Shown one piece after another: positions 1 through 64,000 of a stretch of DNA of 64,000 bases (position 1 is the stretch's first letter; each line of letters starts with the position of its first letter). The position numbers and the translations under genes were made by a program. The DNA comes from Marinicella marina (GTDB lineage Bacteria; Pseudomonadota; Gammaproteobacteria; Xanthomonadales; Marinicellaceae): contig NZ_JASJNC010000006.1 of NCBI RefSeq assembly GCF_030065545.1, positions 62,001 through 126,000 of the forward strand. The letters run 5' to 3'. A model generated the notes under the pieces. The model searched no databases. It saw only the letters and a program-made list of their open reading frames with translations, and was not told the DNA's origin.

Positions 1-574
1 GAGGATTTATCAGGAGTTGTATCGCTCATGTCAGTACGCGCTGCATTTAGGTTTGACAGAAGCTGGTATGGGTAATAAGGGTATAGTGGCTTCAACAGCA
101 GCTTTGTCAATTTTGCTGCAACAAGGCATAGGTGACACCATCAGGGTTTCATTGACGCCAGAACCTAACCAGGCCAGAACTGCTGAAGTCAAAGTGGCCC
201 AACAAATATTGCAAAGTTTAGAGTTACAATCTTTTAAACCAGAAGTTACGGCTTGTCCTGGTTGTGGCAGAACCACCAGTGAGTTTTTTCAGGTTTTGGC
301 CAAACAAGTAACCGAGCATATGGATGCCAAAATGCCTGAATGGCGCGTCTCCCATCCCGGTGTAAAAGAGATGAACGTGGCAGTTATGGGCTGTATTGTT
401 AATGGTCCTGGTGAATCTAAACATGCTGACATAGGTATCTCATTACCTGGCACCGGTGAGGCGCCATCTGCCCCCATCTTCATTAAAGGCGAGAAAACTC
501 ACACTTTAAGGGGTGATGACATCGCCCAACAATTTATCAAAATATTGGATGATTTTGTAACCACTAATTACTGA
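1..574 (+). CDS. ispG: 4-hydroxy-3-methylbut-2-enyl diphosphate synthase, C-terminal part (5' end outside window)
   Basis: IspG (GcpE) converts methylerythritol cyclodiphosphate to HMBPP in the MEP isoprenoid pathway, using a [4Fe-4S] cluster in the cytoplasm. The reading frame is open to the left edge (it continues through position 2), so the true start lies upstream and about 190 C-terminal residues are visible. These carry the family signatures [15 protein letters not shown]-like [10 protein letters not shown], the cluster motif CPGCGRT and GCIVNGPGE, which holds the third cluster cysteine and the catalytic glutamate. The segment before CPGCGRT and the tail with FIKGEK resemble the alphaproteobacterial-type IspG more than the E. 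coli form. No T-rich terminator hairpin is evident after the stop. The family call is firm; the N-terminal half cannot be judged. Confidence 0.95.
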
Positions 575-903
575 TCTTGCTCCCACTTGCTGGTTTTGTT
601 TGTGGTTTAAATCATTATTATTTTCTTAATAACAACTTAATAGCGGATTGTGAAACAGCTCTAACTTGCGCAGATAAGGTGAGTAGATGTGGACAATTAT
701 GGCTGTTTGCTTAAAACCACTCAAGACACAATAAAATTCAAATATATCTTGATTATTCAGTGATTTAAAGGTTATTCTTGCATTGTCTTCTTAAAAAAAG
801 TAAAGTATTGACATAATTTGTGATTAGAGACACAGAAATAACTATATTTAATGATGTTTAATGGTCGCAAGTAGTTTTTGCAATTAATAAAGAGAGAAAT
901 GTT
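575..903. other. Intergenic region between ispG and pilM
   Basis: This 329-base AT-rich stretch has no convincing gene on either strand. It must hold the promoter of the pilMNOPQ operon. A TTGACA hexamer lies at 808-813, but no good -10 sits at the expected 16-18 base spacing, so I do not call the promoter. A GG-N8-GC pattern near 769-780 does not meet the sigma-54 spacing of N10. A purine-rich stretch at 891-896 (AGAGAG) is a likely ribosome binding site for pilM. Confidence 0.6.
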
Positions 904-1962
904 TTGCAGTTGTTAGGTCGTAAAAAAGTTCAATTAATTGGGGTTGATGTCAGTTCATCTGCAGTCAAAATATTACAACTTTCTGGTAGTTTGGATAACA
1001 TGAAAGTTGAAAGGTATGCGGTTGAACCCTTATCTGTCAATGCAGTTGTCGATAATAACATTGCCGAAGTTGACCTGGTGTCAGCTGCGATCAGTAAGGC
1101 AGTGAATAAAGCAGGCATTAAAGTCAAAGGCGCCGCAACAGCCATATCTGGCTCAGCAGTCATTACTAAAATCATCCAAATGCCCAGTGAGCTGTCTGAA
1201 GATGAGCTGGAAGTTCAGCTTGAAATGGATGCCACTCAATATATCCCGTATCCCATTGATGAAGTGAGTTTGGATTTCTGCGTCTTAGGGCCAGTAGAGG
1301 GTAATGAGGAAGTAAATAATGTACTGATTGCCAGTTCTCGTTCTGAAAATGTTGATGTATTCATTGAAGCTTTTGAAGGAGCCGGACTTGATTTGAAAGT
1401 GGTTGATGTTGAAGCGTTCGCCATTGAGCGGTGTTTTAATTTGGTGCGAAAACAATACGACATCAATGATGAAGAAGTAGTGGCTTTGTTTGATATTGGT
1501 GCCAACACAATGACCATGCATGCCATGCACAAACGCACAGGTATATACAGCCGTGAACAATCTTTTGGTGGCAAACAACTGACTGAAGAAATTATGCAGC
1601 GGTACGGACTTTCTTATGAAGAGGCCGGATTGGCCAAGAGGCAGGGTGGTTTGCCTGAAAGTTATGAGTCAGAAGTATTGCAGTCCTTTAAAGACACTTT
1701 GGTACAACAAGTCAGCAGAGCGCTACAGTTTTTCTTTTCAGCAACAGAGTTTGGAAATGTTGACCGGATATTGTTGGGTGGTGGTTGTGCTGCTATACCC
1801 GAAATAGATGTTTTGGTTGAAGACCAAGTTGGTGTGCCTACTGAAGTAATTAATCCAGTCGAAAATTTCCGAACGTCATCTAAAGTCAGTGCAGATGCAC
1901 TTGAGGCAGATGCGCCAGCAATGATGTCGGTGGTTGGATTAGCAATGAGGAATTTTGATTAA
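904..1962 (+). CDS. pilM: Type IV pilus inner-membrane platform protein PilM
   Basis: PilM is the cytoplasmic actin-like ATP-binding protein that binds the N-terminal tail of PilN and links the pilus motor to the PilNOP alignment complex. The 352-residue product opens with the diagnostic LIGVDVSSSAVKILQL strand, has the second phosphate-binding loop FDIGANTMTMH in the middle and the adenosine-side loop LLGGGCAAIPEI near residue 297. Length matches the family (about 350). The start is a TTG at 904 preceded by AGAGAG seven bases upstream; the ATG at 899 is out of frame. It is the first gene of pilMNOPQ, and pilN starts one base after its stop. Confidence 0.95.
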   Translation: MQLLGRKKVQLIGVDVSSSAVKILQLSGSLDNMKVERYAVEPLSVNAVVDNNIAEVDLVSAAISKAVNKAGIKVKGAATAISGSAVITKIIQMPSELSEDELEVQLEMDATQYIPYPIDEVSLDFCVLGPVEGNEEVNNVLIASSRSENVDVFIEAFEGAGLDLKVVDVEAFAIERCFNLVRKQYDINDEEVVALFDIGANTMTMHAMHKRTGIYSREQSFGGKQLTEEIMQRYGLSYEEAGLAKRQGGLPESYESEVLQSFKDTLVQQVSRALQFFFSATEFGNVDRILLGGGCAAIPEIDVLVEDQVGVPTEVINPVENFRTSSKVSADALEADAPAMMSVVGLAMRNFD

Positions 1963-1963
1963 G

Positions 1964-2548
1964 ATGGCTAAGATTAATTTATTACCGTGGCGTGAAGAAA
2001 GACGCCAACAACAAACCAACGAGTATTTCATAATGTTGGGCTTGGCTGCAGGTTTAGCACTGTTGCTGTTTGGCTTAGCATATTACTACTTTGATCAGTC
2101 AATTAAGTTTCAAAATAAAAGAAACGCATACATGACAGGTGAAATCACTAAATTAGATAAACAAATAGAAGAGATTAAACAGCTTGAGAAACAAAAAGCT
2201 GGTTTGATTGCCAGGCAGCAAGTTATCGAAGAATTACAAGCCAACAGAACTCAAATGGTTCATTTATTTGATGAGTTGGTTCAGACTATTCCTAATGGTG
2301 TTTTTCTTGAGAAAATCACACAGCAGGGCACCTCTATTTCGATGGAGGGATATTCTCAGTCACACTCAAGGGTTTCAGATTATATGCGCAGGCTAGATGA
2401 ATCTGAATGGTTTAATAAGATCGAGTTAGATTACATCAAAGCAGACGATACGTTGGGTACGCATGAACAAAAGTTCAAACTCAGTGTTAAGTTGGTGAAC
2501 CCTAACAGAAAGAAAGACGATGATGTAGATGAGGAAGAAGTCTCATGA
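1964..2548 (+). CDS. pilN: Type IV pilus inner-membrane protein PilN
   Basis: PilN is a bitopic inner-membrane protein that pairs with PilO and holds PilM through its cytoplasmic N-terminal peptide. The 194-residue product begins with the family signature MAKINLLPWREERR, which is exactly the PilM-binding motif, followed by one membrane segment (about residues 23-43), a coiled coil rich in K, Q and E, and a ferredoxin-like periplasmic domain. I choose the ATG at 1964 because the conserved MAKINLLPW begins there; an in-frame TTG at 1955 is closer to a GAGG and would add three residues. The stop overlaps the pilO start by four bases (ATGA). Confidence 0.95.
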   Translation: MAKINLLPWREERRQQQTNEYFIMLGLAAGLALLLFGLAYYYFDQSIKFQNKRNAYMTGEITKLDKQIEEIKQLEKQKAGLIARQQVIEELQANRTQMVHLFDELVQTIPNGVFLEKITQQGTSISMEGYSQSHSRVSDYMRRLDESEWFNKIELDYIKADDTLGTHEQKFKLSVKLVNPNRKKDDDVDEEEVS

Positions 2549-3183
2549 GTTTTATTGATGAAATACAAAGCTTAGATACTGAAAACCCTGGGGGATGGCC
2601 CGGTTCAGTAAAAATAGCCTCATTGGTTTTTTTAGTTGTATTGATTTTATTCGGTGGCTATTGGTTTTTTGTGAAAGACATGCAAGCAAGTCTGGAAACT
2701 CTAAAGAAGAAAGAAACCGAACTTAAGAATACATACTCTTTTAAATATCAAAAGGCAGCTCAACTAGACGCTTATAAAGAGCAACTTGAAGAAATGCAAA
2801 TAATTTTGCAGTCTATGTTAAGACAGTTACCATCTAAAAATGAAATGTCCGATTTAATTGTTGATGTTTCTCAAACAGCACTAGCAAGTGGCATCGAGAA
2901 CGAATTGTTTGAGCCCGGTGCAGAGTCAATAAAAGACTTTTACGCGGAGAAACCAATCAGTTTAAGAATGAAAGGTAATTACCATGAATTTGGAGACTTT
3001 GTCAGTGGTGTTGCATCACTGCCCAGAGTAGTTATTCTTACCATGCATGATATTTCCTTGAAACCCATTGGCGACTCAATTCAGGGCGGTCGATTGTTGC
3101 TTGAGGGAACGGCAAGAACTTATCGCTACTTGGATGATGAAGAGATGGATGAACAAGCTTTGCCTGCAGGGGGTGCTCAATGA
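2545..3183 (+). CDS. pilO: Type IV pilus inner-membrane protein PilO
   Basis: PilO is the partner of PilN in the periplasmic alignment complex and binds the lipoprotein PilP. The 212-residue product shows the typical plan: a short cytoplasmic N-terminus with NPGGWPGSVK, a membrane segment near residues 24-43, a coiled coil (residues about 48-95), then the compact periplasmic domain with MRQLPSKNEM and LRMKGNYHEFGDFVSGVASLPR, which is a PilO hallmark. ATGA overlaps join it to pilN upstream and pilP downstream, so the proteins are probably translationally coupled. Confidence 0.95.
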   Translation: MSFIDEIQSLDTENPGGWPGSVKIASLVFLVVLILFGGYWFFVKDMQASLETLKKKETELKNTYSFKYQKAAQLDAYKEQLEEMQIILQSMLRQLPSKNEMSDLIVDVSQTALASGIENELFEPGAESIKDFYAEKPISLRMKGNYHEFGDFVSGVASLPRVVILTMHDISLKPIGDSIQGGRLLLEGTARTYRYLDDEEMDEQALPAGGAQ

Positions 3184-3704
3184 TTAAAAACATAAGCATT
3201 CTTTTATTTGTTTTTCTTGTCGGCTGTAACAATGACGTCAATGATTTGAATGAATTCATTGAGCAGCAAAAAAACAGGCCAGTTAAGCCCATAGATCCTC
3301 TGCCGCAGATCAGGCCGCAAGAGGTTTTTGAGTACAATGCAACCACAATGCGTGATCCATTTTCTAATGACCTAGAGGTGGCAGCGGAAGAAAACCAGGT
3401 TAATTTGCAAGTCAGTGAAGGTGGCGAAGGGCCAGACTTAAGCCGACGAAAAGAATATTTAGAATCATACCCTTTAGACAGTCTATTAATGGTTGGAACT
3501 TACCAGCAAGACGAGAGCTATTGGGCTTTGGTTGTTGATCCAGAGGGTGTCATTCACAGGGTTTCTGAAGGTAACTATTTAGGACACAATTATGGTGTGG
3601 TGACAACAATATATGAAAATGAAGTTCTGTTGCAAGAATGGATTAATGATGGCTTAGGCGCATGGCGTGAACGTGATGCTTCAATGGCTTTGAAAGAAGA
3701 GTGA
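3180..3704 (+). CDS. pilP: Type IV pilus assembly lipoprotein PilP
   Basis: PilP is an inner-membrane lipoprotein that connects PilNO to the secretin PilQ. The 174-residue product starts with a lipoprotein signal ending in the lipobox LVGC (Cys16), then a linker with the PilP feature YNATTMRDPFSN and the C-terminal HR-like beta domain (about residues 80-170) that includes LDSLLMVGTY and VHRVSEGNYLGHNYGVV. Length and order fit the family. It overlaps pilO by four bases and its stop lies just before the pilQ start. Confidence 0.93.
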   Translation: MIKNISILLFVFLVGCNNDVNDLNEFIEQQKNRPVKPIDPLPQIRPQEVFEYNATTMRDPFSNDLEVAAEENQVNLQVSEGGEGPDLSRRKEYLESYPLDSLLMVGTYQQDESYWALVVDPEGVIHRVSEGNYLGHNYGVVTTIYENEVLLQEWINDGLGAWRERDASMALKEE

Positions 3705-3718
3705 ATGAGAGTGAATTT

Positions 3719-5884
3719 ATGAAAATGAAGAGTTTATTAATTAGTGCGATTAACAAAAAGAGTGTTTTAGCGGCTCTGTTTTGTGTTGTTGCTACTGGTC
3801 AATCATTAGCCAATTCATCTATTGATGACATTTCAGTTCGTACCGGCGAGATGGGTGCCGTTGTGATTGATTTTAAATTCAGCGGTGATGCTGTTGCTCC
3901 TGAAGTTTTTTCAACCAATTTGCCACCCAGGTTGGCGCTAGATTTTTCACAAACTGAAAACTCAACCAACAAGCGCAACATGGCCATTGGAACAGGCAGT
4001 GCTAAAGGTCTAAGGGTTGTTTCAAGCAATGATAAAACTCGTGTGGTAATAGATTTGCTCAATCAGGTGCAACACGAAGTGACTGCAGCAGGGAATACTG
4101 TTTCAGTGAGCATCATGAATGCAAACAGACAAGCACGATTAACAGCTTCAAAAGACACCACAATAGATATGGTTGACTTTAGAAGAGGTAAAGATGGTGA
4201 AGGTATTATTCAGTTGGGTTTGTCTAGTTCGGATGCAGTCATCAACTATTCTGAATCTTTAGGAAAAATCAGTGTTGAAATTGCCAATGCACAGCTTGAA
4301 GAGAATATGGGTAAGAAACTTGATGTCATTGATTTTGCCACTCCTGTCACTTTTGTTGATGTCAGACAAAAAGGCACTGATGTGAAAGTCGAAATTGATA
4401 TCAATGGGCCTTACGAAAAGGTTGTGTATCAAACTGGACAACAATACACCATAGAAATTAAAGAACAGCAAGAAGATTTGGTTAATGCCTCAAAGCTGCT
4501 TGATGATGAACCCGTTTATTCAGGCAATAAGGTTTCATTCAACTTTCAGGATATTCCAGTCAGGTCAGTCATTCAATTGATTGCTGATGCTTCTCAGTTA
4601 AATATTGTAGTTGCTGATAATGTAGATGGTAATGTTACCTTGAGGTTAAACGAAGTACCTTGGGATCAAGCACTGGATATAGTCTTACAAAGCAAACAAC
4701 TTGATCAACGTCGCAGAGGCGATGTTATATGGGTTGCACCTGCAGCAGAAATCGCTAAGCGTGAAGAAGAAGCGCTTGAAGCCATAAGCAAAAAACAGGA
4801 GTTAGAACCTTTAGATAATATCTTTTTACAAGTTAACTATGCCAAAGCAGAAGATTTAGCGATGTTAATCAATGGTGATTCTGGTGGAGAGTCTTCAAGT
4901 GGTGGTAATTCACTGCTATCTGACAGAGGCTCTGTTACTTTTGATGAAAGAACAAACACTTTATTAGTCACTGATGTGCCAGATAGATTATTGGTTATAC
5001 AAGATCTGGTTGAAACTTTAGACCGTTCTGTGCAACAAGTCCAAATAGAATCACGAATTGTAGTAGCTACTGAGCGATTTGGTGATGAACTGGGCGTGCG
5101 CTTCGGAGTGACTGGATCACACGAAGATAAATACGGTAATATCATCAGTACCGGTGGTAGTGCAGCTGCAGTTGATAGAATGAACAATGCTGCTCTAAAC
5201 CGCAGATATACTTCGCCCAGTGGCTCTGGTCTGCCCACAGTAACACCTGACTCTCAGCTCGAAGCTCCAATAGCAGGTCCACCTTTGGGTGAACGATTAA
5301 ATGTTAATTTGCCAACAGCAGCTACTAATGCTGGTCGATGGGCCGCAAGTATACTTGCTGCTGACTTTTTATTAGATCTTGAATTATCTGCGCTAGAAAC
5401 AGAAGACAGAGGAGAAGTGATTTCATCTCCAAGAGTCATTACTGCCAATCAATCACAAGCGGTAATTAAACAAGGTGTACAAATTCCTTTTGAACAGGCG
5501 ACTTCAAGTGGTGCAACATCAATTTCATTCAAAGATGCTGTATTGGCATTGAACGTTGTTCCCTTAATCACACCTGACGATAGGATCGATTTAACATTAA
5601 AGGTTGATCAAGATGCTATTGGTGAAGAAGTTTCTACTTCATTGGGTGGCAGCGTTCCATCAATTGATACCAGATCTGTCGAGACTAGGGTATTAGTAAA
5701 TAATGGTCAAACAGTTGTTCTTGGTGGTATTTACGAACAGGTCAGAAGAACCACAAAATCAAAGGTTCCTTTTTTGGGTGACATTCCTGGTGTTGGGAAT
5801 TTATTCAGAAACAGGTCAATTCAAGATGAAAAAGCTGAGTTATTGATATTTGTAACTCCTACTATAATTAAAGAAAGTTTATAA
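3719..5884 (+). CDS. pilQ: Type IV pilus secretin PilQ
   Basis: PilQ forms the outer-membrane pore through which the pilus fibre passes. The 721-residue product has a signal peptide ending near SLANSS, two AMIN domains (about residues 25-120 and 145-245) that bind peptidoglycan, an STN/N0 domain (VSFNFQDIPVRSVIQLIAD), an N1 domain with serine-rich loop (SGGESSSGGNS), and the C-terminal secretin barrel with VISSPRVIT, IDTRSVETRVLVNNGQTVVLGG and VPFLGDIPGVGNLF. I choose ATG 3719, with GAGAG seven bases upstream, over an in-frame GTG at 3701 that overlaps the pilP stop. The usual downstream neighbours aroK and aroB are absent; an Ig-like lipoprotein gene follows after 15 bases. Confidence 0.96.
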   Translation: MKMKSLLISAINKKSVLAALFCVVATGQSLANSSIDDISVRTGEMGAVVIDFKFSGDAVAPEVFSTNLPPRLALDFSQTENSTNKRNMAIGTGSAKGLRVVSSNDKTRVVIDLLNQVQHEVTAAGNTVSVSIMNANRQARLTASKDTTIDMVDFRRGKDGEGIIQLGLSSSDAVINYSESLGKISVEIANAQLEENMGKKLDVIDFATPVTFVDVRQKGTDVKVEIDINGPYEKVVYQTGQQYTIEIKEQQEDLVNASKLLDDEPVYSGNKVSFNFQDIPVRSVIQLIADASQLNIVVADNVDGNVTLRLNEVPWDQALDIVLQSKQLDQRRRGDVIWVAPAAEIAKREEEALEAISKKQELEPLDNIFLQVNYAKAEDLAMLINGDSGGESSSGGNSLLSDRGSVTFDERTNTLLVTDVPDRLLVIQDLVETLDRSVQQVQIESRIVVATERFGDELGVRFGVTGSHEDKYGNIISTGGSAAAVDRMNNAALNRRYTSPSGSGLPTVTPDSQLEAPIAGPPLGERLNVNLPTAATNAGRWAASILAADFLLDLELSALETEDRGEVISSPRVITANQSQAVIKQGVQIPFEQATSSGATSISFKDAVLALNVVPLITPDDRIDLTLKVDQDAIGEEVSTSLGGSVPSIDTRSVETRVLVNNGQTVVLGGIYEQVRRTTKSKVPFLGDIPGVGNLFRNRSIQDEKAELLIFVTPTIIKESL

Positions 5885-5899
5885 GGTTGAAGGTTTAAC

Positions 5900-8614
5900 A
5901 TGAATAAATTTACAAAACATATTGTTGTATCCGTTTTATTTGCCCTGGTTTTATCTGCCTGTGGTGGAAGCAGTGACAGTGGTGGTACATCACCAGGACC
6001 TGCAGTATCTAATTTAAAGATTACCTTCACTCCTGTGGATGCTAATATACCTGCCAATAACAATAATTTTCCTGTTTCAGGTAATTCTCCATTTTTAACA
6101 CAACTCACTGTTAATGTAACATTTGATAATGGAACAGCCATACCAGATGGAACGAATATTCAATTAACTACGTCCAATGTAGCGGTTGCTCCTATTTCAC
6201 GATTGGATGATCCTGAAACTACTGAAATCAACGAATTCACAACCTTATTCGGTACAGTTGGTGATGAATCCAGCGGTGGTAATGCAACATTTTTTATTCA
6301 CGGCCAGTCACCTGGTACTGTAACTTTAACTGCTTCTGCAGTTGATCCTCAGACGAACAGAACTTCAAGTGCAAGATTCAATTACACTGTTGTAGAAGGT
6401 CCAGATGTGTTTGATCGATTAACATTGGTGCCTGAAGCCACTACTTTACCTGCAAATATATTTAATCTATCTCCTGCTGAAGCATTCGGCACTGTTTATA
6501 TGACAGAAGTTGAAATCAGTTTTAGAGATCCTTTAGGTAATTTTGTAAATCCTGCATCTAACGACGGTGAAGAAGCATCTGTTGGCGTTGCAATTAATCC
6601 TTTGTCAGTCGCAGCATTTTCAACTTTGGATGATCCAGAAACTGATGATGTCAACGAAATATTCGTATTACTAGGCCAAGGCCCAGTTGACATGGTCGCA
6701 GGTAAAGGGAAGGTATTTGTTTGGGCAGCAAATCCCGGCGTTGTTACTTTGACTGCCAACGCATTAGATCCGTTTACGGGTGAGATTATTTCGCAGCAGC
6801 TTGATATTGTTGTTGATGCAGGTACTGATCCAGGGTTGCCAAACTCTATTTCATTGACAGGTACAGGTGCAAGTTATGTCAATGGATCTGGTGGTAACCA
6901 GTCACAAACTTTACAAGCATTTGTTGATTCTTCAACTGATGTTCCAGTTAATGATCCAAATGGTTTTAATAACGTCATTGCAACACTGGCTACTGATGCG
7001 CAAAACAGTGGTGAACGTTTAACCGGTGTTAATGCCCAAGGCTTGAATGTTCAGGGCCAATCTATCAGCATTAAGTCTAATAATGGTGTTGCCTCATTCC
7101 AATTGCTCAGTGGTAACAATCCCAATACAGCTATTGTTACGGTAACTACTGACAGAGCTGATAACAATGTTGATAACGGCTTACAAGATCCAATAACAGC
7201 CCAAAATAACTTTGTTATCAGTGACGGTGTATTGTTTGGTCTTGATATAACTTCACCAGAAATTAATGGCTTATTTATCAATAGGGTTGATGATGGTGTT
7301 GTGAATGAAGATGGTATAGGTAATTTAGATGGTAGTTACTCAATCACCATCAGTGCAATTGGTACTGACAAAGGTGGTAACCCAGCTTTACCACAAACCA
7401 TACAGTTTGGTTTGATAGACAGTCCGGTCATTGGATTTCCCAATGATGGTCCTGGCACATTTGTGAACTCAGGCAATGATGGTAATCCTCAAGAAGGTGG
7501 TAACAGTTTCTTATCAGCCTCTGGTGATTTCATCAATGGTACTGCTGAAGTTCAGCCTGGAGACACATTATTGGTCTTCGGTGAAGAAATACTAAGGAAT
7601 GAAGATTTAGAAAGTGCGGTGACTGTTCAGTCGATCCTGTCTGATACTTCATTGAATATAGCTGAACAATTTAACCGCAATGATTTGTCAGGTGCGGTCA
7701 TCAATGATGGAGATATTTTCCCTTACATGATTGGTCGTGCTGTTGATGGTAACATCAATGCAACAGCCACCATTGATGAAAATGGTGTGGCATCAACTCA
7801 AGTGAATTATCCGGTATCTAAATTAGGTAAAATTGCTGGAATATACGCCAAGGGTCAAGGATCAAATGGCCGAGCGGTTACAGATGTTGAGATGATTCTG
7901 TACCCAGGAGCCGGTTCTGTGGGTTCATCTGATTTGGCGCCAATTATTACTGTTGCACCAAGTTTAATTCCAGCCAATATAGAAACACCAGTTCAAGTCT
8001 GTGTGTATGATGCTGCCAGAAGCCCGATCCAAGGTGCTGATGTTCAATGGGGGTTTGTTGGTGGTTCTGGTATTGGAATCATTGATGGTATCAGTGGAAC
8101 AGGCATCATGCAAAACAGAACAGGTTCTGATGGTTGTGCTGTTGGTATAGCGCAAGCCAGTGGAGTGACTGCTGTTGACGATCAAACAGGCTTCATCTTT
8201 AACGTGGGTTCGATATCATGTTTAGATGAAGATAATACTGATGTTTGCATCCGAATAGCCAGTCCTGGAAGTATATTCCTGAATGCATCACCCAGTAATT
8301 TCAGTACCAGTGGTACATTTAATATTCTGTTGACATTATTTGGTGGCAACGGTCAAGGCATATCTAATGTGCCATTATTTGGCTCATGTACTTCAAGTGG
8401 TGGTTCAATTGATATCATTGGAAGCATTCCATTAACTGATGAAAATGGACAAGCAGTGGCTCAGGTCACAGCAGTATTAGATGGTTTTAATGATTTCAGT
8501 ACAGGTTCTTGTGAATTCACAACTGGTGAGGGTTCTCCTGTTGCAACTGTTGATTTCACAGGAAGAGATTTATGTACTTTAGGCGTATCACCGAATCCTT
8601 TGTGTGGGCCCTAA
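5900..8614 (+). CDS. Large Ig-like-repeat lipoprotein of unknown function
   Basis: The 904-residue product has a lipoprotein signal with lipobox LSAC (Cys21) followed by a Gly/Ser linker, so it is probably anchored at the outer membrane. The rest is beta-rich, Thr/Asn/Gly-rich sequence resembling bacterial Ig-like (Big/invasin-type) domains. Two tandem units are visible: residues about 37-165 and 172-312 both carry LDDPET..(I/V)NE, then a Gly-rich turn, then PG(T/V)VTLTA(S/N)A(V/L)DP. Four cysteines near residues 700-790 and more at the end may form disulfides. It begins 15 bases after pilQ with its own GAAGG ribosome site and precedes a strong terminator, so it is probably cotranscribed with the pilus genes. 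A role in adhesion or pilus function is only inference from context. Confidence 0.8.
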   Translation: MNKFTKHIVVSVLFALVLSACGGSSDSGGTSPGPAVSNLKITFTPVDANIPANNNNFPVSGNSPFLTQLTVNVTFDNGTAIPDGTNIQLTTSNVAVAPISRLDDPETTEINEFTTLFGTVGDESSGGNATFFIHGQSPGTVTLTASAVDPQTNRTSSARFNYTVVEGPDVFDRLTLVPEATTLPANIFNLSPAEAFGTVYMTEVEISFRDPLGNFVNPASNDGEEASVGVAINPLSVAAFSTLDDPETDDVNEIFVLLGQGPVDMVAGKGKVFVWAANPGVVTLTANALDPFTGEIISQQLDIVVDAGTDPGLPNSISLTGTGASYVNGSGGNQSQTLQAFVDSSTDVPVNDPNGFNNVIATLATDAQNSGERLTGVNAQGLNVQGQSISIKSNNGVASFQLLSGNNPNTAIVTVTTDRADNNVDNGLQDPITAQNNFVISDGVLFGLDITSPEINGLFINRVDDGVVNEDGIGNLDGSYSITISAIGTDKGGNPALPQTIQFGLIDSPVIGFPNDGPGTFVNSGNDGNPQEGGNSFLSASGDFINGTAEVQPGDTLLVFGEEILRNEDLESAVTVQSILSDTSLNIAEQFNRNDLSGAVINDGDIFPYMIGRAVDGNINATATIDENGVASTQVNYPVSKLGKIAGIYAKGQGSNGRAVTDVEMILYPGAGSVGSSDLAPIITVAPSLIPANIETPVQVCVYDAARSPIQGADVQWGFVGGSGIGIIDGISGTGIMQNRTGSDGCAVGIAQASGVTAVDDQTGFIFNVGSISCLDEDNTDVCIRIASPGSIFLNASPSNFSTSGTFNILLTLFGGNGQGISNVPLFGSCTSSGGSIDIIGSIPLTDENGQAVAQVTAVLDGFNDFSTGSCEFTTGEGSPVATVDFTGRDLCTLGVSPNPLCGP

Positions 8615-8640
8615 ATTTCAATAATTTTGTAAGTTTCAAA

Positions 8641-8669
8641 AAGCCTATCACATGATAGGCTTTTTTTTT
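8641..8669 (+). terminator. Rho-independent terminator after the pil operon
   Basis: Perfect 10-base inverted repeat AAGCCTATCA/TGATAGGCTT with a very short loop, followed directly by a run of T. It ends the pilMNOPQ-lipoprotein transcript before the efflux operon. Confidence 0.92.
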
Positions 8670-8738
8670 GGTGACTAAAAGCACATGAATCTTCACGTCT
8701 TATGGATAAAATAACACCATTATAAAAAATTGAGCGTT

Positions 8739-9806
8739 ATGAGAATTATAATTACATTAGGTGTTTTGATGTTGTTGGTAGGCTGTCAAAGAAATAATCC
8801 TACCAACAATGAAGATAAAAATTCAAAGGAAGAAAAAGATAAGATTATCATCAATGTTGAAACTTCTGAGTCCTATTTAGGAGAAGCCAAAGCCACATTT
8901 AAATCCACCGCGGTACTAGCCGCAGACAAAGCAGCAATGGTTACTACTAAAACTGCCGGTATAATCCTTGATATCAAAGTTGAAGAAGGAGATTCAGTGG
9001 AAAAGGGTGATTTGTTGATGGTGCTGGAGTCTGACGAACAAAGATTGGCACTTAAATCAGCAACGGCTAATTATGAAAAGAGTCTCAACAACTTACAAAG
9101 AGCAGAACAGTTGGTCGAAAAAGGGTTGACTAATAAAGAACAAATTGACAACCTAAAATTTGAGACAAAATCATTAAAAGCCAGTATGGATCAAGCAAAA
9201 ATGAATTTGTCCTTTACTCAAATTCGCGCACCTTTTGATGGATTGGTCACCCAAAGACTGATTAAAATTGGCAATTTAATTCAAGCTGCGACCGCAGTAT
9301 TTGAAGTGGTCGACTTTAATTCCCTGCAAGCAAAGATTGACGTGCCTGAACACCAATGGCATATCATGAAGTCTGGTTTAAAAGTTGAGTTTGATTTCGA
9401 TGCCATACCCGATCAGTTAATTACTGGCGAAATAATCAGAGTCAGTCCTATTATTGATTCTAATTCAGGCACATTTGAGGTTACGGTTGCTGTTGATAAT
9501 TCGGCAGGGATATTGAGACCTGGATTGTTCGCTAAGGCCAATATTGTTTTTGATGAGCGCAATGATGTGGTCTTAGTTAATAAGGATGCAATCATCAGAG
9601 AGGATGATTCGTCTTACATTTATATCGTTGAGAATGAAAACCAAGTGAAAAAACAAGCCGTTGAGTTAGGCTATGAAATGCCTGATGTTTATGAAATTAA
9701 GTCTGGACTTTCTCCCCAGCAGCAGGTGGTAACAACGGGTAAAAATAACTTAACCCCTGATGTAGAAATCAATGTGGTTAATTACGAACAAGATATCAGT
9801 TTATGA
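8739..9806 (+). CDS. RND efflux periplasmic adaptor (membrane fusion) lipoprotein
   Basis: Membrane fusion proteins bridge an RND pump to an outer-membrane channel. The 355-residue product has a lipoprotein signal with lipobox LVGC, then the lipoyl half-motif (TKTAGIILDIKVEEGDSVEKGDLL), an alpha-helical hairpin (about residues 100-160), the second lipoyl half (FTQIRAPFDGLVTQRLIKIGNLI), and beta-barrel and membrane-proximal domains to the C-terminus. This is the HlyD/AcrA-like order. ATG 8739 is chosen over TTG 8730 because the signal peptide starts there, although the ribosome site (GAG) is weak. The gene overlaps the first RND gene by four bases. Confidence 0.93.
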   Translation: MRIIITLGVLMLLVGCQRNNPTNNEDKNSKEEKDKIIINVETSESYLGEAKATFKSTAVLAADKAAMVTTKTAGIILDIKVEEGDSVEKGDLLMVLESDEQRLALKSATANYEKSLNNLQRAEQLVEKGLTNKEQIDNLKFETKSLKASMDQAKMNLSFTQIRAPFDGLVTQRLIKIGNLIQAATAVFEVVDFNSLQAKIDVPEHQWHIMKSGLKVEFDFDAIPDQLITGEIIRVSPIIDSNSGTFEVTVAVDNSAGILRPGLFAKANIVFDERNDVVLVNKDAIIREDDSSYIYIVENENQVKKQAVELGYEMPDVYEIKSGLSPQQQVVTTGKNNLTPDVEINVVNYEQDISL

Positions 9807-12800
9807 TTGAATCAGTCACTCGCTTTGCTACCAATCGCAGGGTAACAGTTGCCATGCTGGCAATTGGTTTTGTTCTTTTTGGTTTTATTGCCATGAGTAA
9901 AATGCCTGTTACTTTGCTGCCTAACCTAGAATATCCGACATTAACCATCAGAACTGAATACGACAACACAGGTCCTGAAGAAATGGAGTTATTAATCACC
10001 AAACCGCTTGAAGAAAGCGTCGGTGTGGTTAAAGGTTTAAACAAAATTTATTCTACATCAACAACTGGCCGTTCTGATGTGAAGCTACAGTTCAACTGGG
10101 ACGCTGACATGAAACAGGCTGCCTATGATGTGAGAGACCGCATGGATGCTGTGCAGTTGCCATTAGATGTCGATTCACCCATTCTGTTGCGATTTAACCC
10201 GTCTACAGATCCCATATTGCAGCTGTCATTGAGCTTAGACGGTTCAGGTACTCCAGAAGAGTTAAAGCGCCTCAGGACTTTTGCTGATAATGATTTAAAA
10301 AAGAAACTTGATCCTGTGGCAGGCGTGGCTGCGGTCAAAATCAGTGGTGGCTATGAGAAAGAAATTGAAATACTACCAGACCAATTCAAATTATCTCAAT
10401 TGGGATTGAGTATTTCAGATATATCAGCGCGATTACGCCAAGATAATATCAATCTATCAGGTGGCGCTATCAAACAAGGCAGTAAAATGTTTTTGGTCAG
10501 AACTGTTAACCAATTTGAAAATATTGCAGCCATCAAAGAGTTAATCATTTCTAATGCCAATGATCGCATCATAAAAATCAAAGATGTGGCAGAGGTGAAA
10601 TTGGGTCACAAGGACAGGAAGTCTATCAACCGACTGAATGGAAAAGAGGCCATTGAGATTGCTATTTACAAAGAGGGTGATGGCAACACCGTTGAGGTGG
10701 CCAATGCAGTTGAAGATAGACTCAAAGTAATCAGGGATGGTTTGCCTGAAGGTGCCAGCATTGAGGTGATTGATGATCAATCTGCTTTTATTGAGGATGC
10801 CATTGATAATGTTATCAGCGCAGCAATGATTGGTGGCATATTGGCGGTACTTATCATTTATTTGTTTTTGAAAGATGCCTTAGCCACTGCCATCATTGCT
10901 GTTTTAATTCCCATCTCAGTGATAACAGGATTTTTCTTCATGTACAGAGCGGGTGTGAGTTTCAATATCATGTCACTTGGCGGTATTGCACTGGCTGTTG
11001 GTCTGTTGGTTGATAATGGCATTGTGGTGTTGGAAAACATTGCCTCGAAATTGAAGTTAAAAAGTAATTCAATCGCTGCCATTCGCGAGGGCACTGCAGA
11101 GGTAGGTGGGGCGATTACGGCATCTACTTTGACCACCATCGCGGTATTTTTGCCTTTGGTTTTTGTTGAAGGGATTTCTGGTCAATTATTCAGAGACCAA
11201 GCATTGACAGTGACTTTTACTTTAATAGTTTCATTGGTTTTTGCTTTAATAATGATTCCCATGCTTTCAAGCTTGAAACACCGTAAAGGTGGTTATAGCG
11301 CTGACAGGGGTGAGGGTGATTATCAACCCAGAACCAAAATAGGCAGTAAAGTACAGGCTGGTAGAAAGCGTTTCTTCAACGTATTTCTTGATGTTTTTAT
11401 TTACCTCTTGGTGTTTCCTTTTGCGCTGATTGCAAAAGTATTGAAATTCATCTTGGCGGTTCCAGCAGCTGTAGTCAATTCATTGTTCAATGCCCTGGCA
11501 GCTATTTACCGCAAAGCGCTCCCTTGGGCACTGAATAACCGCCTGATTGTGATGTTGTTGGCGACAGCTTGTTTTGCTTCAGGTTTGTGGGTTTTGCCCA
11601 AACTAGGGGTAGAATTGATTCCAGACATGGATGCGAACACCGTAAAGATAAACTTCAAATTACCTGAAGGTGAAACCTTGGAGTCAACTGATGCTTTCTT
11701 CAAAAAAATCAGTAAAGAAGTAGAAGGCTTTGAATCAGTCACATTGGTTTATGGTTACAGTGGGGAAGGTAATTTATTGGATACTTCTGCTTTATCTGGT
11801 GGTGAGAACACCGGCCAAATTACCTTGAAGCTAAAGTCCACAGCGGATAAACAACGGGTTCAATCGCAGGTACTTGAAAGCATTAATGCCACACCAGGCT
11901 TGCAGAGCGAGCTGAAAGCAGGACAGTTCTTTGATTTGGCCAAACCTATTGAAGTCGAGTTCATCGGCAATGACTTGGAACTGTTAAAGGAGAACGCGCA
12001 AAAATTTGCCAAAGCACTGAAACAGAAATCTTATTTAATCAATATTGATGATGGAGTAGAGGTAGGCAATCCAGAAGTGCAGTTGTACTTCGACCATGAA
12101 AAAATTTCAGCTTTAGGAATGAATGTTTCTGTTGTGGCCAATACCGTGGTTGATAAGGTGTTGGGTAAAGTTGAAACAACAGTCAATTGGCAAGACCAGA
12201 AGATGGATTTAAGGGTCAGGGCCACTGAGACCCAAAGGGATTCGATAGAGGACATCAGAAACCTCATCATCAACCCCGAAAGTGACGCTTCGATTCGATT
12301 GAGTGATGTGGCAGAGGTGCGTGTGGCTGAAGGGCCAGGGTTTATTTTACGCAGGAACCAAGACAGAACGGTTGTGGTGTCTGCAGATGTCAGCGGCGCG
12401 GCATTGGGCGATGCGGTTCAACAGGTCCGAAAATTACTCAATGAATCAGACATTCATCCATTGGTGATGACCAAGGTAACAGGTCAAAACGAAGATTTAG
12501 AGTCATCCAATCAATCGATGATTTTTGCATTATCACTGGCGGTTTTCCTGGTTTATATGATTTTGGCATCACAATTTGAATCTTTCATACACCCTTTTGT
12601 GATCCTTTTTTCTGTGCCGTTGGCTTTCATTGGAGCCGTGTGGGCGCTGTACATCAGTGGCACCAGTATTTCAGTGGTGGTGTTTATCGGTCTGATCATG
12701 CTGGCAGGAATCGTGGTTAACAACGCCATTGTTTTGATTGATATCATTAAGCAATCGATTGATAAGGGCGTGTCAAAAACCCAAGCCATTATCGAGGCGG

Positions 12801-13030
12801 GTCAATCCAGAATCCGCCCCATCATCATGACCACAATGACTACGGTGTTGGGCTTGTTACCCATGGTGATAACCTTTGGTTCGTCAACCGCAGGTACCGA
12901 AATCAGGGCACCCATGGCCATTACGGTGATAGGTGGTTTATTGGTTTCAACTTTATTGACGTTGATTGTGATTCCAGTGATGTTTTCATTGTTGACCAGA
13001 GAGCAGCAAAACCTAAGTACAGAGGATTGA
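9803..13030 (+). CDS. RND-family efflux pump subunit, first copy
   Basis: A proton-driven inner-membrane transporter of the AcrB/MexB type (HAE-like family). The 1075 residues give the usual duplicated plan: TM1 near residues 12-30, a periplasmic porter domain, TM2-6 near 335-490, a loop, TM7 near 580, a second porter domain, and TM8-12 near 905-1060. TM4 reads GGIALAVGLLVDNGIVVLENI, so the first of the two relay aspartates of AcrB is present and the second is Asn. The loop between TM6 and TM7 is enlarged and includes an extra hydrophobic stretch (about residues 525-565). Overlaps of four bases with the adaptor gene and close spacing to the next pump show one operon. The substrate cannot be told. 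Confidence 0.94.
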   Translation: MIESVTRFATNRRVTVAMLAIGFVLFGFIAMSKMPVTLLPNLEYPTLTIRTEYDNTGPEEMELLITKPLEESVGVVKGLNKIYSTSTTGRSDVKLQFNWDADMKQAAYDVRDRMDAVQLPLDVDSPILLRFNPSTDPILQLSLSLDGSGTPEELKRLRTFADNDLKKKLDPVAGVAAVKISGGYEKEIEILPDQFKLSQLGLSISDISARLRQDNINLSGGAIKQGSKMFLVRTVNQFENIAAIKELIISNANDRIIKIKDVAEVKLGHKDRKSINRLNGKEAIEIAIYKEGDGNTVEVANAVEDRLKVIRDGLPEGASIEVIDDQSAFIEDAIDNVISAAMIGGILAVLIIYLFLKDALATAIIAVLIPISVITGFFFMYRAGVSFNIMSLGGIALAVGLLVDNGIVVLENIASKLKLKSNSIAAIREGTAEVGGAITASTLTTIAVFLPLVFVEGISGQLFRDQALTVTFTLIVSLVFALIMIPMLSSLKHRKGGYSADRGEGDYQPRTKIGSKVQAGRKRFFNVFLDVFIYLLVFPFALIAKVLKFILAVPAAVVNSLFNALAAIYRKALPWALNNRLIVMLLATACFASGLWVLPKLGVELIPDMDANTVKINFKLPEGETLESTDAFFKKISKEVEGFESVTLVYGYSGEGNLLDTSALSGGENTGQITLKLKSTADKQRVQSQVLESINATPGLQSELKAGQFFDLAKPIEVEFIGNDLELLKENAQKFAKALKQKSYLINIDDGVEVGNPEVQLYFDHEKISALGMNVSVVANTVVDKVLGKVETTVNWQDQKMDLRVRATETQRDSIEDIRNLIINPESDASIRLSDVAEVRVAEGPGFILRRNQDRTVVVSADVSGAALGDAVQQVRKLLNESDIHPLVMTKVTGQNEDLESSNQSMIFALSLAVFLVYMILASQFESFIHPFVILFSVPLAFIGAVWALYISGTSISVVVFIGLIMLAGIVVNNAIVLIDIIKQSIDKGVSKTQAIIEAGQSRIRPIIMTTMTTVLGLLPMVITFGSSTAGTEIRAPMAITVIGGLLVSTLLTLIVIPVMFSLLTREQQNLSTED

Positions 13031-13032
13031 AC

Positions 13033-16000
13033 ATGAAACAGGCACACGAAGTCAGTAGCGAAGCAACCGGCATAGCAAAATTAGCCAGTTTTTCATTGGC
13101 CAGACCAGTCACCATCAGCATGATGTTTTTGTCACTGGTAACCTTTGGCTTAATTTCCTCTCGATTACTGCCGCTGGAAAGTTGGCCAGAGATCAAACTG
13201 CCATTTTTGATTGTAGTGGTACCTTATGACGCAGGAACGCCACAAGAAGTTGAGAGAAACATCACCCGGCCAGTGGAGGAGGTCTTGGCTACGATTGGCG
13301 ATGTGGTGCAAATGAACTCAAACTCAACCACCAATTCCAGCACTGTTTTTATGCTGTTCAATTTAGATGTTGATATCGATGAGAAGATCATGCTGGTCAA
13401 CGAACAATTGGATTTGATTCGCGGTGATCTGCCCTCAGATGTTCGGCAAATTTTTGTGCGAAAGGAGGAGCCTGGTAACGAGTCGATGATGAACATCAGG
13501 TTAATTGGCGAGCGTAACTTAGAAGGCGCCTACGATGTCCTTAATCAATACTTGGTTAAACCCGTTCAGCGCATACCAGGTGTTGCCAGGGTTGAGCTGG
13601 AAGGTATTGAACCACTGGAAATCAGCATCAAGTTGGATAATCAACGGATGAAACGATATGGTGTGGGGTTCAATGAACTACAAAGCAAATTGAGCAACCT
13701 GAATTTCAGTATTCGATCCGGTAACATGATCACTGACAATGAAGTGATTCGAATCACCCCGAAATCTCAAGCCAATGACATCGATGCTTATAAAAACTTG
13801 GTTCTGAATGACCGCAACGTGCGACTCAAAGACATTGCTACCATCGAACTGGTAAATGGTGAAAGAGATTATGCCAGACACCTCAACAAAAAATATTCAG
13901 TTGGGCTTGAAATATTCAAAGAATCAACCGCCAATTTAGTCGAAGTGGGTGAAGAAGTCTTAAATACCATAGAAGCCATCAGCCAATCAAAACAAATGAG
14001 TGGCATTGAAATGGTTTTTCTGGATAACCAAGCCGAAGGTGTGACCAATTCTCTCAGAGATGTTATTACCGCTGGTATCACCGGCTCTATATTGTCTTTG
14101 TTTGTGTTGTACGTTTTTTTAAGGAACCTGCCCATGACATTGATTATTTCGATGTCAATTCCAATTTCAATCATCATCACTCTAGGCGTTCTTTATTTTA
14201 CTGGTATCAGCCTGAATAACCTTTCTCTGATGGGCCTGATGCTAGCCGTTGGGATGTTGGTAGACAATTCCGTGGTAATTACTGAGAGTGTTTACACCCA
14301 ACAAAAACTCGACCCAGAGAATCCGCGGGATGCCTTGATTAAAGGCGTAAAGTTGGTGATCAAACCGGTCATAGCAGGTACCTTGACAACCATTTGTGTG
14401 TTTTTACCAGTGATTGTGGGTGATGGTAATTTATTGGCTATATTTTTGACCCATGTGGCTGTGGCCATCATTGCTTCTTTGGTGATCTCATTGATGTTAT
14501 CAATTTCTGTGGTTCCCATGGCAATCAGTTTATTTGTGAAAAAACAACACAGTAAAACAGGTGGACTTGAGCTGCGGTTGTTGCAGCGATTGGGACGTAT
14601 TAAGAAGCGCTACAAGTTTGTGGGGTTGGTATTATTCTATGGATTGGCATATAAGTTGTCTCAACAATTGAACATGCCAGCAGAAAATTTCACGGTCTTT
14701 GCTTATGTTTCTTTGTTTTTCTTATTCAGTCTGTTTTTGGTGAAAAATTACCAACGCATGTTGACCTTTTTCATGCGTCATCGTTGGCTGACATTTGGCA
14801 GTGCTTTGAGTTTGATTTTGGTTTGTTTGGGGTTTTATTTTTCAATGAAACAAGACGACGGCACAGGTCAATCGGTGAGTCGAAGTTTTTGGATGCCTTA
14901 CCATGTCAACGGCAATTACACCTTAGATCGCATGAAAAAAGATGTGGATCGAGTCGAAGACTATTTGTATGCCAATAAGGAGCGCCTTGAAATAGACTCG
15001 GTATACACTTACTACAATGAAAATGGCAACGCCACTTCAATGATTACTTTGATTGATGAGGCTGATGCGACCAAAACAGTGGCGCAAGTGAAGCAAGAAA
15101 TTTTAGCTGATATGCCAGACATTACAGTCGGTAAACCTTCATTTCAGTGGCGCAGTAATTTGGGTTCTCAAGGCATCAAGCTGTATTTACAGGGTGAGTC
15201 GGCACAGTTCATGCGTGATGAATTATTGGATGAAGTGATGTTTATTTTACGTAATGTTGAGAATGTCACCAATGTGCAAGTTGAACAAAGGAACAACCGC
15301 GAAGAATTACAGGTCAACGTAAACCGAGAAAGGGCCTTGAATTTGGGCTTGAACCCAACTCAAGTCGCTCAGTCTGTGTCTATTGCCATGCGCGGTATGA
15401 ACCTGCGTGAATATGTCTCTGAGCAAGGTGAGATTCCAGTTAAAATGCGTTTTTATCAAAAAGGTGAATTTGAAATTGAACAATTGCGAAATTTACCGAT
15501 AAAAAATGCCGACGGTGTTTCTGTGCCATTGAATAATGTTGCGGAAATTGTAACTACAAGTTCGCCACAACGGCTGTTCAGGCTGGGCCGACAGAACTCG
15601 ATACAGATTGATTTAGATGTCGCAGATGACAGCAATGTCAAAGAAGTGCGAGAAAAAATCACACAAGCCCTGGCTCAAGTCAACATGCCCACCGGTTACT
15701 CATGGACGTTTAATTTAGAAGGCGGTGGCGCCAACATTTCCTTGGTGGATTTGGTGATGCCTTTTTTCATCGCCTTACTGATCATATTCATGGTCATGGC
15801 GGCCATGTTTGAGTCGTTGCTGTTTCCAATTTGTGTCTACACCACCATATTGTTCTCTATTCTTGGTATTTTCCTGTTTTTTGCCATCACAGGCACCACA
15901 TTCAATATCATGGCAGGTATTGGGGCGATGATTTTAGTTGGTGTGGTAGTGAACAATGGCATTGTCTTGATTGACCACATCAATAATTTAAGAAAAGAGG

Positions 16001-16308
16001 GCATGAGTCGTTTTGATGCTGTGGTACAAGGCGGTCTTGACCGCATCCGCCCGGTGTTGATGACCGTTTCAACCACAGTTGTTGGTCTACTGCCTTTGAG
16101 TGTCAGTGTCTCAGCTGTCGGTGGTGGTAACGGTCCAAGTTATTTCCCAATGGCACGCGCCATCATAGGTGGCTTGACATTCTCAACCATCATTTCATTG
16201 ATTCTACTGCCTTGTATTTACTGTTGGTTGGATGATCTGCGCTTATGGGGTCAAGAGCGTTTCAGACGCATCAAACAAAAAAGATTGGCCAGTTTACAAC
16301 AAACATAA
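13033..16308 (+). CDS. RND-family efflux pump subunit, second copy
   Basis: A second, clearly different RND transporter of 1091 residues. It shares the family plan (TM1, porter, TM2-6, TM7, porter, TM8-12). TM4 reads LMGLMLAVGMLVDNSVVITES, again with a single relay aspartate, and the C-terminal half has the matching LVGVVVNNGIVLIDHIN. ATG 13033 is preceded by AGAGGA at good spacing; an in-frame TTG at 13027 is less likely. The gene starts two bases after the stop of the first pump. Adaptor plus two pumps recalls MdtABC-type heteromeric systems, but whether these two mix in one trimer is inference. No outer-membrane channel gene is nearby. Confidence 0.94.
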   Translation: MKQAHEVSSEATGIAKLASFSLARPVTISMMFLSLVTFGLISSRLLPLESWPEIKLPFLIVVVPYDAGTPQEVERNITRPVEEVLATIGDVVQMNSNSTTNSSTVFMLFNLDVDIDEKIMLVNEQLDLIRGDLPSDVRQIFVRKEEPGNESMMNIRLIGERNLEGAYDVLNQYLVKPVQRIPGVARVELEGIEPLEISIKLDNQRMKRYGVGFNELQSKLSNLNFSIRSGNMITDNEVIRITPKSQANDIDAYKNLVLNDRNVRLKDIATIELVNGERDYARHLNKKYSVGLEIFKESTANLVEVGEEVLNTIEAISQSKQMSGIEMVFLDNQAEGVTNSLRDVITAGITGSILSLFVLYVFLRNLPMTLIISMSIPISIIITLGVLYFTGISLNNLSLMGLMLAVGMLVDNSVVITESVYTQQKLDPENPRDALIKGVKLVIKPVIAGTLTTICVFLPVIVGDGNLLAIFLTHVAVAIIASLVISLMLSISVVPMAISLFVKKQHSKTGGLELRLLQRLGRIKKRYKFVGLVLFYGLAYKLSQQLNMPAENFTVFAYVSLFFLFSLFLVKNYQRMLTFFMRHRWLTFGSALSLILVCLGFYFSMKQDDGTGQSVSRSFWMPYHVNGNYTLDRMKKDVDRVEDYLYANKERLEIDSVYTYYNENGNATSMITLIDEADATKTVAQVKQEILADMPDITVGKPSFQWRSNLGSQGIKLYLQGESAQFMRDELLDEVMFILRNVENVTNVQVEQRNNREELQVNVNRERALNLGLNPTQVAQSVSIAMRGMNLREYVSEQGEIPVKMRFYQKGEFEIEQLRNLPIKNADGVSVPLNNVAEIVTTSSPQRLFRLGRQNSIQIDLDVADDSNVKEVREKITQALAQVNMPTGYSWTFNLEGGGANISLVDLVMPFFIALLIIFMVMAAMFESLLFPICVYTTILFSILGIFLFFAITGTTFNIMAGIGAMILVGVVVNNGIVLIDHINNLRKEGMSRFDAVVQGGLDRIRPVLMTVSTTVVGLLPLSVSVSAVGGGNGPSYFPMARAIIGGLTFSTIISLILLPCIYCWLDDLRLWGQERFRRIKQKRLASLQQT

Positions 16309-16412
16309 TTTTTCGATTGAAAAAATCGATGGTAACAATTTGATTTTTCTAACGCAGAATTGACATGTAAAGCTTAAAATGTGTGTTTTATTTAATTATT
16401 CAGGAGATATAA
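16309..16412. other. Short intergenic region upstream of the peroxiredoxin gene
   Basis: A small inverted repeat TCGATT/AATCGA (16313-16329) lies right after the pump gene, without a T-tract on either strand. A TTGACA at 16353-16358 could be a -35 element, but a matching -10 is not clear. CAGGAG at 16401-16406 is the ribosome site of the next gene. Confidence 0.4.
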
Positions 16413-17018
16413 ATGGGCGTATTAGTAGGAAGAAAAGCACCAAACCTTAAAGGTGCAGCAGTATTAGGCAACGGTGAAATTGTTGAAGATTACAATTTCA
16501 AACGAGATACCGGCGACAAAATCAAAGTCGTGTTTTTCTACCCATTGGATTTTACCTTCGTTTGTCCTTCAGAATTAATCGCTTTTGACAAGCGTATGGC
16601 TGAGTTTGAGAAGCGTGGTGTGGAGGTGGTTGCTGTCTCTATCGATTCACAATTCACGCACAATGCATGGCGCAACACACCGATTAATCAAGGTGGTATT
16701 GGCCCAGTCAAATACACCATGTTTGCTGATGTGACTCACAAAGCATGCAAAAAGTATGATGTAGAGACCCCAGATGGTGCCGTGGCTTTCCGTGCTTCGT
16801 TTTTGATTGATAAGGATAACGTGGTACGTCATCAAGTGGTCAATGACCTGCCGTTAGGTAGAAACGTAGACGAAATGTTGCGTATGGTAGATGCTTTGAT
16901 TTTCCATGAAGAACATGGTGAAGTTTGCCCAGCTGGTTGGCAAGACGGTGACAAAGGCATGAATGCATCACCTGACGGTGTGGCAGAGTACCTGTCAACT
17001 GAATCAGATAAACTGTAA
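16413..17018 (+). CDS. Typical 2-Cys peroxiredoxin (AhpC/TSA family)
   Basis: Reduces hydrogen peroxide and organic hydroperoxides in the cytoplasm. The 201-residue product has the peroxidatic cysteine in FYPLDFTFVCPSE (Cys51), the resolving cysteine in EVCPAGW (Cys172), and the active-site Thr/Arg pattern of typical 2-Cys peroxiredoxins. Length matches the family. A strong ribosome site (CAGGAG) precedes the ATG. It is a single-gene unit closed by a good terminator. Whether the reductant is thioredoxin (trxB lies 3 kb away) or an AhpF cannot be seen, as no ahpF is present here. Confidence 0.95.
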   Translation: MGVLVGRKAPNLKGAAVLGNGEIVEDYNFKRDTGDKIKVVFFYPLDFTFVCPSELIAFDKRMAEFEKRGVEVVAVSIDSQFTHNAWRNTPINQGGIGPVKYTMFADVTHKACKKYDVETPDGAVAFRASFLIDKDNVVRHQVVNDLPLGRNVDEMLRMVDALIFHEEHGEVCPAGWQDGDKGMNASPDGVAEYLSTESDKL

Positions 17019-17071
17019 GAAATGACGCTTACCTACAAAAAGCTGTAGTCAATGACCCATTACAGTGAATC

Positions 17072-17110
17072 AAACGGCCTGCTGGTGAAAGCCAACAGGC
17101 CGTTTTTTTT
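17072..17110 (+). terminator. Rho-independent terminator after peroxiredoxin gene
   Basis: Inverted repeat AAACGGCCTG (17072-17081) and CAGGCCGTTT (17096-17105), with TGG/CCA extending the pairing inward, followed by a T-run. A strong classic terminator. Confidence 0.93.
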
Positions 17111-17125
17111 CAGACGGACCCTGGC

Positions 17126-17632
17126 TTGATAACCTGGCAAGATATCCAGCAATGTTATCAGCGCACCTTACGTGAACTGCAGGCGTTGGTGCCAACTGAT
17201 AAGTGGCAAACACAACCACAACTGATTCAATTGACCCAGCACAAAACCAAATATGGTATGGCAGACATCAAGGGTGTGGTATACATCAATCAGGCGTTTA
17301 TTGGCAGCGAGGCTGATGGGCTATTAGATGTGACCATCAGGCATGAATTGGCCCACCTGTGTGTTGGCATTGATCAAGGCCACAACGCCCATTTCAAATC
17401 ATGCGCTAGGTTGTTCAAAGCCAATTTTGGCCAACATTTGAAAACTCAAACCCAAGCGATTAATGAAGCCATTGGATTCAAATACAAGTTATTCGCCCGC
17501 TTAGAAAACCAACAAGAGATTTTATTCAAAACGGTTCATCGCAAACATGCGAAATACCTGAATTACAAACCTAAGTTTTTCAGTTACTTGACCATCAAAG
17601 GGCAAAAAGTTCTAAGTTTCAGATATGAATAA
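17126..17632 (+). CDS. SprT-like zinc-metalloprotease-fold protein
   Basis: The 168-residue product has the SprT-like active-site motif HELAH (His73, Glu74, His77) followed by GHNAHF with a candidate third zinc ligand (His86 or His89). Eukaryotic SPRTN relatives cut DNA-protein crosslinks; the role of bacterial SprT is poorly known. The E. coli protein ends in a cysteine zinc ribbon; this one has no cysteine after about residue 100 and ends in a basic, aromatic tail, so the ribbon is lost or replaced. The start TTG at 17126, with GACGGA upstream, is the only reasonable in-frame start before ATG codon 45; it is uncertain. Confidence 0.8.
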   Translation: MITWQDIQQCYQRTLRELQALVPTDKWQTQPQLIQLTQHKTKYGMADIKGVVYINQAFIGSEADGLLDVTIRHELAHLCVGIDQGHNAHFKSCARLFKANFGQHLKTQTQAINEAIGFKYKLFARLENQQEILFKTVHRKHAKYLNYKPKFFSYLTIKGQKVLSFRYE

Positions 17633-17678
17633 CTGAAAAAAATGTATGATAATGAAGTTCAATCACTCAGGATTTCAG

Positions 17679-18611
17679 ATGATAAAACTGTTGTTATTAA
17701 TCACTATCACCAACACTGTTATGTTCTTATCTGCTTGTCAAAGCAGAGTAAATGCTGTTAAGGCAACAGCAAATAGTGCACCCACACCAACTGCCATAGT
17801 TGCCGCAGCTTCAGCAGATGAGTGGCGTTTACTTGATGTGGAAAATACCCTCTACATGAAACTGTCTGCAGGTGGCACAGTGGTCATAGAACTGTTGCCA
17901 GCATTGGCGCCAGAGCATGTCAAAAATACCAAGGCATTGGTCAGACAAGGTGTTTTTGATGGCACTCATTTTTATCGGGTGATTGATGGCTTTGTGGCCC
18001 AAGGTGGGCCGCTGTATGAATCTACAGATGATTTGCCCCAATTAAAAGCCGGTGATTACAGTGTAGTGAGTGAATTAACTTCAGATTACGACATGGGTGA
18101 AGCATACCTCAGGTTCGACACGAATGATGGTTATGCTGATGAGACTGGTTTTTATCGATCATTCGCAGTGGGCCGTGATTTGAGCAGTAATGAAAGTTGG
18201 CTGTTGCACTGCTATGGCGCACTGGGGATGGGCAGGGGCAATAATTTAGATTCTGGAGGGACTGCTTTGTATGTGGTCAACGGGCCTGCACAACGCTACC
18301 TAGATCGCAATGTCACCGTCTTTGGGCGAGTCATTGATGGTATGGAGCACATTCAGCATTTAAAACGTGGACAGAACCTCAGTGGGTCTGTTGATTTAAC
18401 CGGATTAAATGGCATTGAAAGTCTTCAGGTGGCAGCTGACATACCTGTGAGTGAGCGCAAGATGATTGAGGTGATGCGGAGTGATTCAACGAGTTTTAAG
18501 CAATTGTTGGCGGCCAGGAAAAACCGCACAGGTGATTGGTTTGTCCATCAGGCTGACTACATGGATGCTTGTGGCGTACCTATTCCAACCCGTCTTCAAC
18601 CGTTAGAGTGA
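17679..18611 (+). CDS. Cyclophilin-type peptidyl-prolyl isomerase, probable lipoprotein
   Basis: Catalyses proline cis/trans isomerisation, probably in the periplasm. The 310-residue product begins with a lipoprotein signal ending in the lipobox LSAC. The cyclophilin core starts near residue 65 (GTVVIELLPALAPEHVKNTKALV), followed by DGTHFYRVIDGFVAQGG, and later TVFGRVIDGMEHIQ. I choose ATG 17679 because AGGA lies seven bases upstream and the signal peptide begins there; an upstream in-frame ATG at 17646 would add 11 residues before it. The protein is longer than simple periplasmic PpiA because of an expanded middle and a C-terminal extension. Its 3' end overlaps the convergent aat gene by 16 bases. 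Confidence 0.88.
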   Translation: MIKLLLLITITNTVMFLSACQSRVNAVKATANSAPTPTAIVAAASADEWRLLDVENTLYMKLSAGGTVVIELLPALAPEHVKNTKALVRQGVFDGTHFYRVIDGFVAQGGPLYESTDDLPQLKAGDYSVVSELTSDYDMGEAYLRFDTNDGYADETGFYRSFAVGRDLSSNESWLLHCYGALGMGRGNNLDSGGTALYVVNGPAQRYLDRNVTVFGRVIDGMEHIQHLKRGQNLSGSVDLTGLNGIESLQVAADIPVSERKMIEVMRSDSTSFKQLLAARKNRTGDWFVHQADYMDACGVPIPTRLQPLE

Positions 18612-19249
18612 GGCAGAAACATTTGGAATTGTTCGCTGTTAATTAATTCAGCACCCATGCTGGCTAAATGTGGGTTGTGAATTTGGCAGTCTAACAATTC
18701 TATACCATTATTTAGCATGTGCTGACACAGGCCGTACATGGCATATTTTGAGCCGTTGCTTGCCAGGGAGAACATCGACTCTCCACAATAAACGCGGTCT
18801 AATGTGACGCCATACATGCCACCAACCAATTGTTGATTGATTTCCACTTCAATACAAAAAGCATGACCTGCGGCAAACAAAGCCTCATATGCTGTGACCA
18901 TCTCTGGATGAATCCAGGTGCCATTATCACTGCGTGGTACCTCTGCGCACAGTTGAATGACGGCTGAAAAATTGCGGTTCATATAAAATTTCGGCTGGGT
19001 GCGCTTGATGGCTTTTTTGAGGCTTTTACTGACATGTAATTTATCTGGATACAATACCATTCGTTGCCATGGGCTCCACCAGAGGATAGGCTCCCCTTGT
19101 GCATACCAGGGAAAAATGCCTTTGCGATAGGCAGTCACCAACCTGTCAGTAGATAAATCACCACCATAACACAATAGGCCATCGGGCTCTTTGCAAGCAT
19201 TATTCGTGGCTGGAAATTCAGCACCACCGTCGATGCATGGGAGTATCAT
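18596..19249 (-). CDS. aat: Leucyl/phenylalanyl-tRNA-protein transferase
   Basis: Aat attaches Leu or Phe from aminoacyl-tRNA to proteins with N-terminal Arg or Lys and so feeds them to the ClpS/ClpAP N-end rule pathway. The 217-residue product has the family blocks GLLCYGGDLS, AYRKGIFPWYAQGEPILWWSPWQR, the Arg/Lys-rich LHVSKSLKKAIKR, FCIEVEINQQLVGGMYGV and CQIHNPHLASMGA. Length is slightly short of the usual 230. It lies downstream of trxB on the same strand, separated by a perfect hairpin, and overlaps the convergent cyclophilin gene by 16 bases at the 3' ends. Confidence 0.95.
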   Translation of the reverse strand: MILPCIDGGAEFPATNNACKEPDGLLCYGGDLSTDRLVTAYRKGIFPWYAQGEPILWWSPWQRMVLYPDKLHVSKSLKKAIKRTQPKFYMNRNFSAVIQLCAEVPRSDNGTWIHPEMVTAYEALFAAGHAFCIEVEINQQLVGGMYGVTLDRVYCGESMFSLASNGSKYAMYGLCQHMLNNGIELLDCQIHNPHLASMGAELINSEQFQMFLPHSNG

Positions 19250-19266
19250 TGGCGATTGTGAATGAT

Positions 19267-19296
19267 GAGTGTGCTGATGATTAAATCAGCACACTC
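19267..19296 (-). terminator. Perfect hairpin between trxB and aat
   Basis: A perfect 12-base inverted repeat GAGTGTGCTGAT / ATCAGCACACTC with a six-base loop lies between the trxB stop and the aat start. There is no T-run on the minus-strand side, so it may be a weak terminator, an attenuator or an mRNA-stabilising hairpin. Confidence 0.55.
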
Positions 19297-19306
19297 GGTA
19301 CGCGTG

Positions 19307-20263
<957 letters not shown>

Positions 20264-20294
20264 CTAATAATTCCATCAATACAACAAAACAAGC

Positions 20295-20323
20295 ATGATA
20301 AACCTTGTTAACAGCTTTGTAAA
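20295..20323 (-). promoter_or_regulatory. Sigma-70 promoter of trxB
   Basis: On the minus strand TTTACA (20318-20323), a 17-base spacer and TATCAT (20295-20300); each hexamer matches five of six consensus bases. The transcript would start about 25 bases before the trxB ATG. Confidence 0.65.
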
Positions 20324-20784
20324 TTAGAATAAATAAGTCATAACGATTGGTTTTCTAGATGGCTGCCAAGTAACATTCGCTGCAGCACATGGCCACGATG
20401 ATTCAGAAGGCTAGCAGACCGTGAAATTGAAGGGTCATGAGCCGCCAATCTCTTGTATATCGAAGCGGTTGTTTAACTATGCGCTGATGCCAATATTAAT
20501 TTACTCAATGGCAACAATAAATCGTTTGTTCTCGGTGCTTTTATTAAGATAAAATAGGCGCTCTTTGGCGCACTGATTGTTGGTGCGATGAATGACCATT
20601 GGGTAGGTTGTGTTGAGACCGAATGATTGAGGTAGTAATGAAAATTTATTAATCTCAATTCGTTCTTTTGAATCAACTTAAACCCCAGGTTAAATCAAGG
20701 CATGAATTCATTCATGTTATTTCAATGGTTGAATATCAGCTGATGATTCAATCACTAAGTGAGCTTTTGTGGGGACGCATAAAG
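20324..20784. other. Long region upstream of ald without a recognised gene
   Basis: About 460 bases between the trxB promoter and the ald start. I find no convincing coding sequence: the 67-codon minus-strand frame at 20473-20676 has no ribosome site and unremarkable composition, and the in-frame extension of ald to TTG 20668 does not resemble the family. The stretch at 20355-20460 is more GC-rich than its surroundings and could hold a structured leader, a regulator site or a small RNA, but I recognise none. No clear promoter could be assigned to ald. Confidence 0.5.
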
Positions 20785-21846
20785 ATGAAAATAGGTATTC
20801 CAAAAGAAACCAAAACACTCGAAGGTAGAGTGGCATTGGTTCCAGCTGCTGCTGCTGATTTAGTCAGGGCAGGCAATGAAGTTTATATCCAGTCAAGTGC
20901 CGGATTGATGAGCGGCTTTTCAGACGATGATTACATCCGTGCTGGGGCTAAAATTGAGCCTGATGCCGAGAGTCTCTATGGCGTTGCTGAAATGATTGTT
21001 AAAGTCAAAGAACCGATTGCTGGTGATTTACAATATTTGCGAGAGGATCATTTATTGTTTTGTTACCTGCATTTAGCTGCTGAACCGGCATTGACCCAGT
21101 CATTGTTGGATATTGGTTTAACAGGTGTGGCTTTTGAAACGGTTGAAGAGGCCGATGGTTCACTGCCTTTGTTAGCACCGATGAGTATCATTGCTGGGAA
21201 AATTGCAACACAGGTTGGTACCACCACCTTACATCACCCAATGGGTGGTAAAGGTTTGTTATTGGGCGGTCTGCCATCAACAGAGCGCGGTAAGGTCGTG
21301 GTTTTGGGTGGCGGCGCAGCTGGTGGTAATTCAGCGGCGCTGGCTGCCGCCAGTGGTGCCAATGTGGTGGTCTTCGATAAACGCCAAGATCGTTTGGCAG
21401 AAATGATGGCTATGGGTTCTAATGTCACCGCACTGTATCCTTATCAGGAATTGGTGGCAGCAGAAATTTCCAATGCGGATTTGGTGATTGGTGCGGTATT
21501 GGTCACTGGTGCCAAGGCGCCGCATGTTATTACCGAAGAGATGGTCAAAGGCATGGAACCAGGTTCAGTGATCGCCGATATTTCAGTTGATCAAGGCGGC
21601 TGTGTGGCCACCACCAGACCAACCACCTGGGCCGATCCCACATTTGTAGAACATGGTGTGGTTCACTTTTCAGTGACTAACATGCCTGGTGCGGTTCCAA
21701 GAACATCCACTCATGCCATTTCTGCAGCCATTTTGCCGTATGTACAAAGACTCACCCACATCGATTGGGCTGCGGTTCCATCACTGCAAAAAGGCATCAA
21801 CGTGCAAGGTGGCCAGATTGTTCACCCAGCGCTGTTGGATTCATAA
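20785..21846 (+). CDS. ald: Alanine dehydrogenase
   Basis: Catalyses reversible NAD-dependent deamination of L-alanine to pyruvate and ammonia. The 353-residue product starts MKIGIPKETK and has the substrate residues in IVKVKEP (Lys75) and CYLHLAAEP (His96), the NAD-binding glycine loop VVLGGGAAGGNSA near residue 172, and the catalytic Asp segment VIADISVDQGGC. ATG 20785 is the conserved start; a longer in-frame extension to TTG 20668 is not family-like. The protein is about 18 residues shorter than the mycobacterial enzyme. The gene stands alone and is followed by a 14-base perfect hairpin just before ftsK. Confidence 0.95.
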   Translation: MKIGIPKETKTLEGRVALVPAAAADLVRAGNEVYIQSSAGLMSGFSDDDYIRAGAKIEPDAESLYGVAEMIVKVKEPIAGDLQYLREDHLLFCYLHLAAEPALTQSLLDIGLTGVAFETVEEADGSLPLLAPMSIIAGKIATQVGTTTLHHPMGGKGLLLGGLPSTERGKVVVLGGGAAGGNSAALAAASGANVVVFDKRQDRLAEMMAMGSNVTALYPYQELVAAEISNADLVIGAVLVTGAKAPHVITEEMVKGMEPGSVIADISVDQGGCVATTRPTTWADPTFVEHGVVHFSVTNMPGAVPRTSTHAISAAILPYVQRLTHIDWAAVPSLQKGINVQGGQIVHPALLDS

Positions 21847-21880
21847 AGCAATTGAAAATAGCCGCAAGGATGAATTGAAT

Positions 21881-21914
21881 AATAAGGCATTAGGGCTTAT
21901 CCTAATGCCTTATT
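21881..21914 (+). terminator. Perfect hairpin after ald, directly before ftsK
   Basis: Perfect 14-base inverted repeat AATAAGGCATTAGG / CCTAATGCCTTATT with the six-base loop GCTTAT. It is followed by TCTCATTG rather than a long T-run. It lies 34 bases after the ald stop and only five bases before the predicted TTG start of ftsK, so besides ending the ald transcript it could limit ftsK translation on a read-through message. Confidence 0.65.
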
Positions 21915-21918
21915 CTCA

Positions 21919-24216
21919 TTGCACATTCAAAAGCCATTGAATCAAGTTTCTAAACAAGTCAAAAATCGCATCAAAGAAAGCATGGTTTTTATTATCGTGC
22001 CTGTCGCTGCCTATTTTTTACTTTCTTTGATAACCTATCACCCGCAAGATCCAGGCTCTTTTGCTACCTCAGATGTGACGCACGTCAACAACTTGGGTGG
22101 CGTAACTGGCGCTTACATCGCTGATTTCTTATTGCACTTTCTGGGTTATTTTGCTTATTTTATTCCCCTTGGCTTGTTGTACGTGGCTTGGCGATTATTT
22201 CATGGTAAAGATGAAGATGATGAAAGTTGGTTAGACACCACCATCAAGTTTTTGGGCTTCGTGGCTACTTTGTTAACTGGGTGTGGCTTGTCACATTTAC
22301 ATGCCGATACGGGTGGCATGCCTTTTTCTGGCGGTGGCATCATTGGTGATGTGGTTGGCAGCTCTGTCTATGCTGGCTTTGGTGGCATTGGCGCCACCTT
22401 GATTTTATCAGCCACTTTTCTGGCAGGCATCACCTTGTTTACTGGGCTTTCCTGGATTGGATTGGCAGATAAAGTGGGTCAATTGACGATCAAATTCATT
22501 CATTGGTTAAAGCTTAAATACGAACACTTTAAGGATTGGCGTGCCGGCAAAAAAGCCCGCGAGGAGCGAGAGGAAGTTCGTAAAATTGATCAGAAAATTC
22601 AACAACAACGCGAGCCGATAGTGATTGAGCAGTTTGAGCCGGAAGTCAAGGAAAGTAAGCGCTCAAACAAAGAGAAACAGATGAATTTGTTTCATTCTTT
22701 ACCGGCTGGAAAACTGCCTCCGCTGTCATTACTTGACAACCCCCAAGATCAAGTCTTCGGGTACACCAATGAAGAATTAGAAGTGCTTTCGCGACAGCTT
22801 GAATTGAAGTTAGCTGATTACAAGGTGAAGGCCGAAGTGGTTGGAGTGTATCCTGGACCTGTGGTCACCCGTTTTGAGGTGAACCCTTCGGCAGGCATCA
22901 AGGCCAGTAAGATTGTTGGGTTGGCCAAAGATTTGGCTCGTGGTTTATCCATTACCAGTGTTCGTATTGTGGATGTAATACCTGGCAAACCCTACATTGG
23001 TATCGAAATTCCCAATGCCAGCCGTGAAATTGTTTATTTAAGTGAAATCCTGCGATCAGTCAGTTTTGATAAGTCCAAGTCACCATTGACTTTGGCCATG
23101 GGTAAAAGCATTGGTGGCAATCCAGTGATTGCTGACATTGCTAAAATGCCTCACTTGTTGGTAGCAGGCACCACCGGTTCAGGTAAGTCAGTGGCAGTCA
23201 ACTCTATGATTATTTCATTGCTGTACAAAGCCAGCCCTGAACAAGTAAAAATGATTATGGTCGACCCGAAGATGCTTGAATTATCAATTTATGAAGGCAT
23301 TCCGCATCTGCTGGCACCGGTGGTTACAGACATGAAGGAAGCGGCCAATGCGTTACGTTGGTGTGTGGCTGAAATGGAACGACGATATAAATTAATGGCA
23401 GCCATGGGTGTGAGGAACTTGGCTGGCTTCAATAAAAAAATACAAAAAGCCTTGGATGCCGGTGAACCGATCATGGATCCCTTTTGGGATGAAGCCACAG
23501 CACCTTTTGGTTCAGAACAAGAAGCGCTGAAACCGATGCCATTCATTGTGGTTATCATCGATGAATTTGCCGATATGATGATGATTGTGGGGAAAAAAGT
23601 AGAGGAGCTGATTGCCCGTTTGGCGCAGAAAGCCCGCGCTGCTGGGGTGCATTTGGTGTTGGCCACGCAAAGGCCATCTGTAGATGTCATAACCGGACTG
23701 ATCAAAGCCAATATCCCTACACGAATGGCATTCCAAGTTTCCTCGCGCATTGATTCGCGAACCATTTTGGATCAAGGCGGTGCTGAAATGTTGTTGGGAC
23801 ATGGTGATATGCTCTATCTGCCACCAGGCAAAGCCCAGCCAGAACGTGTACATGGTGCCTTTGTTGATGACCATGAGGTGCACTCTGTGGTTAATTACCT
23901 GACCAGCCATTATGAGGCGGATTACCAAGAGGGCATTTTAGACAATGTTCAATTAACCGATGATGGCCAAATGCTGAGTGAAACCGGTTTGCCTGAGGCT
24001 CCAGAATCAGACGTTGATGAGTTGTATGACAAAGCCGTTTTTGTGGTTACTGAGAGTCGCAAAGCCTCGATCTCATATGTCCAGAGGCGCCTTCGAGTGG
24101 GTTATAACCGTGCTGCCACCATCGTTGAGCAGTTAGAAGCCAATGGTGTGGTTTCAGCACCAGCACACAATGGTGCCAGAGAGGTTTTGGCACCACCGCC
24201 ACCTTCAGTAGAGTGA
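21919..24216 (+). CDS. ftsK: DNA translocase FtsK
   Basis: Septal DNA pump that clears and aligns the chromosome terminus during division. The 765-residue product has four membrane segments in the first 185 residues, a short linker (about 190-255), the motor alpha/beta domains with Walker A GTTGSGKS (residues 417-424) and Walker B-like [13 protein letters not shown], and the C-terminal winged-helix gamma domain ([23 protein letters not shown]) that reads KOPS. The short linker is common outside enterobacteria. The start is uncertain: TTG 21919 has no ribosome site and lies next to a hairpin; TTG 21937 and ATG 21982 are alternatives, the last leaving almost nothing before TM1. Confidence 0.95.
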
Positions 24217-24773
24217 TGAAAATGATGAGAATTTCAATTCAGTTTGTACTGCTTTTTCTGTTCAGCTTGCCGTTGTATGCACAGTCTGATCAATTCAAAC
24301 CTGGCCCCGTTATCAAAGACCACGGCATGATTGCTGCGGTACCTGGAATGGTTGAGGTAGCCTCAGATAGTGTGTTTAAAATCAGTTTTGATTTGGCGCA
24401 AAAAGCACAGTGGGGCGGTATCAATAGGGGCTTGGATACGGCGGCACGCTTTATTAACATGCACGTGGCTAACGGGATTGATGAGAATAACATCAAGCTG
24501 GCCTTGGTGATACATGGTGGTGCAGTAAAAGACATGGTCAAAAACAACACCTACCGTCAGTTAAATGACAATGAAAAACAAGCCAGCAACAGCAATGCAG
24601 GGTTAATTAAAACTTTACAAGAACATGGTGTTAAGTTGACCGTTTGTGGTCAGAGTGCGGTTTATTATGGCATCAAAGCTGAAGACTTACTGCCTGGTGT
24701 CACCTTGTCGTTATCAGCGATGACAGCCCATGCACTGTTACAAAGTGAAGGCTATACATTGAACCCATTTTAA
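24216..24773 (+). CDS. Secreted DsrE-family protein
   Basis: The product (185 residues) begins with a signal peptide ending near LYAQS, so it is probably periplasmic. The body resembles the DsrE/DsrF-like fold: FDLAQKAQWGGINRGLDTAARFINMH, then IKLALVIHGGAV, and the conserved cysteine in LTVCGQSAVYYGI near residue 150. DsrE-family proteins bind or transfer sulfur at this cysteine; the substrate here is unknown. Its start overlaps the ftsK stop (several closely spaced ATG/GTG codons exist at 24213-24227), so it is likely cotranscribed with ftsK. Confidence 0.8.
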   Translation: MKMMRISIQFVLLFLFSLPLYAQSDQFKPGPVIKDHGMIAAVPGMVEVASDSVFKISFDLAQKAQWGGINRGLDTAARFINMHVANGIDENNIKLALVIHGGAVKDMVKNNTYRQLNDNEKQASNSNAGLIKTLQEHGVKLTVCGQSAVYYGIKAEDLLPGVTLSLSAMTAHALLQSEGYTLNPF

Positions 24774-24812
24774 TCCAATGGCTGAATCAGCCACAGAGTG
24801 ATCGGAGCACCA

Positions 24813-25088
24813 ATGAACATACCTAAGTTTGAAGATTTTCAAAACAACCTCAACAGCAAGTGTCGCATTGAGTTTTCTGAGGATTGCCACCAAGAGTGTG
24901 AAATCACTGAAGTGAATCAATCAGCAGCCAATGATCAGTTTTCAGTGATATTCTCACAAGCAAACCCACAAATACAGCCTCAGGGTGTGTATCGCGTCAA
25001 GCATGAAGCACTGGGTACCTTAGACATTTTTATGGTGCCAGTTTCTGGTGATGATGAGGCGGTTAATTATGAGGCGGTTTTTACCTGA
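24813..25088 (+). CDS. Small protein resembling DUF6916
   Basis: A 91-residue acidic protein without signal peptide or membrane segment. Its second half (FSVIFSQANPQ, then QGVYRVKHEALGTLDIFMVPV, then YEAVF) has the pattern I associate with the DUF6916 family, often found beside phage-tail-collar genes; the name is from memory and should be verified. The protein at 25617-25964 shows the same pattern. Three cysteines lie in the N-terminal third. GGAG five bases before ATG 24813 decides the start over GTG 24798. It converges on the GNAT gene of the collar operon with an 11-base gap. Confidence 0.65.
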   Translation: MNIPKFEDFQNNLNSKCRIEFSEDCHQECEITEVNQSAANDQFSVIFSQANPQIQPQGVYRVKHEALGTLDIFMVPVSGDDEAVNYEAVFT

Positions 25089-25099
25089 GCACGGTTGCT

Positions 25100-25624
25100 T
25101 CACTCAGTTGGTTTTGGGTGCCATTCTAAATATTGATAAACCCCTTTGTCCTCCATTTGTTTGAATCCATGACGAACATACCACTGATAGGCTGGATTGA
25201 AATTTTCAACATGAATAACAATCTTTTTTTGCGTCAATTGGGCTTCATCAATCAGTTCTTTTAACAGCTGTGTACCTAATCCGTTTCCTCGGTGGTTGCT
25301 CAGTATTGAGACATCAATCAAACAAATCGACACATCGTCTCGATCTAGGTAAATTCTGCCAATGGCTTCATCATTAAGTTTGATGACAAGTTTCTCTGCC
25401 TTGGGATAATGTTTTAGGTAGTGGTCATGTTGTGCCAGAAATTGTTGCTGCAAGAAATCCTTGCGCTGTTGGTCAGTCCAAGGCGCTTGTAAAACTTCTT
25501 GCCAGCGGGTGCTGCGATACAAATCAGATAAAAAGCCCATGTCATCTTCTGACACAGGCTTGAATTGAACTTGAGTTGTTATGTGTTTGGTTTGGCCATT
25601 AAACGCCAGCCAAGCATCAGCCAT
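25100..25624 (-). CDS. GNAT-family N-acetyltransferase
   Basis: The 174-residue product has the GNAT fold: beta strands EKLVIKLNDEAIGRIYL and VSICLIDVSIL, then the acetyl-CoA loop NHRGNGLGTQLL (R-x-x-G-x-G type), then IVIHVENFNPAYQWYVRHGF. It is the last gene of the collar-domain operon and overlaps the preceding gene by eight bases, so it is surely cotranscribed and perhaps translationally coupled. The substrate is unknown; modification of one of the neighbouring proteins is possible but only suggested by position. Confidence 0.85.
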   Translation of the reverse strand: MADAWLAFNGQTKHITTQVQFKPVSEDDMGFLSDLYRSTRWQEVLQAPWTDQQRKDFLQQQFLAQHDHYLKHYPKAEKLVIKLNDEAIGRIYLDRDDVSICLIDVSILSNHRGNGLGTQLLKELIDEAQLTQKKIVIHVENFNPAYQWYVRHGFKQMEDKGVYQYLEWHPKPTE

Positions 25625-25964
25625 AAGTGCGCCAATTGAAATTTGCTTGTAATTGTTGTGGTGAAACCGGTTTCATGTGAATTTGATGCTTTTTACCAGC
25701 TTCATCAATTAAATGATAGATTTTTTCATCCAATTGCTCGGGAGGATTATTTACCTCAAAAGTGAGGATGAATTGTTTATCATCTGGCTTGATGGTGGCA
25801 TGATCGCGGCTTTTCAAAACCAAGTTCAAACCATCATCTGAGCGCATTTTCATGCCTTTTTGATACTTTTCACAACGGTTTTTTGTTTTCGCTACCAGCG
25901 GCCCTACGGCCAATGAAACGCCAACTGTACCTATGGCTGCTTGGGTGAAATTTCTTCTGTTCAT
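25617..25964 (-). CDS. Small protein with possible Tat signal, DUF6916-like
   Basis: A 115-residue product starting MNRRNFTQAAIGTVGVSLAVG, which looks like a twin-arginine signal (RR-N-F-T) with a short hydrophobic core. The mature part (FILTFEVNNPPEQLDEKIYHL, GKKHQIHMKPVS, LQANFNW) follows the same residue pattern as the protein at 24813-25088, suggesting a shared domain. AGGAG six bases before the start decides ATG 25964 over an upstream extension. It begins one base after the third collar gene and overlaps the GNAT gene by eight bases. The function is unknown. Confidence 0.7.
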   Translation of the reverse strand: MNRRNFTQAAIGTVGVSLAVGPLVAKTKNRCEKYQKGMKMRSDDGLNLVLKSRDHATIKPDDKQFILTFEVNNPPEQLDEKIYHLIDEAGKKHQIHMKPVSPQQLQANFNWRTYG

Positions 25965-25965
25965 A

Positions 25966-26478
25966 TCAACTCCTGGAAGGGTACAGGCCCACCAATGCAA
26001 TGATGTAATTGATTGCAATGTATGGCTGCATGTTGTTGTGAGGTTGGCTGCCGCCTTGAGGTCCTATCGCATCTGTTGACATAGCAACTAAACCACCGCC
26101 GTCGTTATAAATTTCTTTGTTGGCCAAGAACTGCTCGTCTGGATTGGTTTCCATACCTTCGTTGTCATTTTCAACCACCACAGTGTGGTTGTGTTGTGGT
26201 ATTTGTGCTTCGGTGAGGGTGACTTCGGTAACACCGCCTCGCTCACCCAAGCGCCGATCAGTCAAGCCTGGCCCCCGGCCTGGGTGCATGGCAGCCCGGC
26301 CTTGTAAATCTGGCAGTGCCGTGGTGGTCCTGCCATCGCCACCATAAATGGTGCCAATCAAAGAGAATAAAGCCGTGTTCTGGGCTATGGGTAACAACTG
26401 GCCGTTGCAAAATGCCCAGCCTCTGGGAGCGAAGTTACCAGCGAAAATTCTTATTTCTGCTATAAATGGTTCTGACAT
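25966..26478 (-). CDS. Phage-tail-collar domain protein (MdpB-like), third in tandem
   Basis: A 170-residue protein of the Tail Collar family (as in phage tail fibres and the microcystin-related MdpB). It begins MSEPFIAEIRIFAGNFAPRGWAF, continues CNGQLLPI, then LIGTIYGGDGRTTTALPDLQGR, a variable middle, and ends NNMQPYIAINYIIALVGLYPSR. The collar core is near residues 5-60. No signal peptide is visible. AAGGAG precedes the ATG. This family occurs widely on bacterial chromosomes outside prophages, often as three tandem copies; its function there is not established. Confidence 0.88.
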   Translation of the reverse strand: MSEPFIAEIRIFAGNFAPRGWAFCNGQLLPIAQNTALFSLIGTIYGGDGRTTTALPDLQGRAAMHPGRGPGLTDRRLGERGGVTEVTLTEAQIPQHNHTVVVENDNEGMETNPDEQFLANKEIYNDGGGLVAMSTDAIGPQGGSQPHNNMQPYIAINYIIALVGLYPSRS

Positions 26479-26489
26479 GTGCTATCTCC

Positions 26490-27008
26490 TTACTGTCTGG
26501 ACGGGTAAATACCAACCAATGCAATGATGTAATTGATACATAAAAATGGCATGATGTTGGTGTGACTTTGCGAACCACCGGTGTTTGATAGGCTGCTGCT
26601 GTTCATTTGACTTGGGTTATCTAGCTCATCGGTGTAGATGTCCTCACTCGATTCAGCCAGCTTATTACCTAATGGGTTGGCGTTATCACCACCCGTTGTT
26701 GTGGCGTTGATGGCATGTCGGTGAGAAGGCAGCTGATTGACTGTTAGGGTAACGTTTTCGGCACCGGCTTTTGCACCCAATCGACGGTTGCTGAGTCCTG
26801 GCCCTTGACCGGCGTGCAGGGACAACCTGCCCCGCATATCGGGTAAACCGAATGTGGTTCTTCCATCACCACCATAGATGGTGCCTAGTAAACTGAATAA
26901 AGCATCATTTTGAGAAACTGCCAATAGCTGACCGTCACAAAACGCCCAACCTCGAGGTGCAAAGTTTCCCGCAAACATCCTGATTTCTCCAACAAATGGT
27001 TCTGACAT
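26490..27008 (-). CDS. Phage-tail-collar domain protein (MdpB-like), second in tandem
   Basis: A 172-residue paralogue of its neighbours, starting MSEPFVGEIRMFAGNFAPRGW, with AFCDGQLLAVSQND, LLGTIYGGDGRTTFGLPDMRGR, and the closing INYIIALVGIYPSR. The middle (about residues 80-140) is Asn/Ser/Thr-rich and differs most among the three copies, as expected for a variable surface. AGGAG lies six bases before the start. It is 9-11 bases from both neighbours, so the three are one transcription unit. Confidence 0.88.
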   Translation of the reverse strand: MSEPFVGEIRMFAGNFAPRGWAFCDGQLLAVSQNDALFSLLGTIYGGDGRTTFGLPDMRGRLSLHAGQGPGLSNRRLGAKAGAENVTLTVNQLPSHRHAINATTTGGDNANPLGNKLAESSEDIYTDELDNPSQMNSSSLSNTGGSQSHTNIMPFLCINYIIALVGIYPSRQ

Positions 27009-27017
27009 ATTACGCTC

Positions 27018-27518
27018 CTAATTTCTTGATGGGAAAAGACCCTGTAAAGCAATACAATAATTCACTGCAATAAAAGGTTGCATGTTTTCATGGGCCTGGC
27101 CGCCGCCTGCATTACTCATCGAAGCAGCACCCAACGCAGCATTGGCTGTGGTGTTAGAGTAATTTTCATCGGGGGATTGTGCCAGGTAATTGCCAGCGCC
27201 TTCTGCTTCAACGGCATCATCGCTGCTGCCTGTCAAGTTGTGTTGGTGCTGTGGCATCTCGCTGGTATTGAGGGTATGGGTCTCTTCGCCTGACTTTGAA
27301 CCTTGACTGTACCCCGGCCCGACATGAACCGGTGCTCTGCCACGAATGTCTGGTAGTGCAAATGAAGTTCTGCCATCGCCGCCATAGACGGTACCCAGCA
27401 GAGAGTAAAGTGATTGGTTTTGGTTGATGGGCAGGATCTGTCCATCACAAAAAGCCCAGCCCCTCGGGGCAAAGTTAAAACCAACCATGCGAATTTCAGC
27501 CAAAAATGGTTCTGACAT
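27018..27518 (-). CDS. Phage-tail-collar domain protein (MdpB-like), first in tandem
   Basis: A 166-residue paralogue, first gene of the operon. It starts MSEPFLAEIRMVGFNFAPRGW, has CDGQILPINQNQSL, GTVYGGDGRTSFALPDIRGR, and ends INYIIALQ-like with VNYCIALQGLFPSR. An in-frame extension upstream (to 27635) exists, but the conserved MSEPF start at 27518 has AGGAG seven bases before it, so that start is chosen. A sigma-70 promoter sits about 120 bases upstream. Confidence 0.88.
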   Translation of the reverse strand: MSEPFLAEIRMVGFNFAPRGWAFCDGQILPINQNQSLYSLLGTVYGGDGRTSFALPDIRGRAPVHVGPGYSQGSKSGEETHTLNTSEMPQHQHNLTGSSDDAVEAEGAGNYLAQSPDENYSNTTANAALGAASMSNAGGGQAHENMQPFIAVNYCIALQGLFPSRN

Positions 27519-27640
27519 CGAAATACTCCTGTAGTTGTTGGCAATCAGCCAGTCTTTAAATAAATGTAGGGAGAAATGGCATCGAGTTGGCACTAAGAAT
27601 GTAATACTCAATGTTGAACCCCCCATCAACATCACAAAAT

Positions 27641-27669
27641 ATTATGACTGAATTTTTATTAAATGTCCA
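27641..27669 (-). promoter_or_regulatory. Sigma-70 promoter of the collar-domain operon
   Basis: On the minus strand TGGACA (27664-27669), a 17-base spacer and CATAAT (27641-27646), each matching five of six consensus bases. The 5' leader would be about 115 bases. A perfect TATAAT for the other direction (27689-27694) lies close by and may serve lolA, though it lacks a good -35. Confidence 0.6.
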
Positions 27670-27767
27670 GCCTTGTACAAAAGTTAAGTATAATTAGAAG
27701 ATGAGGTGCTGCTACAAAGCCGCAATAAATAAAATTATTTAGCTCAAATTCAGTTTGATTGAGTAAA

Positions 27768-28472
27768 ATGATTGATTTGAAGTTCATGATTCATATGAAA
27801 CAAATAATTATTTTGTTGGTGCTGATGACTCAATCAGTGGCAGCACAAAACTCAGGCAACAAAGTCTCTGAAGCAGAACAAAAGCATGTTGATAGAAACA
27901 CCAATCCTCAAGCTATCCTGGCTGAGCTCAGAGCCGACTTATCAGGTTTACAGGCTGAATTCACCCAGTATGAGCTGTTAGAAAACAACCAAAAATCTGA
28001 CATCAATACAGGACAGGTTTATATGCAAAGCCCGGCCCAGTTCCGTTGGCAATATCAACAGCCGGTTGAACAGTTGATAGTTGCTGATGGCGAAAATGTT
28101 TGGATTTATGATGAAGACTTGGAACAAGTGACGGTAAAAATCCAAGACAATCAGCTCAACCCTATTTATGTCATCATCAATGATGAAATGTCTCAACAGC
28201 ACTACGAATTAAAGCATGAATCACACAACGATGGCACTGACTGGGTCTCATTAACACCGAAACAACCCAATGATGAAGTGAAAACGGTTTGGTTGGCCGT
28301 GGCTGATAATTTAGTTAAGCAAATCAAGGTAGAAAATCAATTTGAACAAACCATGGTCTTCGAGTTCAATGACATCAAAAGAAACCCTGAATTTACTGAA
28401 GGTTTGTTTCAGTTTGTGCCGCCTGAAGGGGTGGATGTGATCAGGGCCATGAATCAGAACCCAACCGAGTAG
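27768..28472 (+). CDS. lolA: Outer-membrane lipoprotein carrier protein LolA
   Basis: Periplasmic chaperone that ferries lipoproteins from LolCDE to LolB. The product (about 234 residues) has an N-terminal signal peptide (hydrophobic IIILLVLMTQSVAAQ) and the LolA body: LSGLQAEFTQYEL, then GQVYMQSPAQFRWQYQQPVEQLIVADGENVWIYDEDLEQVTV, and the C-terminal EGLFQFVPPEGVDVI. ATGs at 27768, 27786 and 27795 all could start it; the last gives a signal peptide beginning MKQ. It precedes rarA by five bases. lolA often directly follows ftsK, but here a 3-kb accessory block separates them. Confidence 0.94.
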   Translation: MIDLKFMIHMKQIIILLVLMTQSVAAQNSGNKVSEAEQKHVDRNTNPQAILAELRADLSGLQAEFTQYELLENNQKSDINTGQVYMQSPAQFRWQYQQPVEQLIVADGENVWIYDEDLEQVTVKIQDNQLNPIYVIINDEMSQQHYELKHESHNDGTDWVSLTPKQPNDEVKTVWLAVADNLVKQIKVENQFEQTMVFEFNDIKRNPEFTEGLFQFVPPEGVDVIRAMNQNPTE

Positions 28473-28477
28473 TCAGT

Positions 28478-29791
28478 TTGGTCAAAACCATCCAGCACCA
28501 ACCTTTGGCAGATGTGCTGCGGCCACAGACCTTGGATCAAGTGGTTGGTCAGCAACACTTGATTGGTGAAGGCAAGCCGTTGTCTTTATTGGTGCAAAAT
28601 CGCCACATGCATGCGATGGTGTTTTGGGGCCCTCCAGGTACTGGTAAAACCACTTTAGCCAGAATACTCAGCCGCACCATAGATGCCAATTTAATTAATT
28701 TATCGGCGGTTTTATCTGGAGTAAAAGACATCAGGGATGCCATCAAAAAAGCGGAAGAGGCACTACCACAGAGTACCCTGCTGTTCGTTGATGAAATCCA
28801 TCGATTTAACAAATCCCAACAAGACGCCTTTTTGCCCCATCTGGAAAGTGGTTTAATCACCTTGATTGGCGCCACCACAGAAAACCCATCTTTCGCCCTG
28901 AATAATGCCCTGTTGTCACGGTTGAAGGTCTACATCCTTAAAAGTTTAGATGACGAGGCTTTGATCAAATTACTCAACCAGGGTATCAAACAAGCCAAGT
29001 TAAAACTGCTGATGTCAGAACAACAACAAATGGCCTTGGTGAGGGCGGCTGATGGTGATGGTCGCAAGCTGCTGAGTTTGTTGGAAATATTGACTGATTA
29101 TGTGACCGAAAACGTTGTAAAAGACGCTGATATTGAACTGGTTACAGTCGGTCAAACCAGGCGATTTGATAAAGGTGGTGATGAATTTTACGAACAAATA
29201 TCAGCCTTACACAAATGCGTTCGATCATCTAACCCTGATGCGGCTTTGTATTGGTTGGCCCGCATGTTGGATGGTGGCTGTGATCCTTATTACCTGGCGC
29301 GCAGGATCCTGCGCATGGCCACTGAGGATATTGGTAACGCCGATCCCAGGGCCTTGAGTTTGTGTTTGGATGCATGGCAAACTTATGAGCGTTTGGGTTA
29401 TCCAGAGGGTGATTTGGCCTTGGCCCAAGCCGTGACTTACTTGGCCAGCTGCCCGAAAAGCAATGCCGTTTACAGTGCTTTTAAATCGGCCCAAGCAGAT
29501 GCGCAAAGACGCGGCACATTGCCGGTTCCCATGCACCTGCGCAATGCGCCGACCGCATTGATGAAATCAACAGGTTATGGCAAAGGTTACCAATACGATC
29601 ATGATGCCGCCGGTGGTGTTGCTTATTCGCAAACAGGATTTCCAGATGCCATGGGTGAACAAGTTTATTACCAGCCAGCGGCACAAGGCTTAGAGATAAA
29701 AATTGCGGAAAAATTACAGCACATCCGCAATGAACGCCAACGGGCGCAAACCAAACAATCTGCCACCGACAGCCAGGAGCAATCATCATGA
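28478..29791 (+). CDS. rarA: Replication-associated recombination protein A (MgsA/RarA)
   Basis: AAA+ ATPase that acts at stalled replication forks together with SSB. The 437-residue product has Walker A GPPGTGKTT at residues 51-59, Walker B LLFVDEIHRFN, sensor GATTENPSF, and the C-terminal tetramerisation region with RRILRMATEDIGNADPRAL and HLRNAPTALMKSTGYGKGYQYDHD. The start is TTG 28478 with a weak GAG ribosome site. It follows lolA by five bases and overlaps crcB by four bases (ATGA). Confidence 0.96.
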   Translation: MVKTIQHQPLADVLRPQTLDQVVGQQHLIGEGKPLSLLVQNRHMHAMVFWGPPGTGKTTLARILSRTIDANLINLSAVLSGVKDIRDAIKKAEEALPQSTLLFVDEIHRFNKSQQDAFLPHLESGLITLIGATTENPSFALNNALLSRLKVYILKSLDDEALIKLLNQGIKQAKLKLLMSEQQQMALVRAADGDGRKLLSLLEILTDYVTENVVKDADIELVTVGQTRRFDKGGDEFYEQISALHKCVRSSNPDAALYWLARMLDGGCDPYYLARRILRMATEDIGNADPRALSLCLDAWQTYERLGYPEGDLALAQAVTYLASCPKSNAVYSAFKSAQADAQRRGTLPVPMHLRNAPTALMKSTGYGKGYQYDHDAAGGVAYSQTGFPDAMGEQVYYQPAAQGLEIKIAEKLQHIRNERQRAQTKQSATDSQEQSS

Positions 29792-30150
29792 TGGCCTTAT
29801 TGGCTGTTGCTTTGGGTGGTGCGTTGGGCGCATCAATGCGCTATGGCGTCAATCAATTAACCACTCAAGTATTGAGTTTGCCTTTGTTTTGGGCCACTTT
29901 GTTGGTGAATGTTGTGGGTTGTTTTCTGATGGGTAAAGCTTTTGCCTTTTTCAGTAACCATGCGGCCATCAGCGAGCCATTGCGGCTGTTTGTCAGTGTT
30001 GGTTTTTTAGGTGCCTTGACCACATGGTCGACATTTTCAATGGAAACGGTTTTGATGATTCAGAATGATGAAATCATCAAAGCAATTTCCTACACCGTCA
30101 TCACCACATTCTTTTGTTTTTTGGCCTTTTGGCTGGGAGTAAGAACTTGA
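29788..30150 (+). CDS. crcB: Fluoride efflux channel CrcB (Fluc)
   Basis: Small dual-topology channel that exports fluoride from the cytoplasm. The 120-residue product has four membrane segments and the family signatures GGALGASMRYGVNQ, ATLLVNVVGCFLMG and GFLGALTTWSTFSMET; the last contains the Thr-rich central sodium/fluoride region. Length fits. It overlaps rarA by four bases and the next gene begins at its stop. No fluoride riboswitch is seen upstream, as expected for an internal gene of an operon. Confidence 0.95.
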   Translation: MMALLAVALGGALGASMRYGVNQLTTQVLSLPLFWATLLVNVVGCFLMGKAFAFFSNHAAISEPLRLFVSVGFLGALTTWSTFSMETVLMIQNDEIIKAISYTVITTFFCFLAFWLGVRT

Positions 30151-31064
30151 ATAGAATAGTTATTTTCATCGCCATGATAAGCATGGTTATGGTAGCACAA
30201 GGCCAAGATGCAGAACCAGCAGAGACACAACTTCCTGGTCACGAAATACTGTTGTTTGATATTGAACAAAATGCCCATGGCGTTTTGGCTTTATCCGTTG
30301 GTAAAAACATCACTGGGCGAATTGGCTACGACAATCAACCCAAATTTTCAGACCTGGGTGGCTTGTTGTACTACACCCGCGCAGTTAGCAGCGGTGATGG
30401 CATACAGATGGACATTTACCAATACGATGTTGCCACCGGCCAAACCCAAGCCTACATGATAACCACACGCAGTGAGTATTCTGCCACGCCGATGCGCAAC
30501 AGCCCCCATTTAAGTGTGGTACAAGTAGATGAGGTAGGTGATCAGTACGTGGTCATTTTGAATCAATCAGCTGCTGCGGATCAACAGTTCCGTCGCACCA
30601 GCGATTTGAAACAAGTGGGGTACTTTAATTGGACGGCTGATGGTGGTTTGTGGAGTTTTGTCTTGAATGATTCGGACGGTGGTGATTTGTACTTACAGAA
30701 AAAAGGGGCGCAAGCCGCCAAACTCACTGCCAACATTGGTAGGGCATTGGTGACAGACAGCGCTGGCATGGACTTATATTATGTGGATAAAAACACCCAA
30801 CCTTGGCGCATACACAAGCGCAACAGCGCCGGTTTGTTTGAAGATGTGATGCCATTGCCAATGGGCGTTGAAGATTTTACATTAGACAGTGCTGGTCGTT
30901 TTTGGGCCGGTCGTGGTAACACCCTGTATGTCAGTACCGATCAAAAGCGTTGGTTTATCATTGCTGAGTTTGATCAGCCTGAATTGCATCAAATCACACG
31001 CTTGACCACCAACCCGCAAGCCGATAAGATTGCGGTTGTTTTTGCTGAAAAAATCACCGAGTAA
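30147..31064 (+). CDS. Secreted beta-propeller-like protein of unknown function
   Basis: A 305-residue product starting at TTG 30147, with GGGAG seven bases upstream, and beginning with a signal peptide (hydrophobic IVIFIAMISMVMVAQG). The body shows repeating beta-strand units (LGGLLYYTRAV, QVGYFNWTADGGLWSFVL, DLYYVDKNTQPWRIHKR, TLDSAGRFWAGRGNTLYVS), like the TolB/PD40 WD40-type propeller. The start overlaps the crcB stop by four bases, so it is cotranscribed with rarA-crcB. No catalytic motif is visible; a periplasmic binding role is possible. Confidence 0.65.
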   Translation: MNRIVIFIAMISMVMVAQGQDAEPAETQLPGHEILLFDIEQNAHGVLALSVGKNITGRIGYDNQPKFSDLGGLLYYTRAVSSGDGIQMDIYQYDVATGQTQAYMITTRSEYSATPMRNSPHLSVVQVDEVGDQYVVILNQSAAADQQFRRTSDLKQVGYFNWTADGGLWSFVLNDSDGGDLYLQKKGAQAAKLTANIGRALVTDSAGMDLYYVDKNTQPWRIHKRNSAGLFEDVMPLPMGVEDFTLDSAGRFWAGRGNTLYVSTDQKRWFIIAEFDQPELHQITRLTTNPQADKIAVVFAEKITE

Positions 31065-31076
31065 AATTTGATACAC

Positions 31077-31153
31077 GCGCTCGTAGCTCAGTAGGATAGA
31101 GCGGTTGCCTCCTAAGCAATAGGTCGGGGGTTCGATTCCCTCCGAGCGCGCCA
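31077..31153 (+). tRNA. tRNA-Arg (anticodon CCU)
   Basis: A 77-base cloverleaf with encoded CCA. The acceptor stem is GCGCTCG/CGAGCGC, the D arm GCTC/GAGC, the anticodon stem GTTGC/GCAAT (one G-U), the loop CTCCTAA giving anticodon CCT at 31111-31113, and the T arm GGGGG-TTCGATT-CCCTC. It reads the rare arginine codon AGG. It lies 12 bases after a secreted-protein gene and before the katG terminator. tRNA genes are common integration sites, but no integrase follows here. Confidence 0.95.
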
Positions 31154-31232
31154 ATTCCATCAATTCATCTGTCAAACAATGGCGCCACAATAAAACACTG
31201 AAATAAAGTTGCTACGTGAACAGATTGAACAT

Positions 31233-31266
31233 AAAAAAAGCAGGATTAAAACCCTGCTTTTTCTTT
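31233..31266. terminator. Bidirectional terminator between tRNA-Arg and katG
   Basis: AAAAAAAGCAGG and CCTGCTTTTTCTTT flank a short loop, giving an A-tract/T-tract hairpin that can end both the plus-strand transcript with the tRNA and the minus-strand katG transcript. Confidence 0.85.
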
Positions 31267-31281
31267 GAAGCTGTTTTGTGA

Positions 31282-33465
<2,184 letters not shown>

Positions 33466-33476
33466 TTAATGAGGTT

Positions 33477-33504
33477 AATATAGCCGATAAAGAATGATTG
33501 GTAA
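33477..33504 (-). promoter_or_regulatory. Possible sigma-70 promoter of katG
   Basis: On the minus strand TTACCA (33499-33504, four of six), a 16-base spacer and TATATT (33477-33482, five of six), about 33 bases before the katG ATG. Confidence 0.4.
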
Positions 33505-33609
33505 AATAGGATTATTGGGTTGCAACGATATGAAAAATAGATGATCATGGTTTTTCTGTTGATGACCAACTGACCACACCTGATTGGTTTCAGGCTATAA
33601 ACATCTGCA

Positions 33610-33632
33610 AAACACCTTGTGGTTTGGTGTTT
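33610..33632 (-). terminator. Small hairpin at the end of the 33631-34848 gene
   Basis: Inverted repeat AAACACC/GGTGTTT overlapping the stop codon, followed on the minus strand by a short TTTTG. It may be a weak terminator of the recN transcript. Confidence 0.35.
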
Positions 33633-34848
33633 ACATTTGGCTGTTGAGGCATGTCGTTGGGTTAGTCATCCCTTTATGCCCTTGCGCAGAAAATTTTTGG
33701 TAACGGTATTCAGCCATTGCAATCAATCGGCTGTACTCGTCATTGGCCTGTTGTTGAATCTTGTGGTATTGAGAATCGAAGTAGTCATCCATAAAATATT
33801 CAGCTTTGGCCAGGTCTTGCAAGCATTCATAACTGGCCCTGAATTGATCGTTCATTTTGTTGGCAGCAGCCACACCTTGGTTGTCACCTTGGACTTCATA
33901 AGTCGCAATCAATAAGCTGTGCCCCAGTGCCTTGTCTATCATTGAGTTACTTTTTTGAATCATAATTTGAGCAATTTTGCTGCATTGGTCCACTTTGATT
34001 CGATTGGATTTACAATAATTCAAGACCGGTCGATAGGGCGGAAACTCATTCAAGAATCCGAAAGAATATTTGACATAATGCGGCATGTAAGCGGGCATGA
34101 GTTGAGGCAGTTGGGTTTTGGCCGCCGGTGATAAACCTGATAACTGCTGGTAATCTCTGATCATGCTTTCGATGAACGATTCAGGCACTGGGTTGTTGGC
34201 CATGAATTGGTCTATCATTTGATTCATTTCTGGGGTGATGAACAACACGGTGTGGCTGAATTGGCTGTTGGCCATTAAAGCGATTAACTTGGCCATGGCT
34301 TGTTGGTTGTTGGCCTCACTGGCCAGGGCAAAAGACTGTAAGTAGGATTGCAAGTTTTCACTATCGAGTTGCAAGCGCTTTTCAATCAAGACATTGGCAT
34401 GACAGTAGTCTTTCAACTTTTCATTGAAGCACAATCCTGACAGGATGTTCATGGCCTCTGGTGTCAAGTTGTCCTGGGTAAGCAATAAGTTAAGCGCATC
34501 AGCAATTGGCTGGTAACTGAGGTTTTGCAGTTTATCTTGTGCGGATTCATCTTGATTAATATTGACTATGAGGCTGGCGTTTTGCGCTGAAGATAATCGC
34601 GCAGCCAAGGTCATGGCAATGGCAAATGAATCATCGGACGCCACCAAATAACGATACAACTCATTGACCCATTGGCTGTAATCTTTGGCAGCGGCTAATT
34701 GGTCTTGGTCTTTGGGGCCAAACACCACTCCCATGTCATTTTTCAAAGCAGGGTTGTTGCTGTCATCTGAGAGGCTCTCATCGGCGTTGGCACTCAAAGC
34801 GCTCAAGCCAAACAAGCCAAGTGCCATTATTATTGTGTGTTTTTGCAT
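33631..34848 (-). CDS. Secreted protein of unknown function
   Basis: A 405-residue product with a signal peptide ending near LSANA. The rest is mostly alpha-helical, rich in Gln, Asn, Leu and Met, with six or more cysteines (for example GLCFNEKLKDYC, LNYCKSNRIKVDQC, ASYECL), as expected for a disulfide-containing periplasmic protein; the helical pattern could be TPR-like, but I see no clear repeat. It starts eight bases after the recN stop and so is in the recN operon. I do not recognise a family. Confidence 0.75.
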   Translation of the reverse strand: MQKHTIIMALGLFGLSALSANADESLSDDSNNPALKNDMGVVFGPKDQDQLAAAKDYSQWVNELYRYLVASDDSFAIAMTLAARLSSAQNASLIVNINQDESAQDKLQNLSYQPIADALNLLLTQDNLTPEAMNILSGLCFNEKLKDYCHANVLIEKRLQLDSENLQSYLQSFALASEANNQQAMAKLIALMANSQFSHTVLFITPEMNQMIDQFMANNPVPESFIESMIRDYQQLSGLSPAAKTQLPQLMPAYMPHYVKYSFGFLNEFPPYRPVLNYCKSNRIKVDQCSKIAQIMIQKSNSMIDKALGHSLLIATYEVQGDNQGVAAANKMNDQFRASYECLQDLAKAEYFMDDYFDSQYHKIQQQANDEYSRLIAMAEYRYQKFSAQGHKGMTNPTTCLNSQM

Positions 34849-34856
34849 GGGCTTAT

Positions 34857-36524
34857 TTACGATCCGGTTTTTAAAAACTCTTTGGCCTGGGCCAGAGTGG
34901 CAGCGGTGATGGTTTGGCCACCTGACATGCGGGCCAACTCTTCAATTCGCTGTGATTCTGTTAAATGGCTGATTTTTGAGGTGGTGTATTCACCTTGGGT
35001 GGATTTGCTGACCAATAAGTGGTCGTGGGCATGTCCTGCCACTTGGGGCAGGTGAGTGACTGCGAAAACCTGGTTATGGGCACTTAATTGTTGCATGATG
35101 TGACCCACTTTCTCTGCGGTCCCGCCGCCGATTCCGGTGTCCACCTCATCAAACACAAAGGCTTGGTGCTGCTGCTTTTGTTGGGTACAAACCTCAATAG
35201 CCAGAGAAATTCTTGATAATTCACCGCCTGATGCGGTTTTATTCAGTGGTTGTGGTGATTGGCCTTTGTTGGCAGCAATCATGAATTCGACGTGGTTGAT
35301 CCCTGAAGCGCTGGGTTTGGTGTCTTTTTTGTGGCTGACTTGTATGCTGAAATCCGCCTCAGGCAAGCCCAAATCACGAATCATGCCAGTGATGTCTTGG
35401 GCCAGTTTGGTGGCTGCTTGTTGGCGTTGTTTCGAGAGTTTCTCAGCAACCTCCTGGTAATGTTCAGAAGCGCTGATGATTTGTTGTTCCAACTTTTGTT
35501 GGTTGCTGGCCAAATCAGCATGGGTATTTAATGTGCTGGCTAAATCTTGATGGTGTTGATAGAGCAATTCAGGCATCACTTTTTGTTTGCGAGCGATGTG
35601 AGTGATTTGGTCCAGTCGCTGTTCGATCTGCGTTAAATGAGCTGGGTCACTGTCGATGCCTTCAGCCACAGCTTTTAATTCCAATTGAGCCTCATTGGTG
35701 TTGATTAAAGCTTCATCGAGCATTTTAATGATGTCGCTGAAATCATGCCCTTTGGCTTGTTGTAACTGGTTGATCACCAGTCCCAACTGTGCCTCCACAC
35801 TGCCATCGGTTTCGCTGATGCTGTTCAAAGAGGCGTCTATGGTGGTGATTAACTCTTGCGCATGTGAGGCGGTCTTCAGGGCCTCATGCAATTCATCGTA
35901 TTCTTTTTCTTGAAGGGCCAGTTGTTCTAACTCATCGTATTGATACTGTAACAGCTGCGCTTGTTCATGGCTCATCGAGCCGGCCGCTAACAGCTGCTGT
36001 TTTTGTTGTTCCAGTTCGTGCACTTGTTTAACTGCTTCTTGCACCTGTTTCAGTAACAAGGGATGATCGGCGGATTGATCGAGGATTTGCAGCTGATTGT
36101 GGTTATTGAGTAATCTGATTTGGTCATGCTGACCATGGATTTGTACCAAGAACTGACTCAGTTCTTTCACCATGCCAGAGGGGGTTGGCTTACCGTTGAT
36201 CCATTGTTTGCTGCGACCTTGTTTATTGGTGGTTCTGCGAATGATCAGTTCGCCATCTTCATTGGGCATCAGGTCTTGTTGTTTTAACCAGGATGAGGCA
36301 GGGGGATTTTGTGTCACATCAAAAGCCGCAATGATCTCGGCCTGTTCCGCAAACGGCCCTATGGCTTGGGTATCAGCACGGTTGCCCAAGGCCAGCGACA
36401 GGGCGCCAATGATGATTGATTTACCTGCGCCGGTTTCGCCCGTAAAGACAGACATTCTGGGGTGAAAGTCAATTTCCAATTGGTCAATCAAAACGAAATT
36501 TTCAATGTACAGCGATTGCAGCAT
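34857..36524 (-). CDS. recN: DNA repair protein RecN
   Basis: SMC-like ATPase that holds DNA ends together during double-strand break repair. The 555-residue product has Walker A GETGAGKS at residues 29-36, two long coiled-coil arms (about residues 155-370) and the C-terminal half-site with LSRISLAIE signature region and DEVDTGIGGGTAEKVG. Length matches the family. It is transcribed away from grpE, with the heat-shock promoter of grpE between them. No LexA box could be recognised in the short upstream region. Confidence 0.96.
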   Translation of the reverse strand: MLQSLYIENFVLIDQLEIDFHPRMSVFTGETGAGKSIIIGALSLALGNRADTQAIGPFAEQAEIIAAFDVTQNPPASSWLKQQDLMPNEDGELIIRRTTNKQGRSKQWINGKPTPSGMVKELSQFLVQIHGQHDQIRLLNNHNQLQILDQSADHPLLLKQVQEAVKQVHELEQQKQQLLAAGSMSHEQAQLLQYQYDELEQLALQEKEYDELHEALKTASHAQELITTIDASLNSISETDGSVEAQLGLVINQLQQAKGHDFSDIIKMLDEALINTNEAQLELKAVAEGIDSDPAHLTQIEQRLDQITHIARKQKVMPELLYQHHQDLASTLNTHADLASNQQKLEQQIISASEHYQEVAEKLSKQRQQAATKLAQDITGMIRDLGLPEADFSIQVSHKKDTKPSASGINHVEFMIAANKGQSPQPLNKTASGGELSRISLAIEVCTQQKQQHQAFVFDEVDTGIGGGTAEKVGHIMQQLSAHNQVFAVTHLPQVAGHAHDHLLVSKSTQGEYTTSKISHLTESQRIEELARMSGGQTITAATLAQAKEFLKTGS

Positions 36525-36563
36525 ATTCCACTATTATTAGTTGTTTAAATTTACTTCAGATGC

Positions 36564-36591
36564 CTTGAATTGTTATGTGACACCTCCATAT
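36564..36591 (+). promoter_or_regulatory. Sigma-32 heat-shock promoter of grpE
   Basis: CTTGAA (36564-36569), a 14-base spacer and CTCCATAT (36584-36591). This matches the RpoH consensus CTTGAA-N13..15-CCCCATNT in all bases but one. It lies 31 bases before the grpE ATG. Confidence 0.85.
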
Positions 36592-36622
36592 CACTGCCAT
36601 TATAAAACAACTACAAGTGATT

Positions 36623-37258
36623 ATGACTGAGGAAAATGTAAATCAAGAGGTAGATTCTGAATTAAACCAAGAAGAAATCGCAGAAAATGATGCCACCATT
36701 GAAAATGATGGACTTGATGCCGATGAAGAAATCATTGCTGAATTGGATGACAATGAATTGTCTGCACTGGAACAGATGCAAAGAAAAATAGAAGATTTGG
36801 AAGCACAGTTGGCTGAAAAGGACGAAATCATTGGCAGTAAAGAAGATGAAGTGTTGCGCGTGGCGGCTGAGGCACAAAACTTGCAGCGCCGGTTGCAAAG
36901 AGATTTGGACAACACCCGAAAGTTTTCAAACGACAAAATCATCAAAGCGATGATTCCAGTGATGGACAGTTTTGATAAAGCTTTGGAAGTGATTGATGAT
37001 GAGTCTTGTGAAGTCACCACAGAAGCCATGATTGAGGGCACCCAAAACACGCAAAAAATCTTTGCCAAGGTGCTGGCCGATAACGGCATTGAAATCGTTG
37101 ACCCAGTGGGTGAGGCGTTCGACCCAGAGTTACATGAAGCCATGTCTATGGTGCCATCACCTGAGCATGAAAAAAACACCATCATTAATGTCTTTCAGAA
37201 AGGTTATTTATTGCATGGGCGCGTGATTCGTGCCGCCATGGTGGTGGTTGCTGCGTAG
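36623..37258 (+). CDS. grpE: Nucleotide exchange factor GrpE
   Basis: GrpE releases ADP from DnaK. The 211-residue product has a long acidic N-terminal region (first 60 residues rich in Glu and Asp), the dimerisation coiled coil (about 60-125, EQMQRKIEDLEAQLAEK then AEAQNLQRRLQRDLDN) and the C-terminal beta domain with the signature FDPELHEAMSMVPS. ATG 36623 is chosen over GTG 36617. It is preceded by a sigma-32 promoter and followed by dnaK after 69 bases. Confidence 0.96.
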   Translation: MTEENVNQEVDSELNQEEIAENDATIENDGLDADEEIIAELDDNELSALEQMQRKIEDLEAQLAEKDEIIGSKEDEVLRVAAEAQNLQRRLQRDLDNTRKFSNDKIIKAMIPVMDSFDKALEVIDDESCEVTTEAMIEGTQNTQKIFAKVLADNGIEIVDPVGEAFDPELHEAMSMVPSPEHEKNTIINVFQKGYLLHGRVIRAAMVVVAA

Positions 37259-37284
37259 CTTGAAAAATATTTTAAAGACCATAG
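37259..37284 (+). promoter_or_regulatory. Possible second sigma-32-like promoter before dnaK
   Basis: CTTGAA (37259-37264), a 12-base spacer and GACCATAG (37277-37284). The upstream element is perfect but the -10 matches poorly and the spacer is short. An inverted repeat GACCA/TGGTC (37277-37293) overlaps the -10 and could instead be a processing or stability hairpin. Confidence 0.3.
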
Positions 37285-37327
37285 ATAGTGGTCATCATTT
37301 AAGAACAAATTTTTAGAGGTTAAAAAA

Positions 37328-39256
37328 ATGTCAAAAGTAATCGGAATAGATTTAGGAACAACTAATTCCTGCGTCGCTATTATGGAAGGCAATGACATCA
37401 AAGTTATTGAAAATTCTGAAGGCGACAGAACCACACCTTCAATCGTGGCTTTCACTGAAGAAGGTAAAACATTGGTTGGACAATCAGCTAAAAGACAAGC
37501 TGTGACCAACCCAGAGAATACATTATTCGCCATCAAGCGTCTGATTGGTCGTAAGGTCAACGAAGACGTGGTGAAAAAAGACAAAGACATCGTGCCATAC
37601 AAAATCATCGGCGCCGATAACGGCGACGCTTGGGTTGAAGTGCGCGGTAAAAAAATGGCGCCACAAGAAGTCTCGGCGCGTATTTTAGAGAAAATGAAAC
37701 AAACGGCTGAAGACTACTTGGGTCAAGACGTGACTCAAGCGGTTATTACAGTACCTGCTTATTTCAACGACTCACAACGCCAAGCCACCAAAGATGCTGG
37801 TAAAATTGCTGGTTTGGATGTCAAGCGCATCATCAACGAGCCAACGGCTGCCGCATTGGCCTATGGTATGGATAAAAAAGGTGGTGATCGCACCATCGCT
37901 GTCTATGACTTAGGTGGTGGTACATTCGATATCTCAATCATTGAGATTGCTGATATTGATGGCGAACAACAGTTTGAAGTGTTGGCCACCAACGGTGATA
38001 CCTTCTTGGGCGGTGAAGATTTCGATAACCGCGTGATGGATTACTTGGTTGATGAGTTCAAGAAAGACCAAGGTGTCGATCTGAAAAATGATCCATTGGC
38101 TTTACAGCGCTTGAAAGAAGCCGCTGAGAAAGCCAAAATTGAATTATCAACTTTGGATCAAACTGAAGTGAACTTGCCTTACATCACAGCTGATGCCTCA
38201 GGTCCTAAACACATGAACGTGAAAATCACCCGTTCTAAGTTGGAATCTTTGGTAGAAGACTTAGTGAAACGCACTGTTGCCCCTTGTGAAACCGCAATCA
38301 AAGACGCCGGTGTGTCATTGAGCGAAATCTCTGACGTAATCTTGGTCGGTGGTCAGACGCGTATGCCAGCGGTACAAACCATTGTTGAACAAACTTTCGG
38401 TAAGAAACCACGTAAAGACGTGAACCCAGATGAGGCTGTGGCCATGGGTGCAGCAGTTCAAGGTGGCGTATTATCTGGGGATGTGAAAGACGTGTTGTTG
38501 CTTGATGTAACTCCTTTGTCATTGGGTATCGAAACTTTGGGTGGTGTGATGACCAAGTTGATTGAGAAAAACACCACGATTCCAACCAAGGCATCACAGG
38601 TATTCTCAACCGCAGAGGACAACCAGTCAGCAGTAACGGTTCATGTCTTACAAGGTGAGCGTGAAGTGGCACATGCCAACAAATCATTGGGTCAGTTCAA
38701 CTTAGAAGGTATTTCAGCAGCGCCACGTGGCATGCCACAAATTGAAGTAACCTTTGATATTGATGCCAACGGTATCATCCATGTTTCGGCCAAAGACAAA
38801 GCCACAGGTAAAGAGCAACGCATTGAAATCAAAGCGGGTTCAGGTTTGTCGGATGAAGAAATTGAAAACATGATCAAAGATGCTGAGTTGAACGCTGATA
38901 AAGACAAAGAGTTCAAAGAATTGTCACAAGCCAGAAACGGTGCAGATGCGATGACTCATTCAGCCAAGCAAATGCTGGAAGAGCACAAAGAAATCATTGA
39001 TGAAGGCGAGAAATCAGCCATCGAATCAGCGATTGAAGCGCTTGAAACAGCGGCCAAAGGCGATGACAAAGCAGCGATTGAAGCAGCCACTGAAGCACTG
39101 CAAACAGCCACCCAGCCAGTGATGCAAAAAGTCGCACAAGCGGCTCAAGCACAACAAGGCGGTGAAGCTGGTGCTGATGCTGAAGCCTCATCAGGTAACG
39201 ACGATGATGTGGTTGATGCTGAGTTTGAAGAAGTCAACGACGAAGAGAAGAAGTAA
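37328..39256 (+). CDS. dnaK: Molecular chaperone DnaK (Hsp70)
   Basis: Central ATP-driven foldase. The 642-residue product starts [15 protein letters not shown] and has the ATPase signatures [13 protein letters not shown] and [14 protein letters not shown], the linker [18 protein letters not shown], the substrate-binding domain, and an acidic tail ending [11 protein letters not shown]. Length is that of E. coli DnaK. An AGAGG ribosome site precedes ATG 37328. It sits between grpE and dnaJ in the usual heat-shock order. Confidence 0.98.
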
Positions 39257-39334
39257 TCGCAGCGAGAGCGCGATTCATTGGATAAGTTATCAGCTGGTAG
39301 CGTTAAAAACGGCCAGTTGATGACCTATCAATCT

Positions 39335-39371
39335 AAATACCGTCTTAGGCCTACAGCCTCAGGCGGTATTT
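39335..39371 (+). terminator. Hairpin between dnaK and dnaJ
   Basis: Inverted repeat AAATACCG (39335-39342)/CGGTATTT (39364-39371) with a second inner stem AGGC/GCCT. There is no long T-run after it, so it is more likely to reduce than to stop read-through into dnaJ, a common arrangement that lowers DnaJ relative to DnaK. Confidence 0.5.
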
Positions 39372-39422
39372 CATTAACAAGAGGTTGAAAAAAGCCTCTA
39401 TAAATAACATATAAAAAGAGTT

Positions 39423-40574
39423 ATGGCACAGAAAGACTTATACGAAATATTGGGTATCCAAAAATCAGCCACCAAGGCTGAAATCAAGAAAGCATTCAAA
39501 CGCACCGCGATGAAGTACCATCCCGATCGGAATGCCGATGATCCCACTGCGCAAGATAAATTCAAAGAAGCGCAAATGGCGTATGAAATTTTAAAAGATG
39601 AAACCAAGCGCCAAACCTATGACCAATATGGATTTGACGCGGTCAGCGGCCAAGGCGGTGGTCAAGGTGGCTTTGGCGGCGGTGGTTTCCAGGGCGATGT
39701 CGGTGATATTTTTGGTGACATTTTCAGTGACATCTTCGGTGGCGGTGGCCGTCGCGGAGGTGGTGGTCGTTCTGCTGGGCCACAGCGTGGACGCGATGTA
39801 CAAATCGAAATGACAGTTGAGCTGGAAGAAGCCATCAATGGCGTCAACAAAGAAATCAACATCCCAACTATGGTTTCATGTGATCCCTGTAAAGGCACGG
39901 GCTCAAAAGACGGCGAAACCAAAACCTGCCAAACTTGTAACGGCATCGGTCAGGTGCGCATGCAACAAGGCATGTTCTCAGTACAACAGGCCTGTCCAGA
40001 CTGTCAGGGTCAAGGCACCATCATCAGTAACCCTTGCGGCAACTGTGGTGGCCAAGGCAGACGCCAAGAATCGAAAAAACTCAATGTGAAGATTCCAGCT
40101 GGCGTCGACCAAGGTGATCGCATTCGATTATCTGGTAAAGGCGAGGCGGGACCGAAAGGTGGACCCGCTGGTGATTTGTACGTTGATATCCGCGTGTTGC
40201 CACATGATATTTTTGTGCGTGAGGGTGATTCACTGTTTTGTGAGATGCCGATTGACTTCACCACAGCTTGCTTGGGTGGCGAGATCAAAGTGCCGACCCT
40301 GTCAGGTGAAGTGAAATTAAAAGTACCGGCAGAAACCCAATCGGGTAAACAGTTCCGTTTGCGCGGAAAAGGTGTGAAATCAGTGCGTTCACACAGCACT
40401 GGTGACTTGTACTGTAAGGTCAATGTCGAAACACCAGTTAACCTGTCATCTGAGCAGAAAGACTTATTAGAAAAATTCGCCCAGACTGTAAAAGATGCCG
40501 GCGATAAAAACAACCCCAAACGCAAAGGCTGGTTTGATAATGTGAAATCGTTTTTGGATCGCATGACGGGTTAA
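39423..40574 (+). CDS. dnaJ: Chaperone DnaJ (Hsp40)
   Basis: Co-chaperone that stimulates DnaK ATP hydrolysis. The 383-residue product has a J domain (residues 1-70 with the HPD tripeptide in YHPDRNADD), a Gly/Phe-rich segment (about 77-125), four CxxCxGxG zinc repeats ([32 protein letters not shown]) and the C-terminal peptide-binding and dimerisation domains. This is a type I DnaJ of normal length. dapB follows after nine bases. Confidence 0.97.
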
Positions 40575-40583
40575 AGTAACAGC

Positions 40584-41357
40584 ATGAACACACCCATCAA
40601 AGTCATTATCTCAGGCGTATCAGGCCGCATTGGACGCCGTTTACTGAAATTGGTATTGGCCGATAAAAACTTTCAGCTGGTGGCTGGCTTGGTCTCACCC
40701 GGCAGCCGCCACTTGGGTCGAGATTTAGGTGATTTGATTCAAAGTAACGCCACCGGCATTCAAGCGATTGAATCCTTGGCCGAGGTGAAAGCCGATGTGG
40801 TGATTGATTTCGCCCAGCCTGAGGGCTTTGATGAGCTGGTGGATTACTGTGTGTTACAGCAGACTGCCTTGATCAGCGGCACCACTGGCCTGAATCAAGA
40901 CAGTTTTGACCGCATAGGACAGGCTGCAAAGTACATCCCCATCATGTGGACATCTAATTTTTCACTGAACATCCAGATCATGAAAAATTTACTGCAAATG
41001 GTCAAACAAGTGAACCCCAAAGCCCAGTTCAGCATTACTGAAACCCACCACATCCATAAAAAAGACATGCCATCAGGCACTGCCATTTCGCTGGCACAAG
41101 CCGTCGATGCCCAAAGTAACATGACCAAAACCGACACCGCTTCATTCAAACTCGGGGACGTCGACATCCACGCCATTCGGCAGGGTGAAGTTCCTGGTAC
41201 TCACGAAGTTACCGTCAAATTGGCCGATGAAACCTTCATCTTCAAACACGAAGCCCACGACCCCACTATCTTCGCCCAAGGCGCCCTCGGTGCGGCCAAA
41301 TGGATCACTGGCAAACCCGTTGGTTTTTATGATTTGAATGCGGTATTGATGGGTTGA
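40584..41357 (+). CDS. dapB: 4-hydroxy-tetrahydrodipicolinate reductase
   Basis: Second step of the lysine/diaminopimelate branch, using NAD(P)H. The 257-residue product has the nucleotide-binding loop SGVSGRIGRR (residues 10-19), the GTTGL motif after residue 98, and the catalytic ETHHIHKKDMPSGTA motif with His155, His156 and Lys159. It is nine bases after dnaJ, so it may be partly under heat-shock control; dapB next to dnaJ is found in other gammaproteobacteria. Confidence 0.95.
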   Translation: MNTPIKVIISGVSGRIGRRLLKLVLADKNFQLVAGLVSPGSRHLGRDLGDLIQSNATGIQAIESLAEVKADVVIDFAQPEGFDELVDYCVLQQTALISGTTGLNQDSFDRIGQAAKYIPIMWTSNFSLNIQIMKNLLQMVKQVNPKAQFSITETHHIHKKDMPSGTAISLAQAVDAQSNMTKTDTASFKLGDVDIHAIRQGEVPGTHEVTVKLADETFIFKHEAHDPTIFAQGALGAAKWITGKPVGFYDLNAVLMG

Positions 41358-41536
41358 TTAAATTTCAATATCTGCTGTTTTATTTGTTCTTATATCAAAA
41401 CAATATTTTATTAACCGCCCTAAATCTTTGCAGCTAGATTGATTTCATAACAAGCCATACATTCACCATAACTTCATCTGATATTCACTGAGATTGGTTC
41501 ATTATTTATCACTTTAAATCATTGTAACCCACCTGA
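41358..41536. other. AT-rich intergenic region before the ADP-ribosylglycohydrolase homologue
   Basis: 179 bases, strongly AT-rich, without terminator-like hairpin or gene. The next gene's promoter must lie here but no pair of hexamers stands out. Confidence 0.4.
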
Positions 41537-42646
41537 ATGAATACCCAGAAAAAGACCCCATACATACAAAAAAAAGCACAAGCTGCGATACGCAATACCT
41601 TCATAGCGGATGCTTTAGCCATGCCAGTGCATTGGTATTATCGGGTGGCTGATATTTATAAAGCCTTCCCAGATGGTGTTAATAAGTTTGTTGCGGCACC
41701 CGCCAACCATCCCTCGTCCATAATGAACCTGCACTCCACCAATCACGGAGGAAGAAAAGGCAGTGCGAAAGCAAACAAGCAGATAGTGGGAGAAGTCATC
41801 CTAAAGGGCAAGGCCAGGTATTGGAACCAAGCCAACGTACATTACCACCATGGCATGCCTGCAGGAGAGAATACCCTGAATGCTTATACTGTATTGTGGC
41901 TGTTGCAGTCGATCATCAATAACGGTGGTGCTTATGATGAAGCTGAATTTTTACAGCTTTATATCAACAACATGACAGCAAATTCTCCGCAACATCCTGA
42001 TACTTATGCTGAATCATATCACCGTGGCTTCTTTGCCAATTACGCCGCTGGTAAATCGCCCAATGCTTGTGGCGCAGTGACACATGACACAGCTTCAGTG
42101 GGTGGATTGGTGAGGATAGGGCCTTTCGCTTTGTTGTTGCTGCATCAGGGGCGTGACGTTGATGAGGTCAAGAAGCTCAGTACCGAACACTTGCTACTGA
42201 CGCACCCGGATGAAAACCTGAAGCGCGTCTGTAGCCGTTATGTGGATTTGATTGCGGCCTTGTACCACAATGATGATGTGGACGCGGTTGAGCGGATTTT
42301 ATATGAGGCCTTCAAAACCAACACCTCCCTGAAGATCCAACCAGAGCAGGTCAGCCGTTTAGCCGATGAGTATGTGGTGGGGCAGGTTTATTCAACCGCT
42401 TGTTACATCAGCGACTCGTGGCCGGCCGTGCTGTATTTGGCGTTGAAATACCACCGTGACCCAAAGGCGGCTTTAATCAGTAATGTGAACGTGGGTGGTG
42501 ACAATGTTCACCGTGGCAGTGTTTTGGGCTTTATTTTGGGGGTGGCGAATCCTGTGGATTTAGGTGACACATACGGCGTGCTTTTGAATCAAAAGCGCAT
42601 CAATCAAAGCGTTGAGCAATTGTTCTCAATCAATCAAACGAACTGA
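41537..42646 (+). CDS. Divergent ADP-ribosylglycohydrolase-family protein (J1-crystallin-like)
   Basis: A 369-residue helical protein of the ADP-ribosylglycohydrolase family, shown by FIADALAMPVHWYY near residue 23 and NVNVGGDNVHRGSVLGFILGVANP near residue 317. In active enzymes these places carry the magnesium-binding TDD and GGDTDT motifs; here the second reads GGDNVHRG (Asp322 kept, the next two changed), as in jellyfish J1 crystallin and related proteins. The function is thus uncertain: it may hydrolyse a different ADP-ribose conjugate, or only bind one. Its last 17 bases overlap the convergent spondin-domain gene. Confidence 0.82.
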   Translation: MNTQKKTPYIQKKAQAAIRNTFIADALAMPVHWYYRVADIYKAFPDGVNKFVAAPANHPSSIMNLHSTNHGGRKGSAKANKQIVGEVILKGKARYWNQANVHYHHGMPAGENTLNAYTVLWLLQSIINNGGAYDEAEFLQLYINNMTANSPQHPDTYAESYHRGFFANYAAGKSPNACGAVTHDTASVGGLVRIGPFALLLLHQGRDVDEVKKLSTEHLLLTHPDENLKRVCSRYVDLIAALYHNDDVDAVERILYEAFKTNTSLKIQPEQVSRLADEYVVGQVYSTACYISDSWPAVLYLALKYHRDPKAALISNVNVGGDNVHRGSVLGFILGVANPVDLGDTYGVLLNQKRINQSVEQLFSINQTN

Positions 42647-43313
42647 TAAACACCACATCGGGTGATGTGCCTGTGACTGATAATCTTTCGAATAATAAGG
42701 CGCCCAATGGCACGCCATTATCTAAAGGCGCTGTGGTGATTCGAGAGATTGGTTCGGCCGGACTGGTGATCTGATTACTGCTGGTATAGGTGGTGCCACT
42801 GTCTGTGCCTGAATCATAAGGCTGTAAATCATATATGGCTTCCTCTACCCAAACCTCGTTGTCCAATAAATCAATGCCATGGACGCCGACGAACCAATCT
42901 GGACTGGGTGCAATCATGGAAACCAAGCTGACTTGTGCATGTGAGTAACTGACATTGAATTCAATGTTTGTCATTCCTGTGGTACCTAAATCTGACTCAA
43001 TCAAGTAATTTTCAGCGAAACCATTGTTGATATGGCTGATGACTTCGCTACGAAGTGTGCCGACAAAACCAAATTCAGCAACGTCTTTGATTCCTGCAGT
43101 TGCCAATTCGTCAGGAGACCAAATTTGAATTTGGGAGTCATGAGTGGCCCCAACCCAAGTTGAAAAATGTGCACCAATTGGGAAATCTGTGGGGTGGGAT
43201 TCGCTGCTCCACTCGCTGATGAAGGTGACCCTGTATGTGGCGGCATATTCTTGTGCTACAACATTTTGAATCAGCAGTAAAAACAGTGTCAAGATAATGG
43301 TTTTGGTTAGCAT
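42630..43313 (-). CDS. Secreted spondin-domain protein
   Basis: A 227-residue product with a signal peptide ending near VVAQE. The body fits the Spondin_N domain of F-spondin and mindin: YRVTFISEWSSESHPTDFP, then AHFSTWVGATHDSQ, AGIKDVAEFG, and SPDWFVGVHGIDLL. In animals the domain binds other proteins and bacterial surfaces; bacterial members are secreted proteins of unknown role. The final residues (VVFISSFD) leave no anchor or sorting motif. The 3' end overlaps the preceding convergent gene by 17 bases. Confidence 0.85.
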   Translation of the reverse strand: MLTKTIILTLFLLLIQNVVAQEYAATYRVTFISEWSSESHPTDFPIGAHFSTWVGATHDSQIQIWSPDELATAGIKDVAEFGFVGTLRSEVISHINNGFAENYLIESDLGTTGMTNIEFNVSYSHAQVSLVSMIAPSPDWFVGVHGIDLLDNEVWVEEAIYDLQPYDSGTDSGTTYTSSNQITSPAEPISRITTAPLDNGVPLGALLFERLSVTGTSPDVVFISSFD

Positions 43314-43398
43314 TTAATTCACTCAAATCAGATTAAGTACAATCATAGGACATGAGCACGAGGAAAATCCTCACAAAAGAATCACAAAAATTTATTCG

Positions 43399-44307
43399 TT
43401 AGCTATAAATTTCTTGGGCGGCCTGAAACACCAATGCATGCCTTTTAGCCAGTGCAGGGGTGTCCTTGTCGTATCCGCCACCGATGACTGTGGCGACTGG
43501 CAGGTTGTGTTGTTTCAGTGTTGAAAGGACCAACCGTTCACGAGCCAGGATGCCATCGGTGCTGATATTCAAATAGCCCAAGCCGTCATTGGCATAGATG
43601 TCAACACCGGCATCATAAAACACCAGATCGGGTTGTGATAACTGAATGGCCTGATACAGGGTTTCTTCGACCACGATTAGGTACTCAGCATCATTCATCC
43701 CTTTGGGTAGGCCGACGTCTAAATCGCTGGTGGCTTTGTGGTGTGGAAAATTTTTCTCACAATGAATCGAGCAGGTAAAGATGTGTTCATCATCAGACAG
43801 TATAGATGCGGTACCATCGCCTTGGTGTACATCACAATCAAAGATGAGTATGCGCTTGGCCTTGTTTTGGGCAATCAATGATTTGGCGGCCACTGCCAAA
43901 TCATTAAAAATACAATAACCGCGACCGTGGTCATAATTGGCATGGTGGGTGCCACCGGCGAGGTGACAGGCAATGCCGTGGTTCAAGGCAATGGATCCAG
44001 TCATCAAAGTGCCGTTGGGTGAAATCATCGATCTTTTGACCAAAGGTTCGCTCCAAGGCAGGCCCATCTTGCGCAATTCTTTGGTGCTCAGGAGGTTATT
44101 TTCAAAGCGGTTGATGTAATCGTCATCATGCGCCAATGCCAGCACCTCAGCTTTGACTCTACCTGGTCTGAATACGTTGTTGTTTTTGATCACACCTTGT
44201 GCATCCAGGCACTGGTATAGGTGATGAAACTTGCTCATCGGGAAGCGGTGATTGGCAGGGAAGCTGTACGAATAAAACGGACTGTACACCAATGGAATAG
44301 ACGTCAT
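43399..44307 (-). CDS. Histone deacetylase-like amidohydrolase
   Basis: Zinc-dependent deacetylase of the HDAC/AcuC superfamily. The 302-residue product has the active-site pair in AGGTHHANYDHGRGYCIFND, the zinc-binding FDCDVHQGDGT, and the later Asp in FYDAGVDIYANDGLGYLN, which leads into GGGYD. The overall form is the short, class IV-like bacterial type. Substrates could be acetylated polyamines or proteins. It is the last gene of a minus-strand cluster rsgA-NUDIX-S4-HDAC, 10 bases after the S4 gene. Confidence 0.9.
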   Translation of the reverse strand: MTSIPLVYSPFYSYSFPANHRFPMSKFHHLYQCLDAQGVIKNNNVFRPGRVKAEVLALAHDDDYINRFENNLLSTKELRKMGLPWSEPLVKRSMISPNGTLMTGSIALNHGIACHLAGGTHHANYDHGRGYCIFNDLAVAAKSLIAQNKAKRILIFDCDVHQGDGTASILSDDEHIFTCSIHCEKNFPHHKATSDLDVGLPKGMNDAEYLIVVEETLYQAIQLSQPDLVFYDAGVDIYANDGLGYLNISTDGILARERLVLSTLKQHNLPVATVIGGGYDKDTPALAKRHALVFQAAQEIYS

Positions 44308-44317
44308 TGGGTGATGT

Positions 44318-44536
44318 CTATTGTTGTAGTTTTACGGTGTAGGTTTCACCGTTGAATTCGATCACGAAACCGTCTTTGATTTTATTGCGGCGACGGGTTT
44401 CCACTGCGCCGTTGACTTTGACCAGTCCTTCATCGATAACGATCTTGGCTTCGCCACCGGTGCCAACCAGTCCTTCAAATTTAAGAATTTTATAAAGCTC
44501 AACGGGCTCTTTGTTGATGATGATGATTTGGCTCAT
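44318..44536 (-). CDS. Small S4-domain RNA-binding protein (YbcJ-like)
   Basis: A 72-residue protein consisting of an S4 domain: VELYKILKFEGLVGTGGEAKIVIDEGLVKVNGAVETRRRNKI. E. coli YbcJ is of the same size and type, with a role on ribosomal RNA proposed but not settled. It overlaps the NUDIX gene by four bases (ATGA), so the two are coupled. The neighbour rsgA also acts on the ribosome. Confidence 0.88.
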   Translation of the reverse strand: MSQIIIINKEPVELYKILKFEGLVGTGGEAKIVIDEGLVKVNGAVETRRRNKIKDGFVIEFNGETYTVKLQQ

Positions 44537-45102
44537 GGCATGTCGTATTGTTTCAGTAAATCGTAATCGATAATGATGTCTTCCTCTTTGATGGAAAAAT
44601 CACCGGTTTTCATTTCTTTGATGTATCGCTCTAAGGCAGTGATACCGACCGGAAAGGCCAGCTCGTCCCATGGGATGTGTTCGGGTGCAAAAAACTTCGC
44701 CTCCGAGGTTTCTGCGCCTGCACCGTAATGATTATGGGCTAATTGACCGCGGAAATAGACATGAACTTGATTGCGCTGAATGATGTTATAGACCCCAAAC
44801 AAGGTCACATTTTTTAAATCAGCCAGCACTTCTTCTTTCACTTCTCGGATGGCGCCAGTGCGTGTGGCCTCACCGTTTTCCATAAAGCCTGCTGGCACGT
44901 TCCAACAGCCTTTGCGAGGCTCGATGGTGCGTTTACCCAGTAATATTTTGCCTTCATGTTCAACGATACAGGCATTAACTATTTTAGGATTTTCATATTG
45001 GATGAAATCACAGCTTTGGCATTTGGCGCGCGGCTTGTCGTCGCCCTCAGGGATTCGGTACTTGACCGAATGGCCGCATTGGTTACAAAATTTAATACTC
45101 AT
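44533..45102 (-). CDS. NUDIX hydrolase with N-terminal zinc ribbon
   Basis: A 189-residue hydrolase of nucleoside diphosphate derivatives. The N-terminus has a zinc ribbon with Cys6, Cys9, Cys28 and Cys31; the NUDIX box is GFMENGEATRTGAIREVKEE (residues about 72-91), with the catalytic Glu pair in REVKEE. The zinc ribbon is of the kind seen in NADH pyrophosphatase-type and related NUDIX proteins, but the substrate cannot be told from sequence. It overlaps the S4 gene by four bases and begins 14 bases after rsgA. Confidence 0.9.
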   Translation of the reverse strand: MSIKFCNQCGHSVKYRIPEGDDKPRAKCQSCDFIQYENPKIVNACIVEHEGKILLGKRTIEPRKGCWNVPAGFMENGEATRTGAIREVKEEVLADLKNVTLFGVYNIIQRNQVHVYFRGQLAHNHYGAGAETSEAKFFAPEHIPWDELAFPVGITALERYIKEMKTGDFSIKEEDIIIDYDLLKQYDMP

Positions 45103-45116
45103 GGGGCTATTCTACC

Positions 45117-45995
45117 TCAACCCCAGTACTTCATACTGTCAACGATGCGTAAATAAGATTGGTATCTGTTTTCACGGATGGTTTTGTCCTTGACTGCCTG
45201 CATGATGGCACATTGTGGCTCATGGATGTGGGTGCAGTTACTGAATTTGCACATGCCTAAATGTTGTTGAAATTCGCGAAAGCCACTGGCCACTTGATGA
45301 GCGCTCATGTCCCACAGGCCATATTCCCAGACGCCGGGGGAGTCAATGATGTTGGCATTCAGCCCTTGATCGTAATACATCTGTGTGACGCTGGTGGTGT
45401 GTGCGCCTTTGCCAGTTTTATCTGATAATTTACCGGTTTTCAGTTCAATACCGGGCATCATCACCCGCGTGATCGATGATTTCCCCACACCCGATTGGCC
45501 CACTATCACTGTGGTTTTATCTTTTAACAGCGGTTTGATGCAGTTAATTGATGCGGTATCGTGTTTGCTGGTTTTAAAAACTTGATAACCCAGCTGTTCG
45601 TATTGGTTGATGAGGTTAATGAAAACCTGTGAATCGATGTCTGATTTGTTGAACACCAAGATCGGCTCAATGCCTTCGTGTTCGGCGGTGACTAAATAGC
45701 GATTCAAGATGTCACGGGTGGGTTCTGGTTTGACGGCCATGACAATCATGATCTGGTCGACGTTGGCAGCGATGTGTTGTTTGCGACCTTTGTTATCGGC
45801 CCGACTGAAGGTGTTGAACCTCTTACTGATTTTGTTGATGATGGATTCCGCTTTGTTCTCAGTGACTTCAACCAAGTCACCACAAATCGGCTTCAGTTTG
45901 CGGGCAAAAAACGCATGAGATTTTTCATGGGTTTCATTGTTCAAAAGTGTCGCGGTGGTTTTTTGGGTGGATGCCACGCGGTATAATTCTGTCAT
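45117..45995 (-). CDS. rsgA: Ribosome small-subunit GTPase RsgA
   Basis: Circularly permuted GTPase that helps mature the 30S subunit. The 292-residue product has an N-terminal OB fold, then the G motifs in permuted order: G4 NKSD (about residue 116), G1 GQSGVGKS (about 165), and G3 DSPG (about 218), followed by the C-terminal zinc domain CKFSNCTHIHEPQC. It is somewhat shorter than E. coli RsgA (350) because the N-terminal extension is missing. It is transcribed divergently from orn, a common neighbour in gammaproteobacteria. Confidence 0.95.
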   Translation of the reverse strand: MTELYRVASTQKTTATLLNNETHEKSHAFFARKLKPICGDLVEVTENKAESIINKISKRFNTFSRADNKGRKQHIAANVDQIMIVMAVKPEPTRDILNRYLVTAEHEGIEPILVFNKSDIDSQVFINLINQYEQLGYQVFKTSKHDTASINCIKPLLKDKTTVIVGQSGVGKSSITRVMMPGIELKTGKLSDKTGKGAHTTSVTQMYYDQGLNANIIDSPGVWEYGLWDMSAHQVASGFREFQQHLGMCKFSNCTHIHEPQCAIMQAVKDKTIRENRYQSYLRIVDSMKYWG

Positions 45996-46095
45996 GCTGC
46001 TATGGTAACTTAAATAGTGCTTTTATCCAACAATGCACTGAATCAGCGGTTAAAATATAGACCAAACATTATTAATTACATCAAGGGACATCTGT

Positions 46096-46674
46096 ATGAG
46101 CAACAAAACCAATTTAATTTGGATTGACTTAGAAATGACTGGCTTGGACCCAATCAAAGACCGCATCATTGAAATTGCCACCATTGTGACTAACCAAGAA
46201 TTAGAAGTCATAGCTGAGGGGCCTGAACTGGCGGTGCATCAGGATGAGAAGATTTTATTGGCTATGGATGAATGGAACACCGAACACCACACAGATTCTG
46301 GTTTGTGGGATAGGGTATTGGCTTCGGATATTTCGGTGCGTGATGCCGAGAGATTAACCATTGAGTTTTTGCAGGAACATGTTGATATTCATGCGTCGCC
46401 CATGTGTGGTAACAGTATCTGTCAGGACCGCAGGTTTTTAGCCAAATCAATGCCTAAACTGGAAAATTATTTTCATTACCGCCAAATTGATGTCAGCTCA
46501 ATCAAAGAACTGATCAAACGCTGGAACCCAAAATTATTGGATGGTTTTACCAAGACAGGTCAGCACTTGGCTTTGGCTGATGTACAAGAATCTATTAAGG
46601 AATTACAGTATTACCGCCAATTCATGGGTGAAATCAGCGGACAAAAAAAACCACCAGGCCTGACTGAGTTTTAA
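46096..46674 (+). CDS. orn: Oligoribonuclease
   Basis: 3'-5' exonuclease that degrades di- and short oligoribonucleotides, essential in many gammaproteobacteria. The 192-residue product has the DEDDh motifs: [10 protein letters not shown] (Asp11, Glu13), [13 protein letters not shown], and the later [17 protein letters not shown] precedes the ATG. Its stop codon lies within a strong hairpin that separates it from the convergent pilH gene. Confidence 0.96.
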
Positions 46675-46690
46675 CCGGCTGGTGGTTTTT
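46647..46690. terminator. Bidirectional terminator between orn and pilH
   Basis: AACCACCAG and CTGGTGGTT form a 9-base stem flanked by A-run and T-run; the left arm is within the last codons of orn. It can stop transcripts from both sides. Confidence 0.8.
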
Positions 46691-46709
46691 AGGTTTTTGT
46701 AGAAACAGT

Positions 46710-47072
46710 TTAAGAAAGGTGGTTATTTAAAACATCTTTCAGTGCTTTCTCAGTAACTGGCTTAACCAAATATTCTTTGGCGCCCTGACGCAATCCCCAA
46801 ACACGATCTGTTTCCAATTTTTTAGTGGTAACGATAATGATGGGTATGTGAGCCGTGCGTTCGTCCTTTGAAATTTTTCTGGTGGCTTGGAAACCATTTA
46901 AGTCAGGCATGACCACATCCATCAAAATCAAATCAGGCAACTGTTCTCTGGCTATTTGGATACCTTCCTTGCCATCTTCAGTCAGCAATGTTTCATGACC
47001 CAGTTTTTCAACAATCTTTTGCATGCCATACAATTGAGAAGGTGAATCATCAATAATTAATATTCTTGCCAT
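46710..47072 (-). CDS. pilH: Single-domain response regulator PilH
   Basis: A 120-residue CheY-like receiver with the phosphoacceptor Asp52 in LILMDVVMPDLNGFQATRKIS, the acidic pair Asp8 and Asp9, and the Lys in YLVKPV. The run DLNGFQATRKIS and IPIIIVTTK..ETDRVWG closely matches Pseudomonas PilH, which controls twitching motility through the Pil-Chp system. Its usual neighbours (pilG, pilI, pilJ, chpA) are not in this window; here it stands alone downstream of a 2-oxoglutarate oxygenase gene with a 158-base gap. Confidence 0.88.
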   Translation of the reverse strand: MARILIIDDSPSQLYGMQKIVEKLGHETLLTEDGKEGIQIAREQLPDLILMDVVMPDLNGFQATRKISKDERTAHIPIIIVTTKKLETDRVWGLRQGAKEYLVKPVTEKALKDVLNNHLS

Positions 47073-47230
47073 AATTTTTCAATCTTTTTAACTGTTTAAT
47101 ATCTTAATGAATAATCCGGTTAAATGCAAAAAAATGTGCCATTTGTCTGGTAATGGCAGCGGAATTCAACATTGGTATTAAAAATAACGTCCCATCAACA
47201 AATTTTGTCACTAAATATTTGGCTCATGGA

Positions 47231-48175
47231 TTAACTCAATCCAATTTCTTTCAGTCTTTGATTGAGGAAGTCACGTGCCGTGATGTCAGGGTACTTAGCA
47301 CCTTGGCCTTCACACGATGGGATGCAACTGAGCACCGCATCTGGGTGGGGGTGACAGAAAAACGGCATTGAGTATCGATCAGATGTGTCATCACTGGGGT
47401 TAACTACACGGTGAGTGGTGGCTGGAATCACTTCGTTGGCAATGCGCGATAACATGTCACCTGAATCAACTACGATTTGGCCAGGGGTACTGTCCACAGC
47501 CAGCCATTGTCCGTCACGATCAAGCAGTTCCAAACCACTGTCCGTGGCGCCCACCAAAAGCGTGATTAGGTTGATGTCTTCATGGGCTGCAGCGCGAACC
47601 GAGCCGGGTAACTCAAAGTCTTTCATCGGCGGGTAGTGAATGGCCCTTAAGATTGAATTACCATCATGCGTTAGTTTTTCAAAATAATCTTTCGGTACAT
47701 CCAAGGCGGTGGCTAATGAGCGAAACATCACCAAAGCCGTTTGGTCAAGCTGTTCATAAAGCGCATAGGTTTTTTGTTTGAAACCTGGTATTTCATTGGG
47801 CCATAAGTTATTCGGGTATTCTTTGGCCAAATGATGGTCAGAATTGACTTCACGGCCCACATGCCAGAATTCTTTTAAGTCTGGGTTGGTGCTGTTTTTG
47901 GCGTGTTCTTGTAGGCGTGGTACGTAGCCGCGTTTGCCGCCGTCGTGGATGTTGTAATTTTGTTTGGTGGCCAACGGCAACTGAAAGAAAGACTTGAACA
48001 CTGCATAACATTCATCAACCAATGCAAAATCAAACTGATAAGGATTCAAAACGATAAACCCATAGTCTTTGAGACCAGCAAAAAAATTATCAACAAATCT
48101 TTGTTTTTCTAAATCGGTACCAGCGATGTAATCTTCAAGGTTTAGTTCTGGTACTTGGCGGGTGTTTGTCGTCAT
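47231..48175 (-). CDS. 2-oxoglutarate/Fe(II)-dependent oxygenase (isopenicillin N synthase-like)
   Basis: A 314-residue non-heme iron enzyme. The iron ligands are in AHEDINLITLL (His198, Asp200) and TTHRVVNP (His255); the 2-oxoglutarate-binding pair is DRYSMPFF (Arg267, Ser269). The N-terminal region (DYGFIVLN) is also typical. ATG 48175 with GAGGA upstream is chosen over TTG 48187. It starts one base after the ccmI stop, so it is carried on the end of the ccm operon. The substrate is unknown; bacterial members are often annotated by homology only. Confidence 0.92.
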   Translation of the reverse strand: MTTNTRQVPELNLEDYIAGTDLEKQRFVDNFFAGLKDYGFIVLNPYQFDFALVDECYAVFKSFFQLPLATKQNYNIHDGGKRGYVPRLQEHAKNSTNPDLKEFWHVGREVNSDHHLAKEYPNNLWPNEIPGFKQKTYALYEQLDQTALVMFRSLATALDVPKDYFEKLTHDGNSILRAIHYPPMKDFELPGSVRAAAHEDINLITLLVGATDSGLELLDRDGQWLAVDSTPGQIVVDSGDMLSRIANEVIPATTHRVVNPSDDTSDRYSMPFFCHPHPDAVLSCIPSCEGQGAKYPDITARDFLNQRLKEIGLS

Positions 48176-48176
48176 C

Positions 48177-49313
48177 TTATTCCTCAAGTGTTAGTTTGAT
48201 GTTTGTTGAGTCTTGATCACCTACAACCAAATCACTGTTGATGTCATCTGCGCTCGGTGTGGCATTACCAGATAAGCTGAGTTTGGCGGAGAATTCAACT
48301 TGTTCGAAGTCACTCAGTTTGCGTGCTGGATTCAAGTTTTGGCGATCGCTCAGGCGCACCGATAGTGGCCAATTGAATGGTTGGGTGATGGGGGTGGCTG
48401 CTATGGGCATGGGCATGCCATTGAGTTCTTTGGCATAAACAAATATTCTAGCAGTTGGCGGTAAATCAATTTGTTTTACTGCTTCATCGGCATCAATAAC
48501 CACCAGATAATTAAGTGATTGGGCACTGATCAGTTCATCCAAAGGCTGTTTATCTAATGCAGCACGTGCTTGGTTGATCTGAGTGGTGATGGTTTGGCGG
48601 ATGTTAGGGCTCTCAACCTGTTCTAACAGCTCTGACCAAATGGCTTCCGCTTGGGCGTACTCAAGTTTTTCATAAAGCACAATGCCCTGCAACCACATGG
48701 CTTTTTGGTGCGAGGGGTTGATGCTGATGGCTTGTTCCAAGAAAGGTTCGGGTTCACCCAAAAAACTACCGGTGTTGTTTTTGAAGGCAATGGCTTCAGC
48801 CAATTCGGTCAATATGTGGGCGTTGTTGGGTTCTATTTCATTGGCTTTGCGGTAGGCTCCCACCGCATTTTCGTAACGTTGTAGTTGCATCATGGCAATG
48901 CCGTAAAGCATTTGACCCTCTAAATCATTGGGATTTTCTGCTAATTTGCTCTCGAGCTGAGCGATGGCTGTGGCCAAATCGGGCGGCTCTTGTTGGTTGT
49001 TTTGTAAATCAGCAACAGAAATTCGTTCATCCAGAGGAATGGTTTGGAACCAGATGTAATCGATGGCAAAAGTTGCCGGTGCAATCATCAAAGCCATCCA
49101 CAGAGTGGTGGATAAGCCTTTTTGGCTGGCTTTGCTTTGTTGTTCCAGTGATTTCAGTGCGTTGGCATATTTCACCTGTTCCTCAGACTCGGCGGAATTA
49201 AGCTGTTGTAGCAACCATTTCTTTTCTGCTTTGGTATCGGTTTTTTTGTACCACCAGTAAAACAGCAACAAGCTGAACAGGGTGATGCCCAAATAAATTA
49301 AAAATTCAGTCAT
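48177..49313 (-). CDS. ccmI: Cytochrome c biogenesis protein CcmI
   Basis: Apocytochrome c chaperone that feeds the CcmF-CcmH heme lyase. The 378-residue product has two N-terminal membrane segments (about residues 3-22 and 73-93) and a periplasmic TPR region (MLYGIAMMQLQRYENAVGAYRKANEIEPNN, and later units), then a C-terminal beta domain. ATG 49313 is preceded by AGGAG; an upstream extension adds 14 residues. It overlaps ccmH by eight bases. Confidence 0.92.
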   Translation of the reverse strand: MTEFLIYLGITLFSLLLFYWWYKKTDTKAEKKWLLQQLNSAESEEQVKYANALKSLEQQSKASQKGLSTTLWMALMIAPATFAIDYIWFQTIPLDERISVADLQNNQQEPPDLATAIAQLESKLAENPNDLEGQMLYGIAMMQLQRYENAVGAYRKANEIEPNNAHILTELAEAIAFKNNTGSFLGEPEPFLEQAISINPSHQKAMWLQGIVLYEKLEYAQAEAIWSELLEQVESPNIRQTITTQINQARAALDKQPLDELISAQSLNYLVVIDADEAVKQIDLPPTARIFVYAKELNGMPMPIAATPITQPFNWPLSVRLSDRQNLNPARKLSDFEQVEFSAKLSLSGNATPSADDINSDLVVGDQDSTNIKLTLEE

Positions 49314-49692
49314 GTTGTTTTCTCCTGATGTTAAGGAACAACACCAATGAGCCAATCAGAAAAACCACCAAGGGTGAAAACCACAAGAAGGCTGTGCCCA
49401 GATTCATGGGTGGATTGTAGGTCACGAAATCACCGTATCGTTCAATCATGTATTGTTTGATGGTTTCGGCATCTTGACCTGCCATCACAAACTCTGCCAC
49501 CTGGTCTTTTAAATCTTTGGCCAGACCAGCTTCTGAGTCAGCCAGATTTTGGTTTTGACAAACCAAACAACGCAAGTCCTTGGCCAATTGTTGGTACAGT
49601 GCTTCTTGTTCAGGTGTTTCAAAGTCATACACCTCGATGGCCCATACAGGAGTAGCAATGAGCATGAGCAGTAGGCTGATTTTTTTGATCAT
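49306..49692 (-). CDS. ccmH: Cytochrome c maturation protein CcmH
   Basis: Thioredoxin-linked reductant of the apocytochrome CxxCH. The 128-residue product has a signal peptide ending near VWAIE, the redox motif LRCLVCQNQ (Cys42, Cys45), and one C-terminal membrane segment (about 98-120). This is the short form of CcmH, with CcmI as a separate protein. It overlaps ccmG by four bases and ccmI by eight. Confidence 0.95.
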   Translation of the reverse strand: MIKKISLLLMLIATPVWAIEVYDFETPEQEALYQQLAKDLRCLVCQNQNLADSEAGLAKDLKDQVAEFVMAGQDAETIKQYMIERYGDFVTYNPPMNLGTAFLWFSPLVVFLIGSLVLFLNIRRKQHD

Positions 49693-50219
49693 AAAGACAC
49701 CTCTTCAATCAAGGGCAACAATTCATCACGGATGATTTGTGAAGTTAAAACCCCAGCAATTTTATAGCGAATGATGCCTTGGGCATCGATTAAAAATGTT
49801 TCCGGCGCACCATACACACCCAAGTTAATGGCTGTGTCACCCTCGTAATCAACCAAAACTTCATGGTATGGGTCGCCCCATTTTTGTAACCAAGCTTTGG
49901 CATCCTGTTCCTCATCTTTCCAGTTTAAGCCAACCACTTTAATTTTTCCGGTATTGGCCAGTGCAGCAACCAAAGGATGTTCCACCTGGCAACTGGGACA
50001 CCAACTGCCAAAAACATTCAGTAACCAAGGTTCACCGATGAAATCAGCTTGGGTGAGGGTTTCTTTTGAATATAAAGTCTGGTGCTCAAATTCAGGCACC
50101 GGTTTACCAATCAAAGGCGAAGGCAGTACTTCTGAGTGGTTGCCCATGTTGATGTAAAGCAAAGCAATCAGACTGAAAAATACAGCCAATGGAATCAGTG
50201 CAATCAATGCTTTCTTCAT
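49689..50219 (-). CDS. ccmG: Thiol:disulfide interchange protein CcmG (DsbE)
   Basis: Membrane-anchored thioredoxin-fold reductant. The 176-residue product has an N-terminal membrane anchor (about residues 5-24), then the active site GSWCPSCQVEHP (Cys74, Cys77), and the cis-Pro region GVYGAPETFLID. It overlaps ccmF and ccmH by four bases at each end. Confidence 0.95.
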   Translation of the reverse strand: MKKALIALIPLAVFFSLIALLYINMGNHSEVLPSPLIGKPVPEFEHQTLYSKETLTQADFIGEPWLLNVFGSWCPSCQVEHPLVAALANTGKIKVVGLNWKDEEQDAKAWLQKWGDPYHEVLVDYEGDTAINLGVYGAPETFLIDAQGIIRYKIAGVLTSQIIRDELLPLIEEVSL

Positions 50220-52159
50220 GATATTTCTAGCCTCTCTTGCATCACTTGGTTGACTTGTTGATGTTCTTGTCTTTTGCTGCGTTTAGAGAACAAAGCAATC
50301 ACCGCTCCAGCCATCATCATCAGGGCACCGAACCACATCCAACGAATCATGGGTTTGATGTAAATCCGCACGGCCCAGCCGCCGTCATCGGTGATTTGTT
50401 CGCCCATCGAAACGTAAATGTCGCGCATCACCATGGGGTAGATATCGGCTTCGGTCATGGGCTGTTGTTGTTTCGGGTAAAAGCGTTTTTGCGGGTTCAA
50501 TTCAACAATCTCTTGACCGTTTTGACTGACCAGAATTGAGCCTTGTTGTGCTTGGTAATTCTCTATTTTGACTTGTTTGACGCCATTGAAAGTGAAGTCA
50601 TAGCCGGCCACTTGGGTGGTTTGGCCAGGCATCAATAAAACGTCTTTCTCAATGTCTTTGTGCTCGGTCATAGACATCGCGAAAAGAAACAATCCAACGC
50701 CCAAATGAGCCACGGTCATACCAACAAAGCCGGCATTGAGTTTGCCTGGGAATTTGACCACTTGGGCAATCGAGGTGGAAACAATCCATAAACCACCAAA
50801 CACACCGGCCGTGGCGCGAACATTCATACCGCCAACCAGCCAGTAGGTAACCACTGTTAATGCCGCTGCAATGAAGAAGTGGGGCATCAGCTGTCTCACT
50901 GCCGCACTGAATTGATCTTTGTGCCATTTCATTTGTGCACCCAACGGCAACAACACGGCCATGGGTATCATCAGTAAGAAGAACATCAAACCAAAATACG
51001 GTTCACCGACTGAAATTTTCTTACCGAAGGCTTCGAAAATCATCGGGAACAGGGTGCCCAGCAAAATGGTAAAAGTCGACGTGATGAAGATCACTGAATT
51101 GGCCAGCAACATGGTTTCTCTGGATTCCAGATTAATGGCATCTTTAGAGCGCAACTGATTCACGCGCAGGGCATACAAAGTCAGCGCACCACCGGCATAA
51201 ATGCCCAATAACACCAGGATAAAGATACCACGGAAAGGGTCAGCGGCAAAGGAGTGCACGGAAGTGATGCTGCCGGAACGAACCAAGAAGGTGCCTAATA
51301 CACATAAACTGAAGGCGATGATGGCCAACAGCACAGTCCACCCTCGAAATGCATTCTTTCGTTCACTGACGGCTTGGACATGAATCAAAGCAGTACCAGC
51401 CAGCCAAGGCAGGAAAGATGCGTTTTCTACTGGGTCCCAGAACCACCATCCGCCCCAGCCCAGCTCATAATAGGCCCACCAACTGCCCAGTACGATACCA
51501 ATGGTCAGAAAGGCCCAAGCGATGTTGGTCCAGCGTCTTGACCAGCGTATCCATTTTTCATCAATTTGGCCACCAATCAAGGCCGAAACAGCCAACGCAA
51601 AAGCAACCGATAAACCCACATAACCAAAATACAACAAGGGCGGATGAATGATCATGCCAAAGTCTTGTAACAAAGGGTTTAAGTCACGCCCATCCAGTGG
51701 CGCTGGGTTGGTGATTTCAAAGGGGTTTGATGCAAACAACACAAATGCGATGAAACCAGTGGCGATGATGCCGAGCACCGATAACACCCTAGAAACTTGG
51801 CTCAAGGTCAATGAACGCGAGTATTTAGCCACAGCCGCAATCCACAGTGCTTGTACTGTAACCCACATCAAGACTGAACCTTCGTGTGCGCCCCATGTGG
51901 CAGTGATGCGATAGCGCAGCGGCAATTCTAGACTGGAGTGTTGCCACACGTAGGTGACTGAAAAGTCTTGCATCACAAACAAGCTGACTAATATCAAGAA
52001 ACAAGCCAGGGTGATAGCGAACAACAAATACGACAACGGTCGGGCGGTGCGCATCATGCTGTCATTGTTTTTGAAATACCCTGCCATCGGCACCAGCATC
52101 AGAACGGTGGCGACCACAAAAGAGAGAATCAATAAGAACTGTCCAATAGATGCCAACAT
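50216..52159 (-). CDS. ccmF: Heme lyase CcmF
   Basis: Multi-pass membrane protein that attaches heme to apocytochrome c. The 647-residue product has the Trp-rich WWD segment GWGGWWFWDPVENASFLPWL (near residue 233), many membrane segments, and the heme-handling histidines in MIIHPPLLYFGY. It ends with a periplasmic domain and a final membrane segment. Length matches the family. Two bases separate it from ccmE. Confidence 0.96.
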   Translation of the reverse strand: MLASIGQFLLILSFVVATVLMLVPMAGYFKNNDSMMRTARPLSYLLFAITLACFLILVSLFVMQDFSVTYVWQHSSLELPLRYRITATWGAHEGSVLMWVTVQALWIAAVAKYSRSLTLSQVSRVLSVLGIIATGFIAFVLFASNPFEITNPAPLDGRDLNPLLQDFGMIIHPPLLYFGYVGLSVAFALAVSALIGGQIDEKWIRWSRRWTNIAWAFLTIGIVLGSWWAYYELGWGGWWFWDPVENASFLPWLAGTALIHVQAVSERKNAFRGWTVLLAIIAFSLCVLGTFLVRSGSITSVHSFAADPFRGIFILVLLGIYAGGALTLYALRVNQLRSKDAINLESRETMLLANSVIFITSTFTILLGTLFPMIFEAFGKKISVGEPYFGLMFFLLMIPMAVLLPLGAQMKWHKDQFSAAVRQLMPHFFIAAALTVVTYWLVGGMNVRATAGVFGGLWIVSTSIAQVVKFPGKLNAGFVGMTVAHLGVGLFLFAMSMTEHKDIEKDVLLMPGQTTQVAGYDFTFNGVKQVKIENYQAQQGSILVSQNGQEIVELNPQKRFYPKQQQPMTEADIYPMVMRDIYVSMGEQITDDGGWAVRIYIKPMIRWMWFGALMMMAGAVIALFSKRSKRQEHQQVNQVMQERLEIS

Positions 52160-52161
52160 GA

Positions 52162-52632
52162 TTATTCAGACTCCTCTTGTTTGTAATTGCCGTAGTTTGA
52201 TTGTTGTTTCTTGGCAGCCTCTAGGGCATCTGCCACCTCAGGCGGCATGTAGTTTTCATCGTGTTTGGCCAGTACTTCTTCAGCCACAAATAAATCATCG
52301 TTGCGCATTTTGCCGATGGTCACCACACCTTGGCCTTCTCTGAACAAATCAGGCAATATGCCTTCAAATTCAACTTTCACTTCCTCAGCAAAATCGGTTA
52401 CCACAAATTGTACTTTCAAGCTATTTGGGATGCGGCTCATGCTGCCATCCTTGACCATGCCGCCGAGTCTGAAGTTGCGGTTTTCAGGGTAATCCTGTGC
52501 TGCCACTTCAGTTGGGCTTTTAAAGAACATGATGTTGTCTCTGAAAGCGGTCAAGAATATGGCCACTGCCACTGAGACGCCTAAAGCAACCATCAGCACC
52601 AATATCAATCTTTTCTTGCGGGTGGGGGTCAT
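52162..52632 (-). CDS. ccmE: Heme chaperone CcmE
   Basis: Periplasmic heme carrier with an N-terminal membrane anchor (about residues 8-28). The 156-residue product has the OB-fold region NRNFRLGGMVKDGS and the heme-binding VLAKHDENYMP, where His124 is the covalent ligand. Its ATG overlaps the ccmD stop (ATGA). Confidence 0.96.
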   Translation of the reverse strand: MTPTRKKRLILVLMVALGVSVAVAIFLTAFRDNIMFFKSPTEVAAQDYPENRNFRLGGMVKDGSMSRIPNSLKVQFVVTDFAEEVKVEFEGILPDLFREGQGVVTIGKMRNDDLFVAEEVLAKHDENYMPPEVADALEAAKKQQSNYGNYKQEESE

Positions 52633-52784
52633 TGTTTTCTCCGAATTTTAGCTTTTATTTGTTTGATCACTTGTTTTTGGCTACTTTTGGCGGTGCTTAA
52701 ATCTAGCACCAAAGCCACCACAAATACGCCTATGGATCCCCACACGAAAAAGTCGTACTTGCCCATATCAAATAATTCCATCAT
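52629..52784 (-). CDS. ccmD: Heme exporter protein CcmD (51 aa)
   Basis: A small protein easily missed by length filters. Translation of the minus strand gives 51 residues beginning MMELFDMGKYDFFVWGS, one membrane segment and a basic tail. This is the CcmD plan: the short periplasmic start with aromatic residues before the membrane helix. AGGAG lies seven bases before the first ATG. It overlaps ccmC by four bases and ccmE by four bases, so the operon is continuous and complete. CcmD releases holo-CcmE from the CcmABC complex. Confidence 0.9.
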   Translation of the reverse strand: MMELFDMGKYDFFVWGSIGVFVVALVLDLSTAKSSQKQVIKQIKAKIRRKQ

Positions 52785-53551
52785 GGTTTTGCTCCTGATT
52801 TTTTACTCACCGCTTGTGCCACCCATTGTTTCTTGGCTTCTGTTTTCAGCAGGTAGGTATGGGCGCGGGTCAGCATGGAATAGATGTAATAAAATTTTGT
52901 TGCCAATGCCATCACCAACAGTGGTCTGAGCATGTCCCACGAGTGGATGCCCTCGGAGCCACCGGTTAAAGTGATGGAGGATGTTTGGTGGATGCTGGTC
53001 CACCAATACACTGAATAGCGAATGATCGGTAGATTAACCAAACCTATGATGGCCACCAAAGCTGCCAAACGCGCTGCTTTGCGGGGATCTTCTTCATAGG
53101 CTGCATACATGCCAGCCACACCAATGTATAAAAACAACAGAATCAGTTGTGAGGTCATGCGCGCATCCCAGTCCCAGTAGGTACCCCACATGGGTTTGCC
53201 CCACAGCATGCCAGTGAGTAAGGTGACGGCTGTGAATAGGGCGCCGATTGGTACACTGGCCATCATCACCGCTTCAGCCACTTTCATGCGCCAGACAAAG
53301 GTAATGATGCCACAAATACCTATGATGGCATAAATGAACATGCTCATCCAGGCAGCGGGAACATGCACAAAAATGATGCGGTAAGAATCTCCTTGTTGGT
53401 AATCTTTCGGGGCAAAAAATAAACCTTCAATCAAGCCGTAAGCTGTCAAGCCCAAGGCCAACAACAACATCGGCATCAACCAATGCTGGGTGATGCGGTA
53501 AAAGCTCGGTGGAGAGCCCATTTCATGATAAAACTTAACAATGCGATTCAT
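52781..53551 (-). CDS. ccmC: Heme exporter protein CcmC
   Basis: Loads heme onto CcmE. The 256-residue product has six membrane segments, the Trp-rich WGTYWDWDARMTSQLILLFLYIG signature and the heme-axial histidines in IFVHVPAAWMSM and near IHQTSSI. Length fits. It lies 12 bases after ccmB. Confidence 0.96.
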   Translation of the reverse strand: MNRIVKFYHEMGSPPSFYRITQHWLMPMLLLALGLTAYGLIEGLFFAPKDYQQGDSYRIIFVHVPAAWMSMFIYAIIGICGIITFVWRMKVAEAVMMASVPIGALFTAVTLLTGMLWGKPMWGTYWDWDARMTSQLILLFLYIGVAGMYAAYEEDPRKAARLAALVAIIGLVNLPIIRYSVYWWTSIHQTSSITLTGGSEGIHSWDMLRPLLVMALATKFYYIYSMLTRAHTYLLKTEAKKQWVAQAVSKKSGAKP

Positions 53552-53563
53552 TTTATGTTTTCA

Positions 53564-54229
53564 CTATTCAAGGTTAATTTTAATGGCAGCCGCAGCTGCC
53601 AATGGCGCCAAAGTCAAACACAGCACCAATGACCCACTGAGTAACATCAGGTGGGTTGAAGCTGAATTGCTCAAAGCAGTTTCCAACACCGCACCTGCGC
53701 CAAAAATCAGTACGGGTGCCAACAATGGCATAATCAATACACTCAACAACATACCACCGCTTTTGATGTTCATTATCAGCGCCGAGCCAACCGTGCCTAA
53801 CAGGCTGAATATGGGGGTTGCAATGGTCAATGACAACAGCAAAACAGCATATGCATGTGTTGGTAAATGCAATAACATGCCAATTACTGGTGCAAATAAA
53901 ATGACCGGTATGCCTGTGGTGCACCAGTGCGCAGCAGCTTTACTGATCACAGCCAGCGGTAAATTCATTCCTGAGAGCGCATAAACAGCTAAACTGCCAT
54001 CTTCATAATCGTCCTTGAAGATGTTCTCTAAAGTAATTAGGGTGCTGAGCAGTGCCAATATCCAAACCACTGCTGGCGCGATTTTAGTCAAAGTTGCAGC
54101 ACCTGCGCCTAAGCCCAACGGGAACATAGTGACGATCAATAATTGAAAAACCAGTGGTTGGTAAACATTGGCTTTGCGTCGCCATGCCACCAAGACGTCT
54201 CTTTTGAACAAAGCCCAAAATGGCATCAT
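53564..54229 (-). CDS. ccmB: Heme exporter protein CcmB
   Basis: Membrane subunit of the CcmABCD transporter-like complex. The 221-residue product has six membrane segments and the family stretch FKDDYEDGSLAVYALS. It overlaps ccmA by four bases (ATGA). Confidence 0.95.
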   Translation of the reverse strand: MMPFWALFKRDVLVAWRRKANVYQPLVFQLLIVTMFPLGLGAGAATLTKIAPAVVWILALLSTLITLENIFKDDYEDGSLAVYALSGMNLPLAVISKAAAHWCTTGIPVILFAPVIGMLLHLPTHAYAVLLLSLTIATPIFSLLGTVGSALIMNIKSGGMLLSVLIMPLLAPVLIFGAGAVLETALSNSASTHLMLLSGSLVLCLTLAPLAAAAAIKINLE

Positions 54230-54864
54230 GATATTGCCTCTTCCGGTTCGCAGAGGGTGACATGGTGGTCAGCCAGTTGGTGAATCTTTTTTTGATCATG
54301 CGCGGTGAGTAATACTGCCCCATCATGGTCGATGTGGTATTTGATGGTCTGATACAGCCATTCACAACCGGCTTGATCTAAGTTAACAAAGGGTTCATCG
54401 AGCAGCCAATAGGTTTTTTTTAACAACAACAAACGTCCCAGTGCCAAGCGTTTTTTTTGTCCAGCCGACAAATCACTGGCAAAATGGTAATCGTAACCAG
54501 ACAAACCGACTTGGTCCAACACTTGCTCAATCTCTTGGTTTGTGGCTTGGATTTGATTGATGTGACAAACGAAACGCAAATTTTCCTCGCAGGTTAAGTT
54601 GCCTTTGTTGCCCAGTTTGTGACCTAAATAATGACTGTGATACAACCACTGTTCATCAACATCAGCATCATTGAATTGGATGCTGCCTTCAGCCAAAAGC
54701 CCCAGACCCGCTATGGCTTCCATCAAGGTGGTTTTGCCGGAGCCATTGGGTCCTGCTACTACGGCCAGTTCACCCGGTCGCAGATGCAAAGATATCGGTG
54801 CAAACAAAGGCTCGCCTGAACGCTGGCACTGAACATGCTTGACTTGTAAGTTGAGTGTGGTCAA
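54226..54864 (-). CDS. ccmA: Cytochrome c biogenesis ATP-binding protein CcmA
   Basis: ATPase subunit of CcmABCD, needed to release holo-CcmE. The 212-residue product has Walker A GPNGSGKTT (residues 38-46), the ABC signature LSAGQKKRLALGRLLL and Walker B YWLLDEPFVNLD. First gene of the operon; a sigma-70-like promoter lies upstream. Confidence 0.96.
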   Translation of the reverse strand: MTTLNLQVKHVQCQRSGEPLFAPISLHLRPGELAVVAGPNGSGKTTLMEAIAGLGLLAEGSIQFNDADVDEQWLYHSHYLGHKLGNKGNLTCEENLRFVCHINQIQATNQEIEQVLDQVGLSGYDYHFASDLSAGQKKRLALGRLLLLKKTYWLLDEPFVNLDQAGCEWLYQTIKYHIDHDGAVLLTAHDQKKIHQLADHHVTLCEPEEAIS

Positions 54865-54898
54865 AGGGTTAGGTTAGGACAGTTTGATTATGTCCTTA

Positions 54899-54927
54899 AT
54901 TTTATTAAAAATGGCGTTGAAAGTAAA
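54899..54927 (-). promoter_or_regulatory. Probable sigma-70 promoter of the ccm operon
   Basis: On the minus strand TTTACT (54922-54927, four of six), a 17-base spacer and TAAAAT (54899-54904, five of six), about 35 bases before the ccmA ATG. It would drive all nine ccm genes and the oxygenase gene behind them. Confidence 0.45.
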
Positions 54928-55067
54928 CAATAACAGGCATTTTGCTGGGTCTTTCAGTGCATTTCATTGACCTGAATCAAGTGGTGAGTTCAGTGCAGCC
55001 CGAGGCAGGTGTTGCAGTGATGGAATTCTTTGTATTAAACTCAAGCAAAGAATAAGGAGAACATAGC

Positions 55068-55457
55068 ATGTATCAAGGTTCTTGCCTTTGTGGCGCCATT
55101 AAATTCAGCATTGAAGGATCGTTAGGTCGGGCAGACGCATGTCACTGTGTTCAATGCCGGAAATGGACCGGTCACTTTTTGCCCAGTGTAGAGGTCAAGC
55201 GCTCAGCATTGGTGATGCAATCGAAGGCCACACTGAAGTGGTACCATTCGTCTGAGAAAGTCAGGCGTGGTTTCTGTGGTCAATGTGGTTCCTCATTATT
55301 TTTTGATCCAACTGATCAAGTCAAACATGACTGGTTGGGCGTGGCCATGGGTGCTTTTGATAGTGATACAAAAAAACAGTTAGAGTTACATATTTTTGTT
55401 GCTGAGAAGGGCAGTTATTATGAAATCAACGACGGAGTGCCACAGAATGAGCACTGA
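55068..55457 (+). CDS. GFA-family zinc-binding protein
   Basis: A 129-residue protein of the glutathione-dependent formaldehyde-activating (GFA/CENP-V) family. Zinc ligands are in [22 protein letters not shown] and [11 protein letters not shown], the standard pattern. The original enzyme is proposed to condense formaldehyde with glutathione, but most members have unknown substrates. AAGGAG precedes the ATG. Its 3' end overlaps cobB by 11 bases, so the two are cotranscribed. Confidence 0.92.
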
Positions 55458-56145
55458 ATTCAACAAGGTGGTGGTTTTAACCGGTGCTGGCACTTCGGCT
55501 GAGAGTGGCTTATCGACTTTTCGCGATAATGATGGCTTGTGGGAAAACCATCGGGTGGAAGATGTGGCCACACCTGAGGCTTTTGACCGCGACCCAGAAT
55601 TGGTGCAACGCTTTTATAACATGCGCAGGGCCTCGTTGAAAACAGTCAGTCCTAATCCAGCGCATATGGCTTTGGCGACAGCGGAAAATCATTTCAAGTC
55701 GTTTTTGCTGGTCACACAAAATGTGGATGACTTGCACGAAAGGGCTGGCAGTAAACAGCTGTTACACATGCATGGCGAACTGTTGAAAAAGCGCTGTGTT
55801 CAATGTCATCAGATACACCCAATTACCGGTGATTTGGATGCGGAGGATGTTTGTGAGTCATGTCAGTCAAAGGGTTCATTGCGACCTCATATCGTGTGGT
55901 TTGGCGAAATGCCGCTGTACATGGACACCATCATGAGCGCTTTGATGCAGTGTGATTTATTTGTTTCAATCGGAACTTCTGGTTCAGTCTATCCGGCAGC
56001 TGGCTTTGTTGAAGTGGCCAATCAGTCAGGTGCCCATACGGTCGAGCTTAATCTAGAGCCCAGTGATCAAAATAACCAATTCAAACAGTCCATTCATGGT
56101 CCAGCCAGTGAAATAGTGCCGGCATTCTTTGCGCCATTCATGTAA
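55447..56145 (+). CDS. cobB: NAD-dependent protein deacylase (CobB-type sirtuin)
   Basis: Removes acetyl and succinyl groups from lysines, using NAD. The 232-residue product has [37 protein letters not shown], catalytic His109 ([10 protein letters not shown]), a zinc site Cys117/120/136/139 and IVWFGEMP. The Tyr57 and Arg60 pair in RFYNMRR is that of SIRT5-like class III sirtuins, which accept succinyl-lysine. ATG 55447 is chosen because the conserved sirtuin begins there; an extension to 55396 overlaps the GFA gene. It closely matches E. coli CobB. Confidence 0.95.
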
Positions 56146-56248
56146 TTAAAATAAATTAATGACGTTAATACCAATTGCCACACTGTTTCACAATATATTA
56201 AACCATTGAATGTTAAATTAGTGCTTTGAATTAAAACGTGTTGAAGTG

Positions 56249-58423
56249 ATGAAAAAATTGATTAAATGGATATTTGGGGTGGCTGCTGTGTTGGTGGGAT
56301 TGGTGGTGCTGGCCATCATTATTTTGCCTATGGTGTTTGACCCGAATCAACACAAACCTCAGATACAACAAGCAATTGCGACTCAATTGGGTCGAGACGT
56401 CGAGCTCAACGGCGAGATTGAATGGTCGGTATTCCCTTCAATTGCGATTAACCTCAATCAAGTCACTGTCAAAAATGCTGCAGGTTTTCGCGGTGAGACT
56501 TTGGCTGAAGTGGAGCGCATTGCGGTCGGAGTGCAGTTGTTGCCTTTGTTGAAAAAACAAATCAAAGTGGGCCAAGTTGAGCTGCAACAACCCAAAATCA
56601 ACTTACAAATGGCTCAATCGGGTAACAGCAACTGGCAATCCATTATCGATCACATGGGCAGCGGTCAAGATGCTACAGAGACATCAGGCTCGAGCGCAGA
56701 CCTTGAAGTTAGGGGCATCGCCATCACCGACGGTGAATTAAACTACAAGGATGCCAGTGCTGGAATGGAGATCAGATTGACGGCATTGAACTTTGCAAGC
56801 GACTCAATCAAAAGCAACCAGTCCACACCGATGTCAATCGAAACCAAGATTGAAATGCCTGCCAATGATTTATCAGGCCAATTAAATGCGCAATGGCTGG
56901 CCAGCGGGTTGGGAGAGGGCAGTGGTATGGTGTTGGTATTCAGTGATTTGAGTTTCAACGGCTCACAGTCATCGTTGCCATTGGAATTCGAAGTATCGCC
57001 TCAAACCACCTTGGATTTAGCCCAAGACACGCTGCTGGCTGAGCAAATAAAGCTGGAATTGGGTGCCATGAAACTGACCACCAACCTCAACGGTAAACAA
57101 TTAAGCACCAATATGAATCTGAATGGTCAACTCAATGTGGCTGAATTCTCAATGGCTGAATTGCTCAATGAGATGGGTACGTCACTCGATAACCAAGCGG
57201 ACAATGCGGTTTCTGGAACAGCCAATTGGTCATTGCAAGGCGATCGATTAAAGCTCAATGGTATGGACTTCAAGTTAGATGATTCGGTCATTGCAGGAGA
57301 CATAGATTTGAACCAACTCAGTCAGTTACGCGGTCAATTCAACCTCAGCATTGACCAATTGAATTTAGATCAGTACTTGCCCGCCGACAGCAGTGATGGC
57401 AGCTCATCAGCACCTGAAAGTGATGATTTCGATTTAGGACGCTTGTCAGGTCAAATCAAGATGCAGCAATTAACGGCTGCTGGCGTGAACCTCAACGACA
57501 TCACTTTGAACATAACAACCAATGGAAAAAACCTCACGGTAGAGCCGTTGAAAGCCGGTTTTTACCAGGGTCTGATTCAGACTGAACTGAAATTGATGCC
57601 TGATCAACCCACAGGCAAATTACAAGTCACCCACAGCATGCAAGATTTTCAAGCAGGTAACTTGCTCACCGACCTGATTGGGACTGATTATTTAACTGGG
57701 TTAGGCCAATTGAATGCGGATGTAAAAATTGACCAACCTTTCAGTGCTGAGCCATTGAAAACTGCCAATGGCCGCGTCTCATACCGCCTTACCGATGGTG
57801 ATATTGTTGGTATAGATGTGTTTCAAATCATACAGCAGAGTTTGAGTTTGTTGAATAAAGCCGAAGCAGCAGCGAATAATGAGGAATTGAAAACGGCTTT
57901 TGGTTTGATGGAGATAGATGCCAACATCAACAATGGCGTTTTGAAAACCAACAAGTTGCGTTTGAACTCTCCTTATTTTGATGTCAAAGGTGAAGTGGAG
58001 ATTGACCTGGCTGCGCAAACCATCAATGGTCGCATCAGTCCCATGTTAACCAACATCCCTGAAGGGGTGTTGGATGCCCGTTTTGAAAAACTGATTGATA
58101 CCAGAATACCTGTGAGTCTGAAAGGCAACTTATTAGAGCCCTCCATCAATATTGATGTTGCGGCATTGATTCTGGCCACGCAGAAAGCCAAAATCGATGA
58201 AAAGAAAGATGAGCTGAAAGAAGACTTATTTGATGCTTTGTTAGGCAAAGACAAGGACAAGGACAAAGATAACAGCAAAAAAGCCAACTCCGAAATGACA
58301 GAGAAAGAACGCAAGCGGGCTGAAAAAGATCAGATGAAGAGGGATTTGTTGCAGGGCTTGTTTGAATCATCAAAGAAAAAAGACAAGACTGTTGAAAAGG
58401 AAGATGATGGCGGTGGAAATTGA
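56249..58423 (+). CDS. AsmA-family protein
   Basis: A 724-residue envelope protein with one N-terminal membrane segment (about residues 8-30) and a long periplasmic beta-rich domain, typical of AsmA-like proteins, which resemble bridge-type lipid transporters. Family segments include QQAIATQLGRDVELNGEIEWSVFPSIAINLNQVTV and, near the C-terminus, RLNSPYFDVKGEVEIDLAAQTINGRISPMLTNIP. The tail (about residues 655-724) is a highly charged Lys/Asp/Glu region with tandem DK repeats. ATG 56249 is chosen over GTG 56246. No partner gene adjoins. Confidence 0.9.
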   Translation: MKKLIKWIFGVAAVLVGLVVLAIIILPMVFDPNQHKPQIQQAIATQLGRDVELNGEIEWSVFPSIAINLNQVTVKNAAGFRGETLAEVERIAVGVQLLPLLKKQIKVGQVELQQPKINLQMAQSGNSNWQSIIDHMGSGQDATETSGSSADLEVRGIAITDGELNYKDASAGMEIRLTALNFASDSIKSNQSTPMSIETKIEMPANDLSGQLNAQWLASGLGEGSGMVLVFSDLSFNGSQSSLPLEFEVSPQTTLDLAQDTLLAEQIKLELGAMKLTTNLNGKQLSTNMNLNGQLNVAEFSMAELLNEMGTSLDNQADNAVSGTANWSLQGDRLKLNGMDFKLDDSVIAGDIDLNQLSQLRGQFNLSIDQLNLDQYLPADSSDGSSSAPESDDFDLGRLSGQIKMQQLTAAGVNLNDITLNITTNGKNLTVEPLKAGFYQGLIQTELKLMPDQPTGKLQVTHSMQDFQAGNLLTDLIGTDYLTGLGQLNADVKIDQPFSAEPLKTANGRVSYRLTDGDIVGIDVFQIIQQSLSLLNKAEAAANNEELKTAFGLMEIDANINNGVLKTNKLRLNSPYFDVKGEVEIDLAAQTINGRISPMLTNIPEGVLDARFEKLIDTRIPVSLKGNLLEPSINIDVAALILATQKAKIDEKKDELKEDLFDALLGKDKDKDKDNSKKANSEMTEKERKRAEKDQMKRDLLQGLFESSKKKDKTVEKEDDGGGN
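58250..58267 (+). repeat. Three GACAAR tandem repeats in the AsmA-like gene
   Basis: Three copies of a six-base unit (GACAAG, GACAAG, GACAAA) coding Asp-Lys pairs. Since the unit is a multiple of three, copy-number change would not shift the frame. Confidence 0.6.
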
Positions 58424-58514
58424 TGTTGTCTAAGACGCCAGCCACAACAAAATATTGACACAATCTTTATCCTGACTGGTTTAACCTATCGTGTTTTAAA
58501 CAAGGATTGAAAGC

Positions 58515-59192
58515 ATGAAAGTATTGTTTGTTTTAACTTCACATGATGATTTGGGTGAAACCGGCGAAAAGACTGGTTTTTGGTTGGAAGAGTTTGCTGC
58601 GCCTTATTATGTGATGAAAGATGCAGGCGCTGAAGTTACTTTGTCATCACCTGCAGGCGGCCAGCCCCCCAAAGACCCCAAAAGTGCCATGACAGATGCG
58701 CAAACTGATGCCACGCACCGCTTCAATGGCGACAGCACAGCACAACAAGAGCTCGCTCACACCATGAAGTTAAGCGAAGTGAATGCAGCTGATTATGATG
58801 CCATCTTTTATCCTGGTGGGCATGGTCCTTTGTGGGACTTACACAATGATGAAAACTCCATCAAACTGATTGAGCAGTTTGCAGCAGCAGGCAAGCCCGT
58901 GGCCTCAGTCTGTCATGCACCTGCCGTTTTGCTGAAAGCCAAAAAAGCAAATGGTGAAGCTTTGGTCGCCGGCAAGCGTGTCACTGGTTTCAGTAACACC
59001 GAAGAAGATGCAGTGGGCTTGAGCAATGTGGTGCCTTATATGTTGGAAGATGAATTGAAGGCCGCTGGTGGCCACTATGAAAAAGTCGATGACTGGCAAG
59101 AGTTAGCCATCACCGATGGTTTGTTAATAACAGGTCAAAATCCAGGATCCTCAGCAGCTGTTGCATACAACTTACTTGATTTGTTGAAGTAA
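58515..59192 (+). CDS. DJ-1/PfpI-family protein (class I glutamine amidotransferase-like)
   Basis: A 225-residue protein of the DJ-1/PfpI superfamily. The nucleophile elbow is PVASVCHAPAVL with Cys133 followed by His134; Glu25/Glu26 in FWLEEFAAPYYVM is where the family glutamate lies. The pattern resembles Hsp31/glyoxalase III-like members, which detoxify methylglyoxal; this is a likely but unproven activity. AAGGA precedes the ATG. It is followed by a hairpin and the EthD gene. Confidence 0.88.
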   Translation: MKVLFVLTSHDDLGETGEKTGFWLEEFAAPYYVMKDAGAEVTLSSPAGGQPPKDPKSAMTDAQTDATHRFNGDSTAQQELAHTMKLSEVNAADYDAIFYPGGHGPLWDLHNDENSIKLIEQFAAAGKPVASVCHAPAVLLKAKKANGEALVAGKRVTGFSNTEEDAVGLSNVVPYMLEDELKAAGGHYEKVDDWQELAITDGLLITGQNPGSSAAVAYNLLDLLK

Positions 59193-59209
59193 TAAGATAC
59201 CCTCAAAAC

Positions 59210-59237
59210 TTGCGAGCCAGTTTACTCTGGCTTGCAA
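59210..59237. terminator. Hairpin after the DJ-1/PfpI gene
   Basis: 11-base inverted repeat TTGCGAGCCAG / CTGGCTTGCAA (one G-U) with a six-base loop, but no clear T-run downstream. Probably a terminator with a weak tail. Confidence 0.5.
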
Positions 59238-59335
59238 CCAATTAAGCCATTCTGAAGAACTTAATCAGTTGATGTGACGTCTCTTCCCGGGTAAGATAAT
59301 TGTCAATTAATCATACCAATTAAAGGGAGATATGT

Positions 59336-59653
59336 ATGTCGGCTGTTAAACTCATGGTGTTGTACCCACAACCCAAAAATGTTGCTCAATTCGAACAGGA
59401 TTACCAAGCTCATATTGCCTTGCTGCATGAGCAGATGGATATTCCCACCAGTGACAAACCTTACTCAGTCACCAAGATGATGGCTGGCCCAGCAGGGACT
59501 GCACCTTTTTATCAAATGTTCAGCATGCCATTTCCGGATATTGAAACCCTCAAAGCAGTACTCAGTTCCGATGCCATGCAAGTTGTTGCAGCCGATGCTT
59601 CTCGTATTTCCTCGGGTGGCGAGCCAGTTGTTTTGATTGGTAAGGATAATTGA
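59336..59653 (+). CDS. EthD-family protein
   Basis: A 105-residue protein with the EthD (dimeric ferredoxin-like) pattern: VKLMVLYPQPKNVAQFEQDYQAHIALLHEQM near the start and APFYQMFSMPFPDIETLKAVLSSDAMQVV later. Members include the ethyl tert-butyl ether-degradation protein EthD and many of unknown function. AGGGAG lies before the ATG. It may be part of a small detoxification group with the preceding gene, but its own promoter is more likely because of the hairpin between. Confidence 0.88.
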   Translation: MSAVKLMVLYPQPKNVAQFEQDYQAHIALLHEQMDIPTSDKPYSVTKMMAGPAGTAPFYQMFSMPFPDIETLKAVLSSDAMQVVAADASRISSGGEPVVLIGKDN

Positions 59654-59711
59654 CCTCAAACCACCCAACTTCGTTCTCTAATTCACACACTTTTCTCATA
59701 TAGGATTTCTT

Positions 59712-62700
59712 ATGTCATTTTCATACTTCAGACCATTGGTTATGGTGCTTTTTAGTAGCGCTTTGATCACCACATCGGTCACAGCCACTCGCTTAATGAC
59801 CCAACCAGCCATCAGCGAAAAACACATTGCTTTTATTTATGCCAATGATTTATGGGTTGCTAACAGAGACGGTTCTCAGCCCAGGCGTTTGACTGTTAAC
59901 CCAGGTCAAGAAAGTTATCCGGTGTTTTCACCTGATGGTTCAATGCTGGCCTTTGAGGGTCAGTATGATGGCAATGATGATGTATTTGTGGTTGCGGTCA
60001 CTGGCGGTGTGCCTAAACGCCTGACTTGGCACCCCTATGCTGATGCGGTGGTTGATTTCACGCCAGACGGTTCAGCCGTGTTGATTGGTTCCAGAAGATT
60101 TTCTCACACCAATCGATTCTCACAACTGCATACTGTTCCAGTAAACGGTGGTCCAGTTAAAACATTGCCGATTCCTACGGCATTTTATGCTTCATACAAC
60201 GACGATGGTTCTCAATTGGCTTACACCCCGAATCGATCAGCCTTCAGGCAATGGAAAAACTACCGTGGCGGCACTCAGTCGAGGATTTGGTTGTACGATC
60301 AGGAAACCCATGAAGTAGAGGAAATAGCCAAACCAGCGACTGGTGCCAATGACAGCAGCCCCAAATGGTCGGGTGATGTGGTTTATTTCCGCAGTGACCG
60401 CCATGGTGAATTCAATTTATTTGAGTTCAACACCCTAACCAAAAGCATCAAACAATTGACTGATTTTGATGACTTTCCCGTGATGGAATTGGATGTGTAT
60501 GCTGATACGGTCATTTTCGAACAAGCAGGCTTGCTCCACACATTAAACAGCAAGACGGGTGCCATCGAGACACTTAAAATAGATATCAAAACAGATTTAC
60601 CGGAACTCAGGACACGTTATATCAGCGGCAAAGAGTATGTCCGCAGCGCGGCCATATCTCCCAGTGGCACACGGGTTGTTGTGGATTTCAGGGGTGAAGT
60701 GGTGACTGTGCCAGTAGATAAAGGCGACCCAAACAACCTCACCAACTCACCGGGTGCGCATGAAAACCAGCCACAATGGTCACCTGATGGACGATACGTT
60801 GCTTACTTCTCCAACACGACGGGTGAATATCAGCTGCATGTACATGATTTGAAACAACAATCAATCAACGCCATCGAACTCGATGGTGCTGGTTTTTACG
60901 CCCACATTAAATGGTCGCCAGACAGTAAAAAAGTCAGTTTTGTTGATAACGGCAGAAGCCTTTATGTGACTGATGTGACCACCAAAAAGACCGAAAAAGT
61001 AGCCTCTGATTATTTGTACATTCCTGGTGTTTATCGAAATCTGGTGGGTGATTGGTCGCCTGATTCTAACTGGCTGAGTTATACCTTGATTTCTGAGAAT
61101 AATTTTGAGAACGCCTTTGTTTATTCATTGCAACAAAAACGCTCTTACCCCTTATCTAATGGCTTGTCGAATTTAACTGAACCCAAATTCGATCCCAATG
61201 GTCAATATTTATATATGCTGGCATCGACCGATGCAGGCCCACTGCAAAACTGGTTTGATCAATCCACGTTGGACATGAACAGCACCAATTTAATCTATCT
61301 GGTGACGCTACAAGATGAAGTTGAATCGCCATTCAAAAGACAAAATGACCAACAGGAAATCATCCAAAAGGACGAAAAAAACGCTGACAAGAAAGATTCA
61401 GATGATGAAGATAAAAACACAAAATCAGTCGAAATTGATTTCAAAGGTTTGAACCAGCGAATCGTCGATGTACCCTTAAAAGCATCTGAATACAGTAACT
61501 TACGGGTTGGTGAATCGGGTGTCTTGTATTATTTGAAGCCCAATAACGAAGGCGAGCCCAGTATTCACAAATACGATATTTCAGCACAAAAAGAAGAAGT
61601 TTTATTGGCAGCAGATGCGTTTGAACTTGCCGCCGATAACAACCATGTGCTGTACTTGAGCAAGGGTGCTTGGGGTACGATCGATCTGAGCAAAGACCCG
61701 AAAAAAGGCACACCGTTGAATGTTGATGCGGTCACCGTTCAATCGGTGCCGAAAATGGAGTGGCAAAATATTTTCGATGAAGCTTGGCAAGTCAACAGAG
61801 ACTATTTTTATGACCCCGGTATGCACGGTGCCGATTGGTCAGCGATGAAGTCTAAATACCAACCATTTTTGGCTGACTTGACCTCTAAGAATGACTTGTA
61901 TCGGGTGATGCAATGGATGTTCAGCGAATTGGCGGTGGGTCACCATCGTTTCAACAGCATGGGCGATTCATTCCACCAATCCAAATCCATCAAAGGCGGC
62001 TTATTGGGCGCTGATTATGAGCAGGTAAATGGCCGCTACCGTATCAAAACCATCTACGGTGGCTTAAATTGGAATCCCGGACTGCGTTCACCACTGACCG
62101 AACCTGGGGTGCAAGTTTCAGAAGGTGATTATATTTTGGCGGTGAATGGCCAGGAAGTCACCGCGGCAGACAACTTGTTTCGGTTTTTTGAAAACACAGC
62201 AGAGCAAGTAGTCAGCTTGAAAGTCGCTGATAATGCCAAAGGCAAAAACAGCCGCACGGTCACAGTCACACCGGTAGATTCTGAATACGCTCTTCGCAAT
62301 AGGGCATGGGTTGAGGGTAACATCGAAAAAGTCGATGCGGCCACAAATGGTCAAGTGGCTTATGTTTATGTGCCTAACACAGCACAAGCAGGCCATGAAT
62401 ACTTCAAACGTTATTTCTATCCGCAAGTACATAAAAAAGCCATTATTGTTGATGAGCGATACAATGGCGGTGGCTTTTTGGCCGACTACGTGATTGACTT
62501 GCTTGAGCCGAAAGTGGATGCCTATTGGAATTTCCGTTATGGCAATGACTTGAAAGCACCGAGTGCTTCTATCCAAGGACCCAAAGTGATGCTGGCTGAT
62601 GAAAATGCCGGTTCTGGTGGTGATTACCTGCCTTATTTATTCCGTCGCAATAACTTGGGTACCATTGTCGGCAAAACCACATGGGGCGGCTTGGTTGGCG

Positions 62701-62966
62701 TACTGGGGTATCCACAGTTCATTGATGGTGGATCGGTCAGCGCACCGAATGTGGCATTTTATAATGAACAAGGGTTTGGAATTGAAAATGAGGGCGTCGC
62801 GCCAGATATCGAAGTCGAACAATGGCCTAAAGCAGTGATTAGTGGTGGCGATCCACAATTAGACAAGGCGATTGAAATCATCCAACAGCAGTTGGAAGAT
62901 TACACACCAAAAGTCATTGAGCGTCCAGCTTATCCAGATCGTCACGGTTTGTTCAGGGACAATTAA
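59712..62966 (+). CDS. Tricorn-like protease (periplasmic, S41 family)
   Basis: A 1084-residue protease with a signal peptide (first 26 residues, hydrophobic LVMVLFSSALITTSVTATR). It has two beta-propeller regions built of PD40/TolB-like repeats (SYPVFSPDGSMLAFEG, ENQPQWSPDGRYVAYFSN and others), a charged linker (about residues 540-580), a core helical domain with GVGHHRFNSMG-like VGHHRFNSM, a PDZ domain (VSEGDYILAVNGQEV) and the S41 catalytic domain. The nucleophile is Ser968 in ENAGSGGDYLPY. Tricorn digests peptides made by other proteases. It stands alone, closed by a strong hairpin. Confidence 0.93.
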   Translation: MSFSYFRPLVMVLFSSALITTSVTATRLMTQPAISEKHIAFIYANDLWVANRDGSQPRRLTVNPGQESYPVFSPDGSMLAFEGQYDGNDDVFVVAVTGGVPKRLTWHPYADAVVDFTPDGSAVLIGSRRFSHTNRFSQLHTVPVNGGPVKTLPIPTAFYASYNDDGSQLAYTPNRSAFRQWKNYRGGTQSRIWLYDQETHEVEEIAKPATGANDSSPKWSGDVVYFRSDRHGEFNLFEFNTLTKSIKQLTDFDDFPVMELDVYADTVIFEQAGLLHTLNSKTGAIETLKIDIKTDLPELRTRYISGKEYVRSAAISPSGTRVVVDFRGEVVTVPVDKGDPNNLTNSPGAHENQPQWSPDGRYVAYFSNTTGEYQLHVHDLKQQSINAIELDGAGFYAHIKWSPDSKKVSFVDNGRSLYVTDVTTKKTEKVASDYLYIPGVYRNLVGDWSPDSNWLSYTLISENNFENAFVYSLQQKRSYPLSNGLSNLTEPKFDPNGQYLYMLASTDAGPLQNWFDQSTLDMNSTNLIYLVTLQDEVESPFKRQNDQQEIIQKDEKNADKKDSDDEDKNTKSVEIDFKGLNQRIVDVPLKASEYSNLRVGESGVLYYLKPNNEGEPSIHKYDISAQKEEVLLAADAFELAADNNHVLYLSKGAWGTIDLSKDPKKGTPLNVDAVTVQSVPKMEWQNIFDEAWQVNRDYFYDPGMHGADWSAMKSKYQPFLADLTSKNDLYRVMQWMFSELAVGHHRFNSMGDSFHQSKSIKGGLLGADYEQVNGRYRIKTIYGGLNWNPGLRSPLTEPGVQVSEGDYILAVNGQEVTAADNLFRFFENTAEQVVSLKVADNAKGKNSRTVTVTPVDSEYALRNRAWVEGNIEKVDAATNGQVAYVYVPNTAQAGHEYFKRYFYPQVHKKAIIVDERYNGGGFLADYVIDLLEPKVDAYWNFRYGNDLKAPSASIQGPKVMLADENAGSGGDYLPYLFRRNNLGTIVGKTTWGGLVGVLGYPQFIDGGSVSAPNVAFYNEQGFGIENEGVAPDIEVEQWPKAVISGGDPQLDKAIEIIQQQLEDYTPKVIERPAYPDRHGLFRDN

Positions 62967-63004
62967 TGGTTTTTAACTGTTAATCTTCAAATTAATTATT
63001 TTGA

Positions 63005-63037
63005 GCACTGAGTTACAGAAACTCAGTGCACTTTTAT
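63005..63037 (+). terminator. Rho-independent terminator after the tricorn-like gene
   Basis: Perfect 10-base inverted repeat GCACTGAGTT / AACTCAGTGC with the loop ACAGA, followed by ACTTTTATAT. Confidence 0.82.
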
Positions 63038-63113
63038 ATGAAAATACCCCATGGGCTGTGCGAGTAGGTGCGCCTTAATTGAATCTAATTAAAAAATAAA
63101 AGTCAGTGAGTTT

Positions 63114-64000
63114 ATGTATAAATTGAGAATGTATTTCTGGTGTGTGTTGTTAATTTCTTCAACTGCCAAAGCCACCATAAAATTACCTATTGAACTGACT
63201 TCGTGGACCATCCACCCAACTGTCGCCACCATCAAGTTACCCATTGGTTCAGAGATCAAGCAAATTTCAGGTCTTTATTTGCGTATTCATAACCTCAAAT
63301 TTGCTAATCAATTGTCTGTCCGACTCAACGAGGGTGGCTGGCATCATGTTAATAACGATACTGTTGAAGTGTTTGAAAACGAAGCCTTGCAAGATGGCAT
63401 CGGCGGAATCAATGCCACCATCCGTCTCATTGCCAATGCTTTGAACGATGATTTTGTGTCTGGAGGTGAAAATCATTTGCACATTCGTCTGAATGGTACC
63501 AACGGCGAGACCAGTGCGATACGGATGATTGCATTAAACGTGATGGCTGCTGATGGTTCGATGTTACTGGAAGAAGCTGACTTTCTTCAAGATGATCCCA
63601 GTTCATGGCAACCCATACTCAACGACCCAATCAGTTTATCTGCTGGTGAAGAATTATGGCATTCAGCCAATTTATACAACAACCCAATCACCAAGCGAAC
63701 TTTGAAAGCCAAGTGCAGCTCTTGTCATTTTGAAGATGGCAGTGACCTCAAGTACTTTAACTACTCTGACCAATCCATCATCACCAGGGCGCAGTTTCAC
63801 GGTCTGAGTTATGCCGATGGTGTGCGTATTGCCTCGTACATCAGAGCCTTAGAAACTCCGGCGCCAGGTCGTCCATGGAATCCGCCGTTTCAGCCTGGGC
63901 CGGGCTTAGACCCTTTACCAACTGATACAGATCAAATCAAACAACAAAAAGCCGATCACTGGATGGCTGGTGCCGGTTTGCACTGGGCTTTGGATGATGA
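63114..64000 (+). CDS. Secreted c-type cytochrome domain protein, 5' part (runs off window)
   Basis: The reading frame from ATG 63114 is open to the window end, giving 295 complete codons and part of another. It begins with a signal peptide (MYKLRMYFWCVLLISSTAKA). Residues about 35-150 form a beta-rich domain (LYLRIHNLKFANQLSVRLN, HLHIRLNGT, IRMIALNVM). The heme-attachment motif CSSCH lies at residues 201-205, followed by RAQFHGLSYADGVRIASYIRALE, typical of a small cytochrome c domain. A GTGAG ribosome-like site precedes the start. Maturation would depend on the ccm system encoded upstream. The redox partner and the C-terminal part are not visible. Confidence 0.85.
   Translation, partial: MYKLRMYFWCVLLISSTAKATIKLPIELTSWTIHPTVATIKLPIGSEIKQISGLYLRIHNLKFANQLSVRLNEGGWHHVNNDTVEVFENEALQDGIGGINATIRLIANALNDDFVSGGENHLHIRLNGTNGETSAIRMIALNVMAADGSMLLEEADFLQDDPSSWQPILNDPISLSAGEELWHSANLYNNPITKRTLKAKCSSCHFEDGSDLKYFNYSDQSIITRAQFHGLSYADGVRIASYIRALETPAPGRPWNPPFQPGPGLDPLPTDTDQIKQQKADHWMAGAGLHWALDD

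What the first reader, a model, noticed from the sequence alone, without database searches (positions are those of the whole stretch)
24813..27669. Chromosomal collar-domain operon inserted between ftsK and lolA
Three tandem phage-tail-collar (MdpB-like) genes, a small protein with a possible Tat signal and a GNAT acetyltransferase form a compact minus-strand operon (gaps of 9, 11 and 1 base, then an 8-base overlap) behind a promoter TGGACA-N17-CATAAT, with a related small gene converging from the other side. No other phage gene is present. The collar cores are conserved and the middles differ, as for a surface-exposed multi-protein assembly. The block interrupts ftsK-lolA-rarA-crcB, genes that are often adjacent. 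The GNAT may modify an operon product. This is the best candidate here for an undescribed system.
Basis: partly seen in the sequence, partly recalled or inferred. Interest (0 to 1): 0.7.

Follow-up and report, generated by a model that had tools for sequence, protein, structure and literature searches.

The report
Three-part phage-tail-tip surface gene module
A set of bacterial genes made of three different copies of a virus tail-tip protein, an acetylating enzyme and two small barrel-type proteins sits in this ordinary chromosome and recurs, nearly always with one of each of the three copies and usually near a giant secreted protein, in very distant bacteria, which points to an undescribed cell-surface apparatus rather than a leftover virus.

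Summary
In detail: three collar genes (PF07484), a twin-arginine small gene and a GNAT gene, with a converging DUF6916 gene; the Tat gene is a sub-threshold DUF6916 match. Of 49 collar loci (of 79) with enough flank, 48 have exactly three collars (one has six), 49 the GNAT, 41 DUF6916, 42 a >1000-aa same-strand ORF. A tree of 242 collars shows three ancient paralogue lines; 80 of 81 loci (77 of 78 distinct) hold one of each, as do 32 of 33 held-out three-gene loci outside the virus collection, but only 2 of 5 viral-labelled contigs. In 61 relatives collar, DUF6916 and GNAT come and go together. Listed phage collars are distant (best-ranked 36.5% identity). Most relatives tested carry a giant Ig/beta-helix secreted protein beside ColA; this genome lacks it. 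Best reading: a chromosomal surface-display module with an A:B:C collar assembly, probably a heterotrimer, modified by the GNAT. Trimer, acetylation and export are inferred; the Tat statistics are weak (p=0.09). No paper on the module was found in the searched library, which holds no preprints and few subscription papers.

The parts
27018..27518 (-). ColA: stand-alone phage tail collar-domain protein, 166 aa, paralogue line A
   Evidence: PF07484 97.3 bits; clade A, support 0.992
26490..27008 (-). ColB: collar-domain protein, 172 aa, paralogue line B
   Evidence: PF07484 102.8 bits; remaining line B in the tree
25966..26478 (-). ColC: collar-domain protein, 170 aa, paralogue line C
   Evidence: PF07484 97.4 bits; clade C, support 0.753
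25617..25964 (-). Small protein with twin-arginine signal (MNRRNF...), DUF6916-like mature part, 115 aa
   Evidence: PF21880 24.6 bits, below cut-off 27; RR motif in same-genus orthologues; TatC present in the genome
25100..25624 (-). GNAT acetyltransferase, 174 aa, of a subfamily tied to collar loci
   Evidence: PF00583 44.6 bits; matches in 34 of 61 genomes, of which only G009 has no Collar match, its contig ending at the locus
24813..25088 (+). DUF6916 protein without signal, 91 aa, converging on the operon
   Evidence: PF21880 71.1 bits; predicted six-strand beta structure, pLDDT 93
27641..27669 (-). sigma-70-like promoter TGGACA-N17-CATAAT upstream of ColA
   Evidence: 10 of 12 matches; number of such sites not above shuffles
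27519..27758 (.). Spacer between ColA and lolA; the place where six same-genus genomes carry the giant Ig/beta-helix gene
   Evidence: Maps; giant N-terminal profile scores only 21-23 bits in this genome

Best explanation
A non-viral, chromosomally inherited surface-display module. SHOWN: three ancient collar paralogues (A, B, C) are kept together one-of-each, with a dedicated GNAT, DUF6916 protein(s) and, in most relatives tested, an adjacent giant secreted Ig/cadherin-repeat plus beta-helix-like protein. INFERRED: A, B and C assemble 1:1:1, most likely as a heterotrimer with the interleaved fold of phage tail-fibre tips, the invariant H-x-H motifs of the three chains meeting at a metal site, and the variable middle forming the outward binding surface. 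The GNAT, weakly RimI-like, modifies the collars, perhaps at their M-[SA]-[EDQ]-P-[FY] N termini. DUF6916 acts as an assembly factor; where a Tat-signal DUF6916 is present, as here, it may carry the signal-less folded collars across the inner membrane. The giant protein is the stalk or anchor that displays them, making an adhesion or recognition fibre. In this genome the stalk gene is gone, so the collars use another scaffold or the system is decaying.
For: Co-occurrence in loci picked by collar similarity alone: of 49 of 79 loci with >=5 kb on both sides, 48 have exactly 3 collars (1 has 6), GNAT 49, DUF6916 41, >1000-aa same-strand ORF 42; background 465 kb held 0 GNAT and 1 DUF6916. One-each rule: 80 of 81 loci in the tree, 77 of 78 after removing three entered twice, the exception cut by a contig end; 32 of 33 held-out three-gene loci outside the virus collection; six-gene loci L100 ABCABC and L171 BACBAC. 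H-x-H in 242 of 242 collars, aligned with tail fibre 8kec. Relatives: collar x DUF6916 and collar x GNAT each [[33,2],[1,25]], p about 1e-13. Giant C-terminal profile: 49 ORFs in 49 loci (40 distinct places), all within 1 kb of collars. Giant N-terminal domain strong in 15 of 18 collar genomes tested (6 of the 15 gave rows to the profile), 0 of 6 collar-less. Anchors differ by phylum: SLH-like repeats in Paenibacillus, T9SS-like C termini in Bacteroidota (by eye), IPTL-CTERM by Pfam. Residue 2 of the collars is Ala or Ser in 220 of 228 matched, of 238. In Spirosoma oryzicola a formyltransferase stands where the GNAT is otherwise found, as if some acyl transfer were needed.
Against: Collars have no evident signal peptide and most loci lack a Tat-signal partner: 18 of 79 loci by a strict script, and 18 of 377 in-cluster genes against 6 of 283 distant ones is not significant (p=0.09; 0.26 without four Marinicella-family loci). 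The ColA monomer model failed (pLDDT 53), so there is no structural support for the trimer. No collar-GNAT or collar-DUF6916 fusion was found. This genome, G036 and G055 lack the giant's N-terminal domain. Loci that break the one-each rule: L045, L065, L077, L158, the first half of L132, and viral-labelled L169, L170, L172, L173, mostly with small margins (L077 and L173 may be incomplete); L194 has a single collar and no GNAT. L188 has the trio but neither GNAT nor DUF6916 was found. Two DUF6916 genomes of the class sample (G126, G185) have only one collar match. The 79 loci are the best-scoring of at least 588.
Confidence: 0.5

Rival explanations
1. Three separate homotrimeric binders: each collar forms its own homotrimer with its own target, and the operon is a set of three specificities on one scaffold.
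For: Relatives of the domain with solved structures are phage tail fibres with chain numbers divisible by three (8kec 18 chains, 9qgo 3 chains); variable middles in all three lines.
Against: A set of independent binders should gain and lose members, yet 80 of 81 loci keep exactly one A, B and C, even when the order is shuffled (BAC, BCA, CBA, CAB), and sets duplicate whole (L100, L171).
Confidence: 0.25
2. Cytosolic system: collars, GNAT and DUF6916 work inside the cell and the giant secreted neighbour is a separate passenger.
For: No signal on most DUF6916 proteins and none evident on the collars (N termini); this genome keeps the module without the giant.
Against: Giants lie beside collars in widely separated phyla and, in loci L026-L164, the C-terminal profile hits nothing elsewhere; Tat-signal genes of different families recur in the same slot.
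Confidence: 0.17
3. Prophage, tailocin or injection-system remnant.
For: The collar domain is a phage tail domain; 7 of 18 viral-labelled contigs carry two or more collars scoring over 180 bits, three of them with the GNAT, and one of these near an integrase; recombinase genes near two of 12 plasmid loci.
Against: In 749 phage records no best place reaches 60% identity and the best-ranked is 36.5% over 92%; no DUF6916 match in phage records at E<=0.01 with the window protein as query; no capsid, terminase, sheath, tube or baseplate gene annotated in 12 plasmid stretches, whose gene tables are incomplete.
Confidence: 0.05

Closest known systems
Phage tail-fibre tip (collar domain PF07484; PDB 8kec, 9qgo, T4 gp12 1ocy)
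   Same: Same Pfam domain well above cut-off; H-x-H motif aligned with 8kec; 1ocy only at E 0.27
   Different: Stand-alone proteins of about 165-175 aa in three fixed paralogue lines, with GNAT and DUF6916, outside phages
RhiB of the Rhizobium rhiABC(D) operon (passages of PMC13133039 and PMC6969944 seen; Cubo 1992 not held)
   Same: Bacterial, non-phage collar protein (COG4675), linked to plant interaction
   Different: One collar with RhiA and RhiC, quorum-sensing genes beside it; no A/B/C trio, GNAT or DUF6916 mentioned in the passages seen
Fibrillar adhesins with Ig/cadherin repeats
   Same: The giant neighbour in relatives has a signal-like N terminus (by eye), Big_9 and cadherin repeats
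   Different: Here tied to a signal-less collar trio; the giant is absent from this genome
Tail collar paralogue group of Solibacter usitatus (PMC3174227, passages seen)
   Different: Treated there only as paralogues; no module mentioned in the passages seen

Membership tests
Phage Tail Collar family (PF07484) | Score above Pfam gathering cut-off | tested here: met
   97-103 bits against 24
Phage Tail Collar family (PF07484) | Homotrimeric interleaved fold (recalled) | not testable with these tools
   Monomer model failed, pLDDT 53; no multimer prediction offered
Prophage, tailocin or contractile injection system | Tail tube, baseplate, sheath or capsid genes beside the collars | tested here: not met
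   Window neighbours are housekeeping genes by Pfam; none annotated in 12 plasmid stretches; gene tables there are incomplete
rhiABC operon | Single collar gene with rhiA, rhiC and luxI/luxR-type genes | tested here: not met
   Three collars with GNAT and DUF6916; definition from passages; no sequence comparison with RhiA or RhiC was made
DUF6916 (PF21880) | Score above gathering cut-off, converging gene | tested here: met
   71.1 bits against 27
DUF6916 (PF21880) | Score above gathering cut-off, Tat-type gene | tested here: inconclusive
   24.6 bits against 27; second DUF6916 genes of some same-genus genomes pass, such as G003 at 34 bits
GNAT acetyltransferase | Pfam GNAT score and acetyl-CoA motif R-x-x-G-x-G | tested here: met
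   PF00583 44.6 bits; RGNGLG in the sequence (motif recalled)
RimI-type N-terminal acetyltransferase | Score above NCBIfam cut-off | tested here: not met
   TIGR01575 31.4 bits against 86.4
Tat substrate | Twin-arginine motif with hydrophobic stretch and a Tat translocon in the genome | tested here: met
   MNRRNFTQAAIGTVGVSLAVGPLVA by eye; TatC E 1.3e-66; export itself not tested
Fibrillar adhesin system | Large secreted repeat protein at the locus | tested here: not met
   Absent from this genome, best 23 bits, while 15 of 18 collar genomes tested have the giant's N-terminal domain
Anti-phage defence system | Match to PADLOC models | tested here: not met
   0 matches for 6 proteins at E<=0.01

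The most novel reading that the evidence does not exclude
A pan-bacterial surface organelle built on a phage-tail-tip fold turned into an obligate A:B:C heterotrimer: three collar paralogues that arose once and spread through many phyla, N-terminally acylated by a dedicated enzyme (usually the GNAT, once a formyltransferase), folded with DUF6916 in the cytosol, exported already folded (in some lineages by riding on a Tat-signal partner), and mounted on a giant phylum-specific anchored stalk.
Probability: 0.25. Interest if true: 0.87.

Novelty: categorically new. Interest (0 to 1): 0.72.

Why it matters
Records annotate these genes as 'tail fiber protein', GNAT and 'hypothetical protein' (for example), so a module present from Marinicella to Rhizobium, Deinococcus, Paenibacillus, Flavobacterium, Acidobacteriota and Actinomycetota reads as phage debris. 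The one-each rule makes a sharp, cheap prediction (a mixed complex of three collars), gives DUF6916 a context, and suggests that a viral receptor-binding fold has become a fixed part of bacterial surfaces. Detection of COG4675 proteins in a soil metaproteome (PMC5579227, passages seen) may partly reflect it.

Tried and rejected
Prophage remnant: judged unlikely. Defence system: no PADLOC hit. Fold of DUF6916: confident model, but no Foldseek match at E<=0.001 in PDB or BFVD; weak PilZ-like resemblance not used. ColA structure: failed model, not searched further. Fusion genes as evidence for GNAT-collar contact: none; the long ORFs looked like out-of-frame upstream extensions. Tat enrichment: a looser script suggested it (24 in-cluster hits in 23 loci, some spurious, against 15 distant), a stricter one gave p=0.09, so it is only suggestive. 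Searching this genome with the giant's C-terminal half was not a fair test: a single sequence found nothing, and with a profile four same-genus or same-family genomes that carry a giant scored nothing or only 19.5 bits; the N-terminal profile replaced it. A first pattern for giant N termini found nothing and was replaced. Paper searches: DUF6916 in 0 of the 21 papers listed; microcystin-dependent protein in 3; phage tail collar with twin-arginine 0; two of tail collar, IPTL-CTERM, DUF4347, exosortase 0; COG4675 and related terms 3; rhi genes 6; some searches were swamped by unrelated papers.
Full report
WHAT IS THERE. Pfam names the collars PF07484 (97-103 bits), the converging gene DUF6916 (71 bits) and, just below cut-off, the Tat-type gene DUF6916 as well (24.6 against 27). 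No other Collar or DUF6916 match at E<=0.001 exists in the genome. The host genus is probably Marinicella: same-genus contigs G011:C22 and G003:C9 have the lengths of, and share sequence with, records of M. gelatinilytica and M. meishanensis.

CO-OCCURRENCE IN RELATIVES. In 61 genomes (own plus 60), Collar is found in 35, DUF6916 in 34 and this GNAT in 34. Collar against DUF6916 and Collar against GNAT both give 33 / 2 / 1 / 25. The four mismatching genomes are G008, G009 and G031, whose loci lie on contigs that end nearby (the GNAT match in G008 is weak, 28% identity, on another contig), and G053, whose single collar lies in a 511-aa frame and so looks phage-type. In the class sample (232 genomes, own included), 24 have a Collar match and 7 DUF6916. 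All 7 DUF6916 genomes have collars, but G126 and G185 only one match each, in G185 on another contig. All 5 genomes with three or more collars in separate genes (G000, G129, G214, G270, G284) have DUF6916, and none of the 17 collar genomes without DUF6916 has three separate collar genes (my reading).

CO-OCCURRENCE ACROSS PHYLA. These were chosen by collar similarity only. Of all 79, 74 have three collars, 76 the GNAT, 61 DUF6916 and 51 a >1000-aa same-strand ORF within 5 kb, many being cut by contig ends; of the 49 with at least 5 kb on both sides the figures are 48 (one has six), 49, 41 and 42, all three partners in 38. The distant background (465 kb) held 0 GNAT and 1 DUF6916. The profiles were seeded on loci L026-L045; four of the 79 loci (L087, L096, L102, L159) come from the same genomes as seeds. 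DUF6916 counts are lower bounds: Pfam finds one in L164 that my profile missed. The >1000-aa count takes any long frame, related or not.

PLASMID COPIES. In the plasmid collection 72 records match ColB; 34 of the 40 listed have three places. I looked at 12 of the 40, chosen for spread. Eleven have three adjacent collars, one (Aliiroseovarius, L194) a single collar without GNAT. Of the eleven, nine have the GNAT; in Spirosoma oryzicola (L193) a formyltransferase stands in that place and in Tateyamaria (L188) neither was found. DUF6916 was found in seven of the eleven (L165, L167, L187, L189-L192). PLSDB gene tables are incomplete.

THE ONE-EACH RULE. A FastTree tree of 242 collars from 81 loci has clade A (81 members, support 0.992), clade C (80, support 0.753) and the rest B. 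Eighty of 81 loci contain exactly one A, one B and one C; three loci entered twice (L028/L102, L042/L159, L035/L096), so 77 of 78 distinct. The exception, L101, is cut at its contig end. The script dropped loci without exactly three collars (five of the 79: L100, L115, L124, L132, L158) and collars under 140 aa. Order is ABC in 69, BAC in 9, BCA in 1, CBA in 1. Since clades were picked as those best fitting gene position, the order-shuffled loci are the fairest witnesses, and all 11 complete ones keep one of each. Profiles of the three lines were then applied to loci outside the tree. Leaving out second copies of the same genome and the virus collection, 25 of 26 three-gene loci have one of each (L045 does not, my count), and so do all 7 three-gene plasmid loci added afterwards, three of them in shuffled orders (CAB, BAC, CBA): 32 of 33. 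Margins are small in some (down to 4 bits in L191-L193). Of five three-gene viral-labelled contigs, two (L174, L175) keep the rule and three (L169, L170, L172) do not. L100 reads ABCABC and L171 BACBAC; the first half of L132 does not fit. L065, L077, L158 and L173, with two collars each, show BB, CC, BB and CC. H-x-H occurs in all 242 collars of the tree.

THE GIANT. In relatives the gene beside ColA, where read whole, encodes 1686-3489 aa: a signal-like N terminus, a conserved domain (VxxDxDNNxxTGC), an IPTL-like hydrophobic hairpin, DGQ-x-DW, then Ig/cadherin repeats (Big_9, Cadherin_5) and a beta-helix-like C terminus judged by eye; in G043 it is split into two frames. A C-terminal profile, seeded on nine giants, hits 49 ORFs in 49 loci, which are 40 distinct places, each within 1 kb of the collars, 33 of them among the 79 loci. 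Among 24 genomes tested with the N-terminal profile, 15 of 18 collar genomes score 124-304 bits (six of them gave rows to the profile), 0 of 6 collar-less genomes do, and this genome scores 23 bits; G036 and G055 also lack it. All nine other same-genus collar genomes tested have it; five same-genus collar genomes were not tested. Since the window is continuous from ColA to lolA, the gene is missing from that place here.

THE SMALL PROTEINS. DUF6916 is predicted with confidence as a six-strand beta structure (pLDDT 93), without a recognisable relative. Tat-signal genes occupy the slot next to the collars in several phyla and belong to different families: DUF6916, a periplasmic binding protein, PhoX, and unnamed 215-280-aa proteins. 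The enrichment over distant genes is not significant by a strict script (18 of 377 against 6 of 283, p=0.09), although four of the six distant hits look by eye like ordinary membrane proteins.

MECHANISM. The conserved trio plus dedicated GNAT and DUF6916 is shown; the heterotrimer, its metal site, N-terminal acylation, Tat piggyback and stalk display are inferred as set out in the best explanation. The N-terminal idea rests on residue 2 being Ala or Ser in 220 of the 228 collars that matched the pattern (10 of 238 did not match), on weak GNAT similarity to RimI (31 bits, cut-off 86) and to a solved N-terminal acetyltransferase (E 1.3e-4), and on the single formyltransferase replacement.

KNOWN OR NOT. 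I found no paper on the module in the searches named under Tried and rejected; the library holds no preprints and few subscription journals. Nearest in print are RhiB, collar paralogues in Solibacter and metaproteomic detections, all seen as passages only.

Noticed in passing
L133 giant residues 191-216; L112, L138, L151 giants: An IPTL-CTERM-like sorting motif lies inside the giant protein, after about 190 residues, followed by a second hydrophobic stretch, as if one gene encoded two separately sorted surface proteins (Pfam 18.3 bits in L133, cut-off 20.8; the others by eye).
   Followed up: partly
L193 10128-11081: Spirosoma oryzicola plasmid: the trio is followed by a formyltransferase (PF00551, PF02911) instead of the GNAT, then a cellulose-binding-domain giant and an integrase.
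   Followed up: partly
L106 6937-8628, L149 7175-8785: Tat-exported phosphatase PhoX next to the collar module in two Bacillota.
   Followed up: no
L165 10126-11343, L121 11584-12888: Related 405-434-aa proteins without an evident signal sit between ColC and GNAT in Ruegeria and Mesorhizobium; the L121 one is FG-GAP/tectonin-like by weak Pfam match.
   Followed up: partly
L175 (IMGVR_UViG_3300011146_000028): A contig classed as viral carries the ABC trio, GNAT and a DUF4347/fn3/IPTL-CTERM giant near an integrase and an APS kinase; it may be a genomic island misread as a virus because of its 'tail' genes.
   Followed up: partly
L169, L170, L172: Viral-labelled contigs with three near-equal collars (183-206 aa) that fit none of the three lines clearly; possible sister or ancestral type.
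   Followed up: no
G016 contigs C84 and C15; G050 contig C20: Extra strong matches to the giant N-terminal domain away from the collar locus.
   Followed up: no
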